Origin: Thomasclavelia cocleata
GTDB taxonomy: Bacteria > Bacillota_I > Bacilli_A > Erysipelotrichales > Coprobacillaceae
DNA length: 55,853 nucleotides
Assembly (NCBI RefSeq): GCF_900102365.1
Contig: NZ_FOIN01000007.1
Location: 41,329-97,181, forward strand
Reading direction: 5' to 3'
Made by a program: the position numbers and the translations under genes. Shown piece by piece: positions 1 to 55,853 of this stretch. Numbering within the stretch: the first letter of the stretch is position 1; each line of letters opens with the position of its first letter. The notes beneath the pieces are model-generated. The model was given only the letters and a program-made list of their open reading frames with translations. It made no database searches and was not told the DNA's origin.

Positions 1-404
1 TAGGAAATGAAAAAGCAACACAGGCAGAAGTAGATGAAGCATGTGATGCATTAACAAGAGGATACTTGAACTTAAGATTAAAACCAAATAAAGATCTATT
101 AGCGGATTTAATCAATAAAGCAAATGGGTTAAATGCAGCAAGTTATACAGCAAAGACATGGGCAGTAGTAGAAAATGAAGTAATAAAAGCACAGGCAGTA
201 TTAGAAGATCCAGAAGCAAGTGAGGCAGAAGTAAAAGCTGCTGAGAAAGCATTGACAAAAGCTCTTGAAGGATTAGAACTAGTAAAAGCTGGAGATACAA
301 CTGCAAGTATAAAAACTGGAGATAATGGTTTAGTGGGAATCTTTGCAGGATTAACAATGTTAAGTTTAGCTGGACTAAGTTTACTAAGAAGAAAAGAAGA
401 TTAA
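1..404 (+). CDS. C-terminal part of a cell-wall-anchored FIVAR-repeat surface protein (5' end outside window)
   Basis: The reading frame is open from base 3 to a TAA at 402-404, so the start lies upstream. The visible 133 residues hold helical Ala/Glu/Lys-rich FIVAR-like repeats, for example the stretch ending ALTKALEGLEL. A wall-anchor tail follows: KTGD, a hydrophobic segment (VGIFAGLTMLSLAGLSLL) and a basic RRKED end. FIVAR repeats are common at the ends of large secreted glycosidases and adhesins of gut Firmicutes. The anchor motif is SIKTGD rather than LPxTG, so sortase attachment is inferred. The catalytic or binding part of the protein is not visible. The gene at the right edge of the window ends in similar repeats. 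Confidence 0.85.
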   Translation, partial: GNEKATQAEVDEACDALTRGYLNLRLKPNKDLLADLINKANGLNAASYTAKTWAVVENEVIKAQAVLEDPEASEAEVKAAEKALTKALEGLELVKAGDTTASIKTGDNGLVGIFAGLTMLSLAGLSLLRRKED

Positions 405-536
405 TAAGAATTAGGGATTTCAAATTTTATTGTATTAATCAATAAAAGGGTCTCTAAATTTTGATGGGGTTAGTGGAAATTAAATTTCAAAATTTAATAG
501 GGCATAGCAACTTCATAAACTGATTTAAAGTTGAAG

Positions 537-576
537 AAAGGTATCTAAAATCTAACGAGGTTTGAGATACCTTTTT
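537..576 (+). terminator. Rho-independent terminator after the FIVAR protein
   Basis: AAAGGTATCT (537-546) pairs perfectly with AGATACCTTT (565-574) across an 18-base loop, and the arm runs into a short T tract. It lies about 130 bases after the stop codon. Confidence 0.7.
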
Positions 577-882
577 GAATGTAGAAGTAACTGTTTTGGA
601 TTTGAATTGACAATTTTATCAATTGCTTTCATAGATAGTGTGGCAAATTTTTTGTGATTTACATTTATAAAGATGTATAATCTGATTGTTATTTTTGATT
701 GAATTATTTATATAGTTTTTGTTTATATGTTAAATATAATATAGAAAATATTTTATAATAGTATCAAGTTTGTCTCATATTTATATTGTTATAAAGATAA
801 TTATTTTGTTTATATATAAATAAATTACTGTTTTTTTGTGAAAATAATAGATTTATATAGTTTTTAGATATATTGGGTAAGA

Positions 883-911
883 TTGACAGAAATATATAAC
901 AATGATAATAT
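883..911 (+). promoter_or_regulatory. Probable sigma-A promoter of the Ig-like protein gene
   Basis: TTGACA at 883-888 and TAATAT at 906-911 are separated by 17 bases. The predicted start near 918 gives a leader of about 90 bases before the ATG at 1008. Confidence 0.6.
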
Positions 912-950
912 TATGTCGTAGAGAGCTATAATTAAATAGATTAGATGGAT

Positions 951-974
951 TGTACCAGTTATTGGTACATTTTT
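951..974 (+). terminator. Terminator-like hairpin in the 5' leader of the Ig-like protein gene
   Basis: TGTACCA (951-957) pairs with TGGTACA (963-969) around a 5-base loop and is followed by five T. It sits between the promoter (883-911) and the ribosome binding site (995-1000), where an attenuator would sit. No competing antiterminator or ligand-binding fold was recognised. Confidence 0.5.
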
Positions 975-1007
975 GTTTATAGCAATAATATACTAGGAGG
1001 GAGATAG

Positions 1008-2078
1008 ATGATGTTTACAAGAAAGAGAAAGATTATAATTATATGGGGTGTAGTAGTTATTCTAATTGGATTAAGTGTTTATCTATTAGTAAATTTAAAG
1101 AGAGAATTATTGGAAGTAAATGATGAGGTTATTATAGTAGAATATGGTCAAGTAATTCCTACAGATCCAAAATACTATTTAAATGTAAATAAATTGAGTA
1201 TGAATGATAAAAATGATGTTTTAGAAAATACTAAACTTAAGTCTAATGTAAAAAATGAAATTGAGATTATTGATAATGGCGATGGAACAAAGAGTGAGAG
1301 GGATAAGGGCTATGCTGCAATTGGTACATATAGAATAATTTTAAAGTATAAAAATGAGACAAAAGAAGTAAAAGTAATTGTAAAAGATACTACTAAACCA
1401 GAATTAATTGTTCCTAAAAATATAGAGATTTTCTTAGGAACAGATTTAGATACTTTTGATTTTAAGAGATTTATGCAGGCAACTGATTTAGCAGTTCTTA
1501 ATGATTATATTATTGATATAAGTACTATTGATATAAATAAGATTGGTGAATATAGAGTTAAAGTATCAATTGAGGATGTAAATAAAAATAAATCAGAAAA
1601 AGAATTTACAGTGATAATTATATCTCCACCTGATAGTGATGAAGAAGTTAGTGAAGAGATAGTTATAAATGATGATGGTTCTAAATCTGTAAAGACAATA
1701 GCTAAGAAGAAAGCAACTACAATCAACAGCTCAAATTCGAGTCAAAATTCTAATAGCAGTGGTCCATTAGATGGTGGAAACAATACTAGTGACAGTAGCA
1801 GTGGTTCTTCTAACAATAATTCTAGTAGTGGATCATCAAATGGGAATAACAACAATGGCTCACCAAATAGTGGAAGTAATTCAGGAAGTTCATCAGGAGA
1901 GACACTGCCTCCATCTTTTGAAAAAACTAAATATTATTGGGCTAAATGTAAAGAGTGCGGATATTATGTAGAATCAACAGTATCTATTCAAGAGGCAAAA
2001 AATAAAATTATAATGCATATTGAAGCAGATAGATATTCTAACTGTTCTGATTATGGTTATGGCATGTATGAAAAATAA
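1008..2078 (+). CDS. Membrane-tethered protein with bacterial Ig-like (DUF5011-like) domain and C-terminal cysteine module
   Basis: The protein has 356 residues. A basic N-terminus and one membrane segment at about 9-29 suggest a type II anchor with the rest outside the cell. Residues of about 90-205 contain beta-rich stretches of DUF5011/cadherin-like type (GTYRIILKYKN..., DTTKPEL..., GEYRVKVSIEDVNKNKSEKEFTV). Residues of about 236-300 are a Ser/Asn/Gly linker. The last 45 residues carry CKECGY (C314, C317) and a later Cys, a small module that might bind metal. AGGAGG at 995-1000 precedes the ATG by 7 bases; an ATG at 1011 is an alternative start. There is no sorting signal. The function is unknown; surface sensing or binding is a guess. 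Confidence 0.75.
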   Translation: MMFTRKRKIIIIWGVVVILIGLSVYLLVNLKRELLEVNDEVIIVEYGQVIPTDPKYYLNVNKLSMNDKNDVLENTKLKSNVKNEIEIIDNGDGTKSERDKGYAAIGTYRIILKYKNETKEVKVIVKDTTKPELIVPKNIEIFLGTDLDTFDFKRFMQATDLAVLNDYIIDISTIDINKIGEYRVKVSIEDVNKNKSEKEFTVIIISPPDSDEEVSEEIVINDDGSKSVKTIAKKKATTINSSNSSQNSNSSGPLDGGNNTSDSSSGSSNNNSSSGSSNGNNNNGSPNSGSNSGSSSGETLPPSFEKTKYYWAKCKECGYYVESTVSIQEAKNKIIMHIEADRYSNCSDYGYGMYEK

Positions 2079-2091
2079 ATATTGGTTGAAT

Positions 2092-2115
2092 AAAAAAGAC
2101 AATGAGTCTTTTTTT
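2092..2115 (+). terminator. Terminator after the Ig-like protein gene
   Basis: AAAAAAGAC (2092-2100) pairs with GTCTTTTTT (2106-2114) around a 5-base loop, 14 bases after the stop codon, followed by more T. Confidence 0.85.
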
Positions 2116-2148
2116 ATTATGGAAATTTATTTTAAGAAAGGTAATAAA

Positions 2149-2181
2149 ATGTTTTTAAATAAATGGATATTTAAACCATAG
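2149..2181 (+). CDS. Possible 10-residue micropeptide gene
   Basis: An ATG at 2149 opens ten sense codons reading MFLNKWIFKP before TAG. AAGAAAGG (2134-2141) lies 7 bases upstream as a fair ribosome binding site, and an 8-bp hairpin (2184-2203) begins 2 bases after the stop. It sits between two terminator-like structures with no clear promoter. It could be a leader or signalling peptide, or chance. Confidence 0.2.
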   Translation: MFLNKWIFKP

Positions 2182-2183
2182 GT

Positions 2184-2211
2184 AGACAATCGAATGATTG
2201 TCTTATTATTT
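2184..2211 (+). terminator. Hairpin with weak T-rich tail
   Basis: AGACAATC (2184-2191) pairs with GATTGTCT (2196-2203) across a 4-base loop. The tail is T-rich but interrupted by A. It may end a short transcript or be a leader structure of the adhesin gene. Confidence 0.5.
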
Positions 2212-2395
2212 TATGGATGATTAATGTGTTTGATTATAATACTAATTTAAAGAAGTAAAATGATGTTAGAAAATATTAAAGGAATAATTTTCAGTTTTAA
2301 CGTCATTATTTTTTCATTTTTAAAGATAAGAAACAATTTAGATAATTTGTCCTAAGTAAGACTAAAACTGCTTAAATTTTGTATGGAGGAAAATA

Positions 2396-5300
2396 ATGAA
2401 AACAATTTTTACAAAAATAGGAAAACTTTTACTTGTATCTTTAGTGATTTTTTCTATGTCTTTTTCACAGTTAAATTCTGTTAATGCTTGGGATGACAAG
2501 GTACCACATGAATTTACAAGAATTAAGAATATTAAGTATCCAGAATGGTGGGGACGGAAAATATCTGGGCTATCAAGTTGGAGTACTTATTCAACTATGT
2601 ATAATGGTAAATGGGCATATTGTTTAGAATCGAGTAAAAATTCACCTCAAAATGGTCAATATCCTGCTGAAGTAATTGAAAATAATGAAGCAGTACGTAA
2701 ATTATTATATTATGGTTTTGGAGGTCCAGCTGCATGGGGACAATTTGCGAATGGTTATAATTTAAAGGAGGCTATTTGTCCAGATGATGATTATTTAACA
2801 AATGATGATGTTAAATATCTTTTGACACATATATTTTTATCTGGAGCATATAGCAATGATTGGAACGGATTTAATGAAGAATTATTTAATAAGGCTTTTG
2901 GTGGAAGTTATGGTACAAATATAATGAATATGTATCGTGATATACTAAATTTACCTGAACCTGGTAATGGTGTTTCTTGGTCTGGAAATACAGTTGGAAA
3001 AACAGCTATATTTAATGCTGAATTTGATAAAGAAACTAAAACCCAAAAAACAAATACAGTTACTTTTAATGGAACTAATTTAGCAGTTATTAATATTCCA
3101 TTACAAGATAATGTTACTATTCACATAACAAAAACAGGTTTTGTTCAAACAGGTGGAATAGCAACAGTTCATGGTGGAGAATCTTTTTATTTTACCACTC
3201 CATGTAAAAATTCACCATCCAATTATCAAAGTGGAAATGTGTGTGGAAGTGGTTGTGAGATGTTTACTGCTCTTGCAATTAAAACAGGTATTGAAGGTGA
3301 TCAAACAGAGGGGACTTGGATGTGGGATCCAGATGGTACAGTATTATATTTAGATATCAATTGGATAGATCTTGGAAAAATTGAAATTAAGAAAACTAAT
3401 ACTAATACAGATTTAATAGATGATGCTGTATTCAATCTTAAATCTATTTCTTTTGACGGATATTCAGAAGATATTATTGTTACAAATGGTAAATTATTAG
3501 TTGAATATTTGCCTGTAGGAACTTATGAATTAAAGGAAATTCAAGCCCCTGAGGGTTATTTGTTAAATGAAACAATATATACATTAACTGTAAATAGAGA
3601 TCAGACAACTACCCAAGTGGTGGTAAATGAAGAACCACGTGGTGAAATTAATTTAACAAAAGAAATTAATACAGATAAAACTGATGGTAAATTAGGTGAT
3701 GCATATTTACAAGGAAATGAGTACACTTTAAAAGCTAAAGAAAAGATTACTAATAAAACTGGTACTGTTACTTACTTTGAAAGAGATGATGTTATTGATA
3801 TACAGACAACCGATGAACAAGGTAAGTTAAAATTTGATGATCTTCATATTGGGAAATACTACATAGAAGAGAGTAAAAGTAATGAAACATTAGTTTTAAA
3901 TTCTGATGATATTGATGTTTCTATTGACTATGAAGGTCAAATAGTTTCTAAAATACTTCGTTCTACAAACACTGATAATCGTGTTAATATGCAAAAAATA
4001 CAGATTTTTAAAGCAGGTGAAAAAGATGCAGAATCTGGGATTGTTGTAGGACTTGCTAATGCTGAATTTACTTTTAAATTAAAAAGTGAAGTAGATAAAA
4101 TTGGATGGGATAATTCTATTATTTATGATGTAATTACAACTGATCAAAATGGTCAAGCACATACTAAGTATTTACCATATGGTGAATATATAGTTCGTGA
4201 AACAAAGACCCCTCAAGATTATATTACAGCACCCGATTTTATAGTATCAGTAACAAAAGATTATAGTGAATATATAGATGTTGAGCAAATCAAAATTATT
4301 AATATTAATAATCGTCCTGCAACAGCACAATTAAAGCTTGTAAAAAAAGATTTAGATAGTAATAAAGTTGTTACATTGAATAGTGCTACATTTAAAGTGA
4401 AAGCAAGAGAAGATATAGTGTCTAATGGAAGAATTATTTATAAGGCTGGAGAAGTGATTAAACAAAAAATTGGTGGAAAGATTTATGATAGTTTTACTAC
4501 TAGTGCTGATAATATAGTAGTACCATCAGGTTCATTTAATAATGATGGAGATATAGGAAGTGTAATGTTACCATTACAATTAGATGTGGGTAAATATTAC
4601 ATTGATGAAATAAAGACACCAACAGGTTATTTGTCATTAGATAAACCAATTGATTTTATAATTGAAAACATTCGTGATTACAATAAAGATAAAGATGGAG
4701 ATCCAATTTTAGAAGTAGTTATTAAAAATGATAAACCAGAGGGTCAATTAAAAGTAGTTAAGTCAATAGAATCAAATATAGTTGATAAATCATTTATTAA
4801 GAATAACGATTTAAGCAAAATTAAATTTAGATTAACTGCTAAAGAAAATATATTAGATATGGCGGATGGAACTATTATTTATGGAAAAAATGCAATAGTT
4901 GGAGAATATAATCTATCTAAAGATGGGAAATTAACAGTATCTGATTTGCCAATGGGAATATATGAATTACAAGAGATATCAACATTAGAAGGTTTGGTTC
5001 ATAATGGAATTAAATATGAGATTAAGTTTATACAAACTGATCTAACTACTAAAGTTTATACTGTAACACAAAATATTGTAAATAAACCAACTATGATAGA
5101 AATAAGTAAAACAGCAGTAACTGGAACAAAAGAGCTTGAAGGAGCTTTTATGCAGCTTTTAGATAGTAATCGAAATGTTGTATGCGAATGGATTTCGGGT
5201 AAAAAACCATATGTTGTAGAAGGATTAGAAATAGGTAAAACTTACATTCTTAAAGAAGACTTTGCTCCCCTTGGTTATGTACAGGCAAAGGAGATAAGTT

Positions 5301-6013
5301 TTGTAATTGAAAATACAAGTGAGAAACAAAAAGTTCACATGGTTGATAAAGTTGTAGGTGTTAAAAAGATAGATATTTATGGTAAGGTTGTAGATGGTGC
5401 ACTTTTACAGGTTGTATCAACAAAGACAAAAAATATTGTTGATCAGTGGGTTGTAGATGAAGGTGAAAATCATAATGTTGAAGGGTTAATAGCTGGAGAA
5501 ACATATATTTTAAAAGAACTACAAGCACCAGATGGTTATGTATTAGCAGATGATATTGAATTTATTGTTGAAGATGATAAGCAAGATCAAGAAATAGTGA
5601 TGGTTGATGAATTTACAAAAGTTGAAATTTCTAAAATAGATATAATAAATTCAAAAGAGTTGCCAGGAGCTCGGTTACTACTTGAAGATATTTCAACTGG
5701 TGAAAATATTTTTATAGAACGTTGGGTATCAGGTAATCAACCACATATGTTTGAAGGTTTGATTGTTGGACATAAATATCGACTTAGTGAGGAAGCTGCT
5801 CCTAAAGGATATCAAATTGCTAAAGCAATAGAGTTTATAGTTGAAGATACTAACAAAGTTCAGCGAATTGAAATGAGAGATGAATTATTACCAATTCAAC
5901 CTCAAACAAGTGATGGAAAAAATATTGATTCAATTATCAGTATGTTTTGGGTATCTGGAATTGTTATGTTAGGGATGGGTTATGTATTTTTAAGAAAAAA
6001 AGAATGTAAATAA
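2396..6013 (+). CDS. Large surface adhesin: thioester-like N-terminal domain, about eight SpaA/CnaB repeats, sortase-like tail
   Basis: The protein has 1205 residues. A signal peptide covers residues 1-31. Residues of about 40-320 resemble the thioester domain of Gram-positive adhesins: Cys76 lies in WAYCLES and a partner helix reads YLLTHIF (about 141-147). From about residue 325 there are roughly eight CnaB/SpaA-type repeats, recognisable by Lys-rich openings (IEIKKT, AQLKLVKK, VEISKID) and Glu-containing ends (YELKEIQAPEGY, YILKELQAPDGY, YRLSEEAAPKGY). Such repeats form Lys-Asn isopeptide bonds that stiffen the stalk. The end is QPQTSDG, a hydrophobic segment and RKKECK, a sorting-type tail. 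GGAGG lies upstream at normal spacing. It is probably a host or matrix adhesin; no sortase or pilin cluster lies beside it. Confidence 0.85.
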   Translation: MKTIFTKIGKLLLVSLVIFSMSFSQLNSVNAWDDKVPHEFTRIKNIKYPEWWGRKISGLSSWSTYSTMYNGKWAYCLESSKNSPQNGQYPAEVIENNEAVRKLLYYGFGGPAAWGQFANGYNLKEAICPDDDYLTNDDVKYLLTHIFLSGAYSNDWNGFNEELFNKAFGGSYGTNIMNMYRDILNLPEPGNGVSWSGNTVGKTAIFNAEFDKETKTQKTNTVTFNGTNLAVINIPLQDNVTIHITKTGFVQTGGIATVHGGESFYFTTPCKNSPSNYQSGNVCGSGCEMFTALAIKTGIEGDQTEGTWMWDPDGTVLYLDINWIDLGKIEIKKTNTNTDLIDDAVFNLKSISFDGYSEDIIVTNGKLLVEYLPVGTYELKEIQAPEGYLLNETIYTLTVNRDQTTTQVVVNEEPRGEINLTKEINTDKTDGKLGDAYLQGNEYTLKAKEKITNKTGTVTYFERDDVIDIQTTDEQGKLKFDDLHIGKYYIEESKSNETLVLNSDDIDVSIDYEGQIVSKILRSTNTDNRVNMQKIQIFKAGEKDAESGIVVGLANAEFTFKLKSEVDKIGWDNSIIYDVITTDQNGQAHTKYLPYGEYIVRETKTPQDYITAPDFIVSVTKDYSEYIDVEQIKIININNRPATAQLKLVKKDLDSNKVVTLNSATFKVKAREDIVSNGRIIYKAGEVIKQKIGGKIYDSFTTSADNIVVPSGSFNNDGDIGSVMLPLQLDVGKYYIDEIKTPTGYLSLDKPIDFIIENIRDYNKDKDGDPILEVVIKNDKPEGQLKVVKSIESNIVDKSFIKNNDLSKIKFRLTAKENILDMADGTIIYGKNAIVGEYNLSKDGKLTVSDLPMGIYELQEISTLEGLVHNGIKYEIKFIQTDLTTKVYTVTQNIVNKPTMIEISKTAVTGTKELEGAFMQLLDSNRNVVCEWISGKKPYVVEGLEIGKTYILKEDFAPLGYVQAKEISFVIENTSEKQKVHMVDKVVGVKKIDIYGKVVDGALLQVVSTKTKNIVDQWVVDEGENHNVEGLIAGETYILKELQAPDGYVLADDIEFIVEDDKQDQEIVMVDEFTKVEISKIDIINSKELPGARLLLEDISTGENIFIERWVSGNQPHMFEGLIVGHKYRLSEEAAPKGYQIAKAIEFIVEDTNKVQRIEMRDELLPIQPQTSDGKNIDSIISMFWVSGIVMLGMGYVFLRKKECK

Positions 6014-6018
6014 AAATA

Positions 6019-6087
6019 AGACCATTATTATGGTCTGGGCATGAGCTTAAGGTTTTCTAAAAATCTATAAGTTCATGTCTTTTTTTG
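6019..6087 (+). terminator. Double-hairpin terminator after the adhesin gene
   Basis: The first hairpin pairs AGACCAT (6019-6025) with ATGGTCT (6030-6036). The second pairs about 13 bases (6037-6049 with 6068-6080, with G-U pairs) and runs into seven T. Confidence 0.85.
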
Positions 6088-6190
6088 TTTACAATTTAAA
6101 TTTTTATATAAATTTAAGTATGAAAATTGAAATAAAATATAAAAATATTTTTAAATAAGAAATTATCTAATTATGATTATAATAGAGATA

Positions 6191-6427
6191 TTATTTTAAA
6201 GTCAGATTATAAGGATTAATAGTACTAGGGATAACTTGTAGATAATTATTTTTTAAATAGTTATTAATTAGATTGCAGAGTTCATTTATATCTGTAGTTT
6301 TACCAGTACATTGAAGATATAAACTTTGATTACCACAAGTGTCATTAAGCTTTAAAACATAGTCATAGTTATTTTGATTTAATAAATTATTGATATCTTG
6401 TACTTGAAAAATTGAAATAGTTTTCAT
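6191..6427 (-). CDS. Small conserved-type protein resembling the RDAC family
   Basis: The protein has 78 residues and no signal peptide or membrane segment. The core LNDTCGNQSLYLQ followed by an alpha-helical ELCNLINNYL resembles the small RDAC family proteins of Erysipelotrichia/Clostridia, which carry an R-D-A-C-G-G-Q-S-L motif; here Arg-Asp-Ala-Cys has become Asn-Asp-Thr-Cys. The family assignment is from memory of that motif and its molecular function is unknown. AAAGGAG precedes the ATG at normal spacing on the minus strand. It is divergent from the 6494 gene, sharing a 66-base intergenic region. Confidence 0.6.
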   Translation of the reverse strand: MKTISIFQVQDINNLLNQNNYDYVLKLNDTCGNQSLYLQCTGKTTDINELCNLINNYLKNNYLQVIPSTINPYNLTLK

Positions 6428-6493
6428 GTTTTTGTCTCCTTTTGCTAAAATAATGTTATAATTTTAATATACAAATGTCAAGGAGGATAAATA
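6428..6493. promoter_or_regulatory. Divergent promoter region
   Basis: On the minus strand, TTGACA (plus positions 6476-6481) is followed at 15-17 bases by a TATAAC/TAACAT-like -10. On the plus strand, TATAAT lies at 6457-6462 without a good -35. The minus-strand -35 overlaps the ribosome binding site of the plus-strand gene, so the two may interfere. Confidence 0.4.
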
Positions 6494-6754
6494 ATGACAA
6501 TTTCAGATATTGATAAAGCAACTAGAGAAGCTCATCAATTAGTAGTTTATGAAGAAAGTGAACAAAGTGATATCAAAGTTGATGAAAATAAGTTTGATGC
6601 CTTATGGCAAAGTATCTATGATGTGTGTTCATTAGTAAGGTTTGGAATTTTAGATGAACTTTTAAGTGAAGAAGAGTATATCGAAGGGATAGAATGGTTA
6701 AAAAAATATCAGAATCTTACGACAGAATATAAAGAAAGAGAATTAGAATTTTGA
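6494..6754 (+). CDS. Small acidic hypothetical protein
   Basis: The protein has 86 residues, is strongly acidic and predicted helical, with no signal peptide, membrane segment or recognised motif. AAGGAGG precedes the ATG. It lies 14 bases before the degV-type gene and is probably co-transcribed with it and the dipeptidase. I do not recognise the family. Confidence 0.7.
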   Translation: MTISDIDKATREAHQLVVYEESEQSDIKVDENKFDALWQSIYDVCSLVRFGILDELLSEEEYIEGIEWLKKYQNLTTEYKERELEF

Positions 6755-6768
6755 AAGGATAGAAGATA

Positions 6769-7626
6769 ATGAAAAATTATTTAATTGTAACTGATACGAC
6801 TAGTGCTATGAATAGTATTCAAGCAAAAGAATATGGGGTTGAACTTGTTTCTTTAAGTGTGCTTATTGATAGGATAGAGTATAAAGACCAACTTGATATT
6901 ACAACGGATCAATTATATCAAAAATTAAAAGAGGATTATGTTCCTACTACATCACAACCTAATACAGGTTATTTAGAGGAATTGGTGGAGAAATGGAAGT
7001 CAAAGAAGTATGATGCCATTATTGTAATTACATGTAGTAGTGATTTAAGTGGTACATGGAGTGGATTTAATTTAGTTAAAAATCAATTAGAAATGAATAA
7101 TATGTATATATATGATAGTCGTCAAGTTGGAGCACCTGTTATGGATATGGCTATTACTGCTAAAAATATGGCAGATCGTGGATATGATGTAAATGATATT
7201 TTTACTATGCTGGAAATGAAGACAAAAAATAGTTTTTCATTTTTGGTTCCTAAAGATTTTAAACAATTAGTACGAGGTGGTCGTTTATCTCCAGTGGCAG
7301 CTAAAATGGCATCAATATTAAAAGTGAGAGCATTATTATATTTAAAAGAAGACGGAAGTTGTGTTGATAAGTATGCAATGAGTAGAACTGAAACAAAAAT
7401 TAACAAGACAATAATTGATAAATTTAAAGAGGATGGTGTAAATAGAAAGGATTATACTTTATACATATCGCATGGGGATAATGAAAATTCAGCAATCAAT
7501 GTAAAAAATATTTTTGAAGAAACATTTCCAGGAATTGATATAATTATAAATAAATTACCAGCAGTATTAACATGTCATGGTGGTCTTGGATGTATAGCTG
7601 TACATTATGTGCATAAGATGGAATAG
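6769..7626 (+). CDS. DegV family fatty-acid-binding protein
   Basis: The protein has 285 residues, the usual DegV length. It opens with VTDTTSAM, the family's Asp/Ser-Thr lipid-carboxylate loop, and contains ITCSSDLSGTW, IYDSRQVGAP and RGGRLSP, all typical of DegV. Members bind a long-chain fatty acid; the FakB proteins present it to the kinase FakA for phosphorylation into phospholipid synthesis. Whether this copy is a true FakB partner cannot be read from sequence. It sits between the small acidic gene and the dipeptidase gene (8-base gap), as one operon. Confidence 0.9.
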   Translation: MKNYLIVTDTTSAMNSIQAKEYGVELVSLSVLIDRIEYKDQLDITTDQLYQKLKEDYVPTTSQPNTGYLEELVEKWKSKKYDAIIVITCSSDLSGTWSGFNLVKNQLEMNNMYIYDSRQVGAPVMDMAITAKNMADRGYDVNDIFTMLEMKTKNSFSFLVPKDFKQLVRGGRLSPVAAKMASILKVRALLYLKEDGSCVDKYAMSRTETKINKTIIDKFKEDGVNRKDYTLYISHGDNENSAINVKNIFEETFPGIDIIINKLPAVLTCHGGLGCIAVHYVHKME

Positions 7627-7634
7627 GTGAGAAA

Positions 7635-8606
7635 ATGAAAGTAGTTGATATGCATTGTGATACCATCTTAAGATTATATGATGAGGGTGGTAATTTATTA
7701 GAAAATGAATTTAATATTGATTTAAGAAAAATGGTAAAGGGGGATTATTTATTACAGAATTTTGCAATGTTTGTAAATCTTGGGGAAAAAGATGATCCAT
7801 TGACAAAAGCTCAGCGATTGATAGATCTTTATTATCAGGAAATTGAAAAAAATAAAGATTTAATAAAGCCAATCTTTAGCTATCAAGATATTGAAGATAA
7901 TCAAAGAGATGGTTTAATGTCAGCTATGTTGACACTTGAGGAGGGTGCTGTAGTAAATAATGATCTTGCTATTTTACGTAATTATTATCGTTTAGGAGTA
8001 AGAATGATTACTTTAACTTGGAATCATCCAAATGGTATTGGATATCCAAATCTTATAAGTACAAAAGAATATAAGGATCTCTATCATATAAATACCCAGG
8101 ATGGTTTAACAGACTTTGGAATTGAATATGTTAGAGAGATGGAAAGACTAGGAATAATTATTGATGTTTCTCATTTGGGAGATGCTGGATTTTATGATGT
8201 TTTGAAGTATACAACAAAACCTTTTGTGGCTTCTCATAGTAATGCCCGTTCTGTGTGTGGAGTAGCTAGAAATATGTCTGATGATATGATTAAATTATTA
8301 GCAAAGCGAAATGGTGTTATGGGAATAAATTTTTGTGGAGATTTTTTAAAAGCATCAAAAACTGGTGGAGTACGTTCTTGTGTTGAGGATATGGTAAAAC
8401 ATATTTTATATATTAGGGATTTAGTAGGTATTGATTATGTTGGTTTAGGTAGTGATTTTGATGGTATTTCACAAGATCTTGAATTAAAAGATGCTTCAAT
8501 GATGCCAATGTTAAAAGATGCATTATTTGAGGCAGGTTTAAAAGAAGAAGAAATTGAAAAAGTATTTTATAAAAATGTTTTGCGTCTTTATCAGACAATT
8601 TTATAA
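7635..8606 (+). CDS. Membrane-dipeptidase family (M19) zinc peptidase
   Basis: The protein has 323 residues, the family length. Metal-binding landmarks are HxD at H7/D9 (VDMHCDTI), the bridging Glu in LTLEEGA, and the histidines of DVSHLGD and VASHSNAR. GLGSDFDGI near residue 270 is also typical. Bacterial M19 enzymes cleave dipeptides, including ones with a D-residue. No signal peptide is present, so this one is probably cytosolic and used for peptide scavenging. It lies 8 bases after the DegV gene and ends at a strong terminator. Confidence 0.9.
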   Translation: MKVVDMHCDTILRLYDEGGNLLENEFNIDLRKMVKGDYLLQNFAMFVNLGEKDDPLTKAQRLIDLYYQEIEKNKDLIKPIFSYQDIEDNQRDGLMSAMLTLEEGAVVNNDLAILRNYYRLGVRMITLTWNHPNGIGYPNLISTKEYKDLYHINTQDGLTDFGIEYVREMERLGIIIDVSHLGDAGFYDVLKYTTKPFVASHSNARSVCGVARNMSDDMIKLLAKRNGVMGINFCGDFLKASKTGGVRSCVEDMVKHILYIRDLVGIDYVGLGSDFDGISQDLELKDASMMPMLKDALFEAGLKEEEIEKVFYKNVLRLYQTIL

Positions 8607-8610
8607 AGAA

Positions 8611-8647
8611 AAAATGACAAGTTGGGAAAAAACTTGTCATTTTAATT
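8611..8647 (+). terminator. Strong terminator after the dipeptidase gene
   Basis: A perfect 13-bp stem (8611-8623 with 8631-8643) with a 7-base loop begins 5 bases after the stop codon. Confidence 0.9.
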
Positions 8648-8653
8648 ATTAGC

Positions 8654-8702
8654 TATCAGGGAAAGGATACTAATAATTTATATGATATCAGGGAAGGATA
8701 TC
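8654..8702 (+). repeat. Tandem pair of short hairpins with GGGAAG-type purine loops
   Basis: TATCAGGGAAAGGATA (8654-8669) and TATCAGGGAAGGATATC (8686-8702) are near copies 16 bases apart. Each can fold with the TATC/GATA ends paired and an AGGGAA(A)G loop; the second has a 6-bp GATATC stem and runs into a T-rich stretch. They could be regulatory RNA stems. No protein is encoded here. Confidence 0.45.
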
Positions 8703-8849
8703 TTTATTATTTTTTGTAGCCATAATATTTTGAAGGGAAAATCATATTTCTTTTTTGACTACATTGTTAGTATATAATTAAACAATGGTAATAATGTATA
8801 AAAATTGTCTTAAAATATGTGATAATGATTTTTGATAATATTAGCACTA

Positions 8850-8878
8850 TTTTAAAATGTCGAAATTTAGTGTATAAT
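8850..8878 (+). promoter_or_regulatory. Probable promoter of the RpiR-fumarase operon
   Basis: TATAAT at 8873-8878 lies 24 bases before the ATG. The -35 near 8850-8855 (TTTTAA-like) is weak, which would suit an activated or repressed promoter. Confidence 0.5.
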
Positions 8879-8901
8879 ACATCTAAGATGGAGGAATAAG
8901 A

Positions 8902-9702
8902 ATGAAAAACTTATTTTATCGCTTGATTACTTTTTTGGATACTGCTAATGATGCAGATACAAATTATAATATTGCATGGTATATGGCTCATAATTTTTCT
9001 AAAGTTGCAAAAATGGGAATTAGTCAACTTGCTAAAGAGTGTTATGTTTCTCCAGCTACAATATCGAGATTTTGTCGTACTTTAGGTTATGAAAATTATG
9101 CTCATTTGAAACAGGCATGTTCTTCTTTTACTCTAGATAGTAGGGAATTTAATAACTTAATAAATATTCCTTTAAATATGATGAGGAATAAACCAAAAGA
9201 GTGTACTAAATATTATAGTAATCAGGTTTGTAAAGCAATTTCTAAGTTACCAAATCAACTAGATTGGAATGTGATTGATAAAGTTTTACAAACTATCCAT
9301 GATAGTGATTCAGTAGTATTTTTTGGAGTACAATTTTCTCATTCTGTTGCTTTGAACTTTCAAACTGATTTGCTGATGTTAGAAAAGTTTACGATGGCTT
9401 ATATGGAAACAGAACGCCAGATTGATTGTGCTAAATCTTTAGATCAAAATAGTGTGGCAATAATTGTCACAGTTAATGGGTATTTTGTCCATAGTAACCC
9501 GAAAATTTTACAGTATCTAAAAAAATCAAGATGTAAAGTTGTTTTAATGACAAGTAATCCTGAAATTGATATTGGTATTAATATTGATTATATGATTGTT
9601 TTAGGTGATGGTGAACAACCTAAAACAGGTAAACATACATTGCTTACAATGATAGAGTTAATATCACTTAGATATTATTCTTTATATTATCCAAATATTT
9701 AA
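8902..9702 (+). CDS. MurR/RpiR family transcription regulator
   Basis: The protein has 266 residues. An N-terminal helix-turn-helix (about 35-70, ISQLAKECYVSPATISRFCRTLGYENYAHLKQ) is typical of the RpiR family. The C-terminal half is SIS-like (VVFFGVQFSHSVALNFQTDL) and would bind a small effector, usually a phosphosugar. GGAGG precedes the ATG. The two fumarase genes follow on the same strand after 50 bases, so it may control them. The link between an RpiR protein and fumarase is contextual; the effector is unknown. Confidence 0.85.
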   Translation: MKNLFYRLITFLDTANDADTNYNIAWYMAHNFSKVAKMGISQLAKECYVSPATISRFCRTLGYENYAHLKQACSSFTLDSREFNNLINIPLNMMRNKPKECTKYYSNQVCKAISKLPNQLDWNVIDKVLQTIHDSDSVVFFGVQFSHSVALNFQTDLLMLEKFTMAYMETERQIDCAKSLDQNSVAIIVTVNGYFVHSNPKILQYLKKSRCKVVLMTSNPEIDIGINIDYMIVLGDGEQPKTGKHTLLTMIELISLRYYSLYYPNI

Positions 9703-9752
9703 AATAAAATTATTTAAAAAGTTTTTTATCTTTTTTTATGAAAGGAAAAATT

Positions 9753-10595
9753 ATGCGAGAAATAAAATGTGAAGATATCATTCAAACAGTAAAAAAATTA
9801 TGTATTGATGTTGCCTGTGATCTACCAGGTGATGTTTTTAGTGCGTTAGTAGACAAAAAAAATGAAGAACCTTATCCACTTGCTAAAAAGACAATTGATG
9901 TTTTAATTGATAATGCTAATTTAGCACATGAAAATATGATGCCAATCTGTCAAGATACTGGAATGGTTTTTGTTTATATTACTATAGGTCAGGAAGTACA
10001 TATTAATGGTGATTTAAAAGCAGCTATAAATGAAGGTGTTCGTCAGGGATATCAGGAAGGATATTTAAGAAAATCAGTTGTTAGTGATCCATTGTTTGAT
10101 CGAATTAATACAAAAGATAACACACCAGCAATTATTTATTTTGATATTGTTATGGGTGATGAATTTAAAATCATAGTAGCACCAAAGGGCTTTGGATCTG
10201 AAAATATGTCACAAATAAAGATGTTAAAACCAAGTGATGGATTACAAGGAGTCAAAGATTTTATTTTAAAAGTAGTCAATGATGCTGGACCGAATGCCTG
10301 TCCACCAATGGTGATTGGGGTAGGAATCGGTGGATCATTTGATAAAGTAACTATGCTTGCAAAAAAGGCTATGATGCGAGAAATTGGTAGTCATCATCAA
10401 GATGTTCGATATGCTGATTTAGAAGTAGAACTATTAGAAATGATAAATAATACTGGAATCGGACCAGCGGGGTATGGTGGGAAAACTACAGCTTTATCAT
10501 TAAATATTGAAACTCATCCAACTCATATAGCGGGGATGCCAGTAGCTGTTAGTATTTGCTGCCATGTAGCACGTCATAAGGAGGCAAAATTATGA
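9753..10595 (+). CDS. Class I fumarate hydratase, alpha subunit (Fe-S)
   Basis: The protein has 280 residues. It matches the alpha subunit of two-subunit [4Fe-4S] fumarases and the related L-tartrate dehydratases, with ENMMPICQDTGM, GPNACPPMVIGVGIGGSFDK, GPAGYGGKTT and VSICCHVARH holding the conserved cluster cysteines. The ATG at 9753 is chosen because AAAGGA (9741-9746) is spaced for it; an ATG at 9738 is further upstream. The stop overlaps the beta-subunit start by 4 bases (ATGA), the usual coupling. It would interconvert fumarate and malate in an anaerobe. Tartrate dehydratase is an alternative that sequence alone cannot exclude. Confidence 0.88.
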   Translation: MREIKCEDIIQTVKKLCIDVACDLPGDVFSALVDKKNEEPYPLAKKTIDVLIDNANLAHENMMPICQDTGMVFVYITIGQEVHINGDLKAAINEGVRQGYQEGYLRKSVVSDPLFDRINTKDNTPAIIYFDIVMGDEFKIIVAPKGFGSENMSQIKMLKPSDGLQGVKDFILKVVNDAGPNACPPMVIGVGIGGSFDKVTMLAKKAMMREIGSHHQDVRYADLEVELLEMINNTGIGPAGYGGKTTALSLNIETHPTHIAGMPVAVSICCHVARHKEAKL

Positions 10596-11146
10596 TTAGA
10601 TTAACTACGCCACTAACAATTGAAAAAATAAAAAAGTTACATGCTGGTGATGAGGTATTACTTAGTGGAACTATTTATACAGGACGTGATGCTGCTCATA
10701 AACGATTAATGGCATTAATTGAAAAAGGAGAAAAACTGCCTCTTCCACTTGAAGATCAAGTGATTTTTTATGTGGGTCCAACACCAAGTAAACCAGGAAA
10801 AGTTTTTGGTAGTGGAGGACCAACTACTTCTGGAAGAATGGATGCTTTTGCTCCAACATTAATTAAATTAGGTTTACGTTCAATGATTGGTAAAGGTTAC
10901 CGTCTTCAAAGTGTTAAAGATGCAATTATTGAATATGGTGGTATCTATTTAGGTGCAATTGGTGGTGCTGGTGCAATGATGTCTAGTTGTATAAAGAAAT
11001 GTGAGATTATTGCATTTGATGATTTAGGACCTGAAGCAATTAGAAGATTAGAAGTGGTAGATATGCCACTGGTAGTTATTATTGATAGCTATGGTAATGA
11101 TCAATATATTTTAGGTAGAAATGATTATTTAAATATGTGTAAATAA
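10592..11146 (+). CDS. Class I fumarate hydratase, beta subunit
   Basis: The protein has 184 residues, the size of the separate beta subunit. Family landmarks are LSGTIYTGRDAAHKR, FYVGPTPSKPGKVFGSGGPTTSGRMD and GAIGGAGAMMS, followed by FDDLGPEA. It carries catalytic surface residues that complete the active site made with the Fe-S alpha subunit. It starts inside the last codons of the alpha gene. A VanY-type gene follows after 14 bases and may share the transcript. Confidence 0.9.
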   Translation: MIRLTTPLTIEKIKKLHAGDEVLLSGTIYTGRDAAHKRLMALIEKGEKLPLPLEDQVIFYVGPTPSKPGKVFGSGGPTTSGRMDAFAPTLIKLGLRSMIGKGYRLQSVKDAIIEYGGIYLGAIGGAGAMMSSCIKKCEIIAFDDLGPEAIRRLEVVDMPLVVIIDSYGNDQYILGRNDYLNMCK

Positions 11147-11160
11147 GGAGTAATATTGTA

Positions 11161-12408
11161 ATGTTTAAAAAAAGAAGAGACTATTCATATTATAGTTCGT
11201 ATAATAGTGGACATAAGAGTCGTTTAAGAGTAGGTAGAGTTGTAATTGCAGCTATTGTAGCTGTAGCTTTAATTGTTGGTTTATTAGTATTTTTAAATTT
11301 AAGTCGGATTAAATTATTAGTGAAAGGATATTCTTTTTCCCAAACAAGTAAAATCTTATCTTTACCAAAAGATGAAGAAGAAGAAATTTTATCCCATCCA
11401 AAAATGGACCATATTGTTAATTGGATCAAAGAATCTCCTAAAGTTACTTTATACGATGAGTATGAAAGGTATTTTGGGATAAATAAAAAAATGAAATATG
11501 CTGATGTTGTTGAGTATGTTGATGATTTGTTTATCGGCCAGGTTCCTAAGTTAAAAAGTATGGGATATAATGAAAAATTAATTTGGAGTTTAATAGATGA
11601 AGGTGCATCACAGAATGATTTTCAATATTTAATTGATCATAAATATACTGCTAAGGATATAACACCTTATCGTAAAGTAAAGGGATATCAGCTTCAAAAT
11701 ATAGAATCTTATATTAATGCATATAATATATATAAGGATTATAATTATGCTGTTTGCATTACTAATTATCCATTTATCATATCAAGTAATGGTGAACCAA
11801 AAGAAAAATATACTATAACAAATCCTAGTAATTTATTAACATTAGTAAAAAAAGGTTTTTATTTATCGGAAGATTATGAACCAGATTTAGTTGATCCCGA
11901 AATACCTGTAGCACCCGATTGTCAAAATTCAAAGATGACCAAGGAAACATCAGATGCTCTAACAAAAATGTATAAAGCGGCTCAAAAAGAAGGTTTAGAG
12001 TTAGTAGTAAACAGTGCTTATCGCTCATATCAAACACAAGTTGATACAATGGCAGATTTTGTAAGACGTTATAATACTAAGTATGCAAATGAATATGTTG
12101 CTCAACCTGGGGCTAGTGAACATCAAACAGGACTAGGGATAGATCTAACATCACAAAGTGTTGTTGAGGGAAAGAAAATTACATTTGGTGATACTGATGA
12201 ATATAAATGGGTTGTAAAAAACTGTGCTAAATTTGGTTTTATAATTCGTTTTGAAGATGGAACAGATGGTATTACTGGAATTGCACATGAACCATGGCAT
12301 TTACGATATGTTGGTGAAGATGTAGCTAAGGAAATAGTGGAAAAGAAATGGACTTTTGAGGAATATTGTTTATATAATAATATTATGCCAAAAGTTAAAA
12401 AACAATAA
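11161..12408 (+). CDS. Membrane-anchored VanY-type D-alanyl-D-alanine carboxypeptidase (M15B)
   Basis: The protein has 415 residues. A basic, Tyr/Ser-rich cytoplasmic tail is followed by one membrane segment (about 26-47), then a helical region of about 180 residues, then the peptidase. Catalytic landmarks are SAYRSYQTQ, the zinc-binding EHQTGLGIDL (His and Asp) and IAHEPWHLRY (catalytic Glu and zinc His). Such enzymes trim the terminal D-Ala from peptidoglycan stem peptides outside the membrane. No VanH/VanA genes are near, so it is a wall-maturation enzyme, not a glycopeptide-resistance cluster. TAAGGAG precedes the ATG. Confidence 0.9.
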   Translation: MFKKRRDYSYYSSYNSGHKSRLRVGRVVIAAIVAVALIVGLLVFLNLSRIKLLVKGYSFSQTSKILSLPKDEEEEILSHPKMDHIVNWIKESPKVTLYDEYERYFGINKKMKYADVVEYVDDLFIGQVPKLKSMGYNEKLIWSLIDEGASQNDFQYLIDHKYTAKDITPYRKVKGYQLQNIESYINAYNIYKDYNYAVCITNYPFIISSNGEPKEKYTITNPSNLLTLVKKGFYLSEDYEPDLVDPEIPVAPDCQNSKMTKETSDALTKMYKAAQKEGLELVVNSAYRSYQTQVDTMADFVRRYNTKYANEYVAQPGASEHQTGLGIDLTSQSVVEGKKITFGDTDEYKWVVKNCAKFGFIIRFEDGTDGITGIAHEPWHLRYVGEDVAKEIVEKKWTFEEYCLYNNIMPKVKKQ

Positions 12409-12437
12409 TCTAGAGAATTTACTCTAGATTATTTTAA
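12404..12437 (+). terminator. Terminator overlapping the vanY-type stop codon
   Basis: AATAATCTAGAG (12404-12415) pairs perfectly with CTCTAGATTATT (12422-12433) around a 6-base loop, followed by TTT. The stop codon lies inside the left arm. Confidence 0.85.
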
Positions 12438-12449
12438 TGAGGTAAATAA

Positions 12450-14081
12450 ATGAAGACATTAATTACTACTTTAAATTCAAAATACATACATAAATCATTA
12501 TCTTTACGCCTTTTATATGTTTCTACTAAAGATTATCATGATGTAGATTTTGTAGAATATACAATAAAAGAAGATCTTGATAATATTGTTGCTGATATTA
12601 TTGCAAGGAAAGTTCAAATTGTTGCATTTAGTGTTTATATTTGGAATGTTGAGTTAATTAAGGAATTATGTATTAAATTAAAAGATCAAAATAAGAATTT
12701 GATTATTATTTTAGGCGGTCCTGAAGTTAGTTATGAAATTGATTATTTTTTAGATAACTATGAGATAGATTATATAATTAGTGGGGAAGGAGAGATTGCT
12801 TTTAAACAATTATTGGATTGTTTAGAAAAGGAACAAGAGATATTTATTCAAGGTGTTAGTAATAAGAGTAGCCGAGATTATCATCAAACAGTTCCTGTTG
12901 ATTTAAAATATCTTGAATCGCTTGACTCACCATATTTGTTAAAACGAGATCTAGTGGATATGTCAAAAAGGGTTTTATATTTTGAAACTAGTCGAGGATG
13001 TCCATATCAGTGTCAGTATTGTTTATCGTCTTTAGAAAAAGGATTACGTTTTTTTAGTCTTGATTATTTAAAACAACAACTAAAATTATTGATGGAAACA
13101 GATGTTAAAATAATTAAGTTGTTAGATCGTAGTTTTAATGCTAAAACCGACCATGCTCTAGCAATTCTGGAATTTATTTTTCAACATTATCGTCCAGGAA
13201 TACAATTTCAATTTGAAATTAATGGAGATGTTTTGGATCAAAGAATAATTGATTATATTAATAAATATGCACCAGAGGGATTATTACGATTTGAAATTGG
13301 TATACAATCAACTTATGAACCTACAAATGAGATAGTTAAAAGGTATCAAGATTTTACAAGGTTAAGTGAAGTTATTAAACAATTGCAAACTAATCATAAA
13401 ATAGATTTTCATTTAGATTTAATTGCAGGATTGCCTTTAGAAAATCTAAATAGGTTTGCCAAATCATTTGATGATGTTTTTAGCTTTTATCCTAAAGAAT
13501 TACAACTTGGTTTTTTAAAACTTCTTCGTGGAACAAGTTTAAGAAAAGATGCTAATAAGTATGGATATATATATGATATTAATCCTCCTTATGAATTAAT
13601 TGCTAGTAATGATTTATCAAAAGAAGATATAAATAAAATTCATATCGTTGAAGATATGTTGGAAAAGTATTGGAATAGTGGAAAAATGCCAATTACAATG
13701 AATAAAATTATGAAACAGGTTGATTCGCCTTTTTATTTCTTCTTGGATTTAGGAAATTATTATAAAAAACACAATTATAAACATATAAATTATCAAAATG
13801 ATGAATTATTTAGTTATTTGAATAGTTATTTAAATGATAAATATTTAAGTGATTTGATTGAAGATTATTTGCTTCTAGCAAAAGTTAAACCAAAAAGATG
13901 GTGGAAAGCTACTTTAAATAAAGAGGATAGTAGAAAGATAATGCATAAGTTGATTAAAGAGTATGATTTAAATCAAGAAGACATATTTAGATATAGTCTT
14001 ATTGAGGAATTAGATGATTATTATTTAGTAGCAACATATAAAAATTATCAAGTGATTATTAATAAATACCCTAAGATATAG
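12450..14081 (+). CDS. B12-binding-domain radical SAM protein (DUF4080 type)
   Basis: The protein has 543 residues. The N-terminal 150 residues are a cobalamin-binding-like Rossmann fold (VAFSVYIWNVELIKEL, IILGGPEVSY, IISGEGEIAF). The radical SAM core follows, with SRGCPYQCQYCLS giving the cluster triad C184, C188 and C191. The C-terminal part (about residues 380-543) matches the DUF4080 extension. B12-type radical SAM enzymes do methylations and ring or carbon rearrangements; this subfamily has no assigned substrate that I know of. AATGAGGT precedes the ATG. It is a single-gene unit between two hairpins. Confidence 0.85.
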   Translation: MKTLITTLNSKYIHKSLSLRLLYVSTKDYHDVDFVEYTIKEDLDNIVADIIARKVQIVAFSVYIWNVELIKELCIKLKDQNKNLIIILGGPEVSYEIDYFLDNYEIDYIISGEGEIAFKQLLDCLEKEQEIFIQGVSNKSSRDYHQTVPVDLKYLESLDSPYLLKRDLVDMSKRVLYFETSRGCPYQCQYCLSSLEKGLRFFSLDYLKQQLKLLMETDVKIIKLLDRSFNAKTDHALAILEFIFQHYRPGIQFQFEINGDVLDQRIIDYINKYAPEGLLRFEIGIQSTYEPTNEIVKRYQDFTRLSEVIKQLQTNHKIDFHLDLIAGLPLENLNRFAKSFDDVFSFYPKELQLGFLKLLRGTSLRKDANKYGYIYDINPPYELIASNDLSKEDINKIHIVEDMLEKYWNSGKMPITMNKIMKQVDSPFYFFLDLGNYYKKHNYKHINYQNDELFSYLNSYLNDKYLSDLIEDYLLLAKVKPKRWWKATLNKEDSRKIMHKLIKEYDLNQEDIFRYSLIEELDDYYLVATYKNYQVIINKYPKI

Positions 14082-14096
14082 TGTTATCTTGGGGTT
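14068..14096 (+). terminator. Hairpin overlapping the radical SAM gene stop
   Basis: ACCCTAAGATA (14068-14078) pairs with TATCTTGGGGT (14085-14095) with one G-U pair. The following T tract is poor, so termination may be partial. Confidence 0.6.
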
Positions 14097-14184
14097 AAAT
14101 ATTATTAGGTAATAGAGTATTTTAAATGATTTTTTATAGTAAGTAAGATATACTAATGGTGCAATAGTGCGTGGAGGAAAACAT

Positions 14185-16485
14185 ATGATAGAAAATATTA
14201 GAAAAAGAGATGGGCGTTTAGTTCCTTTTGAATTAGATAAAATAGCTGGTGCTATATATAAGTCTTTTGAGGCAACTAGTGATAAGTATGAATTAAAGAC
14301 AGCAATTAAAATTGCAAAAATAGTAGAAAATAAATTAGAAATGAAAAAAAGTGCTTTACCAACAGTTGAGTTAGTTCAAGATACTGTTGAAGAGGTATTA
14401 ATTGAACAAGGTTATGTTAGGGTAGCTAAAGCTTATATTTTGTATCGAGCTAATCGTACTCGTGAAAGGGATATGCGTTCACGGTTAATGAAAACATTTG
14501 AAGAAATAACTTTTGCAGATAGTAAAGATAGCGATTTAAAAAGAGAAAATGCTAATGTTAATGCTGATGCTCCGATGGGAACAATGTTAAAATATGGTGC
14601 TGAAGCAGCAAAGCAATTCAATGAGATGTTTGTATTAAATCCTAAACATGCACGAGCACATATAAATGGGGATATTCATATTCATGATATGGATTTTTTG
14701 ACTCTTACAACTACTTGTTGTCAAATAGATATAGTTAAATTATTTAAAAATGGTTTTTCAACAGGGCATGGTGTTTTAAGAGAGCCAAATAGTATAAGTG
14801 TGTATGCAGCTTTAGCATGTATTGCAATTCAATCAAATCAAAATGATCAACATGGTGGACAAGCTATTCCTAATTTTGATTATGGTATGGCACCAGGGGT
14901 TGCTAAATCGTATATAAAACACTTTTATTATAATCTTAGTAGAGCTGTTACTTTGCTTACAAAACTTGATGGAGATGAAGTTGTATCTAGAATTAAAGAA
15001 AAAATGTGTTTAAAGCCAACTCTTGATTTTAATGAAAATTTTAATCAAAAATTAAAAGAGATATTAGTTAAAAATAATATTAATCAATTTGTTGATGAAA
15101 TTATTGATTTTGCTACTTCTAGTGCATATAAAGAAACAGATAAAGAAACATATCAAGCGATGGAAGCTTTTATACATAATTTGAATACGATGCATTCAAG
15201 AGCAGGGGCTCAAGTACCGTTTAGTTCCATTAATTATGGAATGGATGTATCAAGTGAAGGTAGAATGGTAGTTCGTAATATATTATTAGCTACTGAAGCA
15301 GGATTAGGGCATGGTGAAACTCCTATTTTTCCAATCCAAATTTTTAGAGTAAAAGAAGGAATAAATTATAATGAAGGAGAACTAAATTATGATTTATTTA
15401 AATTAGCATGTAAAACTTCAGCTAAACGTTTATTTCCAAATTTTTCATTTGTTGATGCCCCATTTAATTTACAATATTATAAAGGAACTCCAGAAACTGA
15501 AATTGCATATATGGGATGTCGAACAAGAGTTATGGCAAATATATGTGATAAAGATAATGAAATAAGTTTTGGTCGTGGAAACTTAAGTTTTACTTCAATA
15601 AATTTACCAAGATTAGCAATTCGTTCAAACGGTGATGTTAATGAATTTTTTGATAAACTTGATAAAATGTTAGATTTATGTATTGCACAGTTACTAGAAC
15701 GTTTTGAAATTCAATGCCGACGTAAAGTAAAAAATTATCCATTTTTAATGGGACAGGGTATTTGGCTTGATAGTGATAATCTAAAACCGGATGATGAAGT
15801 AAGGGAAGTTTTAAAACATGGTACATTAACAGTTGGATTTATAGGTTTGGCTGAGACTTTAAAAGCTTTAATTGGTGTACATCATGGTGAAAGTGAAAAT
15901 GCACAGATTCTAGGATTACAAATTATTGAACATATGTCTAAGGCAATGGAGATGGCAAGTGAAAAATATCAATTGAATTTTAGTTTGATTGCAACACCTG
16001 CTGAAGGTTTATCAGGCAGATTTGTGAAAATGGATAAAAAGTTATTTGGTGAGTTAGAGGGAATTACAGATCGGGATTATTATACAAATAGTTTTCATAT
16101 TCCTGTATATTATCCGATCAGTGCTTTTAAGAAAATACAATTAGAAGGGCCATATCATGCTTTAACAAATGGAGGACATATCAGTTATGTAGAAATGGAT
16201 GGTGATCCAACTAAAAACTTAGCTGCATTTGAAAAAGTTGTTCGAGCAATGCATGATAATGGGATTGGTTATGGAGCTATAAATCATCCTGTTGATCGTG
16301 ATCCAGTTTGTGGTTATAATGGGATTATTGATGATGTTTGCCCACTTTGTGGTAGAACTGAAGAAGAACATCATGGGTTTGAAAGAATTCGTAGGATTAC
16401 TGGGTATTTAGTTGGTACTTTAGATCGTTTCAATGATGGTAAAAAAGCTGAGGAACATGATCGAGTTAAACATGGTATAGAATAA
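14185..16485 (+). CDS. nrdD: Anaerobic ribonucleoside-triphosphate reductase (class III, glycyl radical)
   Basis: The protein has 766 residues from the ATG at 14185. A GTG at 14167 is rejected because the GGAGG lies between it and the ATG. The N-terminus is an ATP-cone (IRKRDGRLVPFELDKIAGAI), the allosteric nucleotide site. The body carries NrdD landmarks such as HINGDIHIHDMDF and PFSSINYGMD. The C-terminus has a cysteine cluster (PVCGYNGIIDDVCPLCGR) and the glycyl-radical loop RRITGYLVG, with the radical glycine near residue 740. It reduces NTPs to dNTPs under strict anaerobiosis. nrdG overlaps its stop by one base. Confidence 0.97.
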   Translation: MIENIRKRDGRLVPFELDKIAGAIYKSFEATSDKYELKTAIKIAKIVENKLEMKKSALPTVELVQDTVEEVLIEQGYVRVAKAYILYRANRTRERDMRSRLMKTFEEITFADSKDSDLKRENANVNADAPMGTMLKYGAEAAKQFNEMFVLNPKHARAHINGDIHIHDMDFLTLTTTCCQIDIVKLFKNGFSTGHGVLREPNSISVYAALACIAIQSNQNDQHGGQAIPNFDYGMAPGVAKSYIKHFYYNLSRAVTLLTKLDGDEVVSRIKEKMCLKPTLDFNENFNQKLKEILVKNNINQFVDEIIDFATSSAYKETDKETYQAMEAFIHNLNTMHSRAGAQVPFSSINYGMDVSSEGRMVVRNILLATEAGLGHGETPIFPIQIFRVKEGINYNEGELNYDLFKLACKTSAKRLFPNFSFVDAPFNLQYYKGTPETEIAYMGCRTRVMANICDKDNEISFGRGNLSFTSINLPRLAIRSNGDVNEFFDKLDKMLDLCIAQLLERFEIQCRRKVKNYPFLMGQGIWLDSDNLKPDDEVREVLKHGTLTVGFIGLAETLKALIGVHHGESENAQILGLQIIEHMSKAMEMASEKYQLNFSLIATPAEGLSGRFVKMDKKLFGELEGITDRDYYTNSFHIPVYYPISAFKKIQLEGPYHALTNGGHISYVEMDGDPTKNLAAFEKVVRAMHDNGIGYGAINHPVDRDPVCGYNGIIDDVCPLCGRTEEEHHGFERIRRITGYLVGTLDRFNDGKKAEEHDRVKHGIE

Positions 16486-17000
16486 TGAAGATTCGTTTGT
16501 TTGGAATAGCTAATGATTCAATTGTTGATGGACCTGGTTTAAGGTATACAATTTTTACCCAAGGTTGTTATCATAAATGTCCAGGGTGTCATAATCCTAA
16601 AAGTCATGATATGAATGGTGGGTATTTAAAAGATATTAATGAGATAATAGCGGAAATTGATGAAAATCAATTATTGGATGGAATTACTCTTTCTGGTGGT
16701 GAACCAATGCTTCAGATAGAACCATTAATAGAGATTTGTAAAGCGGTTAAATATCGAGGTTTAAATATTGTGATTTATAGTGGTTTTATGTTTGAACAAA
16801 TCATTAAAGATTCAAGAATGAAATCTTTATTAGAAGTTTGTGATATGTTGATAGATGGTAAATTTGAGCAGGATAAAAAAAGTTTATCACTATTATATCG
16901 AGGTTCAACTAATCAAAGATTAATAAATATTCAAAAATCATTAAAGTATGAAAAAGTCATTGAATATGAGACAAATGAATATAATGAGATCATAATATAG
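16485..17000 (+). CDS. nrdG: Anaerobic ribonucleotide reductase activating protein
   Basis: The protein has 171 residues, the normal size. The radical SAM triad is QGCYHKCPGCHN (C28, C32, C35), preceded by NDSIVDGPGLRYTIFTQG and followed by GITLSGGEPML, typical of NrdG. It uses S-adenosylmethionine and a [4Fe-4S] cluster to place the radical on the NrdD glycine. Its ATG overlaps the nrdD TAA (TAATG), so translation is coupled. Confidence 0.97.
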   Translation: MKIRLFGIANDSIVDGPGLRYTIFTQGCYHKCPGCHNPKSHDMNGGYLKDINEIIAEIDENQLLDGITLSGGEPMLQIEPLIEICKAVKYRGLNIVIYSGFMFEQIIKDSRMKSLLEVCDMLIDGKFEQDKKSLSLLYRGSTNQRLINIQKSLKYEKVIEYETNEYNEIII

Positions 17001-17060
17001 AAAAATTAAAAAAGAACAATCTAGATTGGCAATGTCATTAAGTTAAGAAGACAATATTTC

Positions 17061-17104
17061 AACCAGAAGTTTATATCAAATAGATATTATCTTCTGGTTT
17101 TTCA
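17061..17104 (+). terminator. Terminator of the nrdDG operon
   Basis: AACCAGAAG (17061-17069) pairs perfectly with CTTCTGGTT (17091-17099), followed by TTTT; the 21-base inner part is AT-rich and can pair further. It lies 60 bases after the nrdG stop. Confidence 0.8.
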
Positions 17105-17123
17105 TTTATGCAAGCTAAAAAAG

Positions 17124-17159
17124 TGTAGTATTGATACTACATCTGATAAGGTGTATAAT
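17124..17159 (+). promoter_or_regulatory. Strong promoter overlapped by a palindromic operator
   Basis: TTGATA (17131-17136) and TATAAT (17154-17159) are exactly 17 bases apart. TGTAGTAT (17124-17131) and ATACTACA (17134-17141) form a perfect 8-bp inverted repeat on top of the -35. It points right, toward the hicB pseudogene, but a transposase remnant lies in between. The inference is that this was the autoregulated promoter of the toxin-antitoxin operon before insertion and deletion. Confidence 0.65.
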
Positions 17160-17167
17160 TGTATCGA

Positions 17168-17540
17168 CTAGTCATATCTATAGTTAAAGTATACGACCGT
17201 TTTTGGCTTAATGTGTCGTGCATATGTTCTGTCAGGGCGAATTGGCAAGATTTCTTTAGCTATGAGATGTTCTATTGGTGGGATTTTCCCACCTTTTTTA
17301 GTTAGATAGTGTCTTATTATATGACATGATCTCGTGAAGTTGATTTGGTAGATATATTTTCTTCTTTCTTTTTTGGTATTTTTATCACTTGTACGACCCT
17401 TTGACAAAAATTGTATAGGATAAGTCTTGCATATATCTCTTGTTGTATAAGCTTTCTTTTTTTAGAATGCAATGCGTTCAACCCGAGTGCATATTTCACT
17501 TCTCTAAATGATGTTTCAATACCCCATCTCTTATTGTATA
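17168..17540 (-). pseudogene. C-terminal remnant of an IS4-type transposase, frameshifted
   Basis: On the minus strand, one frame encodes YNKRWGIETSFREVK and continues through LNALHSKKRKLIQQEIYARLILYNFCQRVV. It contains the IS4-family Y-(2)-R-(3)-E-(6)-K signature. A second, overlapping frame encodes the end of the protein, INFTRSCHIIRHYL...ILPIRPDRTYARHIKPKTVVYFNYR. A frameshift in about 17330-17405 separates them. Everything upstream of the YREK region, including the first catalytic aspartates, is missing. No inverted terminal repeats were identified. Confidence 0.8.
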
Positions 17541-17561
17541 ATGATAGGAGTGTGATAAGAT

Positions 17562-17963
17562 ATGGCATTACCAAGAAAGTTAATTTATCCAGCAGTTTTT
17601 TCATATGATGATGGTATTTGTGTTTATTTTCCAGATGTTGATGGATGTTATAGTTAGGCAGATTCTACTGAAGAGGCATTTTATATGGCTAAAGATGCTT
17701 TGGAATTAGTTTTGGAAGATTATATTTTTAATATGTTTGAAGATGCTTCTAAGCCATCACAAATAAAAGATATTAAGGTAGAGAGTAATCAGTGTGTGGC
17801 ACTTATTGAAGTTGATGTGGATCAGCTGATAAAAAGAAACTCGAGTAAAACGATAAATAAAACTCTTACATTACCATCGTGGTTGAATGAATTAGGAATT
17901 AAAAATAAGCTTAATTTTTCTAAGATTTTACAAGATGGAATAAAAAAAGAATTGGGAATTTAG
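17562..17963 (+). pseudogene. hicB: HicB-family antitoxin gene interrupted by an in-frame TAG
   Basis: From the ATG at 17562 the frame reads LIYPAVFSYDDGICVYFPDVDGCYS, then TAG at 17655-17657, then ADSTEEAFYMAKDALELVLED and on to a C-terminal WLNELGIKNKLNFSKILQDGI, ending at 17963. The first part is the typical HicB partial RNase-H fold and the end is its ribbon-helix-helix-like DNA-binding tail. Without the stop it would have 133 residues, the family size. A downstream ATG at 17685 could give a 92-residue fragment. No hicA toxin gene is present; the space where it would be holds the transposase remnant. Loss of toxin explains tolerance of the nonsense mutation. Confidence 0.8.
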
Positions 17964-17965
17964 AT

Positions 17966-18004
17966 GACAGGAGGTACTATGTTTGTACTTTCTGTCTTTT
18001 TTTA
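17966..18004 (+). terminator. Terminator after hicB pseudogene
   Basis: A 12-bp stem (17966-17977 with 17985-17996, two G-U pairs) with a 7-base loop is followed by a run of T. Confidence 0.85.
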
Positions 18005-18029
18005 ATTAAAAGTTTACTTAAAAAAGTAC

Positions 18030-18060
18030 AAAAGAAAAGATCTACCACTATTAGTAGACC
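18030..18060 (-). terminator. Terminator of the aminopeptidase P gene (minus strand)
   Basis: Read on the minus strand, GGTCTAC and GTAGATC (plus 18054-18060 and 18039-18045) pair with one G-U and are followed by TTTTCTTTT. It is 14 bases downstream of the pepP stop. Confidence 0.7.
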
Positions 18061-18073
18061 TGTAGATTAATAT

Positions 18074-19819
18074 TTATTTTATTAATAGATTTGCTTGTAA
18101 CCATGACCTTTCTTCATTTGTTAAAAATGGAGCAACATGATCAAATACTAATTGTTGATACTCATTGATCTGTTTAATTTCATGATTAGACAACAAATCT
18201 AAATCTAGACCATCTAGATCAAATGGAACCATTGTAATTGGTTCGAATTTTAGAAATTGACCATATTCATTAGTGGTTACTTCAACACACAATAATTCAT
18301 TTTCATGACGAACTCCATGACTATTTTCAATATAAATACCTGGCTCATCTGTTGTAATCATACCTGGTTCAAATGCACACATTTTTGCAAAACCAGGACG
18401 ATCATGTGGTCTAAAACCATTAGGACCTTCATGAACATTTAAGAAGTGACCTACACCATGACCTGTTCCACAACGATAATCAAGATTATATTCATAAACA
18501 ATTCCTCGAGCTAATAGATCTAGATTAGGACCAGTAGTTCCAGCTAGAAAATGTGCTGTTTGTAATCTAAACATAGCTTTTAAAGCAATTGTGTAATCAC
18601 GACGTTCGATGTCACTAATAGGACCTAAGACAAATGTTCTTGTAGTATCAATCGTACCATCTAAATATTGTCCTCCAGAATCAATTAACAATAACCCATT
18701 ATTAGTAACTTTAGCACAACTATCTCGTTCTGCTTTATAATGCATTAGTGCAGCATTAGCTTTATAAGCACATATAGTATCAAAGCTTAAATCATAGAAT
18801 TCACTTTGTTCTTTTCTAAAAGCAGCTAATTTATCAGAAATAGTTACTTCATCTAATTCAATTTTTCCAACATTAGTTTTTAACCAATACATAAATTTGG
18901 TCATTGCAACCCCATCTTTGATATGAGCATTTTTTGTAGCGTTAATCTCTGTTGGGTTTTTAATAGCTTTAAAATGCTGAGTTGGATTTGGTGCTGTTTT
19001 TATTTCACAAGATAAATTGTTAAAGATTTGGTAGTTAACTAGTTGATCATCTAATAATACTTTACCTGTTAATTTTTTAACATCTTCATAAATATCATTA
19101 TAGTCTTTGATAATGATATTATCTCTTTTTAAAATAGTTTCAGTTTTAACATCAACTACATCTTTTTGAACATACAAAATAGCATTATCTTGGTTGATTA
19201 AGGCATAAGATAGAACTACAGGATTACAATCTACATCATTTCCTCGGATATTAAATAACCATACAATATCATCTAAGCTGGTAATAATATGATGTTGACA
19301 ATCATCCATTGCTTTACGAAGACGCTCAAGTTTTGAACGACGTGATTCACCACAATATTTTTCATCATAAATATAAGCTGGCTGATGAGAAATGCTTGGG
19401 CGTTCTTGCCAAACTTCGTCAACTAAATCAACATCAGAGATTAATCTGTTTTTTAAATAAGTAACTTCTTGATTTGACATTACTCGTCCATCAAATCCCA
19501 CTGTTTTATCAACATTTTGATTAAGATATTCTTTAATAGTAGGGACACCAGGCATTCCAATCTTCATTAGAATGATATTGGTACCCTTTAATTGGTGTTC
19601 AGCCTGAATAAAATAACGACCATCTGTCCATAAACGGGCTTCAGTCAAACTAATTACTAAAGTACCTGCTGAACCAGTAAAACCAGATAAAAATTTACGT
19701 CCTTTAAAGTATTCACCTACATATTCACTTTGGTGAAAATCACTAGTTGGAATAATATAAATATCAATTCCCTTTTCTTTCATTAATGTTTGAATTTTTA
19801 TAATATTTTCTTTTATCAT
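18074..19819 (-). CDS. pepP: Xaa-Pro aminopeptidase (aminopeptidase P, M24B), long form
   Basis: The protein has 581 residues, matching the long, three-domain aminopeptidase P with two creatinase-like N-terminal domains (GFTGSAGTLVI, WTDGRYFIQAE; later VWLFNIRGNDVDCNP) before the pita-bread catalytic domain. Metal and catalytic landmarks are LIDSGGQYLDGTIDTTRTF (two Asp), GTGHGVGHFLNVHEGP (His), TDEPGIYIENSHGVRHENEL (Glu) and the final Glu in QFLKFEPIT. It removes the N-terminal residue before proline in the cytosol. GAGGTT precedes the ATG on the minus strand. It is transcribed alone, away from the V-ATPase operon. Confidence 0.93.
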   Translation of the reverse strand: MIKENIIKIQTLMKEKGIDIYIIPTSDFHQSEYVGEYFKGRKFLSGFTGSAGTLVISLTEARLWTDGRYFIQAEHQLKGTNIILMKIGMPGVPTIKEYLNQNVDKTVGFDGRVMSNQEVTYLKNRLISDVDLVDEVWQERPSISHQPAYIYDEKYCGESRRSKLERLRKAMDDCQHHIITSLDDIVWLFNIRGNDVDCNPVVLSYALINQDNAILYVQKDVVDVKTETILKRDNIIIKDYNDIYEDVKKLTGKVLLDDQLVNYQIFNNLSCEIKTAPNPTQHFKAIKNPTEINATKNAHIKDGVAMTKFMYWLKTNVGKIELDEVTISDKLAAFRKEQSEFYDLSFDTICAYKANAALMHYKAERDSCAKVTNNGLLLIDSGGQYLDGTIDTTRTFVLGPISDIERRDYTIALKAMFRLQTAHFLAGTTGPNLDLLARGIVYEYNLDYRCGTGHGVGHFLNVHEGPNGFRPHDRPGFAKMCAFEPGMITTDEPGIYIENSHGVRHENELLCVEVTTNEYGQFLKFEPITMVPFDLDGLDLDLLSNHEIKQINEYQQLVFDHVAPFLTNEERSWLQANLLIK

Positions 19820-19840
19820 TTTTATAACCTCACTGTTATT

Positions 19841-19869
19841 ACTTTATCACAACTAAATTGAAGCCTCAA
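19841..19869 (-). promoter_or_regulatory. Probable pepP promoter
   Basis: On the minus strand, TTGAGG (plus 19864-19869) and TAAAGT (plus 19841-19846) are 17 bases apart, with the ATG 22 bases further on. Confidence 0.4.
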
Positions 19870-20058
19870 TGAATATAAAAAAATATATAAATAATTTTAA
19901 AAAAAGATAGCTAAGTGTAAAAGAATAATCCTGAGTAGTATGGGTATGATTTAGTTAAGTGGATAGGACAGTAATAAAAATTAAGTATATGAAAAATTGT
20001 TTTTTATATACTAGACAAATTATTTAAATTGTCTAATGCTTGTTGTAAAACAAAAGAG

Positions 20059-20094
20059 TATAATTATCATGTTTAAAAAAGCATGATAATTATA
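20059..20094. promoter_or_regulatory. Perfect 13-bp inverted repeat upstream of the V-ATPase operon
   Basis: TATAATTATCATG (20059-20071) and CATGATAATTATA (20082-20094) match with no mismatch across a 10-base loop. Neither side has a real T tract, so it is more likely an operator or leader hairpin than a terminator. It lies about 170 bases before the first gene. Confidence 0.5.
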
Positions 20095-20261
20095 GTAAAA
20101 AGTTAAAATGATAGTTATAAAAATGTTTAATAAATCTTTGTAAGTCTATATGATATTAAAGGTTACAGAGTAAATGATATTTTTTGTAATTGATGGATTA
20201 TTATCATTGCATTTTTAAAATATAGGAGTATACTTATTTCAGGCAAAGGGGGGGTTATACT

Positions 20262-20570
20262 ATGGATGATGTAATTCAAAGGTTAGTAGAAATAGACCGT
20301 AAATGTGTCGAACGTGTTGAAGCTGCAAAAGTAAAAAAATTAGATGCACAAACCAACATGAATGAAAAAAGAAAAGAGATATATGAAGGGTTTGTTGCTG
20401 AACAAAACAAGAAAATTGAAGAACATAAAGCTGAATTGATGAATAAAAATCAACAAGAGGCTAAACAACTTGATCAAAATTATAGTGATATGGTAATTAA
20501 ATTAGAAAATCTTTATAGTCAAAATAAAGATAAATGGATTAATGAAATTGTTGAAAGATGTTTAAAGTAA
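20262..20570 (+). CDS. ntpF: V-type ATPase peripheral-stalk subunit (G/H type)
   Basis: The protein has 102 residues, almost all charged helix with heptad-like spacing, ending in KWINEIVERCLK. It is the first gene of the V-ATPase operon, where the coiled-coil stalk partner of subunit E is normally encoded (NtpF in Enterococcus hirae). It would pair with subunit E to hold the catalytic head against rotation. The assignment rests on coiled-coil character and position more than on motifs. It is 12 bases before subunit C. Confidence 0.75.
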   Translation: MDDVIQRLVEIDRKCVERVEAAKVKKLDAQTNMNEKRKEIYEGFVAEQNKKIEEHKAELMNKNQQEAKQLDQNYSDMVIKLENLYSQNKDKWINEIVERCLK

Positions 20571-20582
20571 GAAGGTGAAGAT

Positions 20583-21614
20583 ATGGCTTTATCGTCAAAT
20601 GCACTATGTGCTAAGGCTAAAGCGATGTATGGATATCGGATTGGTGAACAGGGGTATAGTGATTTATGTAGAAAACAAACGCTTGGTGAGATGGTAACCT
20701 ATTTAAAATCGCAAACAAAGTATTGTGGGGTTCTACAAGATGTTAATGTTAGAAATGTTCATCGTCGTCAGTTAGAGGCTGCTTTAAGTAAAGAATATTT
20801 TGAACGTTGTGCTAGGTTGATGAAATATGCGCCAAAGAAGCATCATGATTTTTATAATCAAGAGGTTATTGGAATAGAGGTTCAATTGATTGTTGATAAG
20901 GTTGTCAGTATAAAGGAAAAAGACCAAGCAAGTTTTTCTTTAGAGATACCAGATTATTTAGCGAGTAAAATGAGTTTCAATATTTATGGGTTAATTAATG
21001 TTGATAATTATAAAGATTTAATATTATATTTAAGAGATACTAGGTATTATAAAATATTAGCTGATTTTGATTTTACAACACCAATTGATATTAATGCTTT
21101 AGAACGACAAATGAAATCACTATATTATAGTACTTATGTAGCTGCTATTAAGAAAAATTTTAAGGGTAAAAAACAAAAAGAATTATTAGATGTTTTATCT
21201 ACATCTATTGAATTAATCAATATTACTAAAATTTATCGTTTTAAGAAGTATTTTATAGAATCGAATGAAACAATAAGAGATTCTTTATATTTAGAGCATT
21301 GTCGGATGTCTAAAGGAATGCTGGATTCATTGATTGAAGCACGTGATGTTAAAGAAATGTTAGAATTATTGGCTAATTCAAAATATAAGTTATATATTGG
21401 TGATAGAGATTATGCCTATATTGAATATTATGTGGAAGAAATTAAATATAATATAGCTAAGCGCTATATGCGTTTTTCAAGTGATGCACCATTAGTGTAT
21501 TTAACATATTCAATTTTACAAAAAGTTGAGGTTGATAACTTGAAACATATTATTGAAGGTATAAGATATAATAGAGATGCATCTAGTATTGAAGAGATGC
21601 TGATCTTTGCGTAG
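20583..21614 (+). CDS. ntpC: V-type ATPase subunit C (AC39/d-like)
   Basis: The protein has 343 residues, all helical, with no membrane segment. It opens with NALCAKAKAMYGYRIGEQGYSDLC and matches the AC39/subunit C family in length and pattern. The subunit is a funnel-shaped socket linking the central stalk (D/F) to the membrane c-ring. A 12-base gap precedes and a 13-base gap follows it in the operon. GAAGGTGAAG precedes the ATG. Confidence 0.88.
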   Translation: MALSSNALCAKAKAMYGYRIGEQGYSDLCRKQTLGEMVTYLKSQTKYCGVLQDVNVRNVHRRQLEAALSKEYFERCARLMKYAPKKHHDFYNQEVIGIEVQLIVDKVVSIKEKDQASFSLEIPDYLASKMSFNIYGLINVDNYKDLILYLRDTRYYKILADFDFTTPIDINALERQMKSLYYSTYVAAIKKNFKGKKQKELLDVLSTSIELINITKIYRFKKYFIESNETIRDSLYLEHCRMSKGMLDSLIEARDVKEMLELLANSKYKLYIGDRDYAYIEYYVEEIKYNIAKRYMRFSSDAPLVYLTYSILQKVEVDNLKHIIEGIRYNRDASSIEEMLIFA

Positions 21615-21627
21615 GAGGGATTAATGA

Positions 21628-22989
21628 ATGGCTATTATGAAAACACATTTCTTTAATATTTCCTTTGAACATAAAGACTTAATGAAAATGCTAATTAAGA
21701 TGACTGAGTATCAAGAAAATATGTTTCCTCAAGATTCTAGGAAAATAGCAAATAATGTTAAAGGGGTATCAGTTATGGATGCAGTTAATCCATATAATGA
21801 ACCACTAGATAATATTTATCATATTTTAAGTCGTTTAAATCTTGAAAGTAACGTGCAGGATAGTGAATTTAAAGAAATTAATTTGCATAATGTAAATAAG
21901 TTAATAGATGAAATTAATGATGAAGTTGATAATATTGTTAATATTAAAGAGGGAATTGTTAAGGAAAAAGAAGAAAATGATGAAGCTGTCATTTTATTGA
22001 GGAACTTAGAAGAATCAAAGATAAGTGTAGATGATGTTAAAAATACAAAATATATAACTTGTCGGTTTGGAAAAATTCCTGTCAATGAGTTTACTAAAAT
22101 CCAATATTATCGGGATTACGAGTTTATTTTTAAAGAGCTGAATCGTTCAAAACAGTATGTATGGATTGTTTATGCGGGACTTACAAATAGTATTTCACAA
22201 ATAGATAATGCGTTTTCTTCAATGTCTTTTGAACAAATTACTTTACCAGATTTTGCTCATGGAAAGATTCATGAAGCAATTAATGAATTGACTGAAGAAT
22301 CGATTGCTATGGAAAAGTATATTAATAAAATGGATTCTAAACTTGAAGGTGTTAAAAATAAATATCAGGAAAAACTATTAGATACTTTTACAAGTTTATA
22401 TAATTTGAAAAAGTTATATGATCATTGCCGCTATGTTGTTGATTTTTCACAAAAAGCATCTATTTATACTTTTAGTAGTTATGATTTAAAAGAGATTGAA
22501 ACAATATTTAAGAATATAGATAGTGTTAAGGTGATGGAGTTACCTGTAAATATTTATGAAAATAGAAATATTACTGCACCAATTTTGGTTAAAAATAATT
22601 CATTCTTTAAACCATTTGAAAATATATTAAGCGTAGCACTTGGGGATACTTTTGATCCAACCATCTTTGTAGCTGTAATAACAATGGTTATTGGAGCGAT
22701 TTGTGTTGGAGATATTGGTGTGGGAGCATTATTAATAGTATTAGGATTTTTATTTACGATTAAAAAAACAAATAATTTTGGTGGTATGTTAAAACGAATT
22801 GGTGCTGCGATTTTAATTGGTGGATTGTTTTATGGAACTGTATTTTATCAAATTGAATTATATCAGCCATTGTTCAATTTACCACTACATGTGATTCATA
22901 CATTTTTATTTGGATTCAGTGTTTGGATTATTGCAATAATTATTTTAATTATTGCTAAAAAAGTTACGCGAAAGTCAATTAAGATATAG
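21628..22989 (+). CDS. Truncated paralogue of V-type ATPase subunit I (a subunit)
   Basis: The protein has 453 residues. The cytoplasmic half aligns with the full-length copy next door: FGKIPVNEFTKIQYY here against FGKIPANNVTKLDYY there, and VDNIFSS-like, LPDFAHG-like and PILVKNNSFFKPFENIL-like stretches in the same order. About 130 residues of membrane region follow (VAVITMVIGAICVGDIGVGALLIVLGFL and three further hydrophobic segments). It then ends, lacking the C-terminal membrane half that in subunit I holds the essential arginine and ion half-channels. The frame is intact, with normal codon use and a ribosome binding site, so it is not an obvious pseudogene. It may be an assembly or regulatory form. 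Confidence 0.8.
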   Translation: MAIMKTHFFNISFEHKDLMKMLIKMTEYQENMFPQDSRKIANNVKGVSVMDAVNPYNEPLDNIYHILSRLNLESNVQDSEFKEINLHNVNKLIDEINDEVDNIVNIKEGIVKEKEENDEAVILLRNLEESKISVDDVKNTKYITCRFGKIPVNEFTKIQYYRDYEFIFKELNRSKQYVWIVYAGLTNSISQIDNAFSSMSFEQITLPDFAHGKIHEAINELTEESIAMEKYINKMDSKLEGVKNKYQEKLLDTFTSLYNLKKLYDHCRYVVDFSQKASIYTFSSYDLKEIETIFKNIDSVKVMELPVNIYENRNITAPILVKNNSFFKPFENILSVALGDTFDPTIFVAVITMVIGAICVGDIGVGALLIVLGFLFTIKKTNNFGGMLKRIGAAILIGGLFYGTVFYQIELYQPLFNLPLHVIHTFLFGFSVWIIAIIILIIAKKVTRKSIKI

Positions 22990-23001
22990 AGGAGGGATAA
23001 A

Positions 23002-24894
23002 ATGGCAATCTCAAGATTAAACTTAGTGAGTATTAATTTTGATAAGTATCATTATAATGAAGTATTATTAAAGCTTTTTAGCCATGATGATTTTCATCCT
23101 GAATTAGCCTCTAAGTTTATTGATAGTGTAACAGGACTAAGTGTATATAATCAAGATAATTTATATGAAGAAATTTTGGTTAGATTAAATGATGCATCAA
23201 ATAAATATAATTTTAAATTAGAAGAAGTACCAGTAAAAACAAACCAAATCAATGTATTACGAGTAAAAGAATATTTAGATGATTTATTACTTGATGTTGA
23301 GCGTATTGATGCAGTAAAGGTTCAGTTGGACCAAATGATTATTGAAAATCAAGAAGCTATTATTCAGTTACAGCATGTAGCTGATATTGATGTAGATTTT
23401 GATGATTTATTTAGTTGTAAATATCTTCAGGTAAGGTTTGGAAAGATTCCAGCAAATAATGTCACTAAATTAGATTATTATGAAACACTACCTTTTGTAT
23501 TTAAAGCTTTTCACAATGATAATCAATTTATTTGGTGTATGTATATAACAACACCTGGTGATGCACCAGAAGTTGATAATATCTTTTCATCGTTATATTT
23601 TGAGCGGATTCATATTCCAACATTTGTTCATGGTTCGCCAGAACTAGCAATTAGTGAGATACAAGAGGAAGCTAATGTAGCAAGAGAACAAAGTAAAAAA
23701 TTAAAGATGCGTATTGATAAGATGTTTACAAATGATCGAGATAAGCTTAATGAAATTTATACGATTGCAAAACATTTAAATGATGTATTTGTCATGCAGA
23801 AATATGTTGTTGTAATTGGTGATAAACTTACTGTTAATGGTTTTGTCCCAGTACGAAGTACTAAAAAATTTAAAGAAGATTTTGAATCTTTAGAAAAGGT
23901 AACAGTTGATATTAAACCAGCAAATAGTGATGTTAGATTATCACCACCAACATTGCTTAAGAGTAACTGGTTTTCACGACCATTTAGAATGTTTGTAGAA
24001 ATGTATGGAGTTCCTAAATACAATGATGCTGATCCAACGTTACTAGTTTCATTATCTTATACTTTATTATTTGGAATAATGTTTGGTGATGTTGGACAAG
24101 GGTTAATTTTATCATTAGTTGGTCTTATTGCATATAAGAAGTTTGGATTTCAGTTGGGAGCTGTTGGTGTTCGATTAGGAATTTCGAGTACTTTATTTGG
24201 AATTGTTTTTGGCTCGGTATTTGGAAATGAGGAAATCTTAATTCCTATGTTTAATGCAATGTCGCCTGATAATACAATGACTTTATTGATTGCAGCGATT
24301 TGTTTAGGAATTGTTTTAATTATTATCTCAATGGGATTTAATGTTGTTTTAAATTTTAAAAAGAAGAATATTGGTGAAGCTTTGCTGAGCCAAAATGGAG
24401 TTTGTGGTTTAATATTTTATATTTCTATTTTGGGCTTAGTAATAAATATGTTTTTAGGTTTAGGGTTTGTTAATGCAATATATGTGATTGTGTTAATAGC
24501 CATACCATTATTATTGATTTTCCTAAAAGAACCATTAATTAGGAAATTTGTGGAGCATGAAGAAATGTTTCCAAATGGTTTTGGTGCGTTTTTTGTAGAA
24601 GGATTCTTTGAATTATTTGAAGTAGTCTTATCTTTTATCACTAACACAATGTCATTTTTAAGAGTTGGGGGATTTGTTTTATCTCATGCAGGAATGATGT
24701 TGGTTGTATATACATTGGCGGAAATGGTCGGTGGTGTTGGTGAACTAGCCGTTATTTTATTTGGTAATATTTTTGTAATGTGCTTAGAAGGATTAATTGT
24801 TGGAATTCAGGTTTTACGTTTAGAGTTCTATGAAATGTTTAGTAGATACTATGAAGGAAATGGAGTTCCATTTAGAACTATTAAAGAGGATTAG
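23002..24894 (+). CDS. ntpI: V-type ATPase subunit I (a subunit), full length
   Basis: The protein has 630 residues. A cytoplasmic N-terminal half of about 330 residues is followed by about seven or eight membrane helices. The conserved membrane landmarks are MFGDVGQGLIL, GFGAFFVEGFFELFEVVLSFITNTMSFLRVGGFVLSHAGM; the arginine of SFLRVGG (R554) is the expected essential residue facing the c-ring glutamate. It provides the two ion half-channels. It lies 12 bases after its truncated paralogue and before subunit K. Confidence 0.93.
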   Translation: MAISRLNLVSINFDKYHYNEVLLKLFSHDDFHPELASKFIDSVTGLSVYNQDNLYEEILVRLNDASNKYNFKLEEVPVKTNQINVLRVKEYLDDLLLDVERIDAVKVQLDQMIIENQEAIIQLQHVADIDVDFDDLFSCKYLQVRFGKIPANNVTKLDYYETLPFVFKAFHNDNQFIWCMYITTPGDAPEVDNIFSSLYFERIHIPTFVHGSPELAISEIQEEANVAREQSKKLKMRIDKMFTNDRDKLNEIYTIAKHLNDVFVMQKYVVVIGDKLTVNGFVPVRSTKKFKEDFESLEKVTVDIKPANSDVRLSPPTLLKSNWFSRPFRMFVEMYGVPKYNDADPTLLVSLSYTLLFGIMFGDVGQGLILSLVGLIAYKKFGFQLGAVGVRLGISSTLFGIVFGSVFGNEEILIPMFNAMSPDNTMTLLIAAICLGIVLIIISMGFNVVLNFKKKNIGEALLSQNGVCGLIFYISILGLVINMFLGLGFVNAIYVIVLIAIPLLLIFLKEPLIRKFVEHEEMFPNGFGAFFVEGFFELFEVVLSFITNTMSFLRVGGFVLSHAGMMLVVYTLAEMVGGVGELAVILFGNIFVMCLEGLIVGIQVLRLEFYEMFSRYYEGNGVPFRTIKED

Positions 24895-24914
24895 AAATTG
24901 AGGAGGAAGTCATT

Positions 24915-25346
24915 ATGACAATTTTAGAATTTATTTTACCAGCATTAGTAGTTATTTTATTATCTTTACCATTAGTTAAAATGTTTAGAGGAAAAGTAAG
25001 TGCAAAAAGTGCTAAGATTAGATTGGCAACACATATTGCAGGTTTTGTAGGAGCTGTATGTTTAGCATTATATTTAGCAGCAGTTACTAATGGAGTACAT
25101 GCCCAAGATTCTGCAGTAATTACAGGAACTATTGCACAAGGTTTAGGTTTCTTAGCTGCCGCTTTAGCTACAGGTTTATCTGCTTTAGGGGCAGGGATTG
25201 CTGTTGCTGCTGCTGCACCTGCTGCAATTGGAGCATTCTCTGAAAATGAAAAGAACTTTGGTAAATCATTAATCTTTGTTGCTTTAGGTGAAGGGGTTGC
25301 GATTTACGGATTATTAATTTCAATCTTGATTATCAACAAAATTTAA
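24915..25346 (+). CDS. ntpK: V-type ATPase subunit K (c-ring proteolipid)
   Basis: The protein has 143 residues with four membrane segments (about 5-23, 40-58, 70-106, 116-140), the duplicated-hairpin V-type proteolipid. The last helix has ALGEGVAIYGLLISILI, with E126 as the ion-binding carboxylate. The third contains TIAQGLGF, whose Gln75 may be a co-ligand. The first hairpin lacks a carboxylate, as in V-type K subunits. Proton or sodium specificity cannot be decided by eye. Codons here look favourable, fitting its need for many copies. GAGGAGG precedes the ATG. Confidence 0.92.
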   Translation: MTILEFILPALVVILLSLPLVKMFRGKVSAKSAKIRLATHIAGFVGAVCLALYLAAVTNGVHAQDSAVITGTIAQGLGFLAAALATGLSALGAGIAVAAAAPAAIGAFSENEKNFGKSLIFVALGEGVAIYGLLISILIINKI

Positions 25347-25365
25347 TTGAAAGAATGTGGTCATT

Positions 25366-25674
25366 ATGCGATTTTATTGTATAAGTGATAACGTAGATAC
25401 TCAGGTAGGACTTAGATTAGTAGGAATTGAGGGTCAAGTAGTTCATAAAAGAAGAGAGTTTCTTGAATTACTGGAAACAAAATTAAAAGATGATTCGATT
25501 GGAATCATCTTAATTACTACTAATTTAATTGAGCTTGCGCCTGATGTTATCTCAGAAATCAAGTTAAAACAACAAAAACCATTGCTTGTAGAAATACCAG
25601 ACCGTCATGGTGAATCAAAAATTGGTGAAACTATTGATAAATATGTTTCTGAAGCAATTGGTGTGAAGTTATAG
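25366..25674 (+). CDS. ntpG: V-type ATPase subunit F (central stalk)
   Basis: The protein has 102 residues from the ATG at 25366; a GTG at 25357 is an alternative start. It opens with FYCISDNVDTQVGLRLVGIEG, typical of subunit F, followed by IGIILITTNLIELAPDVI and KPLLVEIPDRHGE. It binds subunit D at the tip of the rotating stalk. The ribosome binding site is weak, which may limit its dosage or point to coupling. In E. hirae nomenclature this subunit is NtpG. Confidence 0.85.
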   Translation: MRFYCISDNVDTQVGLRLVGIEGQVVHKRREFLELLETKLKDDSIGIILITTNLIELAPDVISEIKLKQQKPLLVEIPDRHGESKIGETIDKYVSEAIGVKL

Positions 25675-25686
25675 AAGGAAAATGCT

Positions 25687-26283
25687 ATGGAAAAGAAAGA
25701 ACAAGTATTTCTTTATATGAAAGAAGAGATTGAAAGACTAGCAGGTTTTGAAGAAGAAAAAATATTAGCTGAGGCAAAGCAGCTTGAAGAAGAGGTATAT
25801 AACCAAATTAAAGCTGAGGCTAAAAAAGATGCAGAAGTATTGTTAGCTAAAGAATTAGTTGAGATTTCTTCGAATGCTAGTGTCGAAGCTTCTTTATCAC
25901 AAGAAGAAAAGACAAAGAAATTGGTTGAAAAAAGAGAGGAATATGTTGCTAATATCTTTGGTGAAGCTAAAGAAAAATTAGTAGAGTTTGTAGATAGCAA
26001 AGATTATAAAGCATATTTAATTAAACATATAGAAAAGATTGGTAAATTATACCAGATGGAAAATTCGATTCTTAAATTAAGAAAAGAAGATTTGAAATAT
26101 AAAGATAAATTAATTAAAGCATATGGTATGCCTATAGAGGTCGAAGTTAGTGATAAGATTTTAATTGGTGGTTTTATTATTGAAAATAAGGCGACTAATG
26201 TTGTTGTTGATGAATCACTAGACTTTGCTTTAGAAAACCAAAAAGATAGGTTCTATAAGACATCAGGATTAATGATAAAATAG
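25687..26283 (+). CDS. ntpE: V-type ATPase subunit E (peripheral stalk)
   Basis: The protein has 198 residues. The first 110 are a charged coiled coil (EEEKILAEAKQLEEEVYNQIKAEAKKDAEVLL), followed by a mixed C-terminal domain ending ALENQKDRFYKTSG. Both length and two-part structure fit subunit E, which pairs with the G/H-type subunit as a stator. It lies 12 bases after subunit F and 15 bases before subunit A. Confidence 0.88.
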   Translation: MEKKEQVFLYMKEEIERLAGFEEEKILAEAKQLEEEVYNQIKAEAKKDAEVLLAKELVEISSNASVEASLSQEEKTKKLVEKREEYVANIFGEAKEKLVEFVDSKDYKAYLIKHIEKIGKLYQMENSILKLRKEDLKYKDKLIKAYGMPIEVEVSDKILIGGFIIENKATNVVVDESLDFALENQKDRFYKTSGLMIK

Positions 26284-26298
26284 ACAGGGGGTTAATAT

Positions 26299-28050
26299 AT
26301 GAACAATAATGTGATTTATTCGATTAATGGACCCGTTGTAAAAGTAAAAGATACAGTTTCTTTTTCCATGTTGGAAATGGTATATGTAGGTAATGATTCT
26401 TTAATGGGTGAAGTAATTTCCATTTCTAAAGAATTTACTACGATCCAGGTATATGAAACTACTACTGGTCTTAAGCCAGGTGAACCAGTTGTATCAACTG
26501 GCTCACCAATCTGTGCAACGTTAGGCCCAGGAATTTTAAGAAATATCTTTGATGGAATCGAACGTCCTTTAAAAGCACTTGAAAAAGAATCTGGTGCATT
26601 TATTCATGCAGGAAGTAATGTAGATTCTTTAGATGTTGATAAAAAATGGGATGTAACAATGATGGTTAAAGCTGGTGATCAAGTTAAAGGTGGTACTGTT
26701 TATGCAACTACACCAGAAACTGATTTAATTGTTCATAAATGTATGGTTAGTCCGTTAATTAGCGGTAAAGTAATTGAAGTAGTAGAAGATGGTCAATATA
26801 CTATTAATGATGTAATTATGAAAATTGAGGACACTAATGGTAAAATTATTGAATGTACATTATGTCAAAAATGGCCAATCAAACAAGCTCGACCAGTAGC
26901 TAAGCGGTTGCCAATAGCAATACCGTTAGTAACAGGACAGCGTGTTATTGATACACTATTTCCAATTGCTAAAGGTGGAACTGCAGCTATTCCAGGTGGT
27001 TTTGGTACTGGTAAGACAATGACACAGCATCAAATTGCTAAATGGTGTGATGCTGATATTATCGTTTATGTTGGTTGTGGTGAACGTGGTAATGAAATGA
27101 CTCAGGTTCTTGAAGAGTTTAGTGAATTAATTGATCCTAAGAGCGGTAAACCACTTACAGATAGAACAGTATTGATTGCTAATACTTCAAATATGCCAGT
27201 TGCGGCTCGTGAAGCCAGCATTTATACTGGAGTAACATTAGCTGAATATTATCGTGATATGGGATATCATGTTGCAATCATGGCTGATTCAACTTCACGT
27301 TGGGCTGAAGCACTTCGAGAAATTTCTGGTCGTCTAGAAGAAATGCCTGCTGAAGAAGGCTTCCCAGCTTATTTACCATCTCGTTTATCGCAATTCTATG
27401 AACGAGCTGGATATATGGAAACGCTAAATGGTCAAGAAGGTTCAGTATCAATTATTGGTGCAGTATCACCTCAAGGGGCAGATTTTTCTGAACCAGTTAC
27501 TCAAAATACGAAACGATTTGTACGTTGTTTCTGGGCTTTAGATAAGGCTTTGGCTTATGCTAGACACTATTTTGCAATAAATTGGACTCAAAGTTATAGT
27601 GATTATGTATATGATCTTGAAAAGTGGTATAGTAAGAATGTTGGTCATAAATTTGTTAGTGATCGTCAGGAAATTGCCTATATTTTAGCTGAAGAGGCTA
27701 AATTAAATGAGATAGTTCAATTAATGGGGCCTGATGTTTTACCAGAGGATCAGAAATTAATTATTGAGATTGCTAAAGTTGTTCGAGTTGGATATTTGCA
27801 GCAAAATGCTTTCCATAAAGATGATACTTATGTACCAATGGAAAAACAGTTGAAAATGATGGAAGTTATTTTATACTTAAACCATCGTTGCAAAGAAGCA
27901 GTTGCTCAAGGCAAGGTTGTTAGACAAATCGTTCAAACGGGAATTTTTGATCAATTGATTAAAATGAAATATGATATTCCAAATGATAATATTAATAAAT
28001 TAGATACTTATTATCATGATATTGATGAAGCGATAAAATCTGTAGCGTAG
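26299..28050 (+). CDS. ntpA: V-type ATPase catalytic subunit A
   Basis: The protein has 583 residues. The P-loop reads GGFGTGKT (residues 233-240), a variant of the usual GPFGSGKT. Other landmarks are the V-type bulge region (about 90-190), YVGCGERGNEM, VAIMADSTSRWAEALREISGRLEEMPAEEGFPAYL and IGAVSPQGADFSEPV. It hydrolyses ATP at the A-B interface. The gene sits between E and B; AGGGGG precedes the ATG. Confidence 0.97.
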   Translation: MNNNVIYSINGPVVKVKDTVSFSMLEMVYVGNDSLMGEVISISKEFTTIQVYETTTGLKPGEPVVSTGSPICATLGPGILRNIFDGIERPLKALEKESGAFIHAGSNVDSLDVDKKWDVTMMVKAGDQVKGGTVYATTPETDLIVHKCMVSPLISGKVIEVVEDGQYTINDVIMKIEDTNGKIIECTLCQKWPIKQARPVAKRLPIAIPLVTGQRVIDTLFPIAKGGTAAIPGGFGTGKTMTQHQIAKWCDADIIVYVGCGERGNEMTQVLEEFSELIDPKSGKPLTDRTVLIANTSNMPVAAREASIYTGVTLAEYYRDMGYHVAIMADSTSRWAEALREISGRLEEMPAEEGFPAYLPSRLSQFYERAGYMETLNGQEGSVSIIGAVSPQGADFSEPVTQNTKRFVRCFWALDKALAYARHYFAINWTQSYSDYVYDLEKWYSKNVGHKFVSDRQEIAYILAEEAKLNEIVQLMGPDVLPEDQKLIIEIAKVVRVGYLQQNAFHKDDTYVPMEKQLKMMEVILYLNHRCKEAVAQGKVVRQIVQTGIFDQLIKMKYDIPNDNINKLDTYYHDIDEAIKSVA

Positions 28051-28062
28051 GAGGAAATGATT

Positions 28063-29505
28063 ATGTCACTACAATATGTAGGATTAAATGAAATTAATGG
28101 ACCATTAGTCGTTTTAGACCACGTTAAAGGTGCTTCATACGATGAAATGGTAGATATACAATTAAATGATGGAACAACTCGAGCTGGTCGAATTGTTCAA
28201 ATCGAAGGTGAAAAAGTTGTTGTCCAGGTATTTGAAGGAACTAATGGCTTATCACTGGAAAATACTAAAACTAGATTATTAGGTAAACCGATGGAATTAC
28301 CTGTTTCTAAAGAAATTCTAGGAAGAATTTTTTCTGGAGCAGGGCGTCCTATTGATGGTTTAGGTGAAGTATATGCTGAAGCTGAAATGGATATTAATGG
28401 TCTACCATTAAATCCTGTATCACGAGTATATCCACGTAATTATATTAATACTGGGATTTCTTCAATTGACTGTTTGACTACATTGATTCGTGGACAAAAG
28501 TTACCAATTTTCTCAGTATCTGGTTTACCACATGATCGTTTAGCGGTTCAAATCGTTAAACAGGCAAAAATTGCTGATGAGGCTGGTAAAGGATTTGCAG
28601 TTGTTTTTGCAGCTATGGGAGTAACTAATGATGTAGCTGAATATTTTAAACGAAGCTTTAAAGAAGCAGGGGTTATGGAAAGAGTAGTTATGTTCCTGAA
28701 TCTATCAAATGATCCAATCATTGAACGTATCTTAACACCTCGTTGTGCTTTAACTGCTGCTGAATATTTAGCTTTTAAACAAAATATGCATGTACTAGTA
28801 ATATATACTGATGTAACTTCTTATTGTGAAGCATTGCGTGAATTCTCTTCAAGTAAAGGTGAGATTCCAGGTCGTAAAGGATATCCTGGCTATTTATATT
28901 CGGATCTTGCCTCATTGTATGAAAGAGCAGGAATTATTAAGGATGCAGAAGGGTCTGTTACTCAAATTCCAATTCTTACAATGCCTAACAATGACATTAC
29001 TCATCCAGTACCAGATTTAACAGGTTATATTACAGAAGGGCAAATTACATTGGATGTTGATTTAAATTCAGCTGGTGTTTATCCTCCAGTAGGAGTATTA
29101 CCTTCATTAAGTCGTTTAATGAAAGATGGTATTGGTGAAGGATTTACACGTGTAGATCATCAAGATATTGCTAACCAGTTGTTTGCATGTTATGCTCATG
29201 TTCAAGATGTACGTTCTTTGACTTCTGTTATTGGTGAAGATGAATTATCAGATTTAGATAAAAAATATATTAGCTTTGGTCATTTATTTGAAGAACATTT
29301 TATCAACCAAGGTTTTGATACTAATCGTAGTATTGAAGAGACATTGGATTTAGGATGGAATCTAGTTTCAGTTCTTCCACGTGAGGCACTAGATCGTCTT
29401 GATAACACATTGCTGGATCAATATTATAACCATGAAAAAGCAATTGAGCGCTTTAATATTAAAGAAAAGAAGATTATTAAAGAATTACAAGAAGAAGGTG
29501 AATAA
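28063..29505 (+). CDS. ntpB: V-type ATPase non-catalytic subunit B
   Basis: The protein has 480 residues from the ATG at 28063; the ATG at 28057 is only 2 bases after GGAGG and is rejected. It lacks a Walker A motif and instead reads [17 protein letters not shown], as expected of subunit B. Other landmarks are [53 protein letters not shown] and [27 protein letters not shown]. It alternates with subunit A in the hexameric head. Confidence 0.97.
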
Positions 29506-29507
29506 TT

Positions 29508-30116
29508 ATGGCCTTGAAAGTAGTTCCTACTAAAGGTAATTTAATTGCAATGAAAAAATCATTGCAATTAGCTAACCTTGGATATAATCTAATGGATCAA
29601 AAACGTAATGTTTTGATTAAAGAAATGATGACTTTATTAGATGATGTAAAAATTATTCGTGATCAGATTACATCTTCATATCAAGAAGCATATGATGCTC
29701 TTCAGGAAGCTAATATCTCAATGGGATTAATTACTGACATAGTTAACAGTACACCTGAAGATTATGGAATTTCAATTGCTTATCGCAGTGTTATGGGGGT
29801 TGAAATACCAAAAATATCATATAACAAACAACCATTGAAGATGACATATGATATTGAACGTTCTAATTCAAGAGTTGATTATGCCTATAATTGTTTTTAT
29901 AATGTAAAACAATTAACAGTATTATTGGCAGAGGTTGAAAATAGTGTCTATCGTTTAGCAAATACAATCCGAAAGACACAAAAAAGAGCTAATGCATTAA
30001 AAAATATTTCAATTCCTCGTTTTGAATCAACAATAAAAGTTATATCTGAAGCTTTAGAAGAAAAAGAGAGAGAAGAATTTACACGTCAAAAAGTTATTAA
30101 AGAAATGAAACGATGA
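29508..30116 (+). CDS. ntpD: V-type ATPase subunit D (central rotor stalk)
   Basis: The protein has 202 residues, two long helices, opening with VVPTKGNLIAMKKSLQLANLGYNLMDQKRNVLIKEM and ending with TIRKTQKRANALKNISIPRFESTIKVISEALEEKEREEF, both hallmark stretches of subunit D. It is the axle that turns within the A3B3 head. It begins 2 bases after the subunit B stop and is the last gene of the operon, closed by a terminator. Confidence 0.96.
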   Translation: MALKVVPTKGNLIAMKKSLQLANLGYNLMDQKRNVLIKEMMTLLDDVKIIRDQITSSYQEAYDALQEANISMGLITDIVNSTPEDYGISIAYRSVMGVEIPKISYNKQPLKMTYDIERSNSRVDYAYNCFYNVKQLTVLLAEVENSVYRLANTIRKTQKRANALKNISIPRFESTIKVISEALEEKEREEFTRQKVIKEMKR

Positions 30117-30142
30117 GACTCATATTATTTGAGTCTTTTTTT
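30116..30142 (+). terminator. Terminator of the V-ATPase operon
   Basis: AGACTCA (30116-30122) pairs with TGAGTCT (30130-30136) and is followed by a T run. The left arm starts in the ntpD stop codon. Confidence 0.88.
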
Positions 30143-30210
30143 GTTATTAAAAGAAAAGTGATTACATAATAAAATGTAACCACTTTAACTTAATTGATTA
30201 AAGATGTAAA

Positions 30211-30639
30211 TTATTTTTGAATAAATTTAATGTCTTCATTAGTTAATGAATATGTCAAATCTGTAGGGGAATTAGAGCGAATATGAATTAAATTATTATC
30301 TTCAATTCTACCATTCCAAGTAGCAATGACAATAACTTTTTTAGCTAATGCTTTTAAAAAAGCTAACATATCAATGTTTGAATCTTTAGCATAAAGAATT
30401 CTTTTATTATCTAGTAATAAAATATCTTTATCATATGTTTGTAAAAAATCATCCATAATTTTTACTAAATCAGTTGCATTATCTTTAAAAATATTATCTA
30501 AATTTAAAATAGGGATACCACAATAATCACTGTATTCATGAATAAGTTTTGATTTACCACTACCAGGACTACCAATAATTAATATTAGTTTATTTTCAAT
30601 GTTTTTTGCAACTTCGATTTCTTTAAGTAATTGATCCAT
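30211..30639 (-). CDS. Orphan BrxF-like P-loop ATPase
   Basis: The protein has 142 residues. Walker A is GSPGSGKS (residues 23-30), Walker B is DILLLDN (72-78), and VIVIATWNGRIEDNNLIHI (103-120) follows. This order, the LLLDN...ILY pairing, the ATWNG motif and the length match BrxF, the small P-loop protein of type 3 BREX phage-defence systems, as I recall that family. No other BREX gene (PglZ, BrxL, BrxC, methylase) lies in the window, so it stands alone between the V-ATPase operon and a lipoprotein gene. AAAGGAGG precedes the ATG on the minus strand. A generic small AAA-like ATPase is the alternative. Confidence 0.7.
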   Translation of the reverse strand: MDQLLKEIEVAKNIENKLILIIGSPGSGKSKLIHEYSDYCGIPILNLDNIFKDNATDLVKIMDDFLQTYDKDILLLDNKRILYAKDSNIDMLAFLKALAKKVIVIATWNGRIEDNNLIHIRSNSPTDLTYSLTNEDIKFIQK

Positions 30640-30771
30640 AATTTTAACCTCCTTTTTTAACGAATCTAAAAATATTATAAAAATCGAATGTATCTTATAT
30701 ATTTATTTTATCATTATTAATTGTTATTTGATAGTAATATTATAAGATATTTCCTGGGGAATAATGTCGAT

Positions 30772-31134
30772 TTATTTGTAATTATCAGTGATTTTTATAA
30801 TACTATCTTGATTTGTTTGATACCAGTCATTATTAATGTTAACTAGTGAATTTAAAAATGATATTTTAAATAATTCTTTATTGTTTTTGTCAAAACCTCT
30901 TGCATAAAGGCTCCATCCTTTAATATTCTGTTTACTAATTTTTTCAACTTCTAATTTATTAATATTATCAACAAATATTTTTGCTTCATCATAATCTAGC
31001 TGAATTTCAATAAGTCCTTTTTCACTTGTAAGTTTTAAATCTATTTTATCAGCATATTCAAGTCTAATTTTATTATTTGTATTACAACCTGTAAGTATAA
31101 TTAATATAATAATAAGAATATTAAGTTTTTTCAT
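30772..31134 (-). CDS. Small lipoprotein of unknown function
   Basis: The protein has 120 residues. A signal sequence ends in the lipobox LTGC with Cys17 as the lipidated residue. The mature part is a small mixed alpha/beta domain with no motif I recognise (KIDLKLTSEKGLIEIQLDYDEAKIFV... GWSLYARGFDKNNKELFKISF). AGAGGTGAT precedes the ATG. It is divergent from the propeller/ABC operon and shares a 155-bp upstream region with it. Confidence 0.75.
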   Translation of the reverse strand: MKKLNILIIILIILTGCNTNNKIRLEYADKIDLKLTSEKGLIEIQLDYDEAKIFVDNINKLEVEKISKQNIKGWSLYARGFDKNNKELFKISFLNSLVNINNDWYQTNQDSIIKITDNYK

Positions 31135-31208
31135 ATATTTATAATCACCTCTAATTTAAGTATATCATAATATTAATTAAAATTGTCTGTAATTAATTAT
31201 AAAATAAG

Positions 31209-31259
31209 TGTACTACATATTGTAATACAGTTGATGTGGTGTTATAATAAAACTGTATT
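31209..31259 (+). promoter_or_regulatory. Promoter of the propeller/ABC operon with overlapping operator repeats
   Basis: TTGTAA (31220-31225) and TATAAT (31243-31248) are 17 bases apart. A near-palindrome at 31209-31229 (half-sites TGTACTAC and GTAATACA) covers the -35 and resembles operators of YtrA-type GntR repressors. AATACAGTT (31224-31232) and AACTGTATT (31251-31259) form a perfect 9-bp inverted repeat around the -10, and a third ATACAGTT occurs just before the ribosome binding site. Repression by a DNA-binding protein encoded elsewhere is inferred. Confidence 0.6.
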
Positions 31260-31289
31260 AATCATAGTGATACAGTTAGGAGGAATATC

Positions 31290-34200
31290 ATGAAAAAATT
31301 ATTATCATTAGTAGTAATATTGTTGATGATTGTGCCAATACCTATTCAAGGGGCAAAGAAAGTTACAAGTATTGAATCGTATAGTCAGGGAAAAGAGGTA
31401 AAGGGAGATGTTGTCGCAAAAGAAGTTGTACTTAGTGATGAACTAAAGGGGATGATGGTTGCTAGTGATGAAGGGTTAGAGTTTGTTGATGATGTAAATT
31501 TTATTATTAATCTTAATCATCCAGTTAAACGTTTTGAAGTAATTGATGATATTGATAATGATGGTGTAAAGGATGTTGCAGTTTATCTAAAAACAGGTAC
31601 TGGTTATAGCAATTTCCAAATAGTTAGTTCTAAAAATTCTAAAGTTTTATATGAAACTGCATTAACACATAAAACAATTGATGAAAATAATAGTGTAATT
31701 GTAGAAAATTCAATTGTAAGACAAATATTAAGTAATGATAAAATAGTTTATTTAATTTATGATCATCATTTATTAGCTATAGATGCTGATAAAAAAGAGG
31801 TTATTTTTGATTATGAGGACAAAGATAATATTTGGAAAATGGTCATATTTGATAATCAAATCATCTTTACAACTCAGCAAGGACAGGTAATCAGTATTGA
31901 TAAGAAAAGGGGTGATCTCAATTATCGGACAACTGTTGTTAAGCCATTAGATATAGAAGTTAAATATCACAACAATGAAAAGCAAGAAGTAAATATGAAT
32001 GTTTGGGATATCTTAATTTTAAAAGATAAATTATATGTTACTAGTGAAATCGATAAACTTTATCAAATGGATATTGGTACAGGTGAAGTAATCAAAGAAC
32101 TAGAATTAAGTGTAGTTAGTCAAGATAAGATATCTAAGCGATTAACTGAACAATCACGATATAATCCTAGTGAAGGAAAGGAAACAGTTTATGCTACTGG
32201 TGTATTTTCTAAAGCTTTTAATGGATATAAAATGAAAATGCTTAAAGATAATCTTATGTTAGTAGAAGCATATTTAGGTGATCAGGATTATTATTTGGTT
32301 TCTGATTTTGGTATTAATAATAAGGGAATTGAGCCGACATTATTATTGATTGATACAAAGAATTTAGAGGTTAAAAGTAAAATTAAACTGGATCAATATA
32401 GTTTAGATTGTTCTAATACTACTTTGTCAACTTATCAGGGAAAAGATGTATTGATTATTCCTAGTAGTGTAAATAGAGGGATATTAAGAGTTTCTGTCTA
32501 TTCATTAGATGGTAAATTAATTTTGCAAAATGATTTAAAAAATTTAGGAGTTGGTTTAGAGAATGTAAAAATAAATATTAGTAATTATGGAAATGATTAT
32601 TTATTACAGATTAGTGATGGTAGTAGTTATATTTTGAAGGAAGATTTAAAAACGATTAATTCATTAGGAAGTTCTAAAATAGTTAATAAAATAACTGATT
32701 TGGATCAGGGAATACTTGTTTCTAGTAATCAGGATGGTAAAATAAATAAAATTCTTAAATTAGGTTTAAATGGTAGAGATGATGTTTTGATGCAAGTCAA
32801 TATACCAGATCAGTATCTAAATAGTGGTTTTGAGGCAATTAATTATAATGAAGATAGTAATGAAATTTTAACTTTAGTTAATGAGAAAAATAGTTTAAAT
32901 GAAGTTATTGCAAGTCATATTTTAATAATTAATGCAGGAGATGGAAATATTGTTTGTGATAAAAAAGTTTTAATTAATAATGGGCTAGATGAGAAAAATA
33001 AGTATTTAACTGGCAATGAAATAAGTTATTTTAGTGATTTGAATAATGATGGTAAAAAAGAAATTTTAATTGATGATTGTATTATTGATGGTGGTACATA
33101 TACTTTTAAAGCACATTATGAACAATTAGTTGAAGATAATGGAACAGTTATTGATGCTGGAGATTTAAATAATGATGGAATTAGTGATTTAGTTAGTGTT
33201 GGTGAAACGGAGATGCGTGTTTATTATTCAAATAAAAATGGATATGAGATAACTTATCAAAAAAGTAATCTTGTTAAAAAGTATGATAAGAATCTATTAA
33301 ATAATCAACAAGTTAAAGTAATAGGTGATTTGGATCATAAAGGAATTAATTTATTTGTAATTAATGCTCGTAATAAAAATGGATGTCAGTATTATCAGGC
33401 TATTGATCCAAAAAATTTATCAGTACGTTTTAATTTAATGGAAGATGGGGTTTTTGATTGGGGAGAGAGTTTTACATTAACAGGAATTGATTATAATCAT
33501 GATGGAATTGATGATCTGTTATTTAATACACCAGAAAATAAACAAAAAATTATAAGTGGTAAGGATGGAACTTTAATTACTGATATTAAAAGAGAAAGTG
33601 ATGAATATGGTCAAGAAAGTACACCAGCTGTATTAGAAAATATTATTCCTATTAATATTGATGATAATGGACAAATTATATATCAATTGGAAGATATAAA
33701 TGATGATAATGTTAGGGAACTAGGTTATATTTATTTTGATTATAGTCAAAATAATAATTATATTAAACTTAGAATTCTGGATGGGAAAAGTTTAAAGGAG
33801 TTGAAGGTATGTAATTTGGATAATCTTAAATATTCTGATTTAATTATAGTGCCTGTTTTAGGACAGAGTAAAATCATAATAAAAGGTGATGACAATAATC
33901 AGATTTATGATTATAAAAATGAAGTATTAGTAGCTGGTTGTAATATTGATGCAGTTAGTGCAAGAACATTAAATAGTGGACAAATCTTAATTGAAAATAA
34001 TGGTGGGCAATTATATGCTTTTGATGATCATTGTGATTTTAAGTTAGTTGATTTTGAGCATGAAAAGTTTAATAGTGGGGATATCACTATTAAATATCAA
34101 AGTGAAAAATCAGGGATGATGAGTGTTTATGATCAAGGAAGTCTGATTGCAACTAGTACAGCAGAAAAGATTGATTTAAAATTATTGGCAGGTAAACATC

Positions 34201-34400
34201 GACTTGTCTTTTCTTATGATGATGGACAGGGCAAAGTTACACATATAACTAAGCAAATTGAAGTGCATAAATCTTCGATAATTAAATATTTCGCAATTTT
34301 ATTAACTTTAATAATTGTATCAGCAGGTATATTTACTGTTGTATACCCAAAATATCGGTTGGAAAAGAAAGTGGGTGTAAGACATGGAAAAAATAATTAA
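31290..34400 (+). CDS. Secreted, membrane-anchored beta-propeller/FG-GAP repeat protein linked to an ABC exporter
   Basis: The protein has 1036 residues. A signal peptide (1-21) is followed by repeated beta-rich blades mixing PQQ/WD-like strands with Asp-rich FG-GAP/EF-like loops: DIDNDGVKDVAVY, SDLNNDGKKEILIDD, GDLNNDGISDLVSVG, DYNHDGIDDLLFNT, EDINDDNVRELGYIYF. These loops probably bind calcium. A C-terminal membrane segment (IIKYFAILLTLIIVSAGIFTVVY) and a basic tail anchor it, so the propeller lies outside the cell. AGGAGG precedes the ATG. The ABC ATPase gene overlaps its end by 17 bases, and the two are surely co-translated. It is probably a sensor, receptor or substrate-holding part of the transporter; no function is known to me. 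Confidence 0.8.
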   Translation: MKKLLSLVVILLMIVPIPIQGAKKVTSIESYSQGKEVKGDVVAKEVVLSDELKGMMVASDEGLEFVDDVNFIINLNHPVKRFEVIDDIDNDGVKDVAVYLKTGTGYSNFQIVSSKNSKVLYETALTHKTIDENNSVIVENSIVRQILSNDKIVYLIYDHHLLAIDADKKEVIFDYEDKDNIWKMVIFDNQIIFTTQQGQVISIDKKRGDLNYRTTVVKPLDIEVKYHNNEKQEVNMNVWDILILKDKLYVTSEIDKLYQMDIGTGEVIKELELSVVSQDKISKRLTEQSRYNPSEGKETVYATGVFSKAFNGYKMKMLKDNLMLVEAYLGDQDYYLVSDFGINNKGIEPTLLLIDTKNLEVKSKIKLDQYSLDCSNTTLSTYQGKDVLIIPSSVNRGILRVSVYSLDGKLILQNDLKNLGVGLENVKINISNYGNDYLLQISDGSSYILKEDLKTINSLGSSKIVNKITDLDQGILVSSNQDGKINKILKLGLNGRDDVLMQVNIPDQYLNSGFEAINYNEDSNEILTLVNEKNSLNEVIASHILIINAGDGNIVCDKKVLINNGLDEKNKYLTGNEISYFSDLNNDGKKEILIDDCIIDGGTYTFKAHYEQLVEDNGTVIDAGDLNNDGISDLVSVGETEMRVYYSNKNGYEITYQKSNLVKKYDKNLLNNQQVKVIGDLDHKGINLFVINARNKNGCQYYQAIDPKNLSVRFNLMEDGVFDWGESFTLTGIDYNHDGIDDLLFNTPENKQKIISGKDGTLITDIKRESDEYGQESTPAVLENIIPINIDDNGQIIYQLEDINDDNVRELGYIYFDYSQNNNYIKLRILDGKSLKELKVCNLDNLKYSDLIIVPVLGQSKIIIKGDDNNQIYDYKNEVLVAGCNIDAVSARTLNSGQILIENNGGQLYAFDDHCDFKLVDFEHEKFNSGDITIKYQSEKSGMMSVYDQGSLIATSTAEKIDLKLLAGKHRLVFSYDDGQGKVTHITKQIEVHKSSIIKYFAILLTLIIVSAGIFTVVYPKYRLEKKVGVRHGKNN

Positions 34401-35319
34401 AGTTGAGCAGATGAATAAGTTTTTTGGATCATTTAAAGCAATTGATGATCTATCCTTTGAATTAGAAGGTGGAAAGATTTATGGAATTATTGGACCAAAT
34501 GGTGCAGGAAAATCAACAACGATGTCTTTATTAATGGGACTTATCTTTCCAAGTAGTGGAAGTGGGTCAATAAAAGGTTATCCTTTAGGTTCTAATGAAG
34601 CTAAAAAATTAATGGGCTATTCACCTGAATTTCCTAATTTTTATAGTGATATGAGCTGTCTGGAATATCTTGTTTATATGGGGCAGTTATCAAATCTGGA
34701 TTTTGATACAGCGGTAAAAAGGGCTTTGGAATTATTAGACGAGTTTGGATTATTAGAACATAAATTAAAAAAAGTTGCTAAGTTTTCTACGGGAATGAAG
34801 AAAAAAGTTGGCTTGATACAGGCGATGCTTCATGATCCTGAAGTATTATTATTAGATGAGCCAACTGCAAACCTAGATCCGACTAGTAGAAGCGAAATTA
34901 TTCAAACTTTGAAAAAGCTGGTTAGTCAACGTAAAATGACAGTATTAATAAGTTCGCATGTATTAAGTGAATTAGAAATGATTATTGATCATGTAGTTAT
35001 GATTAATAAAGGACATGTTGTTTTAAATCAGCCTATTGAGGTTGTACAACAGGGATTTAATCAAGAAAAGGTATTGGTTAGTACTAAACAAAATAGTTTA
35101 TTGAAGAAGTATCTGGATATTAATGGTTATAATTATAATTTAGAAAAAAATGTTTTTAGAATTACAACAAAGGATAAAGCTGTTTGTAAGCGGGATTTAA
35201 TTAAATTTATTTATGAAAATGATGTTGAATTAGATTTATTTAAAGAAGAAGTAATTACTTTAGAGAAACTCTATCAGCAAGTTGTGGAGGATAATGAGAA
35301 TGAAAGTGTTGTTATGTAA
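34384..35319 (+). CDS. ABC transporter ATP-binding protein
   Basis: The protein has 311 residues. Walker A is GPNGAGKST, the Q-loop region is MGYSPEFPNFY, the signature is FSTGMKKKVGLIQA (STGMK instead of LSGGQ), and Walker B is VLLLDEPTANLDP, then SSHVLSELE for the H-loop. The atypical signature is common in the NosF/YtrB-type exporters. A C-terminal extension of about 90 residues follows. It would power the permease encoded by the next gene, whose start overlaps it. Confidence 0.93.
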   Translation: MEKIIKVEQMNKFFGSFKAIDDLSFELEGGKIYGIIGPNGAGKSTTMSLLMGLIFPSSGSGSIKGYPLGSNEAKKLMGYSPEFPNFYSDMSCLEYLVYMGQLSNLDFDTAVKRALELLDEFGLLEHKLKKVAKFSTGMKKKVGLIQAMLHDPEVLLLDEPTANLDPTSRSEIIQTLKKLVSQRKMTVLISSHVLSELEMIIDHVVMINKGHVVLNQPIEVVQQGFNQEKVLVSTKQNSLLKKYLDINGYNYNLEKNVFRITTKDKAVCKRDLIKFIYENDVELDLFKEEVITLEKLYQQVVEDNENESVVM

Positions 35320-36217
35320 GACTTTTACAAAGATGTTTAAGGTTATTCCTGTCACAGTTGTTTGGTTGATTAGTGGGGCATTTGGTTTACTGTTTGCATA
35401 TATATATAATAATTTATCAGAAAGTATTTTAACTTATGCTCGTTTTTCTAATAATATTATGAATATTTATAGTTTAATGGCTTTTATGATAATTGTAGGG
35501 ATAATGATTTGGATTATTTGTTCTAATAGTTCTACTGGTTTGTTTGCACAGGAGATACATGAGGGTACAATTAGATTGTTGTTATCAAAAGAAATTACTC
35601 GAATGCATTTAGTTGCTGGTAAAATATCAGGAATGATTTTAGGCAGTGTTGTTTATTTGATTACAAGCTTTTCAGTATTTATCTTGGTTTTTTGTTTATT
35701 TAGTGGAGTTGAAAAAGATATTTTGTTACTGATTATTAAAGCTACATTAGTATTTATTGTTTATGGTATGGTTGTAATTTTTATTATTGGTGGGTTAGGA
35801 ACATTTTTATCAACAATATTTAAAAAGAAAGTGCCTGCTGTTTTGATTATGGTAGCATTAGCAGGATTAATATTTGGAATTATTCCAATTGTAAGAGTGA
35901 TATTGACTCAACTTGGATATTATAATCAATTTAATTTATATATCTTTGATTTAAATTATCATTTCGGATTAATATTTAACAACTTTTTAGGTAGTATTGG
36001 AGATTTATCACTTTCACAAAGTACAAATGCTATATTTACAATATTTACTAATTTATATATTTCTGAAGCTGTTGATATTGATGTAGCTCTTGCTAATGTA
36101 TGTTATTATGATATTAATACATCATTAAATGGTTTGTTAGTGACATTTAGTTATATAATAGGGGCAGCTGTTTTATATGGAGTATCATTTAAAACGATGT
36201 TGAAAAAAGATATTTAA
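35300..36217 (+). CDS. ABC-2 type transporter permease
   Basis: The protein has about 305 residues with six or so membrane segments (for example VTVVWLISGAFGLLFAYIY, MAFMIIVGIMIWIICS, LVFIVYGMVVIFIIGGLGTF, VLIMVALAGLIFGIIPIV, LLVTFSYIIGAAVLYGVSF). HEGTIRLLLSKEITRMHLVAGKISG is a coupling-helix motif of NosY/ABC-2 permeases. GGAGG (35286-35290) is best spaced for the ATG at 35300; ATG at 35294 is possible. The gene overlaps the ATPase gene by 20 bases. The substrate is unknown. Confidence 0.88.
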   Translation: MKVLLCKTFTKMFKVIPVTVVWLISGAFGLLFAYIYNNLSESILTYARFSNNIMNIYSLMAFMIIVGIMIWIICSNSSTGLFAQEIHEGTIRLLLSKEITRMHLVAGKISGMILGSVVYLITSFSVFILVFCLFSGVEKDILLLIIKATLVFIVYGMVVIFIIGGLGTFLSTIFKKKVPAVLIMVALAGLIFGIIPIVRVILTQLGYYNQFNLYIFDLNYHFGLIFNNFLGSIGDLSLSQSTNAIFTIFTNLYISEAVDIDVALANVCYYDINTSLNGLLVTFSYIIGAAVLYGVSFKTMLKKDI

Positions 36218-36223
36218 TTATTT

Positions 36224-36252
36224 GAGCCATATTAATTGTGGCTCTTTTGTTT
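36224..36252 (+). terminator. Terminator of the propeller/ABC operon
   Basis: GAGCCA (36224-36229) pairs with TGGCTC (36239-36244), followed by TTTTGTTTT. Confidence 0.8.
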
Positions 36253-36275
36253 TATAATTAGATAGGGTGATAAAA

Positions 36276-37157
36276 ATGTATTTAGTATTTGATATTGGTG
36301 GTACAGTAATAAAATATGGTTATTTAAATGAACAAGGGGAAATTATAGATAAAGATGAATTTATTTCTGAATTAACTGATTTAGATATATTTATTGATAC
36401 TTTAAGTAAAATATATTTTGAAAGTAAATATGAAATTAAAGGGATAGCTTTATCATGTCCTGGGGTTATAAACACTAAAACAGGAGTGATTAAAACGATT
36501 GTGGCTTATCCTTATTTAGAAGGAATATGTTTAACAAAGATGCTATCAAAAGCATGTAATGGTATAAAGGTCACAATTGAAAATGATGCTAAGTGTGCAG
36601 GGTTAGCAGAGATGTGGTGTGGTAATGGTGTAAATTATAAAGATGCAGTAGTAATTGTACTGGGTACTGGAATCGGGGGAGTGGTAATTAAAGATAAAAA
36701 GATTCATCATGGTGCTAATTTATTTGCAGGGGAAATTAGTAATGTTATAGTTGATTATGGTGAAAGTCAATGTAAAATTGTAACTTGGTCAGATATAGCA
36801 TCAACTAAAGCACTTTGTAAACGGGTAGCAAGAGTTTTAGGAATAGATAATATAAATGGAAGAGAAATATTTGAACTGGTAAAGCAAAAAGACAAAAAAG
36901 TAACTCAGGTATTATCATCTTTTTGTTTTGATATTGCAATTCAATTATATAATCTGCAGTATATGTATGATCCTGAAATTATTTGTATTGGTGGTGGAAT
37001 ATCGAGGCAAGAGATTTTAATTGACATGATTAATGATGCAGTAATGTCAATTTATAATCAGACTAGTCAGTTATTAATACCAAAGGTCATGGGTTGTAAA
37101 CATTATAATGAGGCAAATTTGATAGGGGCTCTGTATCATCATATAATGGCAAAATAA
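36276..37157 (+). CDS. ROK family sugar kinase
   Basis: The protein has 293 residues from the ATG at 36276; GTG at 36267 falls inside the AGGGTGAT ribosome binding site and is rejected. Landmarks are the phosphate-binding VFDIGGTVIKYG, IENDAKCAGLAEMWCGNG with the catalytic Asp, VIVLGTGIGGVVI and ICIGGGIS. The zinc-binding CxCGxxGCxE motif of glucokinase-type ROK proteins is absent (CKIVTWSDIAS stands there), as in BglK-like beta-glucoside kinases. It has no helix-turn-helix, so it is a kinase rather than a repressor. The sugar is not decided by sequence. Confidence 0.88.
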   Translation: MYLVFDIGGTVIKYGYLNEQGEIIDKDEFISELTDLDIFIDTLSKIYFESKYEIKGIALSCPGVINTKTGVIKTIVAYPYLEGICLTKMLSKACNGIKVTIENDAKCAGLAEMWCGNGVNYKDAVVIVLGTGIGGVVIKDKKIHHGANLFAGEISNVIVDYGESQCKIVTWSDIASTKALCKRVARVLGIDNINGREIFELVKQKDKKVTQVLSSFCFDIAIQLYNLQYMYDPEIICIGGGISRQEILIDMINDAVMSIYNQTSQLLIPKVMGCKHYNEANLIGALYHHIMAK

Positions 37158-37278
37158 TTTAAATTTTTATAATAAAAAAGTATCATATTGGTCTTAATAA
37201 TGGTATAGTATAAAAGGTAATTAATTATGTATATACCACTTTGATTATAGATTAAGCATGGTTTTAGGGGGATGACAT

Positions 37279-38040
37279 ATGAGTAGAATATGTAAAGTAA
37301 AAGATATCTTAATTGGTGAAGGGATTCCAAAAGTATGTGTACCAGTGATAAGTGATAATCATCAAGCGATTATTACGGATCTAATTAGATTGAAAGATCT
37401 TGAAATAGATTTAATTGAACTTAGAATTGATTATTTTAAGGATTTATTAAATCATCAAAAATTAAATGAGTTATTTAAAATGATAGCTTCTTTAGAAATA
37501 AAACAGGCTCTTATTTTAACTTATCGAAGTGTTAAAGAAGGTGGCTTAGGAAATCTAAGTTATGAAGAATACATTAATTTATATTCCTTAGCTTTAGAAA
37601 GTGGAGCATTTGATATATATGATGTTGAATTATCAAGTGGGACAAATACTATTATTACGTTGAATAATATGATTCACGAATCAAATTGCAAAGTTATTAT
37701 GTCTAACCATGATTTTACTAGAACGCCAAGTTTAGATACTATGTTAGAGAAAATTAAACAAATGGATTCATTAGAAGCAGATATTATTAAATTGGCAGTT
37801 ATGCCAGAAGATTACAAAGATGTTTTATTAGTTTTAGAGATGACTTTACGAGCTAATGAAATACATGATAAGCCAATTGTGACAATGTCTATGTCAAATC
37901 TAGGAACTGCAACAAGAATTTTAGGTGAACAGTTTGGTTCTGCAATTACTTTTGGAAAAGATCATGATGCTTCTGCGTTAGGACAAATTGATGTTCGTTC
38001 ATTAAATATGATGTTAAAAATCATTCATGAAAATAATTAG
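37279..38040 (+). CDS. aroD: Type I 3-dehydroquinate dehydratase
   Basis: The protein has 253 residues. The Schiff-base lysine is K171 (DIIKLAV) and the catalytic histidine is H144 (MSNHDFTRTP); LILTYRSVKEGG and PIVTMSMSNLGTATRILGEQFGSAITFG are also typical. It dehydrates 3-dehydroquinate to 3-dehydroshikimate in the shikimate pathway. No other shikimate genes are near, and it stands alone with its own terminator. GGGGGATGAC precedes the ATG. Confidence 0.95.
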   Translation: MSRICKVKDILIGEGIPKVCVPVISDNHQAIITDLIRLKDLEIDLIELRIDYFKDLLNHQKLNELFKMIASLEIKQALILTYRSVKEGGLGNLSYEEYINLYSLALESGAFDIYDVELSSGTNTIITLNNMIHESNCKVIMSNHDFTRTPSLDTMLEKIKQMDSLEADIIKLAVMPEDYKDVLLVLEMTLRANEIHDKPIVTMSMSNLGTATRILGEQFGSAITFGKDHDASALGQIDVRSLNMMLKIIHENN

Positions 38041-38060
38041 GACTTTTAGTCCTTTTTTTA
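38039..38060 (+). terminator. Terminator of aroD
   Basis: AGGACT (38039-38044) pairs with AGTCCT (38048-38053) around TTT, followed by T6; the stem starts inside the stop codon. Confidence 0.85.
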
Positions 38061-38102
38061 CACTTTTTTTTAAGTATTTCATAATATAAATTAGGTGATT
38101 AA

Positions 38103-38480
38103 ATGTTAATAAATCAAAATGAATTAGAAAAGTTGTGTAAATATTTATATCCTAAATTATTTGATTATAAAGATATTGTTTTAAATAATTTAGAGATTAA
38201 AATTGATAATTATATTCATATTAAAGCGAATTTGAATTACTATAATATTGATACTAAATTAAAAGCAATTGCTAGAATAAGAGTAGAAAATGAAATTATT
38301 ATTGATATTAAAGGAGTAATTAAATATGGAATTATTAATTTAGATTTAAATAAGGTATTGAAGGAAACTGTTAAAGATATCCCTTATTTAGTAATTAATG
38401 ATGAAAGTATTATTATTGATAATGAATATATCAAAGATATAAAATTAAAAGATGAATATGTAAGTATAGAACTAAAATAA
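38103..38480 (+). CDS. Hypothetical protein, 125 residues
   Basis: The protein is soluble, rich in Ile/Asn/Lys/Asp and strand-forming in pattern (IEIKIDNYIHIKANLNYYNID..., IIIDIKGVIKYGIINLDLN). No motif, signal peptide or membrane segment is seen and I do not recognise the family. TTAGGTGATT precedes the ATG at 5 bases. Its 3' end runs into the left copy of the direct repeat that flanks the decayed element. Confidence 0.65.
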   Translation: MLINQNELEKLCKYLYPKLFDYKDIVLNNLEIKIDNYIHIKANLNYYNIDTKLKAIARIRVENEIIIDIKGVIKYGIINLDLNKVLKETVKDIPYLVINDESIIIDNEYIKDIKLKDEYVSIELK

Positions 38481-38502
38481 TCTTTCGATTAATCTAGTTC
38501 TA
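38467..38502 (+). terminator. Imperfect hairpin after the 38103 gene
   Basis: A 16-base arm (38467-38482) pairs with 38487-38502 with two mismatches around TTTC; TAGAACTA/TAGTTCTA at the base is perfect. The right arm belongs to the direct repeat described separately, so this hairpin may be a by-product of the integration. Confidence 0.45.
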
Positions 38503-38504
38503 TT
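38477..38504. repeat. Left copy of 28-bp direct repeat (candidate attL)
   Basis: These 28 bases match 40878-40905 with two mismatches, and TGATAAATT follows in both copies after a short gap. The right copy is the 3' end of asnB. An integrase remnant begins 60 bases away. This is what integration into the end of asnB would leave. Confidence 0.6.
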
Positions 38505-38564
38505 AATTATTATTTGATAAATTGCTTAAAAACTTTGTCTTAGAGCCAAATTAGTTAAGAGTTT

Positions 38565-38775
38565 TTATATCATTGTTTGTTTTCGCCGCTTTTTCGACGT
38601 TTTTAAACTGAAAATATCATTAACGATACTATTTTTATGATCGTTATTAATATGTGTGTAAACGTCCATAGTAGTTTTAAAACTGCTATGTCTTAATAAA
38701 TCTTGTGTGGTTTACATTATTAGTAAATAATGTTGTTGCATATATATGCTAAAGTCATGTAATTTGCTTACTCAT
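38565..38775 (-). pseudogene. Tyrosine recombinase (phage-type integrase) C-terminal remnant
   Basis: On the minus strand the frame reads KLHDFSIYMQQHYLLIM, then TAA, then TTQDLLRHSSFKTTMDVYTHINNDHKNSIVNDIF and a basic end. This is the C-terminal catalytic part of phage or transposon integrases: the QxLLGHSS-type helix and the catalytic Tyr of DVYTH are kept, while the HxxR box is decayed (HDFS) and a stop interrupts the frame. The N-terminal part is gone. It sits next to the left direct repeat, where an integrase normally lies. Confidence 0.8.
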
Positions 38776-38803
38776 TTATATTGAAGATTTTTGAAATAAC
38801 ATT

Positions 38804-39178
38804 GGCGGATTATGCTTTTCTAATTTCTATATTGATAATATGTTGGAAATAGATTTTTCTGTTGAGGTGATGCTGTCCTATACAGGAGAGTATATTGAAC
38901 ATATAATCCAATCGTTTTAGCAAGATCCTAAAGCTATCATGAAATCTGGTTTTGGGATAGAAGTAAATGCAAAGGGAAAGTTTCTTCTCAAGTTTTGGAA
39001 TTAGAGATTTTACATGGTATTGATAAAAATGGGCTTTATGATTTCATTCATAGAGAAAATCCTTTAGAATTTTCAGATGATGAATTTGAATATAGTAAAA
39101 AACAATGGGAGAAGTAGAGGTTGATAATGAAGTGTTTGTTTCTTCAATTGTTGAAGGGGTTTGGATGCTAGAATAAAA
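38804..39178 (+). pseudogene. Unidentified broken coding stretch
   Basis: Open stretches in shifting frames with stops look like decayed protein: CFSNFYIDNMLEIDFSVEVM... up to a TAG at 38918, then QDPKAIMKSGFGIEVNAKGKF, then after a frameshift GLYDFIHRENPLEFSDDEFEY up to TAG, then EVFVSSIVEGVWMLE. I do not recognise the family. Codon use is normal for this genome, so it was once translated. Confidence 0.5.
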
Positions 39179-39388
39179 GCCCTTAGAGGAATACAATTTA
39201 GAATATGGGTAATTTTGATTTTGAAAGAATATATGAAAAAAGGTTTCGTATTAGATGATGATCGATTTAAGAATCTTAGATGTGGAATCTATTTTGATGA
39301 ATTATTGATTCGTATCTGTGATATTTGTTTTTCTGAAAAAGTATTGGAAATATATGCAATCAGCATTGATTACGACCTAAAATCTTGA
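39161..39388 (+). pseudogene. RhuM-family protein fragment
   Basis: The frame reads RIKALRGIQFRIWVILILKEYMKKGFVLDDDRF, then YFDELLIRICDICFSEKVLEIYAISIDYDLKS and a stop. This matches the middle of RhuM family proteins, found in genomic islands and named after a Salmonella island gene, whose usual text is RGxQFRIWAT...LKEY...KGFxxDDxRLK...YFDELLxRIRDIRxSEK. The N-terminal Bro-N-like part and the C-terminus are missing, and an internal deletion falls after CFSEK. No start codon with a ribosome binding site is present. Confidence 0.7.
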
Positions 39389-39519
39389 TATAGAATCAAC
39401 CACTAATTTAAAAAAAGAAGAAAAAGAGTATATATTGATTGTAATTTTATTTCATGGTTATGTTGTTGTTTTATGTAGGAGGAAAATCATTATATATTTA
39501 AGTTACAAGGGAATCATAT

Positions 39520-39562
39520 TGATATATTGACATATATCAGTTGATGTAGTACACTGTATTAC
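39520..39562 (+). promoter_or_regulatory. Promoter and operator of the RelBE-type pair
   Basis: TTGACA (39527-39532) and TACACT (39550-39555) are 17 bases apart. TGATATAT (39520-39527) and ATATATCA (39532-39539) form a perfect inverted repeat on the -35, and a second near-palindrome (39545-39562) covers the -10. This is the pattern expected for autoregulation by the antitoxin. Confidence 0.6.
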
Positions 39563-39579
39563 GAAAGGGAGTAGGCTAT

Positions 39580-39798
39580 ATGAGTTTCTCAATTAGATTG
39601 AATGAAGAAGAAGAAAAATTATTTAGAAGTTATGCGAGGTTTCATGGATGTTCTTTGGGTGAAGCTTTAAAAAAAGCTTTACTTGAAAAAATCGAAGATG
39701 AATATGATGTCGCATTAGCAGAACAAGCACATAAAGAATATTTAAATGATTCAACTACCTATTCTATGGATGAGGTAAAAAAGGAATTAGGATTATGA
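39580..39798 (+). CDS. relB: RelB-family antitoxin
   Basis: The protein has 72 residues. The N-terminus SFSIRLNEEEEKLFRSYARFHGCSLGEALKKALLEKIED is a ribbon-helix-helix domain for operator binding. The acidic C-terminal tail (YSMDEVKKELGL) is the toxin-neutralising part. AGGGAG precedes the ATG. Its stop overlaps the toxin start by 4 bases. Confidence 0.88.
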   Translation: MSFSIRLNEEEEKLFRSYARFHGCSLGEALKKALLEKIEDEYDVALAEQAHKEYLNDSTTYSMDEVKKELGL

Positions 39799-40049
39799 GA
39801 TATAATGTTGTTTTTTCTAAAACTGCATTAAAACAGCTCAAGAAAATGGATAACTACACAAAGTTAATGCTAGTAAATTGGATTGAAAAAAATCTAGGTA
39901 AACGTATTTATGGGAAAGCATTAAAAGGTAATTTAAAAAATCAATGGAGATATAGAGTGGGAGATTATCGTATTTTATGCAATATAGAAGATGATAAGCT
40001 TATTATACTTGTTATTAATGTTGGTCATAGAAGAGAAATCTATAAATAG
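39795..40049 (+). CDS. relE: RelE/ParE-family toxin
   Basis: The protein has 84 residues. It opens with YNVVFSKTALKQLKKMD and carries the core WRYRVGDYRILCNIEDDKLIILVINVGHRREIY, with the conserved arginines and the final HR(R)EIY of RelE-type mRNA interferases. RelE toxins cut mRNA in the ribosomal A site; ParE relatives poison gyrase, and the two are not easily separated at this length. RelE is favoured by the C-terminal motif. It appears intact. Confidence 0.87.
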   Translation: MRYNVVFSKTALKQLKKMDNYTKLMLVNWIEKNLGKRIYGKALKGNLKNQWRYRVGDYRILCNIEDDKLIILVINVGHRREIYK

Positions 40050-40889
40050 GTTTCTTTTTCTTTTGCAAATATTTAGGCTGTGCCTTTTATTATGCTTTAT
40101 AGAAACAACGTACATATAAAAAAGTACATACATAAAAAATACTTGATATCTATTGCCATACATTGATATAGCATGTGCAATATTATTATGTTTTGATGGA
40201 TCTAAAATTTACCTGGTTGATTTATTGTTTAGATTTTAATGATTACAGCTCCAATATTTTATTACAATTGCATAATTTGTTTTTAGAGCATTATGATTTG
40301 TTTTTATAGCTCGTTAATATGGTGTATATATGTTTCTTCATCCATTTTTAGTAGTATCCTTTTTAGATGTGTTTTAAAAATATTTCATAAACAACGATCT
40401 AATATAATTTAATAAACGTTTTAAACCCATATCGCTTAGTTTGATATTACAAGAGGACCTTATGATTGTATATTATTTAATGATAAAACACATGAGATAT
40501 ACAAATATATAAATGAAAAAAATTAGACTTGACTCGAACAATGAACGGAAAGGTAATCATAGATTTATATTAGTAATTATAGAAATAAGCTGATTCATTG
40601 TAATTATTTGAATTTAATCTCAATAAATAATTTTGATATAAATATTAAACAGTATCTTGCGATATTATTAAATATAATAATACGAGATTATATTAATAAA
40701 ATTTCGACTAAAATTGAAAAAGAAGATATTATTCCATTAAAAAAATAAATTTATTTATAATTCAAAAAATTTGATACATTTTCGATACTTTTTGAATATC
40801 AAAAGGCACATACTAACATATAACCCAGTATGTGCCTTTAAATCTTTAATATAGTGTGTAAATAAATATATAAATTTATAATTTTTCGA
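40050..40889. other. 840-bp gene-poor end of the decayed element
   Basis: No intact gene is seen. Two open stretches look like C-terminal remnants on the plus strand: one reading ITRGPYDCILFNDKTHEIYKY up to a stop near 40526, and one of about 60 codons without a start, ending IRDYINKISTKIEKEDIIPLKK and a TAA near 40748. Neither is recognised. A strong hairpin lies at 40802-40839. Confidence 0.5.
40802..40839 (-). terminator. Terminator downstream of asnB
   Basis: A perfect 13-bp stem (40802-40814 with 40827-40839) with a 12-base loop lies 50 bases after the asnB stop. Read on the minus strand the arm ends CCTTTTG. It can work in both directions. Confidence 0.75.
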
Positions 40890-40905
40890 TTATTCTAGTT
40901 CTATT
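40878..40905. repeat. Right copy of 28-bp direct repeat at the asnB 3' end (candidate attR)
   Basis: This copy overlaps the last codons of asnB (IELE and the TAA) and matches 38477-38504 with two mismatches. The left copy would encode IELD and a stop in the same frame, as expected if the element carried a replacement end for the gene. Confidence 0.6.
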
Positions 40906-42710
40906 TTTATATGATAAATTCTGCCCCACAAATATATTTGATAAATATAGGCTAATAGCTGTGGACCAGTCATTAATTGCCCAAACCATGGATATTTAAA
41001 AGATTCTCCCCCAGAATTTATTAAATCTAATAATTTTTCATAATTAAATAGTTTGAGTAAGATATTATCTTGATCTTTTAATGATTCTTTCAACAATTCT
41101 ACAATCAAATCACGATAGATTGGAGAATGAGTTTTTGGATATGGATTCTTTTTACGGTTATATATGTCAGACGGTAAAAAATCTTTAAAAGCATCACGTA
41201 ATAAGCCTTTTTCTATATCGTTGTGATACATATAATGCCAAGGAACATTATAGAGATAAGAAATTATTTCTTTATTAGCAAATGGCACTCTTAATTCTAT
41301 TGAGCTGCGCATTGTTTGACTATCACCACGGGTTAAAAGGGTTTGCATAAACCATTCTAGATTTAGATATATCATTTTTCTTTTATTTTCATCTTCAAAA
41401 GTACTGTCATGATAATCAATTTCATTTAGTGTTTGATGATACTTATCTAAAACATAGTTTTTAATATTTAATGCTTTTATATCATCAGAAAATAATTCCA
41501 TTCGTTTATCTAATTCACGCATCCATGGAAAGCCATCAATACTTGTTAATTCTTTACGATAAAACCAGGGATATCCTCCAAATATTTCATCAGCACATTC
41601 TCCAGAAAGAACAACTTTATGATTTTGAGAAATTTCTTTAGAAAATAACAGAAAACTTGAATCAATATCAGCCATTCCAGGAGCATCCCTAGCAATAAGT
41701 GATTCTTTTAGTGCCATAACTAGTTGTTTTTGAGATAGAGTGACAGTTTTATGGTTCGTGTTATAACGTAAACGCATTTCTTCTATATAATGGTCATCTC
41801 TAGTTGTTTGATATTCATAAGGTTGAAAATATTTTTCTTGATCTTGATAATCAACACTATAAGTTGCGAGTTTTGAAACATATTGACTAGCAACACCAGT
41901 AATAATACTTGAATCCAGTCCACCTGATAACATACAAGAAATAGGAACATCACTTAATAACTGCTGTTTAATACTATTATTTACAAGACATCTAACATCA
42001 TATACAGTTTCTTCATAAGTACGTTTATGGTTATATCGTTCTAGAGCCCAATAACGATTTATTTCTTTGAAGCCATTATATGCATTCATGTAATGAGCAG
42101 GTCGTAAACTATATATGTCTTTATAAATTGTTCTACCAGGAGATATACTAGGACCTAATCCTAAAAGTTCTTTTATGCCAGTTTCATCAATTATACAACA
42201 TTGTAAATACATAAGAATACATTTTATTTCACTACTAAAGATAAAAAGATCTTCTTTTTGGTAATAGAATAAAGGTTTTACACCTAATTGATCTCTTGCA
42301 GCAAATATTTTTCCTTGATAAGCAATAACAAAAGAGAAAATACCATCAAATAAATTTAAACATCTAGTTCCATATGCTACAAAACTAGCAACAACTACCT
42401 CGGTATCGCTTTGACTTTTAAAATGAAATCCTTCATTAATTAACTGTTCTTTAATGCTATCCATATTGTAGATTTCACCATTGTAAACAATAGAATATTC
42501 AACATCGTTATAAGTATATTTAAAAGGTTGTCTTCCACCATCTATATCAATAACTGATAAACGGCAATGCCCCAATAAAACATGCTTATCATGCGAAATA
42601 TTATAATCATCTGGACCACGATATTTTAGTAAGGATAACATTTTATTGAATGTAGAAATTTCTTTGGTTAAATCATCATTATGGTTATACATACATAAAA
42701 AACCACACAT
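40890..42710 (-). CDS. asnB: Asparagine synthase (glutamine-hydrolysing)
   Basis: The protein has 606 residues from the ATG at 42710. This start is required because the next codon gives Cys2, the catalytic nucleophile (MCGFLCMYNH); an ATG 9 bases upstream would bury it. The glutaminase domain has RYRGPDD-type, GHCRLSVID and YNGEIYN motifs. The synthetase domain has SCMLSGGLDSSII, the ATP pyrophosphatase loop, and LSGECADEIFGGYPW. It makes asparagine from aspartate, glutamine and ATP. GGGGTGAT precedes the ATG. The 3' end carries the candidate attachment sequence. Confidence 0.95.
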   Translation of the reverse strand: MCGFLCMYNHNDDLTKEISTFNKMLSLLKYRGPDDYNISHDKHVLLGHCRLSVIDIDGGRQPFKYTYNDVEYSIVYNGEIYNMDSIKEQLINEGFHFKSQSDTEVVVASFVAYGTRCLNLFDGIFSFVIAYQGKIFAARDQLGVKPLFYYQKEDLFIFSSEIKCILMYLQCCIIDETGIKELLGLGPSISPGRTIYKDIYSLRPAHYMNAYNGFKEINRYWALERYNHKRTYEETVYDVRCLVNNSIKQQLLSDVPISCMLSGGLDSSIITGVASQYVSKLATYSVDYQDQEKYFQPYEYQTTRDDHYIEEMRLRYNTNHKTVTLSQKQLVMALKESLIARDAPGMADIDSSFLLFSKEISQNHKVVLSGECADEIFGGYPWFYRKELTSIDGFPWMRELDKRMELFSDDIKALNIKNYVLDKYHQTLNEIDYHDSTFEDENKRKMIYLNLEWFMQTLLTRGDSQTMRSSIELRVPFANKEIISYLYNVPWHYMYHNDIEKGLLRDAFKDFLPSDIYNRKKNPYPKTHSPIYRDLIVELLKESLKDQDNILLKLFNYEKLLDLINSGGESFKYPWFGQLMTGPQLLAYIYQIYLWGRIYHIKIELE

Positions 42711-42777
42711 TATTATCACCCCATTTAATTATATGAGATGTTTAAATATATATACCAATAACATCATAATAAGATGG

Positions 42778-42814
42778 CGTGAAAATTCACGGATAATGTG
42801 ATAAGTAATAGAAT
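42778..42814 (+). promoter_or_regulatory. Promoter and palindromic operator of the alpha-glucoside PTS operon
   Basis: TTCACG (42786-42791) and TAGAAT (42809-42814) are 17 bases apart. CGTGAA (42778-42783) and TTCACG (42786-42791) form a perfect inverted repeat covering the weak -35. It lies between divergent asnB and the PTS operon. The tandem RpiR regulators downstream are plausible binders. Confidence 0.5.
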
Positions 42815-42908
42815 TAATATCCTTGTCTCTAAGTCAGGTTAAACTATTGTGAAAAGGCTTTCAATATTTTATGATATGGTTGTCAAAAGAAAAGAGGGAG
42901 GAAAAAAT

Positions 42909-44468
42909 ATGTTACAGAAAATTCAACGTTTTGGTGGAGCAATGTTTACCCCAGTACTGTTATTTGCTTTTGCAGGAACAGTTATTGGTATAGGAACATT
43001 GTTTACAACTGAAGCAATTATGGGTGGTATAGCTAACCCTGATGGATTGTGGTATCAGATATGGAATGTTATTCTCCAAGGAGGATGGACAGTATTTAAT
43101 CAGTTACCATTGATCTTTGTGGTTGGATTACCGATAGGTCTTGCAAAAAAACAACAAGCAAGATGTTGTATGGAAGCGTTAGTACTTTATCTAACATTCC
43201 AATATTTCTTAAGTACGATCTTAAGTCAATGGGGAGGAACTTTCGGAGTTGACTTCACAGCAGAAACTGGAGGTACAAGTGGTCTAACAATGATTGCTAG
43301 TATTAAAACTCTGGATATGGGGATGATTGGAGCATTAATGATTTCATGTATCGTTGTATATTTACACAATAAATTCTTCGATACTGAGTTACCTGAATGG
43401 TTAGGAACATTCTCAGGTGCTTCATTTGTTGTTATTATTGGATTCTTTGTTTTAATTCCTGTTGCTTTTGCTTCAGCAATAATTTGGCCAGTCGTACAAG
43501 ATGGTATGAGAGCATTCCAGGGATTTATCTCTAATGCTGGATTATTGGGGGTTTGGGTATTTATTTTCATGGAACGTATCTTGATTCCATTTGGACTGCA
43601 TCACTTAATGTATTTCCCATTCTTTTATGATTCAGTAGTAATCAATGGTGGGGTAATGTCAGCTTGGGCAAACGCTTTACCAGACTTAGCTGCTTCAACT
43701 AAACCATTAAAAGAATTAGCACCATGGGCATGGCCACAACTTACTGGTTTATCAAAAATATTTGGATGTCCTGGGATCGCTCTTGCGTTTTATGCAACTG
43801 CAAAAGATAAAAAGAAAAAACAAATTGCTGGTTTATTAATACCAATTACTTTAACTGCTATTTTTTGTGGTGTTACTGAACCGATTGAATTTACATTCTT
43901 GTTTATTGCACCAGTACTATTTGTAGTACATGCCTTGTTAGCTGCTACTTTAGCTACTGTGGCTAATGCTTTAGGAGTTGTAGGATGTATGTCAGGTGGA
44001 TTAATTGAAATTTCAGCTCTTAATTTTATTCCGTTAATGGCTACACATTGGCCAACATATTTAACATTATTAGTAGTAGGTTTAGTATTTACAGGTATTT
44101 ATTTTGTAGTGTTTAGATTCTTGATTTTAAAATTTGATTTCAAGACACCTGGTCGTGAAGATGATGAAGAAGAAATTAAATTCCACACTAAAGCTGAATT
44201 TAGAGAAAAACAAGCTGGTGAAAAAATAGAAAAACAAAGTTTAGCAGCTGCTATTCTTGAAGGATTAGGTGGTAAAGATAATATTGTAGATGTTACTAAT
44301 TGTGCAACTCGTTTAAGAGTTAATGTAAAAGATGAAAAACTAGTTCAATCAGATAACTATTTTAAATCTATTGGTACGCATGGTTTAAAAGCTACTAAAA
44401 CAAATATTCAAGTAATTGTAGGACTAAAAGTACCAAGTGTAAGAGAAGATTTTGAAGCATTACTATAA
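42909..44468 (+). CDS. PTS alpha-glucoside-type transporter, EIICB component
   Basis: The protein has 519 residues from the ATG at 42909, 7 bases after GAGGGAGG; the longer reading from 42849 is rejected. The EIIC membrane domain (1 to about 410) has about ten helices and PFGLHHLMYFPFFYD, GVTEPIEFTFLFIAP, typical of the glucose/glucoside PTS family. The EIIB domain follows at the end, with phosphorylated C465 in DVTNCATRLRV. The next genes (GH4 phospho-alpha-glucosidase and EIIA) point to maltose or other alpha-glucosides, as in the AglA/MalB/GlvC systems. Confidence 0.92.
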   Translation: MLQKIQRFGGAMFTPVLLFAFAGTVIGIGTLFTTEAIMGGIANPDGLWYQIWNVILQGGWTVFNQLPLIFVVGLPIGLAKKQQARCCMEALVLYLTFQYFLSTILSQWGGTFGVDFTAETGGTSGLTMIASIKTLDMGMIGALMISCIVVYLHNKFFDTELPEWLGTFSGASFVVIIGFFVLIPVAFASAIIWPVVQDGMRAFQGFISNAGLLGVWVFIFMERILIPFGLHHLMYFPFFYDSVVINGGVMSAWANALPDLAASTKPLKELAPWAWPQLTGLSKIFGCPGIALAFYATAKDKKKKQIAGLLIPITLTAIFCGVTEPIEFTFLFIAPVLFVVHALLAATLATVANALGVVGCMSGGLIEISALNFIPLMATHWPTYLTLLVVGLVFTGIYFVVFRFLILKFDFKTPGREDDEEEIKFHTKAEFREKQAGEKIEKQSLAAAILEGLGGKDNIVDVTNCATRLRVNVKDEKLVQSDNYFKSIGTHGLKATKTNIQVIVGLKVPSVREDFEALL

Positions 44469-44493
44469 ATAAATGAAAAGGATGGTCTTGAAA

Positions 44494-46336
<1,843 letters not shown>

Positions 46337-46337
46337 T

Positions 46338-46826
46338 ATGATTAAATTATTTGGAAAGAAAAAACAAGCAAATAAGGTATTGTATTCGATGGCTAATGGA
46401 AAAAGTATTGCAATTGAAGAAGTACCAGATGAGGTTTTTTCAACAAAGATGATGGGTGATGGAATTGCTGTAATTCCTGATGAAGGAAAGATTTATGCAC
46501 CATGTGATGGTAAAATATCAATGGTTATGGATAATACTAAACATGCTGTAGGAATTGAAACTGATGATGGAGTTGAATTGTTGATTCATGTAGGTTTAGA
46601 TACAGTTGATTTGATGGGCGAGGGCTTTCAAACACATGTAGTTATTGGAGATAATGTGAAGGTTGGTCAATTATTAATTTCTTATGATAAGGATAGTATA
46701 AATGGTAATGGAATTAATGATATTACTATGATGGTAATAGTTGGGGATAATGGTCATGAATTCATTAAATTTAATGTAAATAAAAGTGTTCATATAATTG
46801 AATCTCCTTTAATTGAATATAAATAG
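46338..46826 (+). CDS. PTS glucose-family EIIA component
   Basis: The protein has 162 residues, a soluble EIIA of the Crr/glucose type. The phosphorylated histidine is H84 in LLIHVGLDTV, with H69 (KHAVGIET) as the helper histidine. FSTKMMGDGIAVIP and IYAPCDGKI are typical. It passes phosphate from HPr to the EIIB cysteine of the transporter encoded upstream. The ribosome binding site is poor and the gap to the GH4 gene is 1 base, so translation is coupled. Confidence 0.93.
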   Translation: MIKLFGKKKQANKVLYSMANGKSIAIEEVPDEVFSTKMMGDGIAVIPDEGKIYAPCDGKISMVMDNTKHAVGIETDDGVELLIHVGLDTVDLMGEGFQTHVVIGDNVKVGQLLISYDKDSINGNGINDITMMVIVGDNGHEFIKFNVNKSVHIIESPLIEYK

Positions 46827-46828
46827 GA

Positions 46829-46879
46829 AACTGTAACAAATTGGCTTTTAATGATAAAGTTAATTTGTTCAGTTTTTTA
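46829..46879 (+). terminator. Terminator of the PTS operon
   Basis: About 13 bases (46829-46842 with 46862-46874) pair with one bulged base, followed by TTTTTT. It begins 3 bases after the EIIA stop. Confidence 0.8.
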
Positions 46880-46912
46880 TTTGTATTCAATTGTTTTACA
46901 ATGCTTTTGTTT

Positions 46913-46943
46913 AATTTAAAATATTGATATAATATTTTAAATT
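46913..46943 (+). promoter_or_regulatory. Promoter of the RpiR pair, centred in a perfect 13-bp inverted repeat
   Basis: AATTTAAAATATT (46913-46925) and AATATTTTAAATT (46931-46943) are perfect arms around 5 bases. TATAAT (46928-46933) lies in the middle; the -35 near 46905 is weak. A regulator bound here would block the promoter, so autoregulation is likely. Confidence 0.55.
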
Positions 46944-46958
46944 GGAATGAGGTGCATT

Positions 46959-47714
46959 ATGAAATTAGAAGAGTTAATAAATAAAAATTATAGACAATTA
47001 AATGAGAATGATTTATATATATGGAATTATATAAATCATCATAAAAAAGAGTGTGAACATCTTTCTATTGATGAATTAGCGTTACGTTGTAATGTTTCAA
47101 GAAGTACAATTTTACGTTTCTCAAAACGTTTAGGGTTAAAAGGATATGCGGAATTTAAAGTTTTTTTAAGAATTAATAATCAAAGTGATAGTGATAGTTT
47201 GATAGTTAATAATATTTATAATGGTTATATTGAAATGATTCAACAATTTGAAGGATATCGATATCATGATATTGCCAGATGTATTTATGAAGCTAAGAAT
47301 TTGTTTGTTTATGGAACAGGACTTATTCAAGAAAATACAGCCCAATATTTAAAACGATCATTTTCAATGGTTAATAAATTATTTTTAGATATAGATTGTT
47401 TAGCTGATTTTGAGGGATATATTAACTTATTTGAAGCTGATGACGTTTTTATTGCTATATCATATGCAGGTGAAAATAAAAGATTACTTGATTATATTTA
47501 TCGATTAAAAACAAAGGGAATTATTGTTATAGCAATAATTGCAAATAATAATTGTACATTATCACATATATCAGATTATAGCTTACATGTTAGAACGATG
47601 CCGATTATAACAAATATGGGTAGACGTGAATACTTAGTTGGAATATATTTTGTCTTAGTTGATTTTATTTTAGCCAATTATATTGAGTACGTAAATAATA
47701 GAGGTGAAAAATAG
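46959..47714 (+). CDS. MurR/RpiR family regulator, first of a tandem pair
   Basis: The protein has about 251 residues from the ATG at 46959; the upstream ATG at 46947 is within the GAGGTG ribosome binding site region. The helix-turn-helix reads LSIDELALRCNVSRSTILRFSKRLGLKGYAEFK, the RpiR pattern. The SIS domain includes LFVYGTGLIQENTAQYLKR and FIAISYAGENKRLLDYI, where a phosphosugar would bind. It follows the alpha-glucoside PTS operon and most likely controls it. GlvR in Bacillus subtilis is an RpiR protein with the same kind of target. Confidence 0.88.
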   Translation: MKLEELINKNYRQLNENDLYIWNYINHHKKECEHLSIDELALRCNVSRSTILRFSKRLGLKGYAEFKVFLRINNQSDSDSLIVNNIYNGYIEMIQQFEGYRYHDIARCIYEAKNLFVYGTGLIQENTAQYLKRSFSMVNKLFLDIDCLADFEGYINLFEADDVFIAISYAGENKRLLDYIYRLKTKGIIVIAIIANNNCTLSHISDYSLHVRTMPIITNMGRREYLVGIYFVLVDFILANYIEYVNNRGEK

Positions 47715-48472
47715 TGAAGTTAGATAAGTTGGTGGACAAGTATTACCATGAATTAAATGAAAATGATTTATATATTTGGCAATATATTTTGCACCATAAA
47801 AGGGAATGTCAAAAGATGTCAATTAAGGAGCTTGCACATAATTGTAATGTCTCCCATACAAGTATACTTCGTTTTACAAAGAAAATTGGGTTAGAGGGAT
47901 TTAGTGAATTAAAGGTATATCTTAAATGGGATTTGATGGCAAAATCTAATTTTGAGCTTAAAATTATTGATAATACATATCATGAATTTATTGAAACAAT
48001 GAATATGATGAAAGAACGAGATTTTACAAATATAATGGAAATGATAGACCAGGCAGAAAGAATCTTTGTTTATGGAACAGGAGTAGTTCAAAATCATATG
48101 GCACGTGAAATGCGTCGAGAATTTATTTATGCAAATAAGGTTTTTCACCCCGTTGGTAGTGGAACAGAAATAGATACGATTTTAAATAATGTAACAAATA
48201 AAGATATTTTTATAATTATTTCATTATCTGGTGATAATGAAACATCAGTTACGCTAGCTAAAGCGTTAGAAGGATTACATGTAAAAAGAATTGGAATTTC
48301 TAAAAGTGGAAACACATTATTATCGAAATACTGTGATGAGATGATAACTTTTAAATATGAATATTTTTCAACTGGAATGGCAGATATTAGGTATTCAAGT
48401 TCAGGACATTTTTTTATAATTTCAAGTTTTTTATTTTTGAGATATCTTGAATATCTTCAAGTAAAACAGTGA
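47714..48472 (+). CDS. MurR/RpiR family regulator, second of a tandem pair
   Basis: The protein has 252 residues and starts at GTG (47714), with GAGGTG seven bases upstream. It overlaps the TAG of the first regulator by one base. It is a clear paralogue: NENDLYIWQYILHHKRECQKMSIKELAHNCNVSHTSILRFTKKIGLEGFSELK against NENDLYIWNYINHHKKECEHLSIDELALRCNV next door. SIS part: IFVYGTGVVQNHMAREMRREF and IFIIISLSGDNETSVTLAK. The two might form heterodimers or answer different sugars. Confidence 0.88.
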   Translation: MKLDKLVDKYYHELNENDLYIWQYILHHKRECQKMSIKELAHNCNVSHTSILRFTKKIGLEGFSELKVYLKWDLMAKSNFELKIIDNTYHEFIETMNMMKERDFTNIMEMIDQAERIFVYGTGVVQNHMAREMRREFIYANKVFHPVGSGTEIDTILNNVTNKDIFIIISLSGDNETSVTLAKALEGLHVKRIGISKSGNTLLSKYCDEMITFKYEYFSTGMADIRYSSSGHFFIISSFLFLRYLEYLQVKQ

Positions 48473-48494
48473 GGATTTATTAAATGGTTTAATA

Positions 48495-48522
48495 AAAAAT
48501 GAGCAGATTTGCTCATTTTTAT
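48495..48522. terminator. Bidirectional terminator between the RpiR pair and the SPFH gene
   Basis: AAAAATGAGC (48495-48504) pairs with GCTCATTTTT (48511-48520) around 6 bases. It has A and T tracts on both sides and so serves both converging units. Confidence 0.88.
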
Positions 48523-48525
48523 TAA

Positions 48526-49437
48526 CTACTTATTCTTTTTATCTGTCACAAATTCTTTTAGTGATGTAGCAAGACCAGCTAATCCTTGAATCTCGCTTGG
48601 AATAATAATTTTTGTTGCTTCACCTTTTGATAACTCTTCTAGAGCTTTAAATCCTTGTAAGGTTAAATAGGCACTATCAGGATTTGCTTGATTAATATAA
48701 TTAATACCTTTAGCTTGTGCTTCATATACTAATCTTAATGCTTCAGCTTCACCTTCGGCTTTAGCGATAGCTGCCTCTTTTTCGGCAGTTGCACGTAAAA
48801 TCATAGATTCTTTATCACCTTCAGCATTTAAAATGGCAGCTGTCTTTTTACCTTCAGCTTGTAAGATTGCTTCACGTCTTTCACGTTCAGCACGCATTTG
48901 TTTTTCCATAGCTTCTTGAATATCACGAGGTGGAATAATATTTTTGACTTCAACACGATGAACTTTAATTCCCCAAGGATCAGTGGCTTCATCAAGAATA
49001 CTACGCATTCTTGAATTAATAATATCTCTTGAAGTAAGTGTTTCATCTAATTCAAGATCACCGATAATATTTCTTAATGTTGTTGCTGTTAAGTTTTCGA
49101 TTGCATTGATTGGACGATCCACTCCATAAGTAAATAAGCGAGGATCAGTTATTTGATAATAAACAACAGTATCAATCTGCATTGTGACATTATCTTTAGT
49201 AATTACAGGCTGTGGTGCAAAATCAACAACTTGTTCTTTTAAAGAAACCTTATTAGCAACATGATCAAAAATTGGAAGCAGGATGTGCAATCCGACATTA
49301 CATGTGCGATTATAAGCACCGATTCGTTCAACTACATAAGCTTTTGATTGTGGAACAATTCTAATTGTTGAAGCAATAAAGAATATTGCAATTAATGCAA
49401 GAAAAGTCCATAAAATAATAGTAATTATAGTATCCAT
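48526..49437 (-). CDS. SPFH/stomatin-family membrane protein (paraslipin, QmcA-like)
   Basis: The protein has 303 residues. One membrane segment (about 4-24) is followed by the band-7 domain with RIVPQSKAYVVERIGAYNRTCNVGLHILLP, KEQVVDFAPQPVITKDNVTMQIDTVVYYQITDP and LRNIIGDLELDETLTSRDIINSRMRSILDEATDPWGIKVHRVEVKNI. An Ala/Glu/Arg-rich coiled coil (about 185-250) and a C-terminal ITLPSE-like stretch (IIIPSEIQGL) follow. It forms large membrane scaffold rings. The NfeD gene lies just upstream, the usual partnership. The precise role is not known for this copy. Confidence 0.92.
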   Translation of the reverse strand: MDTIITIILWTFLALIAIFFIASTIRIVPQSKAYVVERIGAYNRTCNVGLHILLPIFDHVANKVSLKEQVVDFAPQPVITKDNVTMQIDTVVYYQITDPRLFTYGVDRPINAIENLTATTLRNIIGDLELDETLTSRDIINSRMRSILDEATDPWGIKVHRVEVKNIIPPRDIQEAMEKQMRAERERREAILQAEGKKTAAILNAEGDKESMILRATAEKEAAIAKAEGEAEALRLVYEAQAKGINYINQANPDSAYLTLQGFKALEELSKGEATKIIIPSEIQGLAGLATSLKEFVTDKKNK

Positions 49438-49450
49438 TGTTTTACCCTCT

Positions 49451-49876
49451 TTATCTTTCTATTTTTTTAACAACTAAATGAGCGCCTTCAACTGCAAGTA
49501 TTTCGCAATATTCACCTTCATTAATAGTTGTATTATCAATGCTTGAAGCTAACCATAAAGTTGACATTACTTTTACTTCACCTTTATTATCAGCAGTAAT
49601 TGTTTTAGTAATTAAACCGTGTTTTCCAATTACACGATCGTAATTAGTTCTTTCGATATTTCCACGCATATATTTTTTAGCTAACGGTCTAACTATTATA
49701 GCACAAACTATTGTAATAATAATAAATAGTGCAATCTGGATAGTTTGGCTTATTCCTAGTAAACATGTAATTAAAGCAATAATAGCACCAGTAGCAAACC
49801 AAATACTGACTAGATCAATTGTAACTACTTCAATAATTATTGCAATAATTATGATTCCTAACCATATTGGTATCAT
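49451..49876 (-). CDS. NfeD family membrane protein
   Basis: The protein has 141 residues: three or so membrane segments (about 4-20, 24-42, 46-66) followed by an OB-fold domain (about 85-140, RVIGKHGLITKTITADNKGEVKVMSTLWLASSID...INEGEYCEILAVEGAHLVVKK). This is the short NfeD form that accompanies SPFH proteins. It is 13 bases upstream of the SPFH gene on the minus strand, in one operon. GGAGGGG precedes the ATG. Confidence 0.92.
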   Translation of the reverse strand: MIPIWLGIIIIAIIIEVVTIDLVSIWFATGAIIALITCLLGISQTIQIALFIIITIVCAIIVRPLAKKYMRGNIERTNYDRVIGKHGLITKTITADNKGEVKVMSTLWLASSIDNTTINEGEYCEILAVEGAHLVVKKIER

Positions 49877-49890
49877 TTTTATCCCCTCCT

Positions 49891-50256
49891 TTAAAGATTG
49901 ACTAATAAAATTTGATGTATGACATCAAATTTAGCATCATATTTAAAACATTTATTATTACTTAAATCTAATTTATATTCTTGTGAAAGTTCACTAATAA
50001 AATTTTTATTTGAAATTCGACCATAACTTTTTCCTATTGAAATACGGTGCAACTGATCTTCAGAATAAATTTCTTCATTTATCTCTTGTTTACCAACTGG
50101 TTTGATTCCTAGAATATTATTCTTACGATCTAAGCCTAATAGAACAAAATTAACCTCTTCAAAGTGTCGACATGCTGCTTTATTCAGGGTTAAATTGGTA
50201 CTGTATATAGTAACTGTTTTTTTAGCAATATCATTAGTTGACCACTCAAATTCCAT
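49891..50256 (-). CDS. Hypothetical protein, about 121 residues
   Basis: The start at 50256 is chosen because AAAGGATGAT is spaced for it; a longer reading to 50307 lacks a good site. The protein is soluble (MEFEWSTNDIAKKTVTIYSTNLTLNKAACRHFEEVNFVLLGLDRKNNILGIKPV...). It has no known motif and is not recognised. It is the first gene of the SPFH/NfeD unit, 14 bases upstream of nfeD. Shared transcription hints at an envelope link, nothing more. Confidence 0.7.
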   Translation of the reverse strand: MEFEWSTNDIAKKTVTIYSTNLTLNKAACRHFEEVNFVLLGLDRKNNILGIKPVGKQEINEEIYSEDQLHRISIGKSYGRISNKNFISELSQEYKLDLSNNKCFKYDAKFDVIHQILLVNL

Positions 50257-50591
50257 ATTTATCATCCTTTCCATTTCTATTATATTATAAATATTATTTT
50301 TATTCAATAAAATTATTTACGTTTGTTAAGAAGGATGGAATTTATAAAAGATAATTAGATACAGAATAAATAAATTAATTATTGTCTGTTTTAGAACTAT
50401 AATTATAAAAATTATAACAAAATGTATAAATAAAATGAAAAAATAAATAGTATAATATTTATATCGAGGTGTTGGAAGTTTTTTTGAGGGAATTATTTAA
50501 AATGTTTTGTTAGAAATGATATGTTTATTTGCATAATATATGCACATAGTAGTTAGAAAAAATGATATAAAATCAGGAAGGTGTTGAACAG
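50257..50591. other. 335-bp gap before the giant glycosidase gene
   Basis: No gene is supported. TGCATA (50530-50535) and TATGCA (50539-50544) form a palindrome. A TATAAA at 50566-50571 is a possible -10 without a good -35. A TATAAT also occurs at 50451-50456. AGGAAGGTG near 50576 is the ribosome binding site for the next gene. Confidence 0.45.
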
Positions 50592-53500
50592 ATGAAAATA
50601 CGAAAAATATTTAGTACAGTTTTATCATGTTCCCTGATAGTTAGTGGTTTTGCATCTGGTGTAAATAGTGTTAAAGCGACTAATGATAGTGTTGTTACTC
50701 AAGTAGGGGATAAGGCAGTATCAATTGGGAACGATTATATTTCTAGAGAATTTTCTATTAATAATGAAACAATTCTAACAAGCTCAATTTTAAATAAACG
50801 AATCAATAAAAATTTGGAACCTCTAAATGGCTCAGAAGATTTTGTTATTAACACAATAATTTCAGGCTCAACTGAAAATGATGATGACATAATAACAAAT
50901 GACCCTGAATGGATATATACATCGCCATTATCAACAGAGGGTTGGCAAGCAACATTAAGTAATGGTAGTGCCACTTTTCCAGCAGCTCAAATAGCATATT
51001 TATTTGATGATGATCTTAATACATATGTGGATTACTATCAAATAAGCGGACATCCTTTTACGTTGGATATTGATTTTGGTAAAATGCAAACTATTGCAGG
51101 AATGTCTGTAAATAAACGTCCAGGGTATACTGATTCAAATTATGGTATAAATGGTACTATGGGTGGATATGAAGTTTGGACAAGTTCTAATGGTTTGGAT
51201 TATACTAAATTAACTGAAGGTGAATTTACAAGAGAAGATTATAATCTTCATAAAGTTGGAGATTTATACAATGTTGGGGATATGGTTTATGTAAATTTTG
51301 ATACTGCAGTTGAAACTCAATATGTAAGAGTTGTTCAAACTAGTGTTGCAGTTGGTACTGCTCAGGAATTTACTAGTGCAGAAATTGATTTTTATGATCA
51401 AGAAATTATAAAAACACAAAAGGTTGTTGAACCAACAGAAGTGTTAGATCGTAGTGATTGGACAATGACGATCAAGAATGCAAATGGAACTACTTTCAGT
51501 GAAGGTGAAACAGCAAAATTGATTGATGGTAACTTAAATACTCATCCTGATCAATATACTGTAAGTGGTAATCCTTTTGAAGTTGATATTGATTTAGGGT
51601 CAATGCAAACTATTCGTTCTTTATCAATTGATAAACGTCCTGGCTTTACAGATGCAAATTATGGTACAAATGGTACTATGGGTGAATTTGAATTGTATGT
51701 TAGTGCGGATGGTGAAAAATGGAATTTAGCAGGAGCTGGTAACTTTACAAAAGAAGCTTATAATTTACATGATGAAAATGGATTACATAATGTCGGGGAT
51801 CGAGTATTTGTAAATTTTTACAGTCCACAAACTACAAGATATGTAAAGATTGTTCAAAAAACATGTGCGTTTGGTTCAGTTCAAGAGTTTACTAGTGCAG
51901 AGTTAAATCTTTATAGTGATCAATATAAAGGACCAAATTATAGTGTTAAAGTTACTCCAATATCAAAAGGAGCTATTTTATCTAGTCAGTTACAATATAA
52001 AAATACATCTGTTGAAAATATTGAAGATGGCAAGAAATTAACTATTTCATATGAGCCATATGAAATTGAAGATGTTATTTATGATATTGATCAAGTTGTA
52101 GTACTAACTGCTGGTGATCACTACATGCGTTCATTTTTAGAGATTAGCGTAAGTGATAAAGATAAAGCACAAATTGATTATATTGATACTGATAGATTTG
52201 TATTACCAGAAGATGCCCAAGGGATTTGGGCACATCCAGATGATAGTCAAATATCATCAATGTGGATTGGTCAACATGAGTTAATGTTGGGGCAGCCTAT
52301 ATATGTAAATGGCTTATTTATGGGATCTGAATTTCCTGCAACTGATACAATTATCAAAGACAATACAACACAAATTCGTTATTATTCAGGTAAAACGTTT
52401 ACACGTCTACAACAAGATAATCAGCTTACAACAGATGGTAAGTTTGTTACTTGGCAAAATGTTATTGGAGCTGCACAAGGGACAGATACTTCAGTAGTTC
52501 AAACTGATTTCTTTGAATATATTGAGGATATTGCAACACCAACTGATTTTAGAAAGCAGTATAATTCATGGTATGATAATATGATGAATATTACTGATGA
52601 AAGTATTGCTGATTCTTTCTATGGTGCAGAAAAAGGTTTGACACAAAATGGTATGGAACCGCTTGATTCTTATGTAGTTGATGATGGTTGGAATAATTAC
52701 TATGATGGAAAATATACAACAACACCAGGAAGTTCTCAAGGTACTACACCAAATCAAACGGGATTCTGGGAATTTAATGCTAAATTTCCAAATGAGTTAT
52801 ATACATCATCTTCTTTAACTGATAAATTGCAATCGACATTTGGGTTATGGGTAGGACCACAAGGTGGATATAATTATTTTGGAACATTTGCTCAATATTT
52901 AGAATCAAAAGGAACTGCTTTTGTACAACCAAATTCTGCTTTAGGAAAAGTTATTTGTACTGGTTCTCGAAAATATTTAAAGAATTTTGAAAAAATGGCA
53001 ATTAATTATCAAGATCAATTTGATATTGATTATTGGAAATGGGATGGTTTTGCTTCAAGACCATGTAATGATGCAAGTCATGATCATATGACAGGTGGAG
53101 ATCAAAATATGTACTTTACTTCTGATATGTGGGAAGCATGGACAGATTTATTTGATAATGTTCGTGAAGCCCGTGCCGAAGAAGGAAAAGGGTTATTTAT
53201 TAATGCTACATGTTATATCAATTTAAGTCCGTGGTTATTACAATGGGTTAATACGATTTGGGTACAAGATTCTGGTGATACTGGTCAATTAGGTACTGGT
53301 GAAAGACATCAACAAAAGATTTATTATCGTGATCAAGTTTACTATCAATTATATAAACAAAATCAGATTCAATTCCCATTAAAGAATATTTATAATCATG
53401 ATCCAATCTATGGTGTATCTGATGGAAGTAGTGCAACTACTGAAGTATTTAGAGAATTTTTATTCGCTAATGCGGTTCGTGGTACAGCCTTCTGGGAATT

Positions 53501-55853
53501 GTACTATTCCCCATCTATTATGGATGATGCTAAATGGAAAGTGACTGCTGATGCTTTATCTTGGGCTGAAGAAAATCATGAAGTATTGAAGAATGCTAAA
53601 TTATTTGGGAATCAGCCAAGAAATGGTGTATATGGATATTCAAGCTGGAATGGAAATGAAGGAATTGTTTCGTTTACAAATCCAACTGATGAAGAACAGA
53701 CTTATTCTTTACAAATTACTGATGTTGTTGGCGCTAAGTCAACTTTAAAGGATGTTACAGGAGTACAGGTATATCCTTATGCTGAAGGAAATATTGAAAA
53801 TACTCTTTCTTATGGTGATACAATTACTGTTACTTTGAAGCCACATCAAACAATTATTCAACAATATGGACATGTTGATAATGAGAAACCTGGAATTGTT
53901 TTGGCTAAAGCAACTGGAAATAATGAAATTACATTAAAATTTAGTGAAAGAATTCAGGGTGGTACTTATATTGTTGCAGGTGAAGAGGTAACTGCTGAAT
54001 TAAAAGAAGATTTTAGAACAGTAGTATTGCATACAACTAGTTTATTAGCTGATATTACTAAAGTTTCTGTATCTGGGGTTAGAGATTTTAATAATAATGA
54101 ATTATCACAAGATGTTAATGTTGCATACTATAAAAATGGTGTTGTAGCAAGTGTATTTAGTGAAAATGATTTAAAAGATGCTAGTGGAATTTCTGCTTCT
54201 TATAATGCTAATCAAGATACTATTTGGTTAAGTGGTATAGATCAGGCATATACCGTTGATACTAAAAATCAGTTAAAAGGAATTGAAGATTTTAGTGTTA
54301 ATTTTGGTGTAGAAACAAAAGCTGCAAATATTAATTTAGTTAAATTTGGTAATGATGTTTCATTATCAATTGATAATGATGGTTATGTAGTATTTAAAGT
54401 AAAAGATCTTACTTTAAGTTCTAAAGAAGAAATTACAACAGTTGTTGAAAAAGCTCATGGAACATTTGGGACAGATGAATATGTTCCTACTTCTACTACT
54501 GTTTTAACAGTAGGTAAAGTTAATGATGGAAAAGAGCATTCAATCAATGCTGTTCGTGAAGCAAATGGAATGTTAAAACTTTATATTGATGGAAGATTAT
54601 CAAGTTCATTATATGATGAAGATCATGTAAATGAAAATATTGAGGGTGGAGAAATTATTATTGCTGATAATAATTTCACTGGAAAATTAGCGCAAGTAAT
54701 AGTTCAAAGTAATGCAGTTGCCTATGATGAAGTAAAGAGTTTTGATGTGGATGTTAATGCTGTAATTACACCATCTCATGATGGATGGACTGCAACAGCT
54801 TGTTCACAAGAAGCGCCAGCAGCTAGTGGGGATTCAGATGCTATGGCCGCTATTGATGGAAACAAAAATACACATTGGCATACTAATTATCGTGGTCAAG
54901 ATACATGTACTGATCCACATTGGATTGCAGTTGATTTTAACGGTGAACAAACATTTGATAAATTCTTGTATACTGGACGTGGTTCAGGAAGTAATGGATC
55001 AATTAAAGATTATAAATTAGAAATTAAAAATGCTGATGGAACATATACAGTAATTAAAGAAGGTACATTCTCAAGTGAACGTGCTGACAATATTATTGAA
55101 TTAGGGCAAACTTATACAGCTTATGGTATTCGTTTAACTGCTGTATCTACTCATAATGGTCAAAACTATGCAGCAGCAGTTGAGATTGATGTTGCACATG
55201 ATGATGTTGTGGCAACAGAAGAAGAAATTACTCAGGTTAAGAATACAATTATCGAAGATGCAAAAGAAATTGATTTAGCAAATTATTCAAAGGCTACTGC
55301 AGATCCTTTAGCTAATCTTTTAGCAAAAGTAGCAGTTATGAATTCAGCTTCAGAAAATGCCTTAGAATTATTGAGAATTGAATACAATTCATTAAAAGAA
55401 GCTTTAATTAATGTTGCTGATCTTAATAGTATAATTGCTGAAGCTGATAAAGTTGATGAAAGTATGTATACTGTTGAATCTTATCAAGTATTTGAAACAG
55501 CTCTCGCAAATGCAAAAACTGTAGTTGTAAATGCAACAACTGTACAAGAAGTTACTGAAGCATTAGAAGTTTTAATAAATGCAAAAGATGCATTAGTAGC
55601 GGTTGAAACACCAAATGTTGATAAAACAGCATTATCTATTGCGATTAATATGGCTGAAGCAGTAACTCAAGAACAGTTAAATAAAGTAGTACCAGCAGTA
55701 GTAACTGAATTCAATGCAGCATTAGAAGAAGCAAGAGTAATCTTAGCTAATGATAATGCAACTCAAGAAGAAGTAGATGCATCATTTGCTCGCTTATCAG
55801 TAGCGATGCATATGTTAGAATTCTTAAAAGGTGACAAGGCTGAATTACAAGAC
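50592..55853 (+). CDS. Giant secreted glycoside hydrolase with tandem N-terminal modules, CBM32 and FIVAR repeats (3' end outside window)
   Basis: The frame is open for 1754 codons from the ATG at 50592 to the window end. A signal peptide covers about 1-30. Two tandem discoidin-like modules begin near W107 and W290 and repeat KRPG(Y/F)TD(S/A)NYG-NGTMG. The central part looks like a clan GH-D (GH36-like) barrel: YVVDDGW (694-700), GLWVGPQGGYN and FDIDYWKWDGF, where D818 would be the nucleophile. A beta-sandwich, a LamG-like domain (about 1210-1390) and a CBM32/F5-8C domain (about 1392-1533, DAMAAIDGNKNTHWHTNY) follow, then FIVAR-type helical repeats to the edge. It probably removes alpha-linked galactose or GalNAc from host or plant glycans. 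Family and substrate are inferred from motifs only. A wall anchor may follow. Confidence 0.82.
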   Translation, partial: MKIRKIFSTVLSCSLIVSGFASGVNSVKATNDSVVTQVGDKAVSIGNDYISREFSINNETILTSSILNKRINKNLEPLNGSEDFVINTIISGSTENDDDIITNDPEWIYTSPLSTEGWQATLSNGSATFPAAQIAYLFDDDLNTYVDYYQISGHPFTLDIDFGKMQTIAGMSVNKRPGYTDSNYGINGTMGGYEVWTSSNGLDYTKLTEGEFTREDYNLHKVGDLYNVGDMVYVNFDTAVETQYVRVVQTSVAVGTAQEFTSAEIDFYDQEIIKTQKVVEPTEVLDRSDWTMTIKNANGTTFSEGETAKLIDGNLNTHPDQYTVSGNPFEVDIDLGSMQTIRSLSIDKRPGFTDANYGTNGTMGEFELYVSADGEKWNLAGAGNFTKEAYNLHDENGLHNVGDRVFVNFYSPQTTRYVKIVQKTCAFGSVQEFTSAELNLYSDQYKGPNYSVKVTPISKGAILSSQLQYKNTSVENIEDGKKLTISYEPYEIEDVIYDIDQVVVLTAGDHYMRSFLEISVSDKDKAQIDYIDTDRFVLPEDAQGIWAHPDDSQISSMWIGQHELMLGQPIYVNGLFMGSEFPATDTIIKDNTTQIRYYSGKTFTRLQQDNQLTTDGKFVTWQNVIGAAQGTDTSVVQTDFFEYIEDIATPTDFRKQYNSWYDNMMNITDESIADSFYGAEKGLTQNGMEPLDSYVVDDGWNNYYDGKYTTTPGSSQGTTPNQTGFWEFNAKFPNELYTSSSLTDKLQSTFGLWVGPQGGYNYFGTFAQYLESKGTAFVQPNSALGKVICTGSRKYLKNFEKMAINYQDQFDIDYWKWDGFASRPCNDASHDHMTGGDQNMYFTSDMWEAWTDLFDNVREARAEEGKGLFINATCYINLSPWLLQWVNTIWVQDSGDTGQLGTGERHQQKIYYRDQVYYQLYKQNQIQFPLKNIYNHDPIYGVSDGSSATTEVFREFLFANAVRGTAFWELYYSPSIMDDAKWKVTADALSWAEENHEVLKNAKLFGNQPRNGVYGYSSWNGNEGIVSFTNPTDEEQTYSLQITDVVGAKSTLKDVTGVQVYPYAEGNIENTLSYGDTITVTLKPHQTIIQQYGHVDNEKPGIVLAKATGNNEITLKFSERIQGGTYIVAGEEVTAELKEDFRTVVLHTTSLLADITKVSVSGVRDFNNNELSQDVNVAYYKNGVVASVFSENDLKDASGISASYNANQDTIWLSGIDQAYTVDTKNQLKGIEDFSVNFGVETKAANINLVKFGNDVSLSIDNDGYVVFKVKDLTLSSKEEITTVVEKAHGTFGTDEYVPTSTTVLTVGKVNDGKEHSINAVREANGMLKLYIDGRLSSSLYDEDHVNENIEGGEIIIADNNFTGKLAQVIVQSNAVAYDEVKSFDVDVNAVITPSHDGWTATACSQEAPAASGDSDAMAAIDGNKNTHWHTNYRGQDTCTDPHWIAVDFNGEQTFDKFLYTGRGSGSNGSIKDYKLEIKNADGTYTVIKEGTFSSERADNIIELGQTYTAYGIRLTAVSTHNGQNYAAAVEIDVAHDDVVATEEEITQVKNTIIEDAKEIDLANYSKATADPLANLLAKVAVMNSASENALELLRIEYNSLKEALINVADLNSIIAEADKVDESMYTVESYQVFETALANAKTVVVNATTVQEVTEALEVLINAKDALVAVETPNVDKTALSIAINMAEAVTQEQLNKVVPAVVTEFNAALEEARVILANDNATQEEVDASFARLSVAMHMLEFLKGDKAELQD

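Follow-up and report, generated by a model that had tools for sequence, protein, structure and literature searches.

The window analysed here, a 55,853-nt stretch of the Thomasclavelia cocleata genome, contains three consecutive genes encoding an outer, propeller-bearing protein, an ABC ATPase and an ABC-2 permease, preceded by a promoter with two operators and followed by a terminator-like stem-loop (Table 1). The window's list of open reading frames puts the overlap between the propeller and ATPase genes at exactly 17 bases. The permease frame opens at TTG 35282, with an alternative start at ATG 35300; the ATG is more likely, is preceded by GGAGG at 35286-35290, and gives a 20-base overlap with the ATPase gene. 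An earlier note on this DNA had reported both the 17-base overlap and one between ATPase and permease, and both are present in the coordinates; it had also called the propeller protein "fused by overlap" to the exporter, but the three genes are separate. The overlapping propeller and ABC genes are probably translationally coupled. No RNA element was found by Rfam in positions 30000-37500, and plasmid records gave zero matches.

Table 1. Promoter elements, genes and outer-subunit domains at the propeller-ABC locus (positions in the window unless residues are given).
Feature	Position	Strand	Remarks
Operator 1, AGTGTA-N13-TACAGT	31207..31231	+	Contains the -35; 1 half-site mismatch to ACTGTA-N13-TACAGT
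-35 hexamer TTGTAA	31220..31225	+	
-10 hexamer TATAAT, extended	31243..31248	+	17-bp spacer from the -35; TG one base upstream
Operator 2, ACTGTA-N13-TACAGT	31252..31276	+	0 half-site mismatches; just after the -10; covers the expected transcription start
Outer subunit (propeller protein)	31290..34400	+	1036 aa
Propeller 1, N-terminal, BamB-like	residues about 34-455		Of the 1036-aa protein
Propeller 2, FG-GAP/integrin-like	residues about 456-920		Of the 1036-aa protein
Ig-like domain	residues about 928-992		Followed by TM helix and short cytoplasmic tail
ABC ATPase	34384..35319	+	311 aa; Walker A GPNGAGKST, Walker B LLLDEP, SSH switch
ABC-2 permease	35300..36217	+	305 aa; ~7 hydrophobic segments; long loop 196-278
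Intrinsic-terminator-like stem-loop, then TTTTGTTTTA	36224..36244	+	Operon end

The outer subunit is a type I membrane protein in which an Ig-like stalk carries two beta-propellers. A signal peptide-like segment occupies residues 4-22, and a single C-terminal transmembrane (TM) segment was placed at residues 992-1010 by hydropathy and, as a helix, at 997-1027 in the structural model. The FG-GAP profile PF13517 scored 33.9 bits (Pfam cut-off, 26.9) and there are four loops of the strict form D-x-[DN]-x-[DNS]-G, at residues 87, 583, 625 and 734; together with the ORF length and TM segment, these bear out the earlier description of a 1036-residue, membrane-anchored FG-GAP protein with Asp loops. 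The loops are ordinary structural Ca-type loops. The propeller fold is supported by sequence profiles and by both predicted structures (pLDDT 79.5 and 84.2), the full-length model having a pTM of 0.67. BamB was the best structural match of the N-terminal propeller (Z 25.5, rmsd 2.9, 307 residues), at an identity of only 11%. Propeller 2 has the FG-GAP repeats and D-x-D-x-D-G loops of the integrin-alpha type and matched integrin alpha-V chains by profile (E 3e-8, profile positions 646-819), while its structural match to solved propellers was loose (Z 8-9, rmsd mostly 6-9). The ER membrane complex was among the Foldseek matches of the protein; the top rows for the whole model, whose alignments span both propellers at rmsd 14-28, were not taken as kinship. 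Identity to relatives drops from the Ig domain through propeller 2 to propeller 1, the membrane-distal propeller being the most divergent large domain, and the invariant residues of the protein include one His and no Cys.

Its partners have the marks of an ABC-2 type exporter. The ATPase (PF00005, 92 bits) carries Walker A and B, signature and switch motifs, and GPNGAGKST, FSTGMKKKV, LLLDEP and SSHVL are invariant across the 11 rows of an alignment of relatives. Among named transporters it is nearest to ABCA (8e-67) and then NosF (2e-41). The permease scored 32.5 bits against PF12679 (ABC2_membrane_2; cut-off, 27.2), and the seven hydrophobic segments found by a simple hydropathy scan accord with the approximately six TM segments of this type.

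The two operators are tandem copies, each a 25-bp dyad, spaced 45 bp apart. A near-palindrome on the -35 had been noticed previously, and it is real (31207-31231); the 9-bp repeat noticed around the -10 also exists, as perfect 10-bp arms (31223-31232 and 31251-31260), but it is made up of the right half of dyad 1 and the left half of dyad 2, and what had been read as a separate second palindrome is a second copy of the same operator. The 6-bp half-sites lie 13 bp apart, the geometry printed for B. subtilis YtrA, which is described as binding AGTGTA-13bp-TACACT and repressing two unlinked operons (PMC8060467), and this dyad geometry supports the YtrA/GntR-type operator suggested in the earlier note. 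In three of the four half-sites the second letter differs from B. subtilis AGTGTA, the exception being the left half of operator 1. In first-order Markov copies of the window, sites with no more than one mismatch arose by chance at 0.09 per copy (maximum 1 in 100 copies), and none of the copies contained two sites spaced by 45 bp. Within Thomasclavelia, the twin operators are kept in 8/8 promoters that serve a propeller gene, and half-site columns of these promoters are conserved at 94.8% compared with 67.9% outside (0/20,000 column draws as high). Genome-wide, ACTGTA-N13-TACAGT with up to two mismatches was noise (122 per strand vs. 151 in the control); we used only intergenic sites with zero or one mismatch, a criterion chosen after viewing the data. 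Of nine loci checked in the T. cocleata genome that have sites with at most one mismatch (a count that excludes the C72 site), only the propeller and ytrA-like promoters were intergenic and upstream of a gene. A looser pattern, GTACTA-N4-8-TARTAC, did no better in this genome than its reversed control (11 vs. 9 matches) and was dropped.

Elsewhere in this genome, an unlinked YtrA-like GntR gene (121 aa; G000:C56) is the first gene of a different ABC operon and has the operator upstream, once; -35 and -10 are 17 bp apart at both this and the propeller promoter. Its product has the short GntR form (~120 aa: HTH plus a small C-terminal part), scored 54 bits against PF00392 and matched PDB 2du9/2ek5 (3.2e-7), which we take to be YtrA-type Cgl2947. 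Its best curated match was NF047563 (1.3e-22), at 80 of 200 bits, below the PmtR equivalog cut-off. An orthologue is present in 9/9 examined genomes of the genus, preceded in all nine by the operator with 0-3 of 12 half-site mismatches; the most decayed site (3 mismatches) belongs to G008, which keeps the regulator and has no propeller match. In G005 a twin site, again 45 bp apart, marks a third target, an ATPase plus FtsX/MacB permease pair. G009 has twin sites, but its genome, 69% complete, yielded no orthologue of the YtrA-like gene, the best match (E 8.5e-10) falling on a frame of 234 aa. Judging from the co-occurrence of sites and regulator in these sequences, the G000:C56 product is a strong candidate for the GntR-type regulator that the earlier note had proposed to look for, and its view that the operon is probably kept off gains support. 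A second short GntR of T. cocleata (G000:C69) could bind the same sites. Literature searches found no published description of the Thomasclavelia operator or of YtrA-type envelope control in that genus.

Order- and phylum-level searches gave 29 genomes with a true homologue of the propeller gene, of which 26 hold all three genes and three are cut by contig ends. A propeller without ABC genes, whose regular occurrence the earlier note had named as refuting its view of the module, was seen in 0/29. One genome (G007), in which three frames share the broken propeller gene (L037), was counted as having the three-gene order, and another (G252) as complete although its propeller lies across two contigs. 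The order search placed the propeller, patchily, in 25/315 genomes, one spurious match having been dropped: G265 (E 1.8e-4), with 68 N-terminal positions matched in a 1659-aa frame without an ABC neighbour. The module is present in 7/8 genomes of family f19, and in the tandem array G650:C3 each of four propeller genes precedes a multi-TM permease-like gene of ~300 aa, once with the ATPase between. Among the loci scanned, only those of Thomasclavelia and one related genus had the operator at the propeller, and it was absent in 23/23 genomes scanned outside Thomasclavelia and G009 (best, 3-5 half-site mismatches). The upstream neighbour in those 23 is a gene that we take to be dus-like in 13 (order-level) and presumably ligA-like in four. 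Since the operator is mostly absent outside the genus and the module there usually lies behind housekeeping genes, sensing envelope stress is not its general role and is unlikely to be its ancestral function.

We consider it probable that the ABC-2 permease and ATPase form one machine with a dedicated outer double-propeller subunit, held in Thomasclavelia under YtrA-type repression. The permease and ATPase would act as half-transporters, with the Ig domain and TM helix docking on the permease and the membrane-distal propeller binding cargo or a target outside. ATP hydrolysis would then move a substrate, such as a peptide, lipid-linked precursor or metal, between membrane and propeller, much as NosD and PedA2 may hand over substrates for their own transporters. 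In Thomasclavelia, the unlinked 121-aa repressor probably keeps the operon off, one dimer on operator 1 masking the -35 and another on operator 2 the transcription start, until derepression, for which envelope stress is the likeliest trigger. Since the same operator precedes both, the propeller operon and the regulator's own ABC operon would rise together. The wider proposition, whose chances we put close to even but slightly on the low side, is that these genes represent a distinct three-subunit ABC-2 class whose obligate, membrane-anchored double-propeller subunit either receives cargo from the permease or presents cargo to it; so far it would be limited to a single order (Erysipelotrichales, going by the records with names) plus one further family in that class, and it would have been drafted in Thomasclavelia into a YtrA-type envelope-stress regulon able to span three unlinked ABC operons.

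The YtrA-type operators, the FtsX/MacB pair under the same sites in G005 and the fast divergence of the outermost propeller would also suit a receptor for antimicrobials or wall stress, with the transporter relaying the signal or removing the drug (BceAB-like sensing). Consistent with this, agents binding lipid-linked wall precursors (lipid II) are reported to induce the B. subtilis YtrA regulon (PMC12772383). For the ytr operon of that species, however, the expected susceptibility pattern is reported only with ampicillin and, at 37 deg C, with ertapenem (PMC12772383). Moreover, no sensor kinase or regulator gene lies in or next to the window operon, and outside the genus the module is without the operator and is most often preceded by housekeeping genes, which makes a receptor unlikely.

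Those same neighbours, the dus-like gene in 13 order-level genomes and the ligA-like gene in four others, together with the near-uniform presence in family f19, favor a housekeeping envelope-assembly machine in which the propellers serve, on the external face of the membrane, as scaffold or chaperone and YtrA control is a late addition in Thomasclavelia. EMC1 has two luminal propellers and one TM helix, and BamB and the ER membrane complex were among the structural matches; a common fold is nevertheless no proof of function, and the patchy distribution in the order and fast divergence speak against an essential role. We regard this reading as rather unlikely. Delivery of a metal or cofactor, by analogy with NosDFY (copper) and PedA1A2BC (lanthanide), seems quite improbable. 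It could draw on the NosF match and a TIGR03864 match of the ATPase (150 bits, below the cut-off of 302), and on PedA1A2BC, described as joining permease, ATPase and beta-propeller in one operon needed for growth at low La3+ (PMC6839425). Against it, no metalloenzyme gene is evident in the listed neighbourhood of the operon, the propeller protein offers one invariant His and no Cys, and its Asp loops are of the structural type. The preferred reading remains a transporter with a dedicated outer subunit.

Few ABC-2 transporters have a large outer subunit, and those that do illustrate cargo hand-over outside the membrane. NosDFY is a copper system in which an ABC-2 permease and ATPase are joined by one large periplasmic subunit, NosD, a beta-helix; the present module likewise has one large dedicated outer subunit, which instead combines a double propeller with a membrane anchor of its own. 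The N-terminal propeller shares its fold with BamB, and the two propellers and one TM helix recall EMC1, but we know of no BAM or EMC partners here. We also know of no outer propeller in Pmt. S. aureus PmtR-PmtABCD similarly places a YtrA-subfamily repressor over an ABC exporter (PMC5080381), whereas the regulator here is unlinked to the propeller operon. PedA1A2BC of P. putida, in which an ABC ATPase and permease are paired with a periplasmic beta-propeller in one operon (PMC6839425), weakens, along with NosDFY, the earlier statement that a partner of this kind is seldom seen with ABC-2 exporters and that no characterised case was known. PedA2 is, however, a YVTN-type protein and has a substrate-binding protein beside it, whereas two propellers, an Ig domain and a TM anchor are found here without a binding protein; the ATPase reaches 150 of the 302 bits for TIGR03864, and the propeller matched no model of the PQQ-associated family in NCBIfam at E 0.1. 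C. difficile WalA was set aside, being a predicted propeller lipoprotein encoded in a two-component operon and not an ABC partner (PMC9210968). Literature searches on propeller and ABC-2 systems in Gram-positives found nothing describing this three-gene system, which adds a membrane-anchored double propeller, is kept as a unit over many species and, in one genome, is multiplied as propeller-permease pairs. On the regulatory side, Thomasclavelia, which are common in the gut, would have one operator and one repressor gene serving two or three operons. The B. subtilis YtrA regulon (ytrGABCDEF and ywoBCD) is alike in its short GntR repressor, 25-bp dyad and 13-bp spacer, and in combining a self-regulated ABC operon with a second operon, unlinked to it, that encodes membrane proteins (PMC8060467). 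The Thomasclavelia arrangement differs in its ACTGTA/TACAGT half-sites, in having the propeller-ABC machine behind two tandem operators as its second operon, and in lacking a ytrEF-like pair in the regulator's operon, such a pair being a separate target in G005.

The propeller operon occupies 31290-36217, where the ORFs of the window place three genes on the same strand (see table below). Judged by both its ATPase and permease subunits, the transporter is of the ABC-2 type, and the permease probably starts at ATG 35300, 20 bases ahead of the end of the ATPase gene. At the -35 the earlier note had described a near-palindrome, and around the -10 a perfect repeat; the two are real, but they are pieces of two ACTGTA-N13-TACAGT copies, a simpler design. 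These operators are spaced 45 bp, and copy 2 starts three bases past TATAAT. Sites with <=1 mismatch averaged 0.09 per first-order Markov copy of the window (100 copies), and 0 of 100 such copies held a pair 45 bp apart. Both operators, at the same spacing, were present in 8/8 Thomasclavelia genomes with the propeller gene. Among these eight promoters, half-site columns were 94.8% conserved (18/24 invariant), columns outside the operator and promoter 67.9%, and 0/20,000 random column sets reached the observed half-site mean. G009, from another genus, has two perfect operator copies 39 bp apart.

Features of the propeller operon, its promoter and the candidate regulator gene
Feature	Position	Description
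Operator copy 1	31207-31231	ACTGTA-N13-TACAGT, 1 mismatch
-35 TTGTAA	31220	inside operator copy 1
-10 TATAAT	31243	17 bp from -35
Operator copy 2	31252-31276	ACTGTA-N13-TACAGT, 0 mismatches
Propeller gene	gene 1	1036 residues; signal peptide, FG-GAP + PQQ/BamB-like repeats, one C-terminal TM segment
ABC ATPase	gene 2	start 17 bases inside 3' end of propeller gene
ABC-2 permease	gene 3	PF12679 above cut-off
Terminator-like hairpin	36224-36244	directly 3' of permease gene
YtrA-like GntR gene, 121 aa	G000:C56, L042	first gene of operon that also encodes an ATPase + large proteins of 624 aa and 506 aa

A 120-aa putative lipoprotein gene (30772-31134, minus strand) diverges from the operon, and among the loci compared its orthologue occurs at the same place only in G002 (59%). 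The gene for a 142-aa small P-loop protein (30211-30639, minus strand), between the V-ATPase and propeller operons, adjoins the latter in 7/7 other genus loci examined.

No regulator gene was found near the operon within the window. The earlier note proposed looking for a GntR-type regulator gene in the genome, and a candidate was located, one of two short GntR proteins encoded there. Its promoter matches the propeller promoter in the position of the -35 and in the 17-bp spacing, and carries the operator once. By size and operator geometry, the regulator is assigned to the YtrA subfamily; its best curated match, PmtR, fell below the cut-off. The two large proteins of its operon (L042 65-3462) had no Pfam or NCBIfam match; by eye, they show hydrophobic segments. 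An operator lay upstream of the YtrA-like orthologue in 9/9 genus genomes (0, 0, 0, 0, 0, 1, 1, 2 and 3 mismatches of 12 half-site bases), and the worst belonged to G008, the sole genus genome of 9 without a propeller match. When a stricter pattern (<=1 mismatch) was scanned over nine relatives, matches fell chiefly at propeller and YtrA-like promoters, with others at G002:C12, G002:C70 and G006:C1:2527118. The scan also hit a third candidate target, on G005:C1 (L101 7610-10863), where twin YtrA-type sites 45 bp apart lie upstream of genes for an ATPase and for a permease of 831 aa (FtsX/MacB_PCD). In G009 (C95, L041), the propeller gene adjoins a gene we take to be DegV-like, which in the T. 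cocleata genome neighbours the YtrA-like operon; this may reflect an ancient connection of these operons. No YtrA-like orthologue was found in G009 (genome 69% complete).

The propeller profile matched 26/315 genomes of the Erysipelotrichales (a G265 match was rejected as spurious) and 7/392 phylum-drawn genomes, four of them outside the order and all four in family f19, where 7/8 genomes have the module. The earlier note suggested searching other Firmicutes for this gene order, and propeller-ATPase-permease was recovered in 26 of these 29 genomes; in G286 the contig ends after propeller and ATPase, and in G009 and G455 ahead of the ATPase. Additional complete sets occur in G652 (two), G653 and G650:C2. 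In G637, a 313-aa protein that gave no permease-profile match stands behind a second propeller-ATPase pair. At G650:C3:209500-229400 (L177), four propeller genes alternate in tandem with ~300-aa permease-like genes around a single ATPase gene, which sits between one propeller gene and its permease-like gene; the three permease-like genes whole within this stretch encode 6-7 hydrophobic segments and gave 0 permease-profile matches. Judging by this array, one ATPase may serve several propeller-permease pairs. In G007 (L037 4837-8002), the propeller gene is split into three frames beside intact ATPase and permease genes, reflecting either a draft error or a decaying gene.

The stress role proposed in the earlier note did not hold as a general role. 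In 25 upstream stretches from 23 genomes outside Thomasclavelia and G009, the best site upstream of the propeller gene had 3-5 half-site mismatches. The gene follows one we take to be dus-like in 13 order-level genomes (-46 to +66 bp) and one we take to be ligA-like in 4 f19 genomes (-40 to +201 bp). In such genomes, expression of the module is probably shared with housekeeping genes, and Thomasclavelia and G009 seem to have added the YtrA-type control.

AlphaFold2 models of the propeller protein, built with 11 relatives, showed an N-terminal propeller (~34-455) matching BamB (Z 25.5, rmsd 2.9, 307 residues), a second propeller (~456-920) with loose matches, integrin alpha-V among others (Z 8-9), and then an Ig-like domain followed by a TM helix. 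A sequence profile over 646-819 also matched integrin alpha-V (E 3e-8). Among the relatives compared, the Ig part was the most conserved large part and the distal propeller the most divergent.

The genes, domains, conservation, operators and matching regulator gene established here are best fitted by a scheme in which a repressor dimer would block the propeller promoter at two sites, and envelope stress would release it, freeing the two ABC operons at the same time. The propeller protein would dock through its Ig domain and TM helix, presenting the distal propeller to cargo or target. Export is the default direction for ABC-2 permeases, but PedA1A2BC, in which a propeller likewise accompanies ATPase and permease, is reported to import (PMC6839425; PMC12997753).

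In B. subtilis, YtrA is reported to bind AGTGTA-13bp-TACACT upstream of two unlinked operons (PMC8060467), and the operons it controls to be induced by agents binding lipid-linked wall precursors (PMC12772383). Archaeal YtrA-like regulators are likewise described as repressing two loci of membrane proteins (PMC6746942), and the S. aureus protein PmtR as the repressor of an ABC exporter (PMC5080381). The outer subunit of NosDFY is a beta-helix, whereas that of the propeller operon is a propeller, so the operon is not NosDFY; it scores below cut-offs for PedA1A2BC and thus is not that system either. By analogy, the transporter may work like one or the other.
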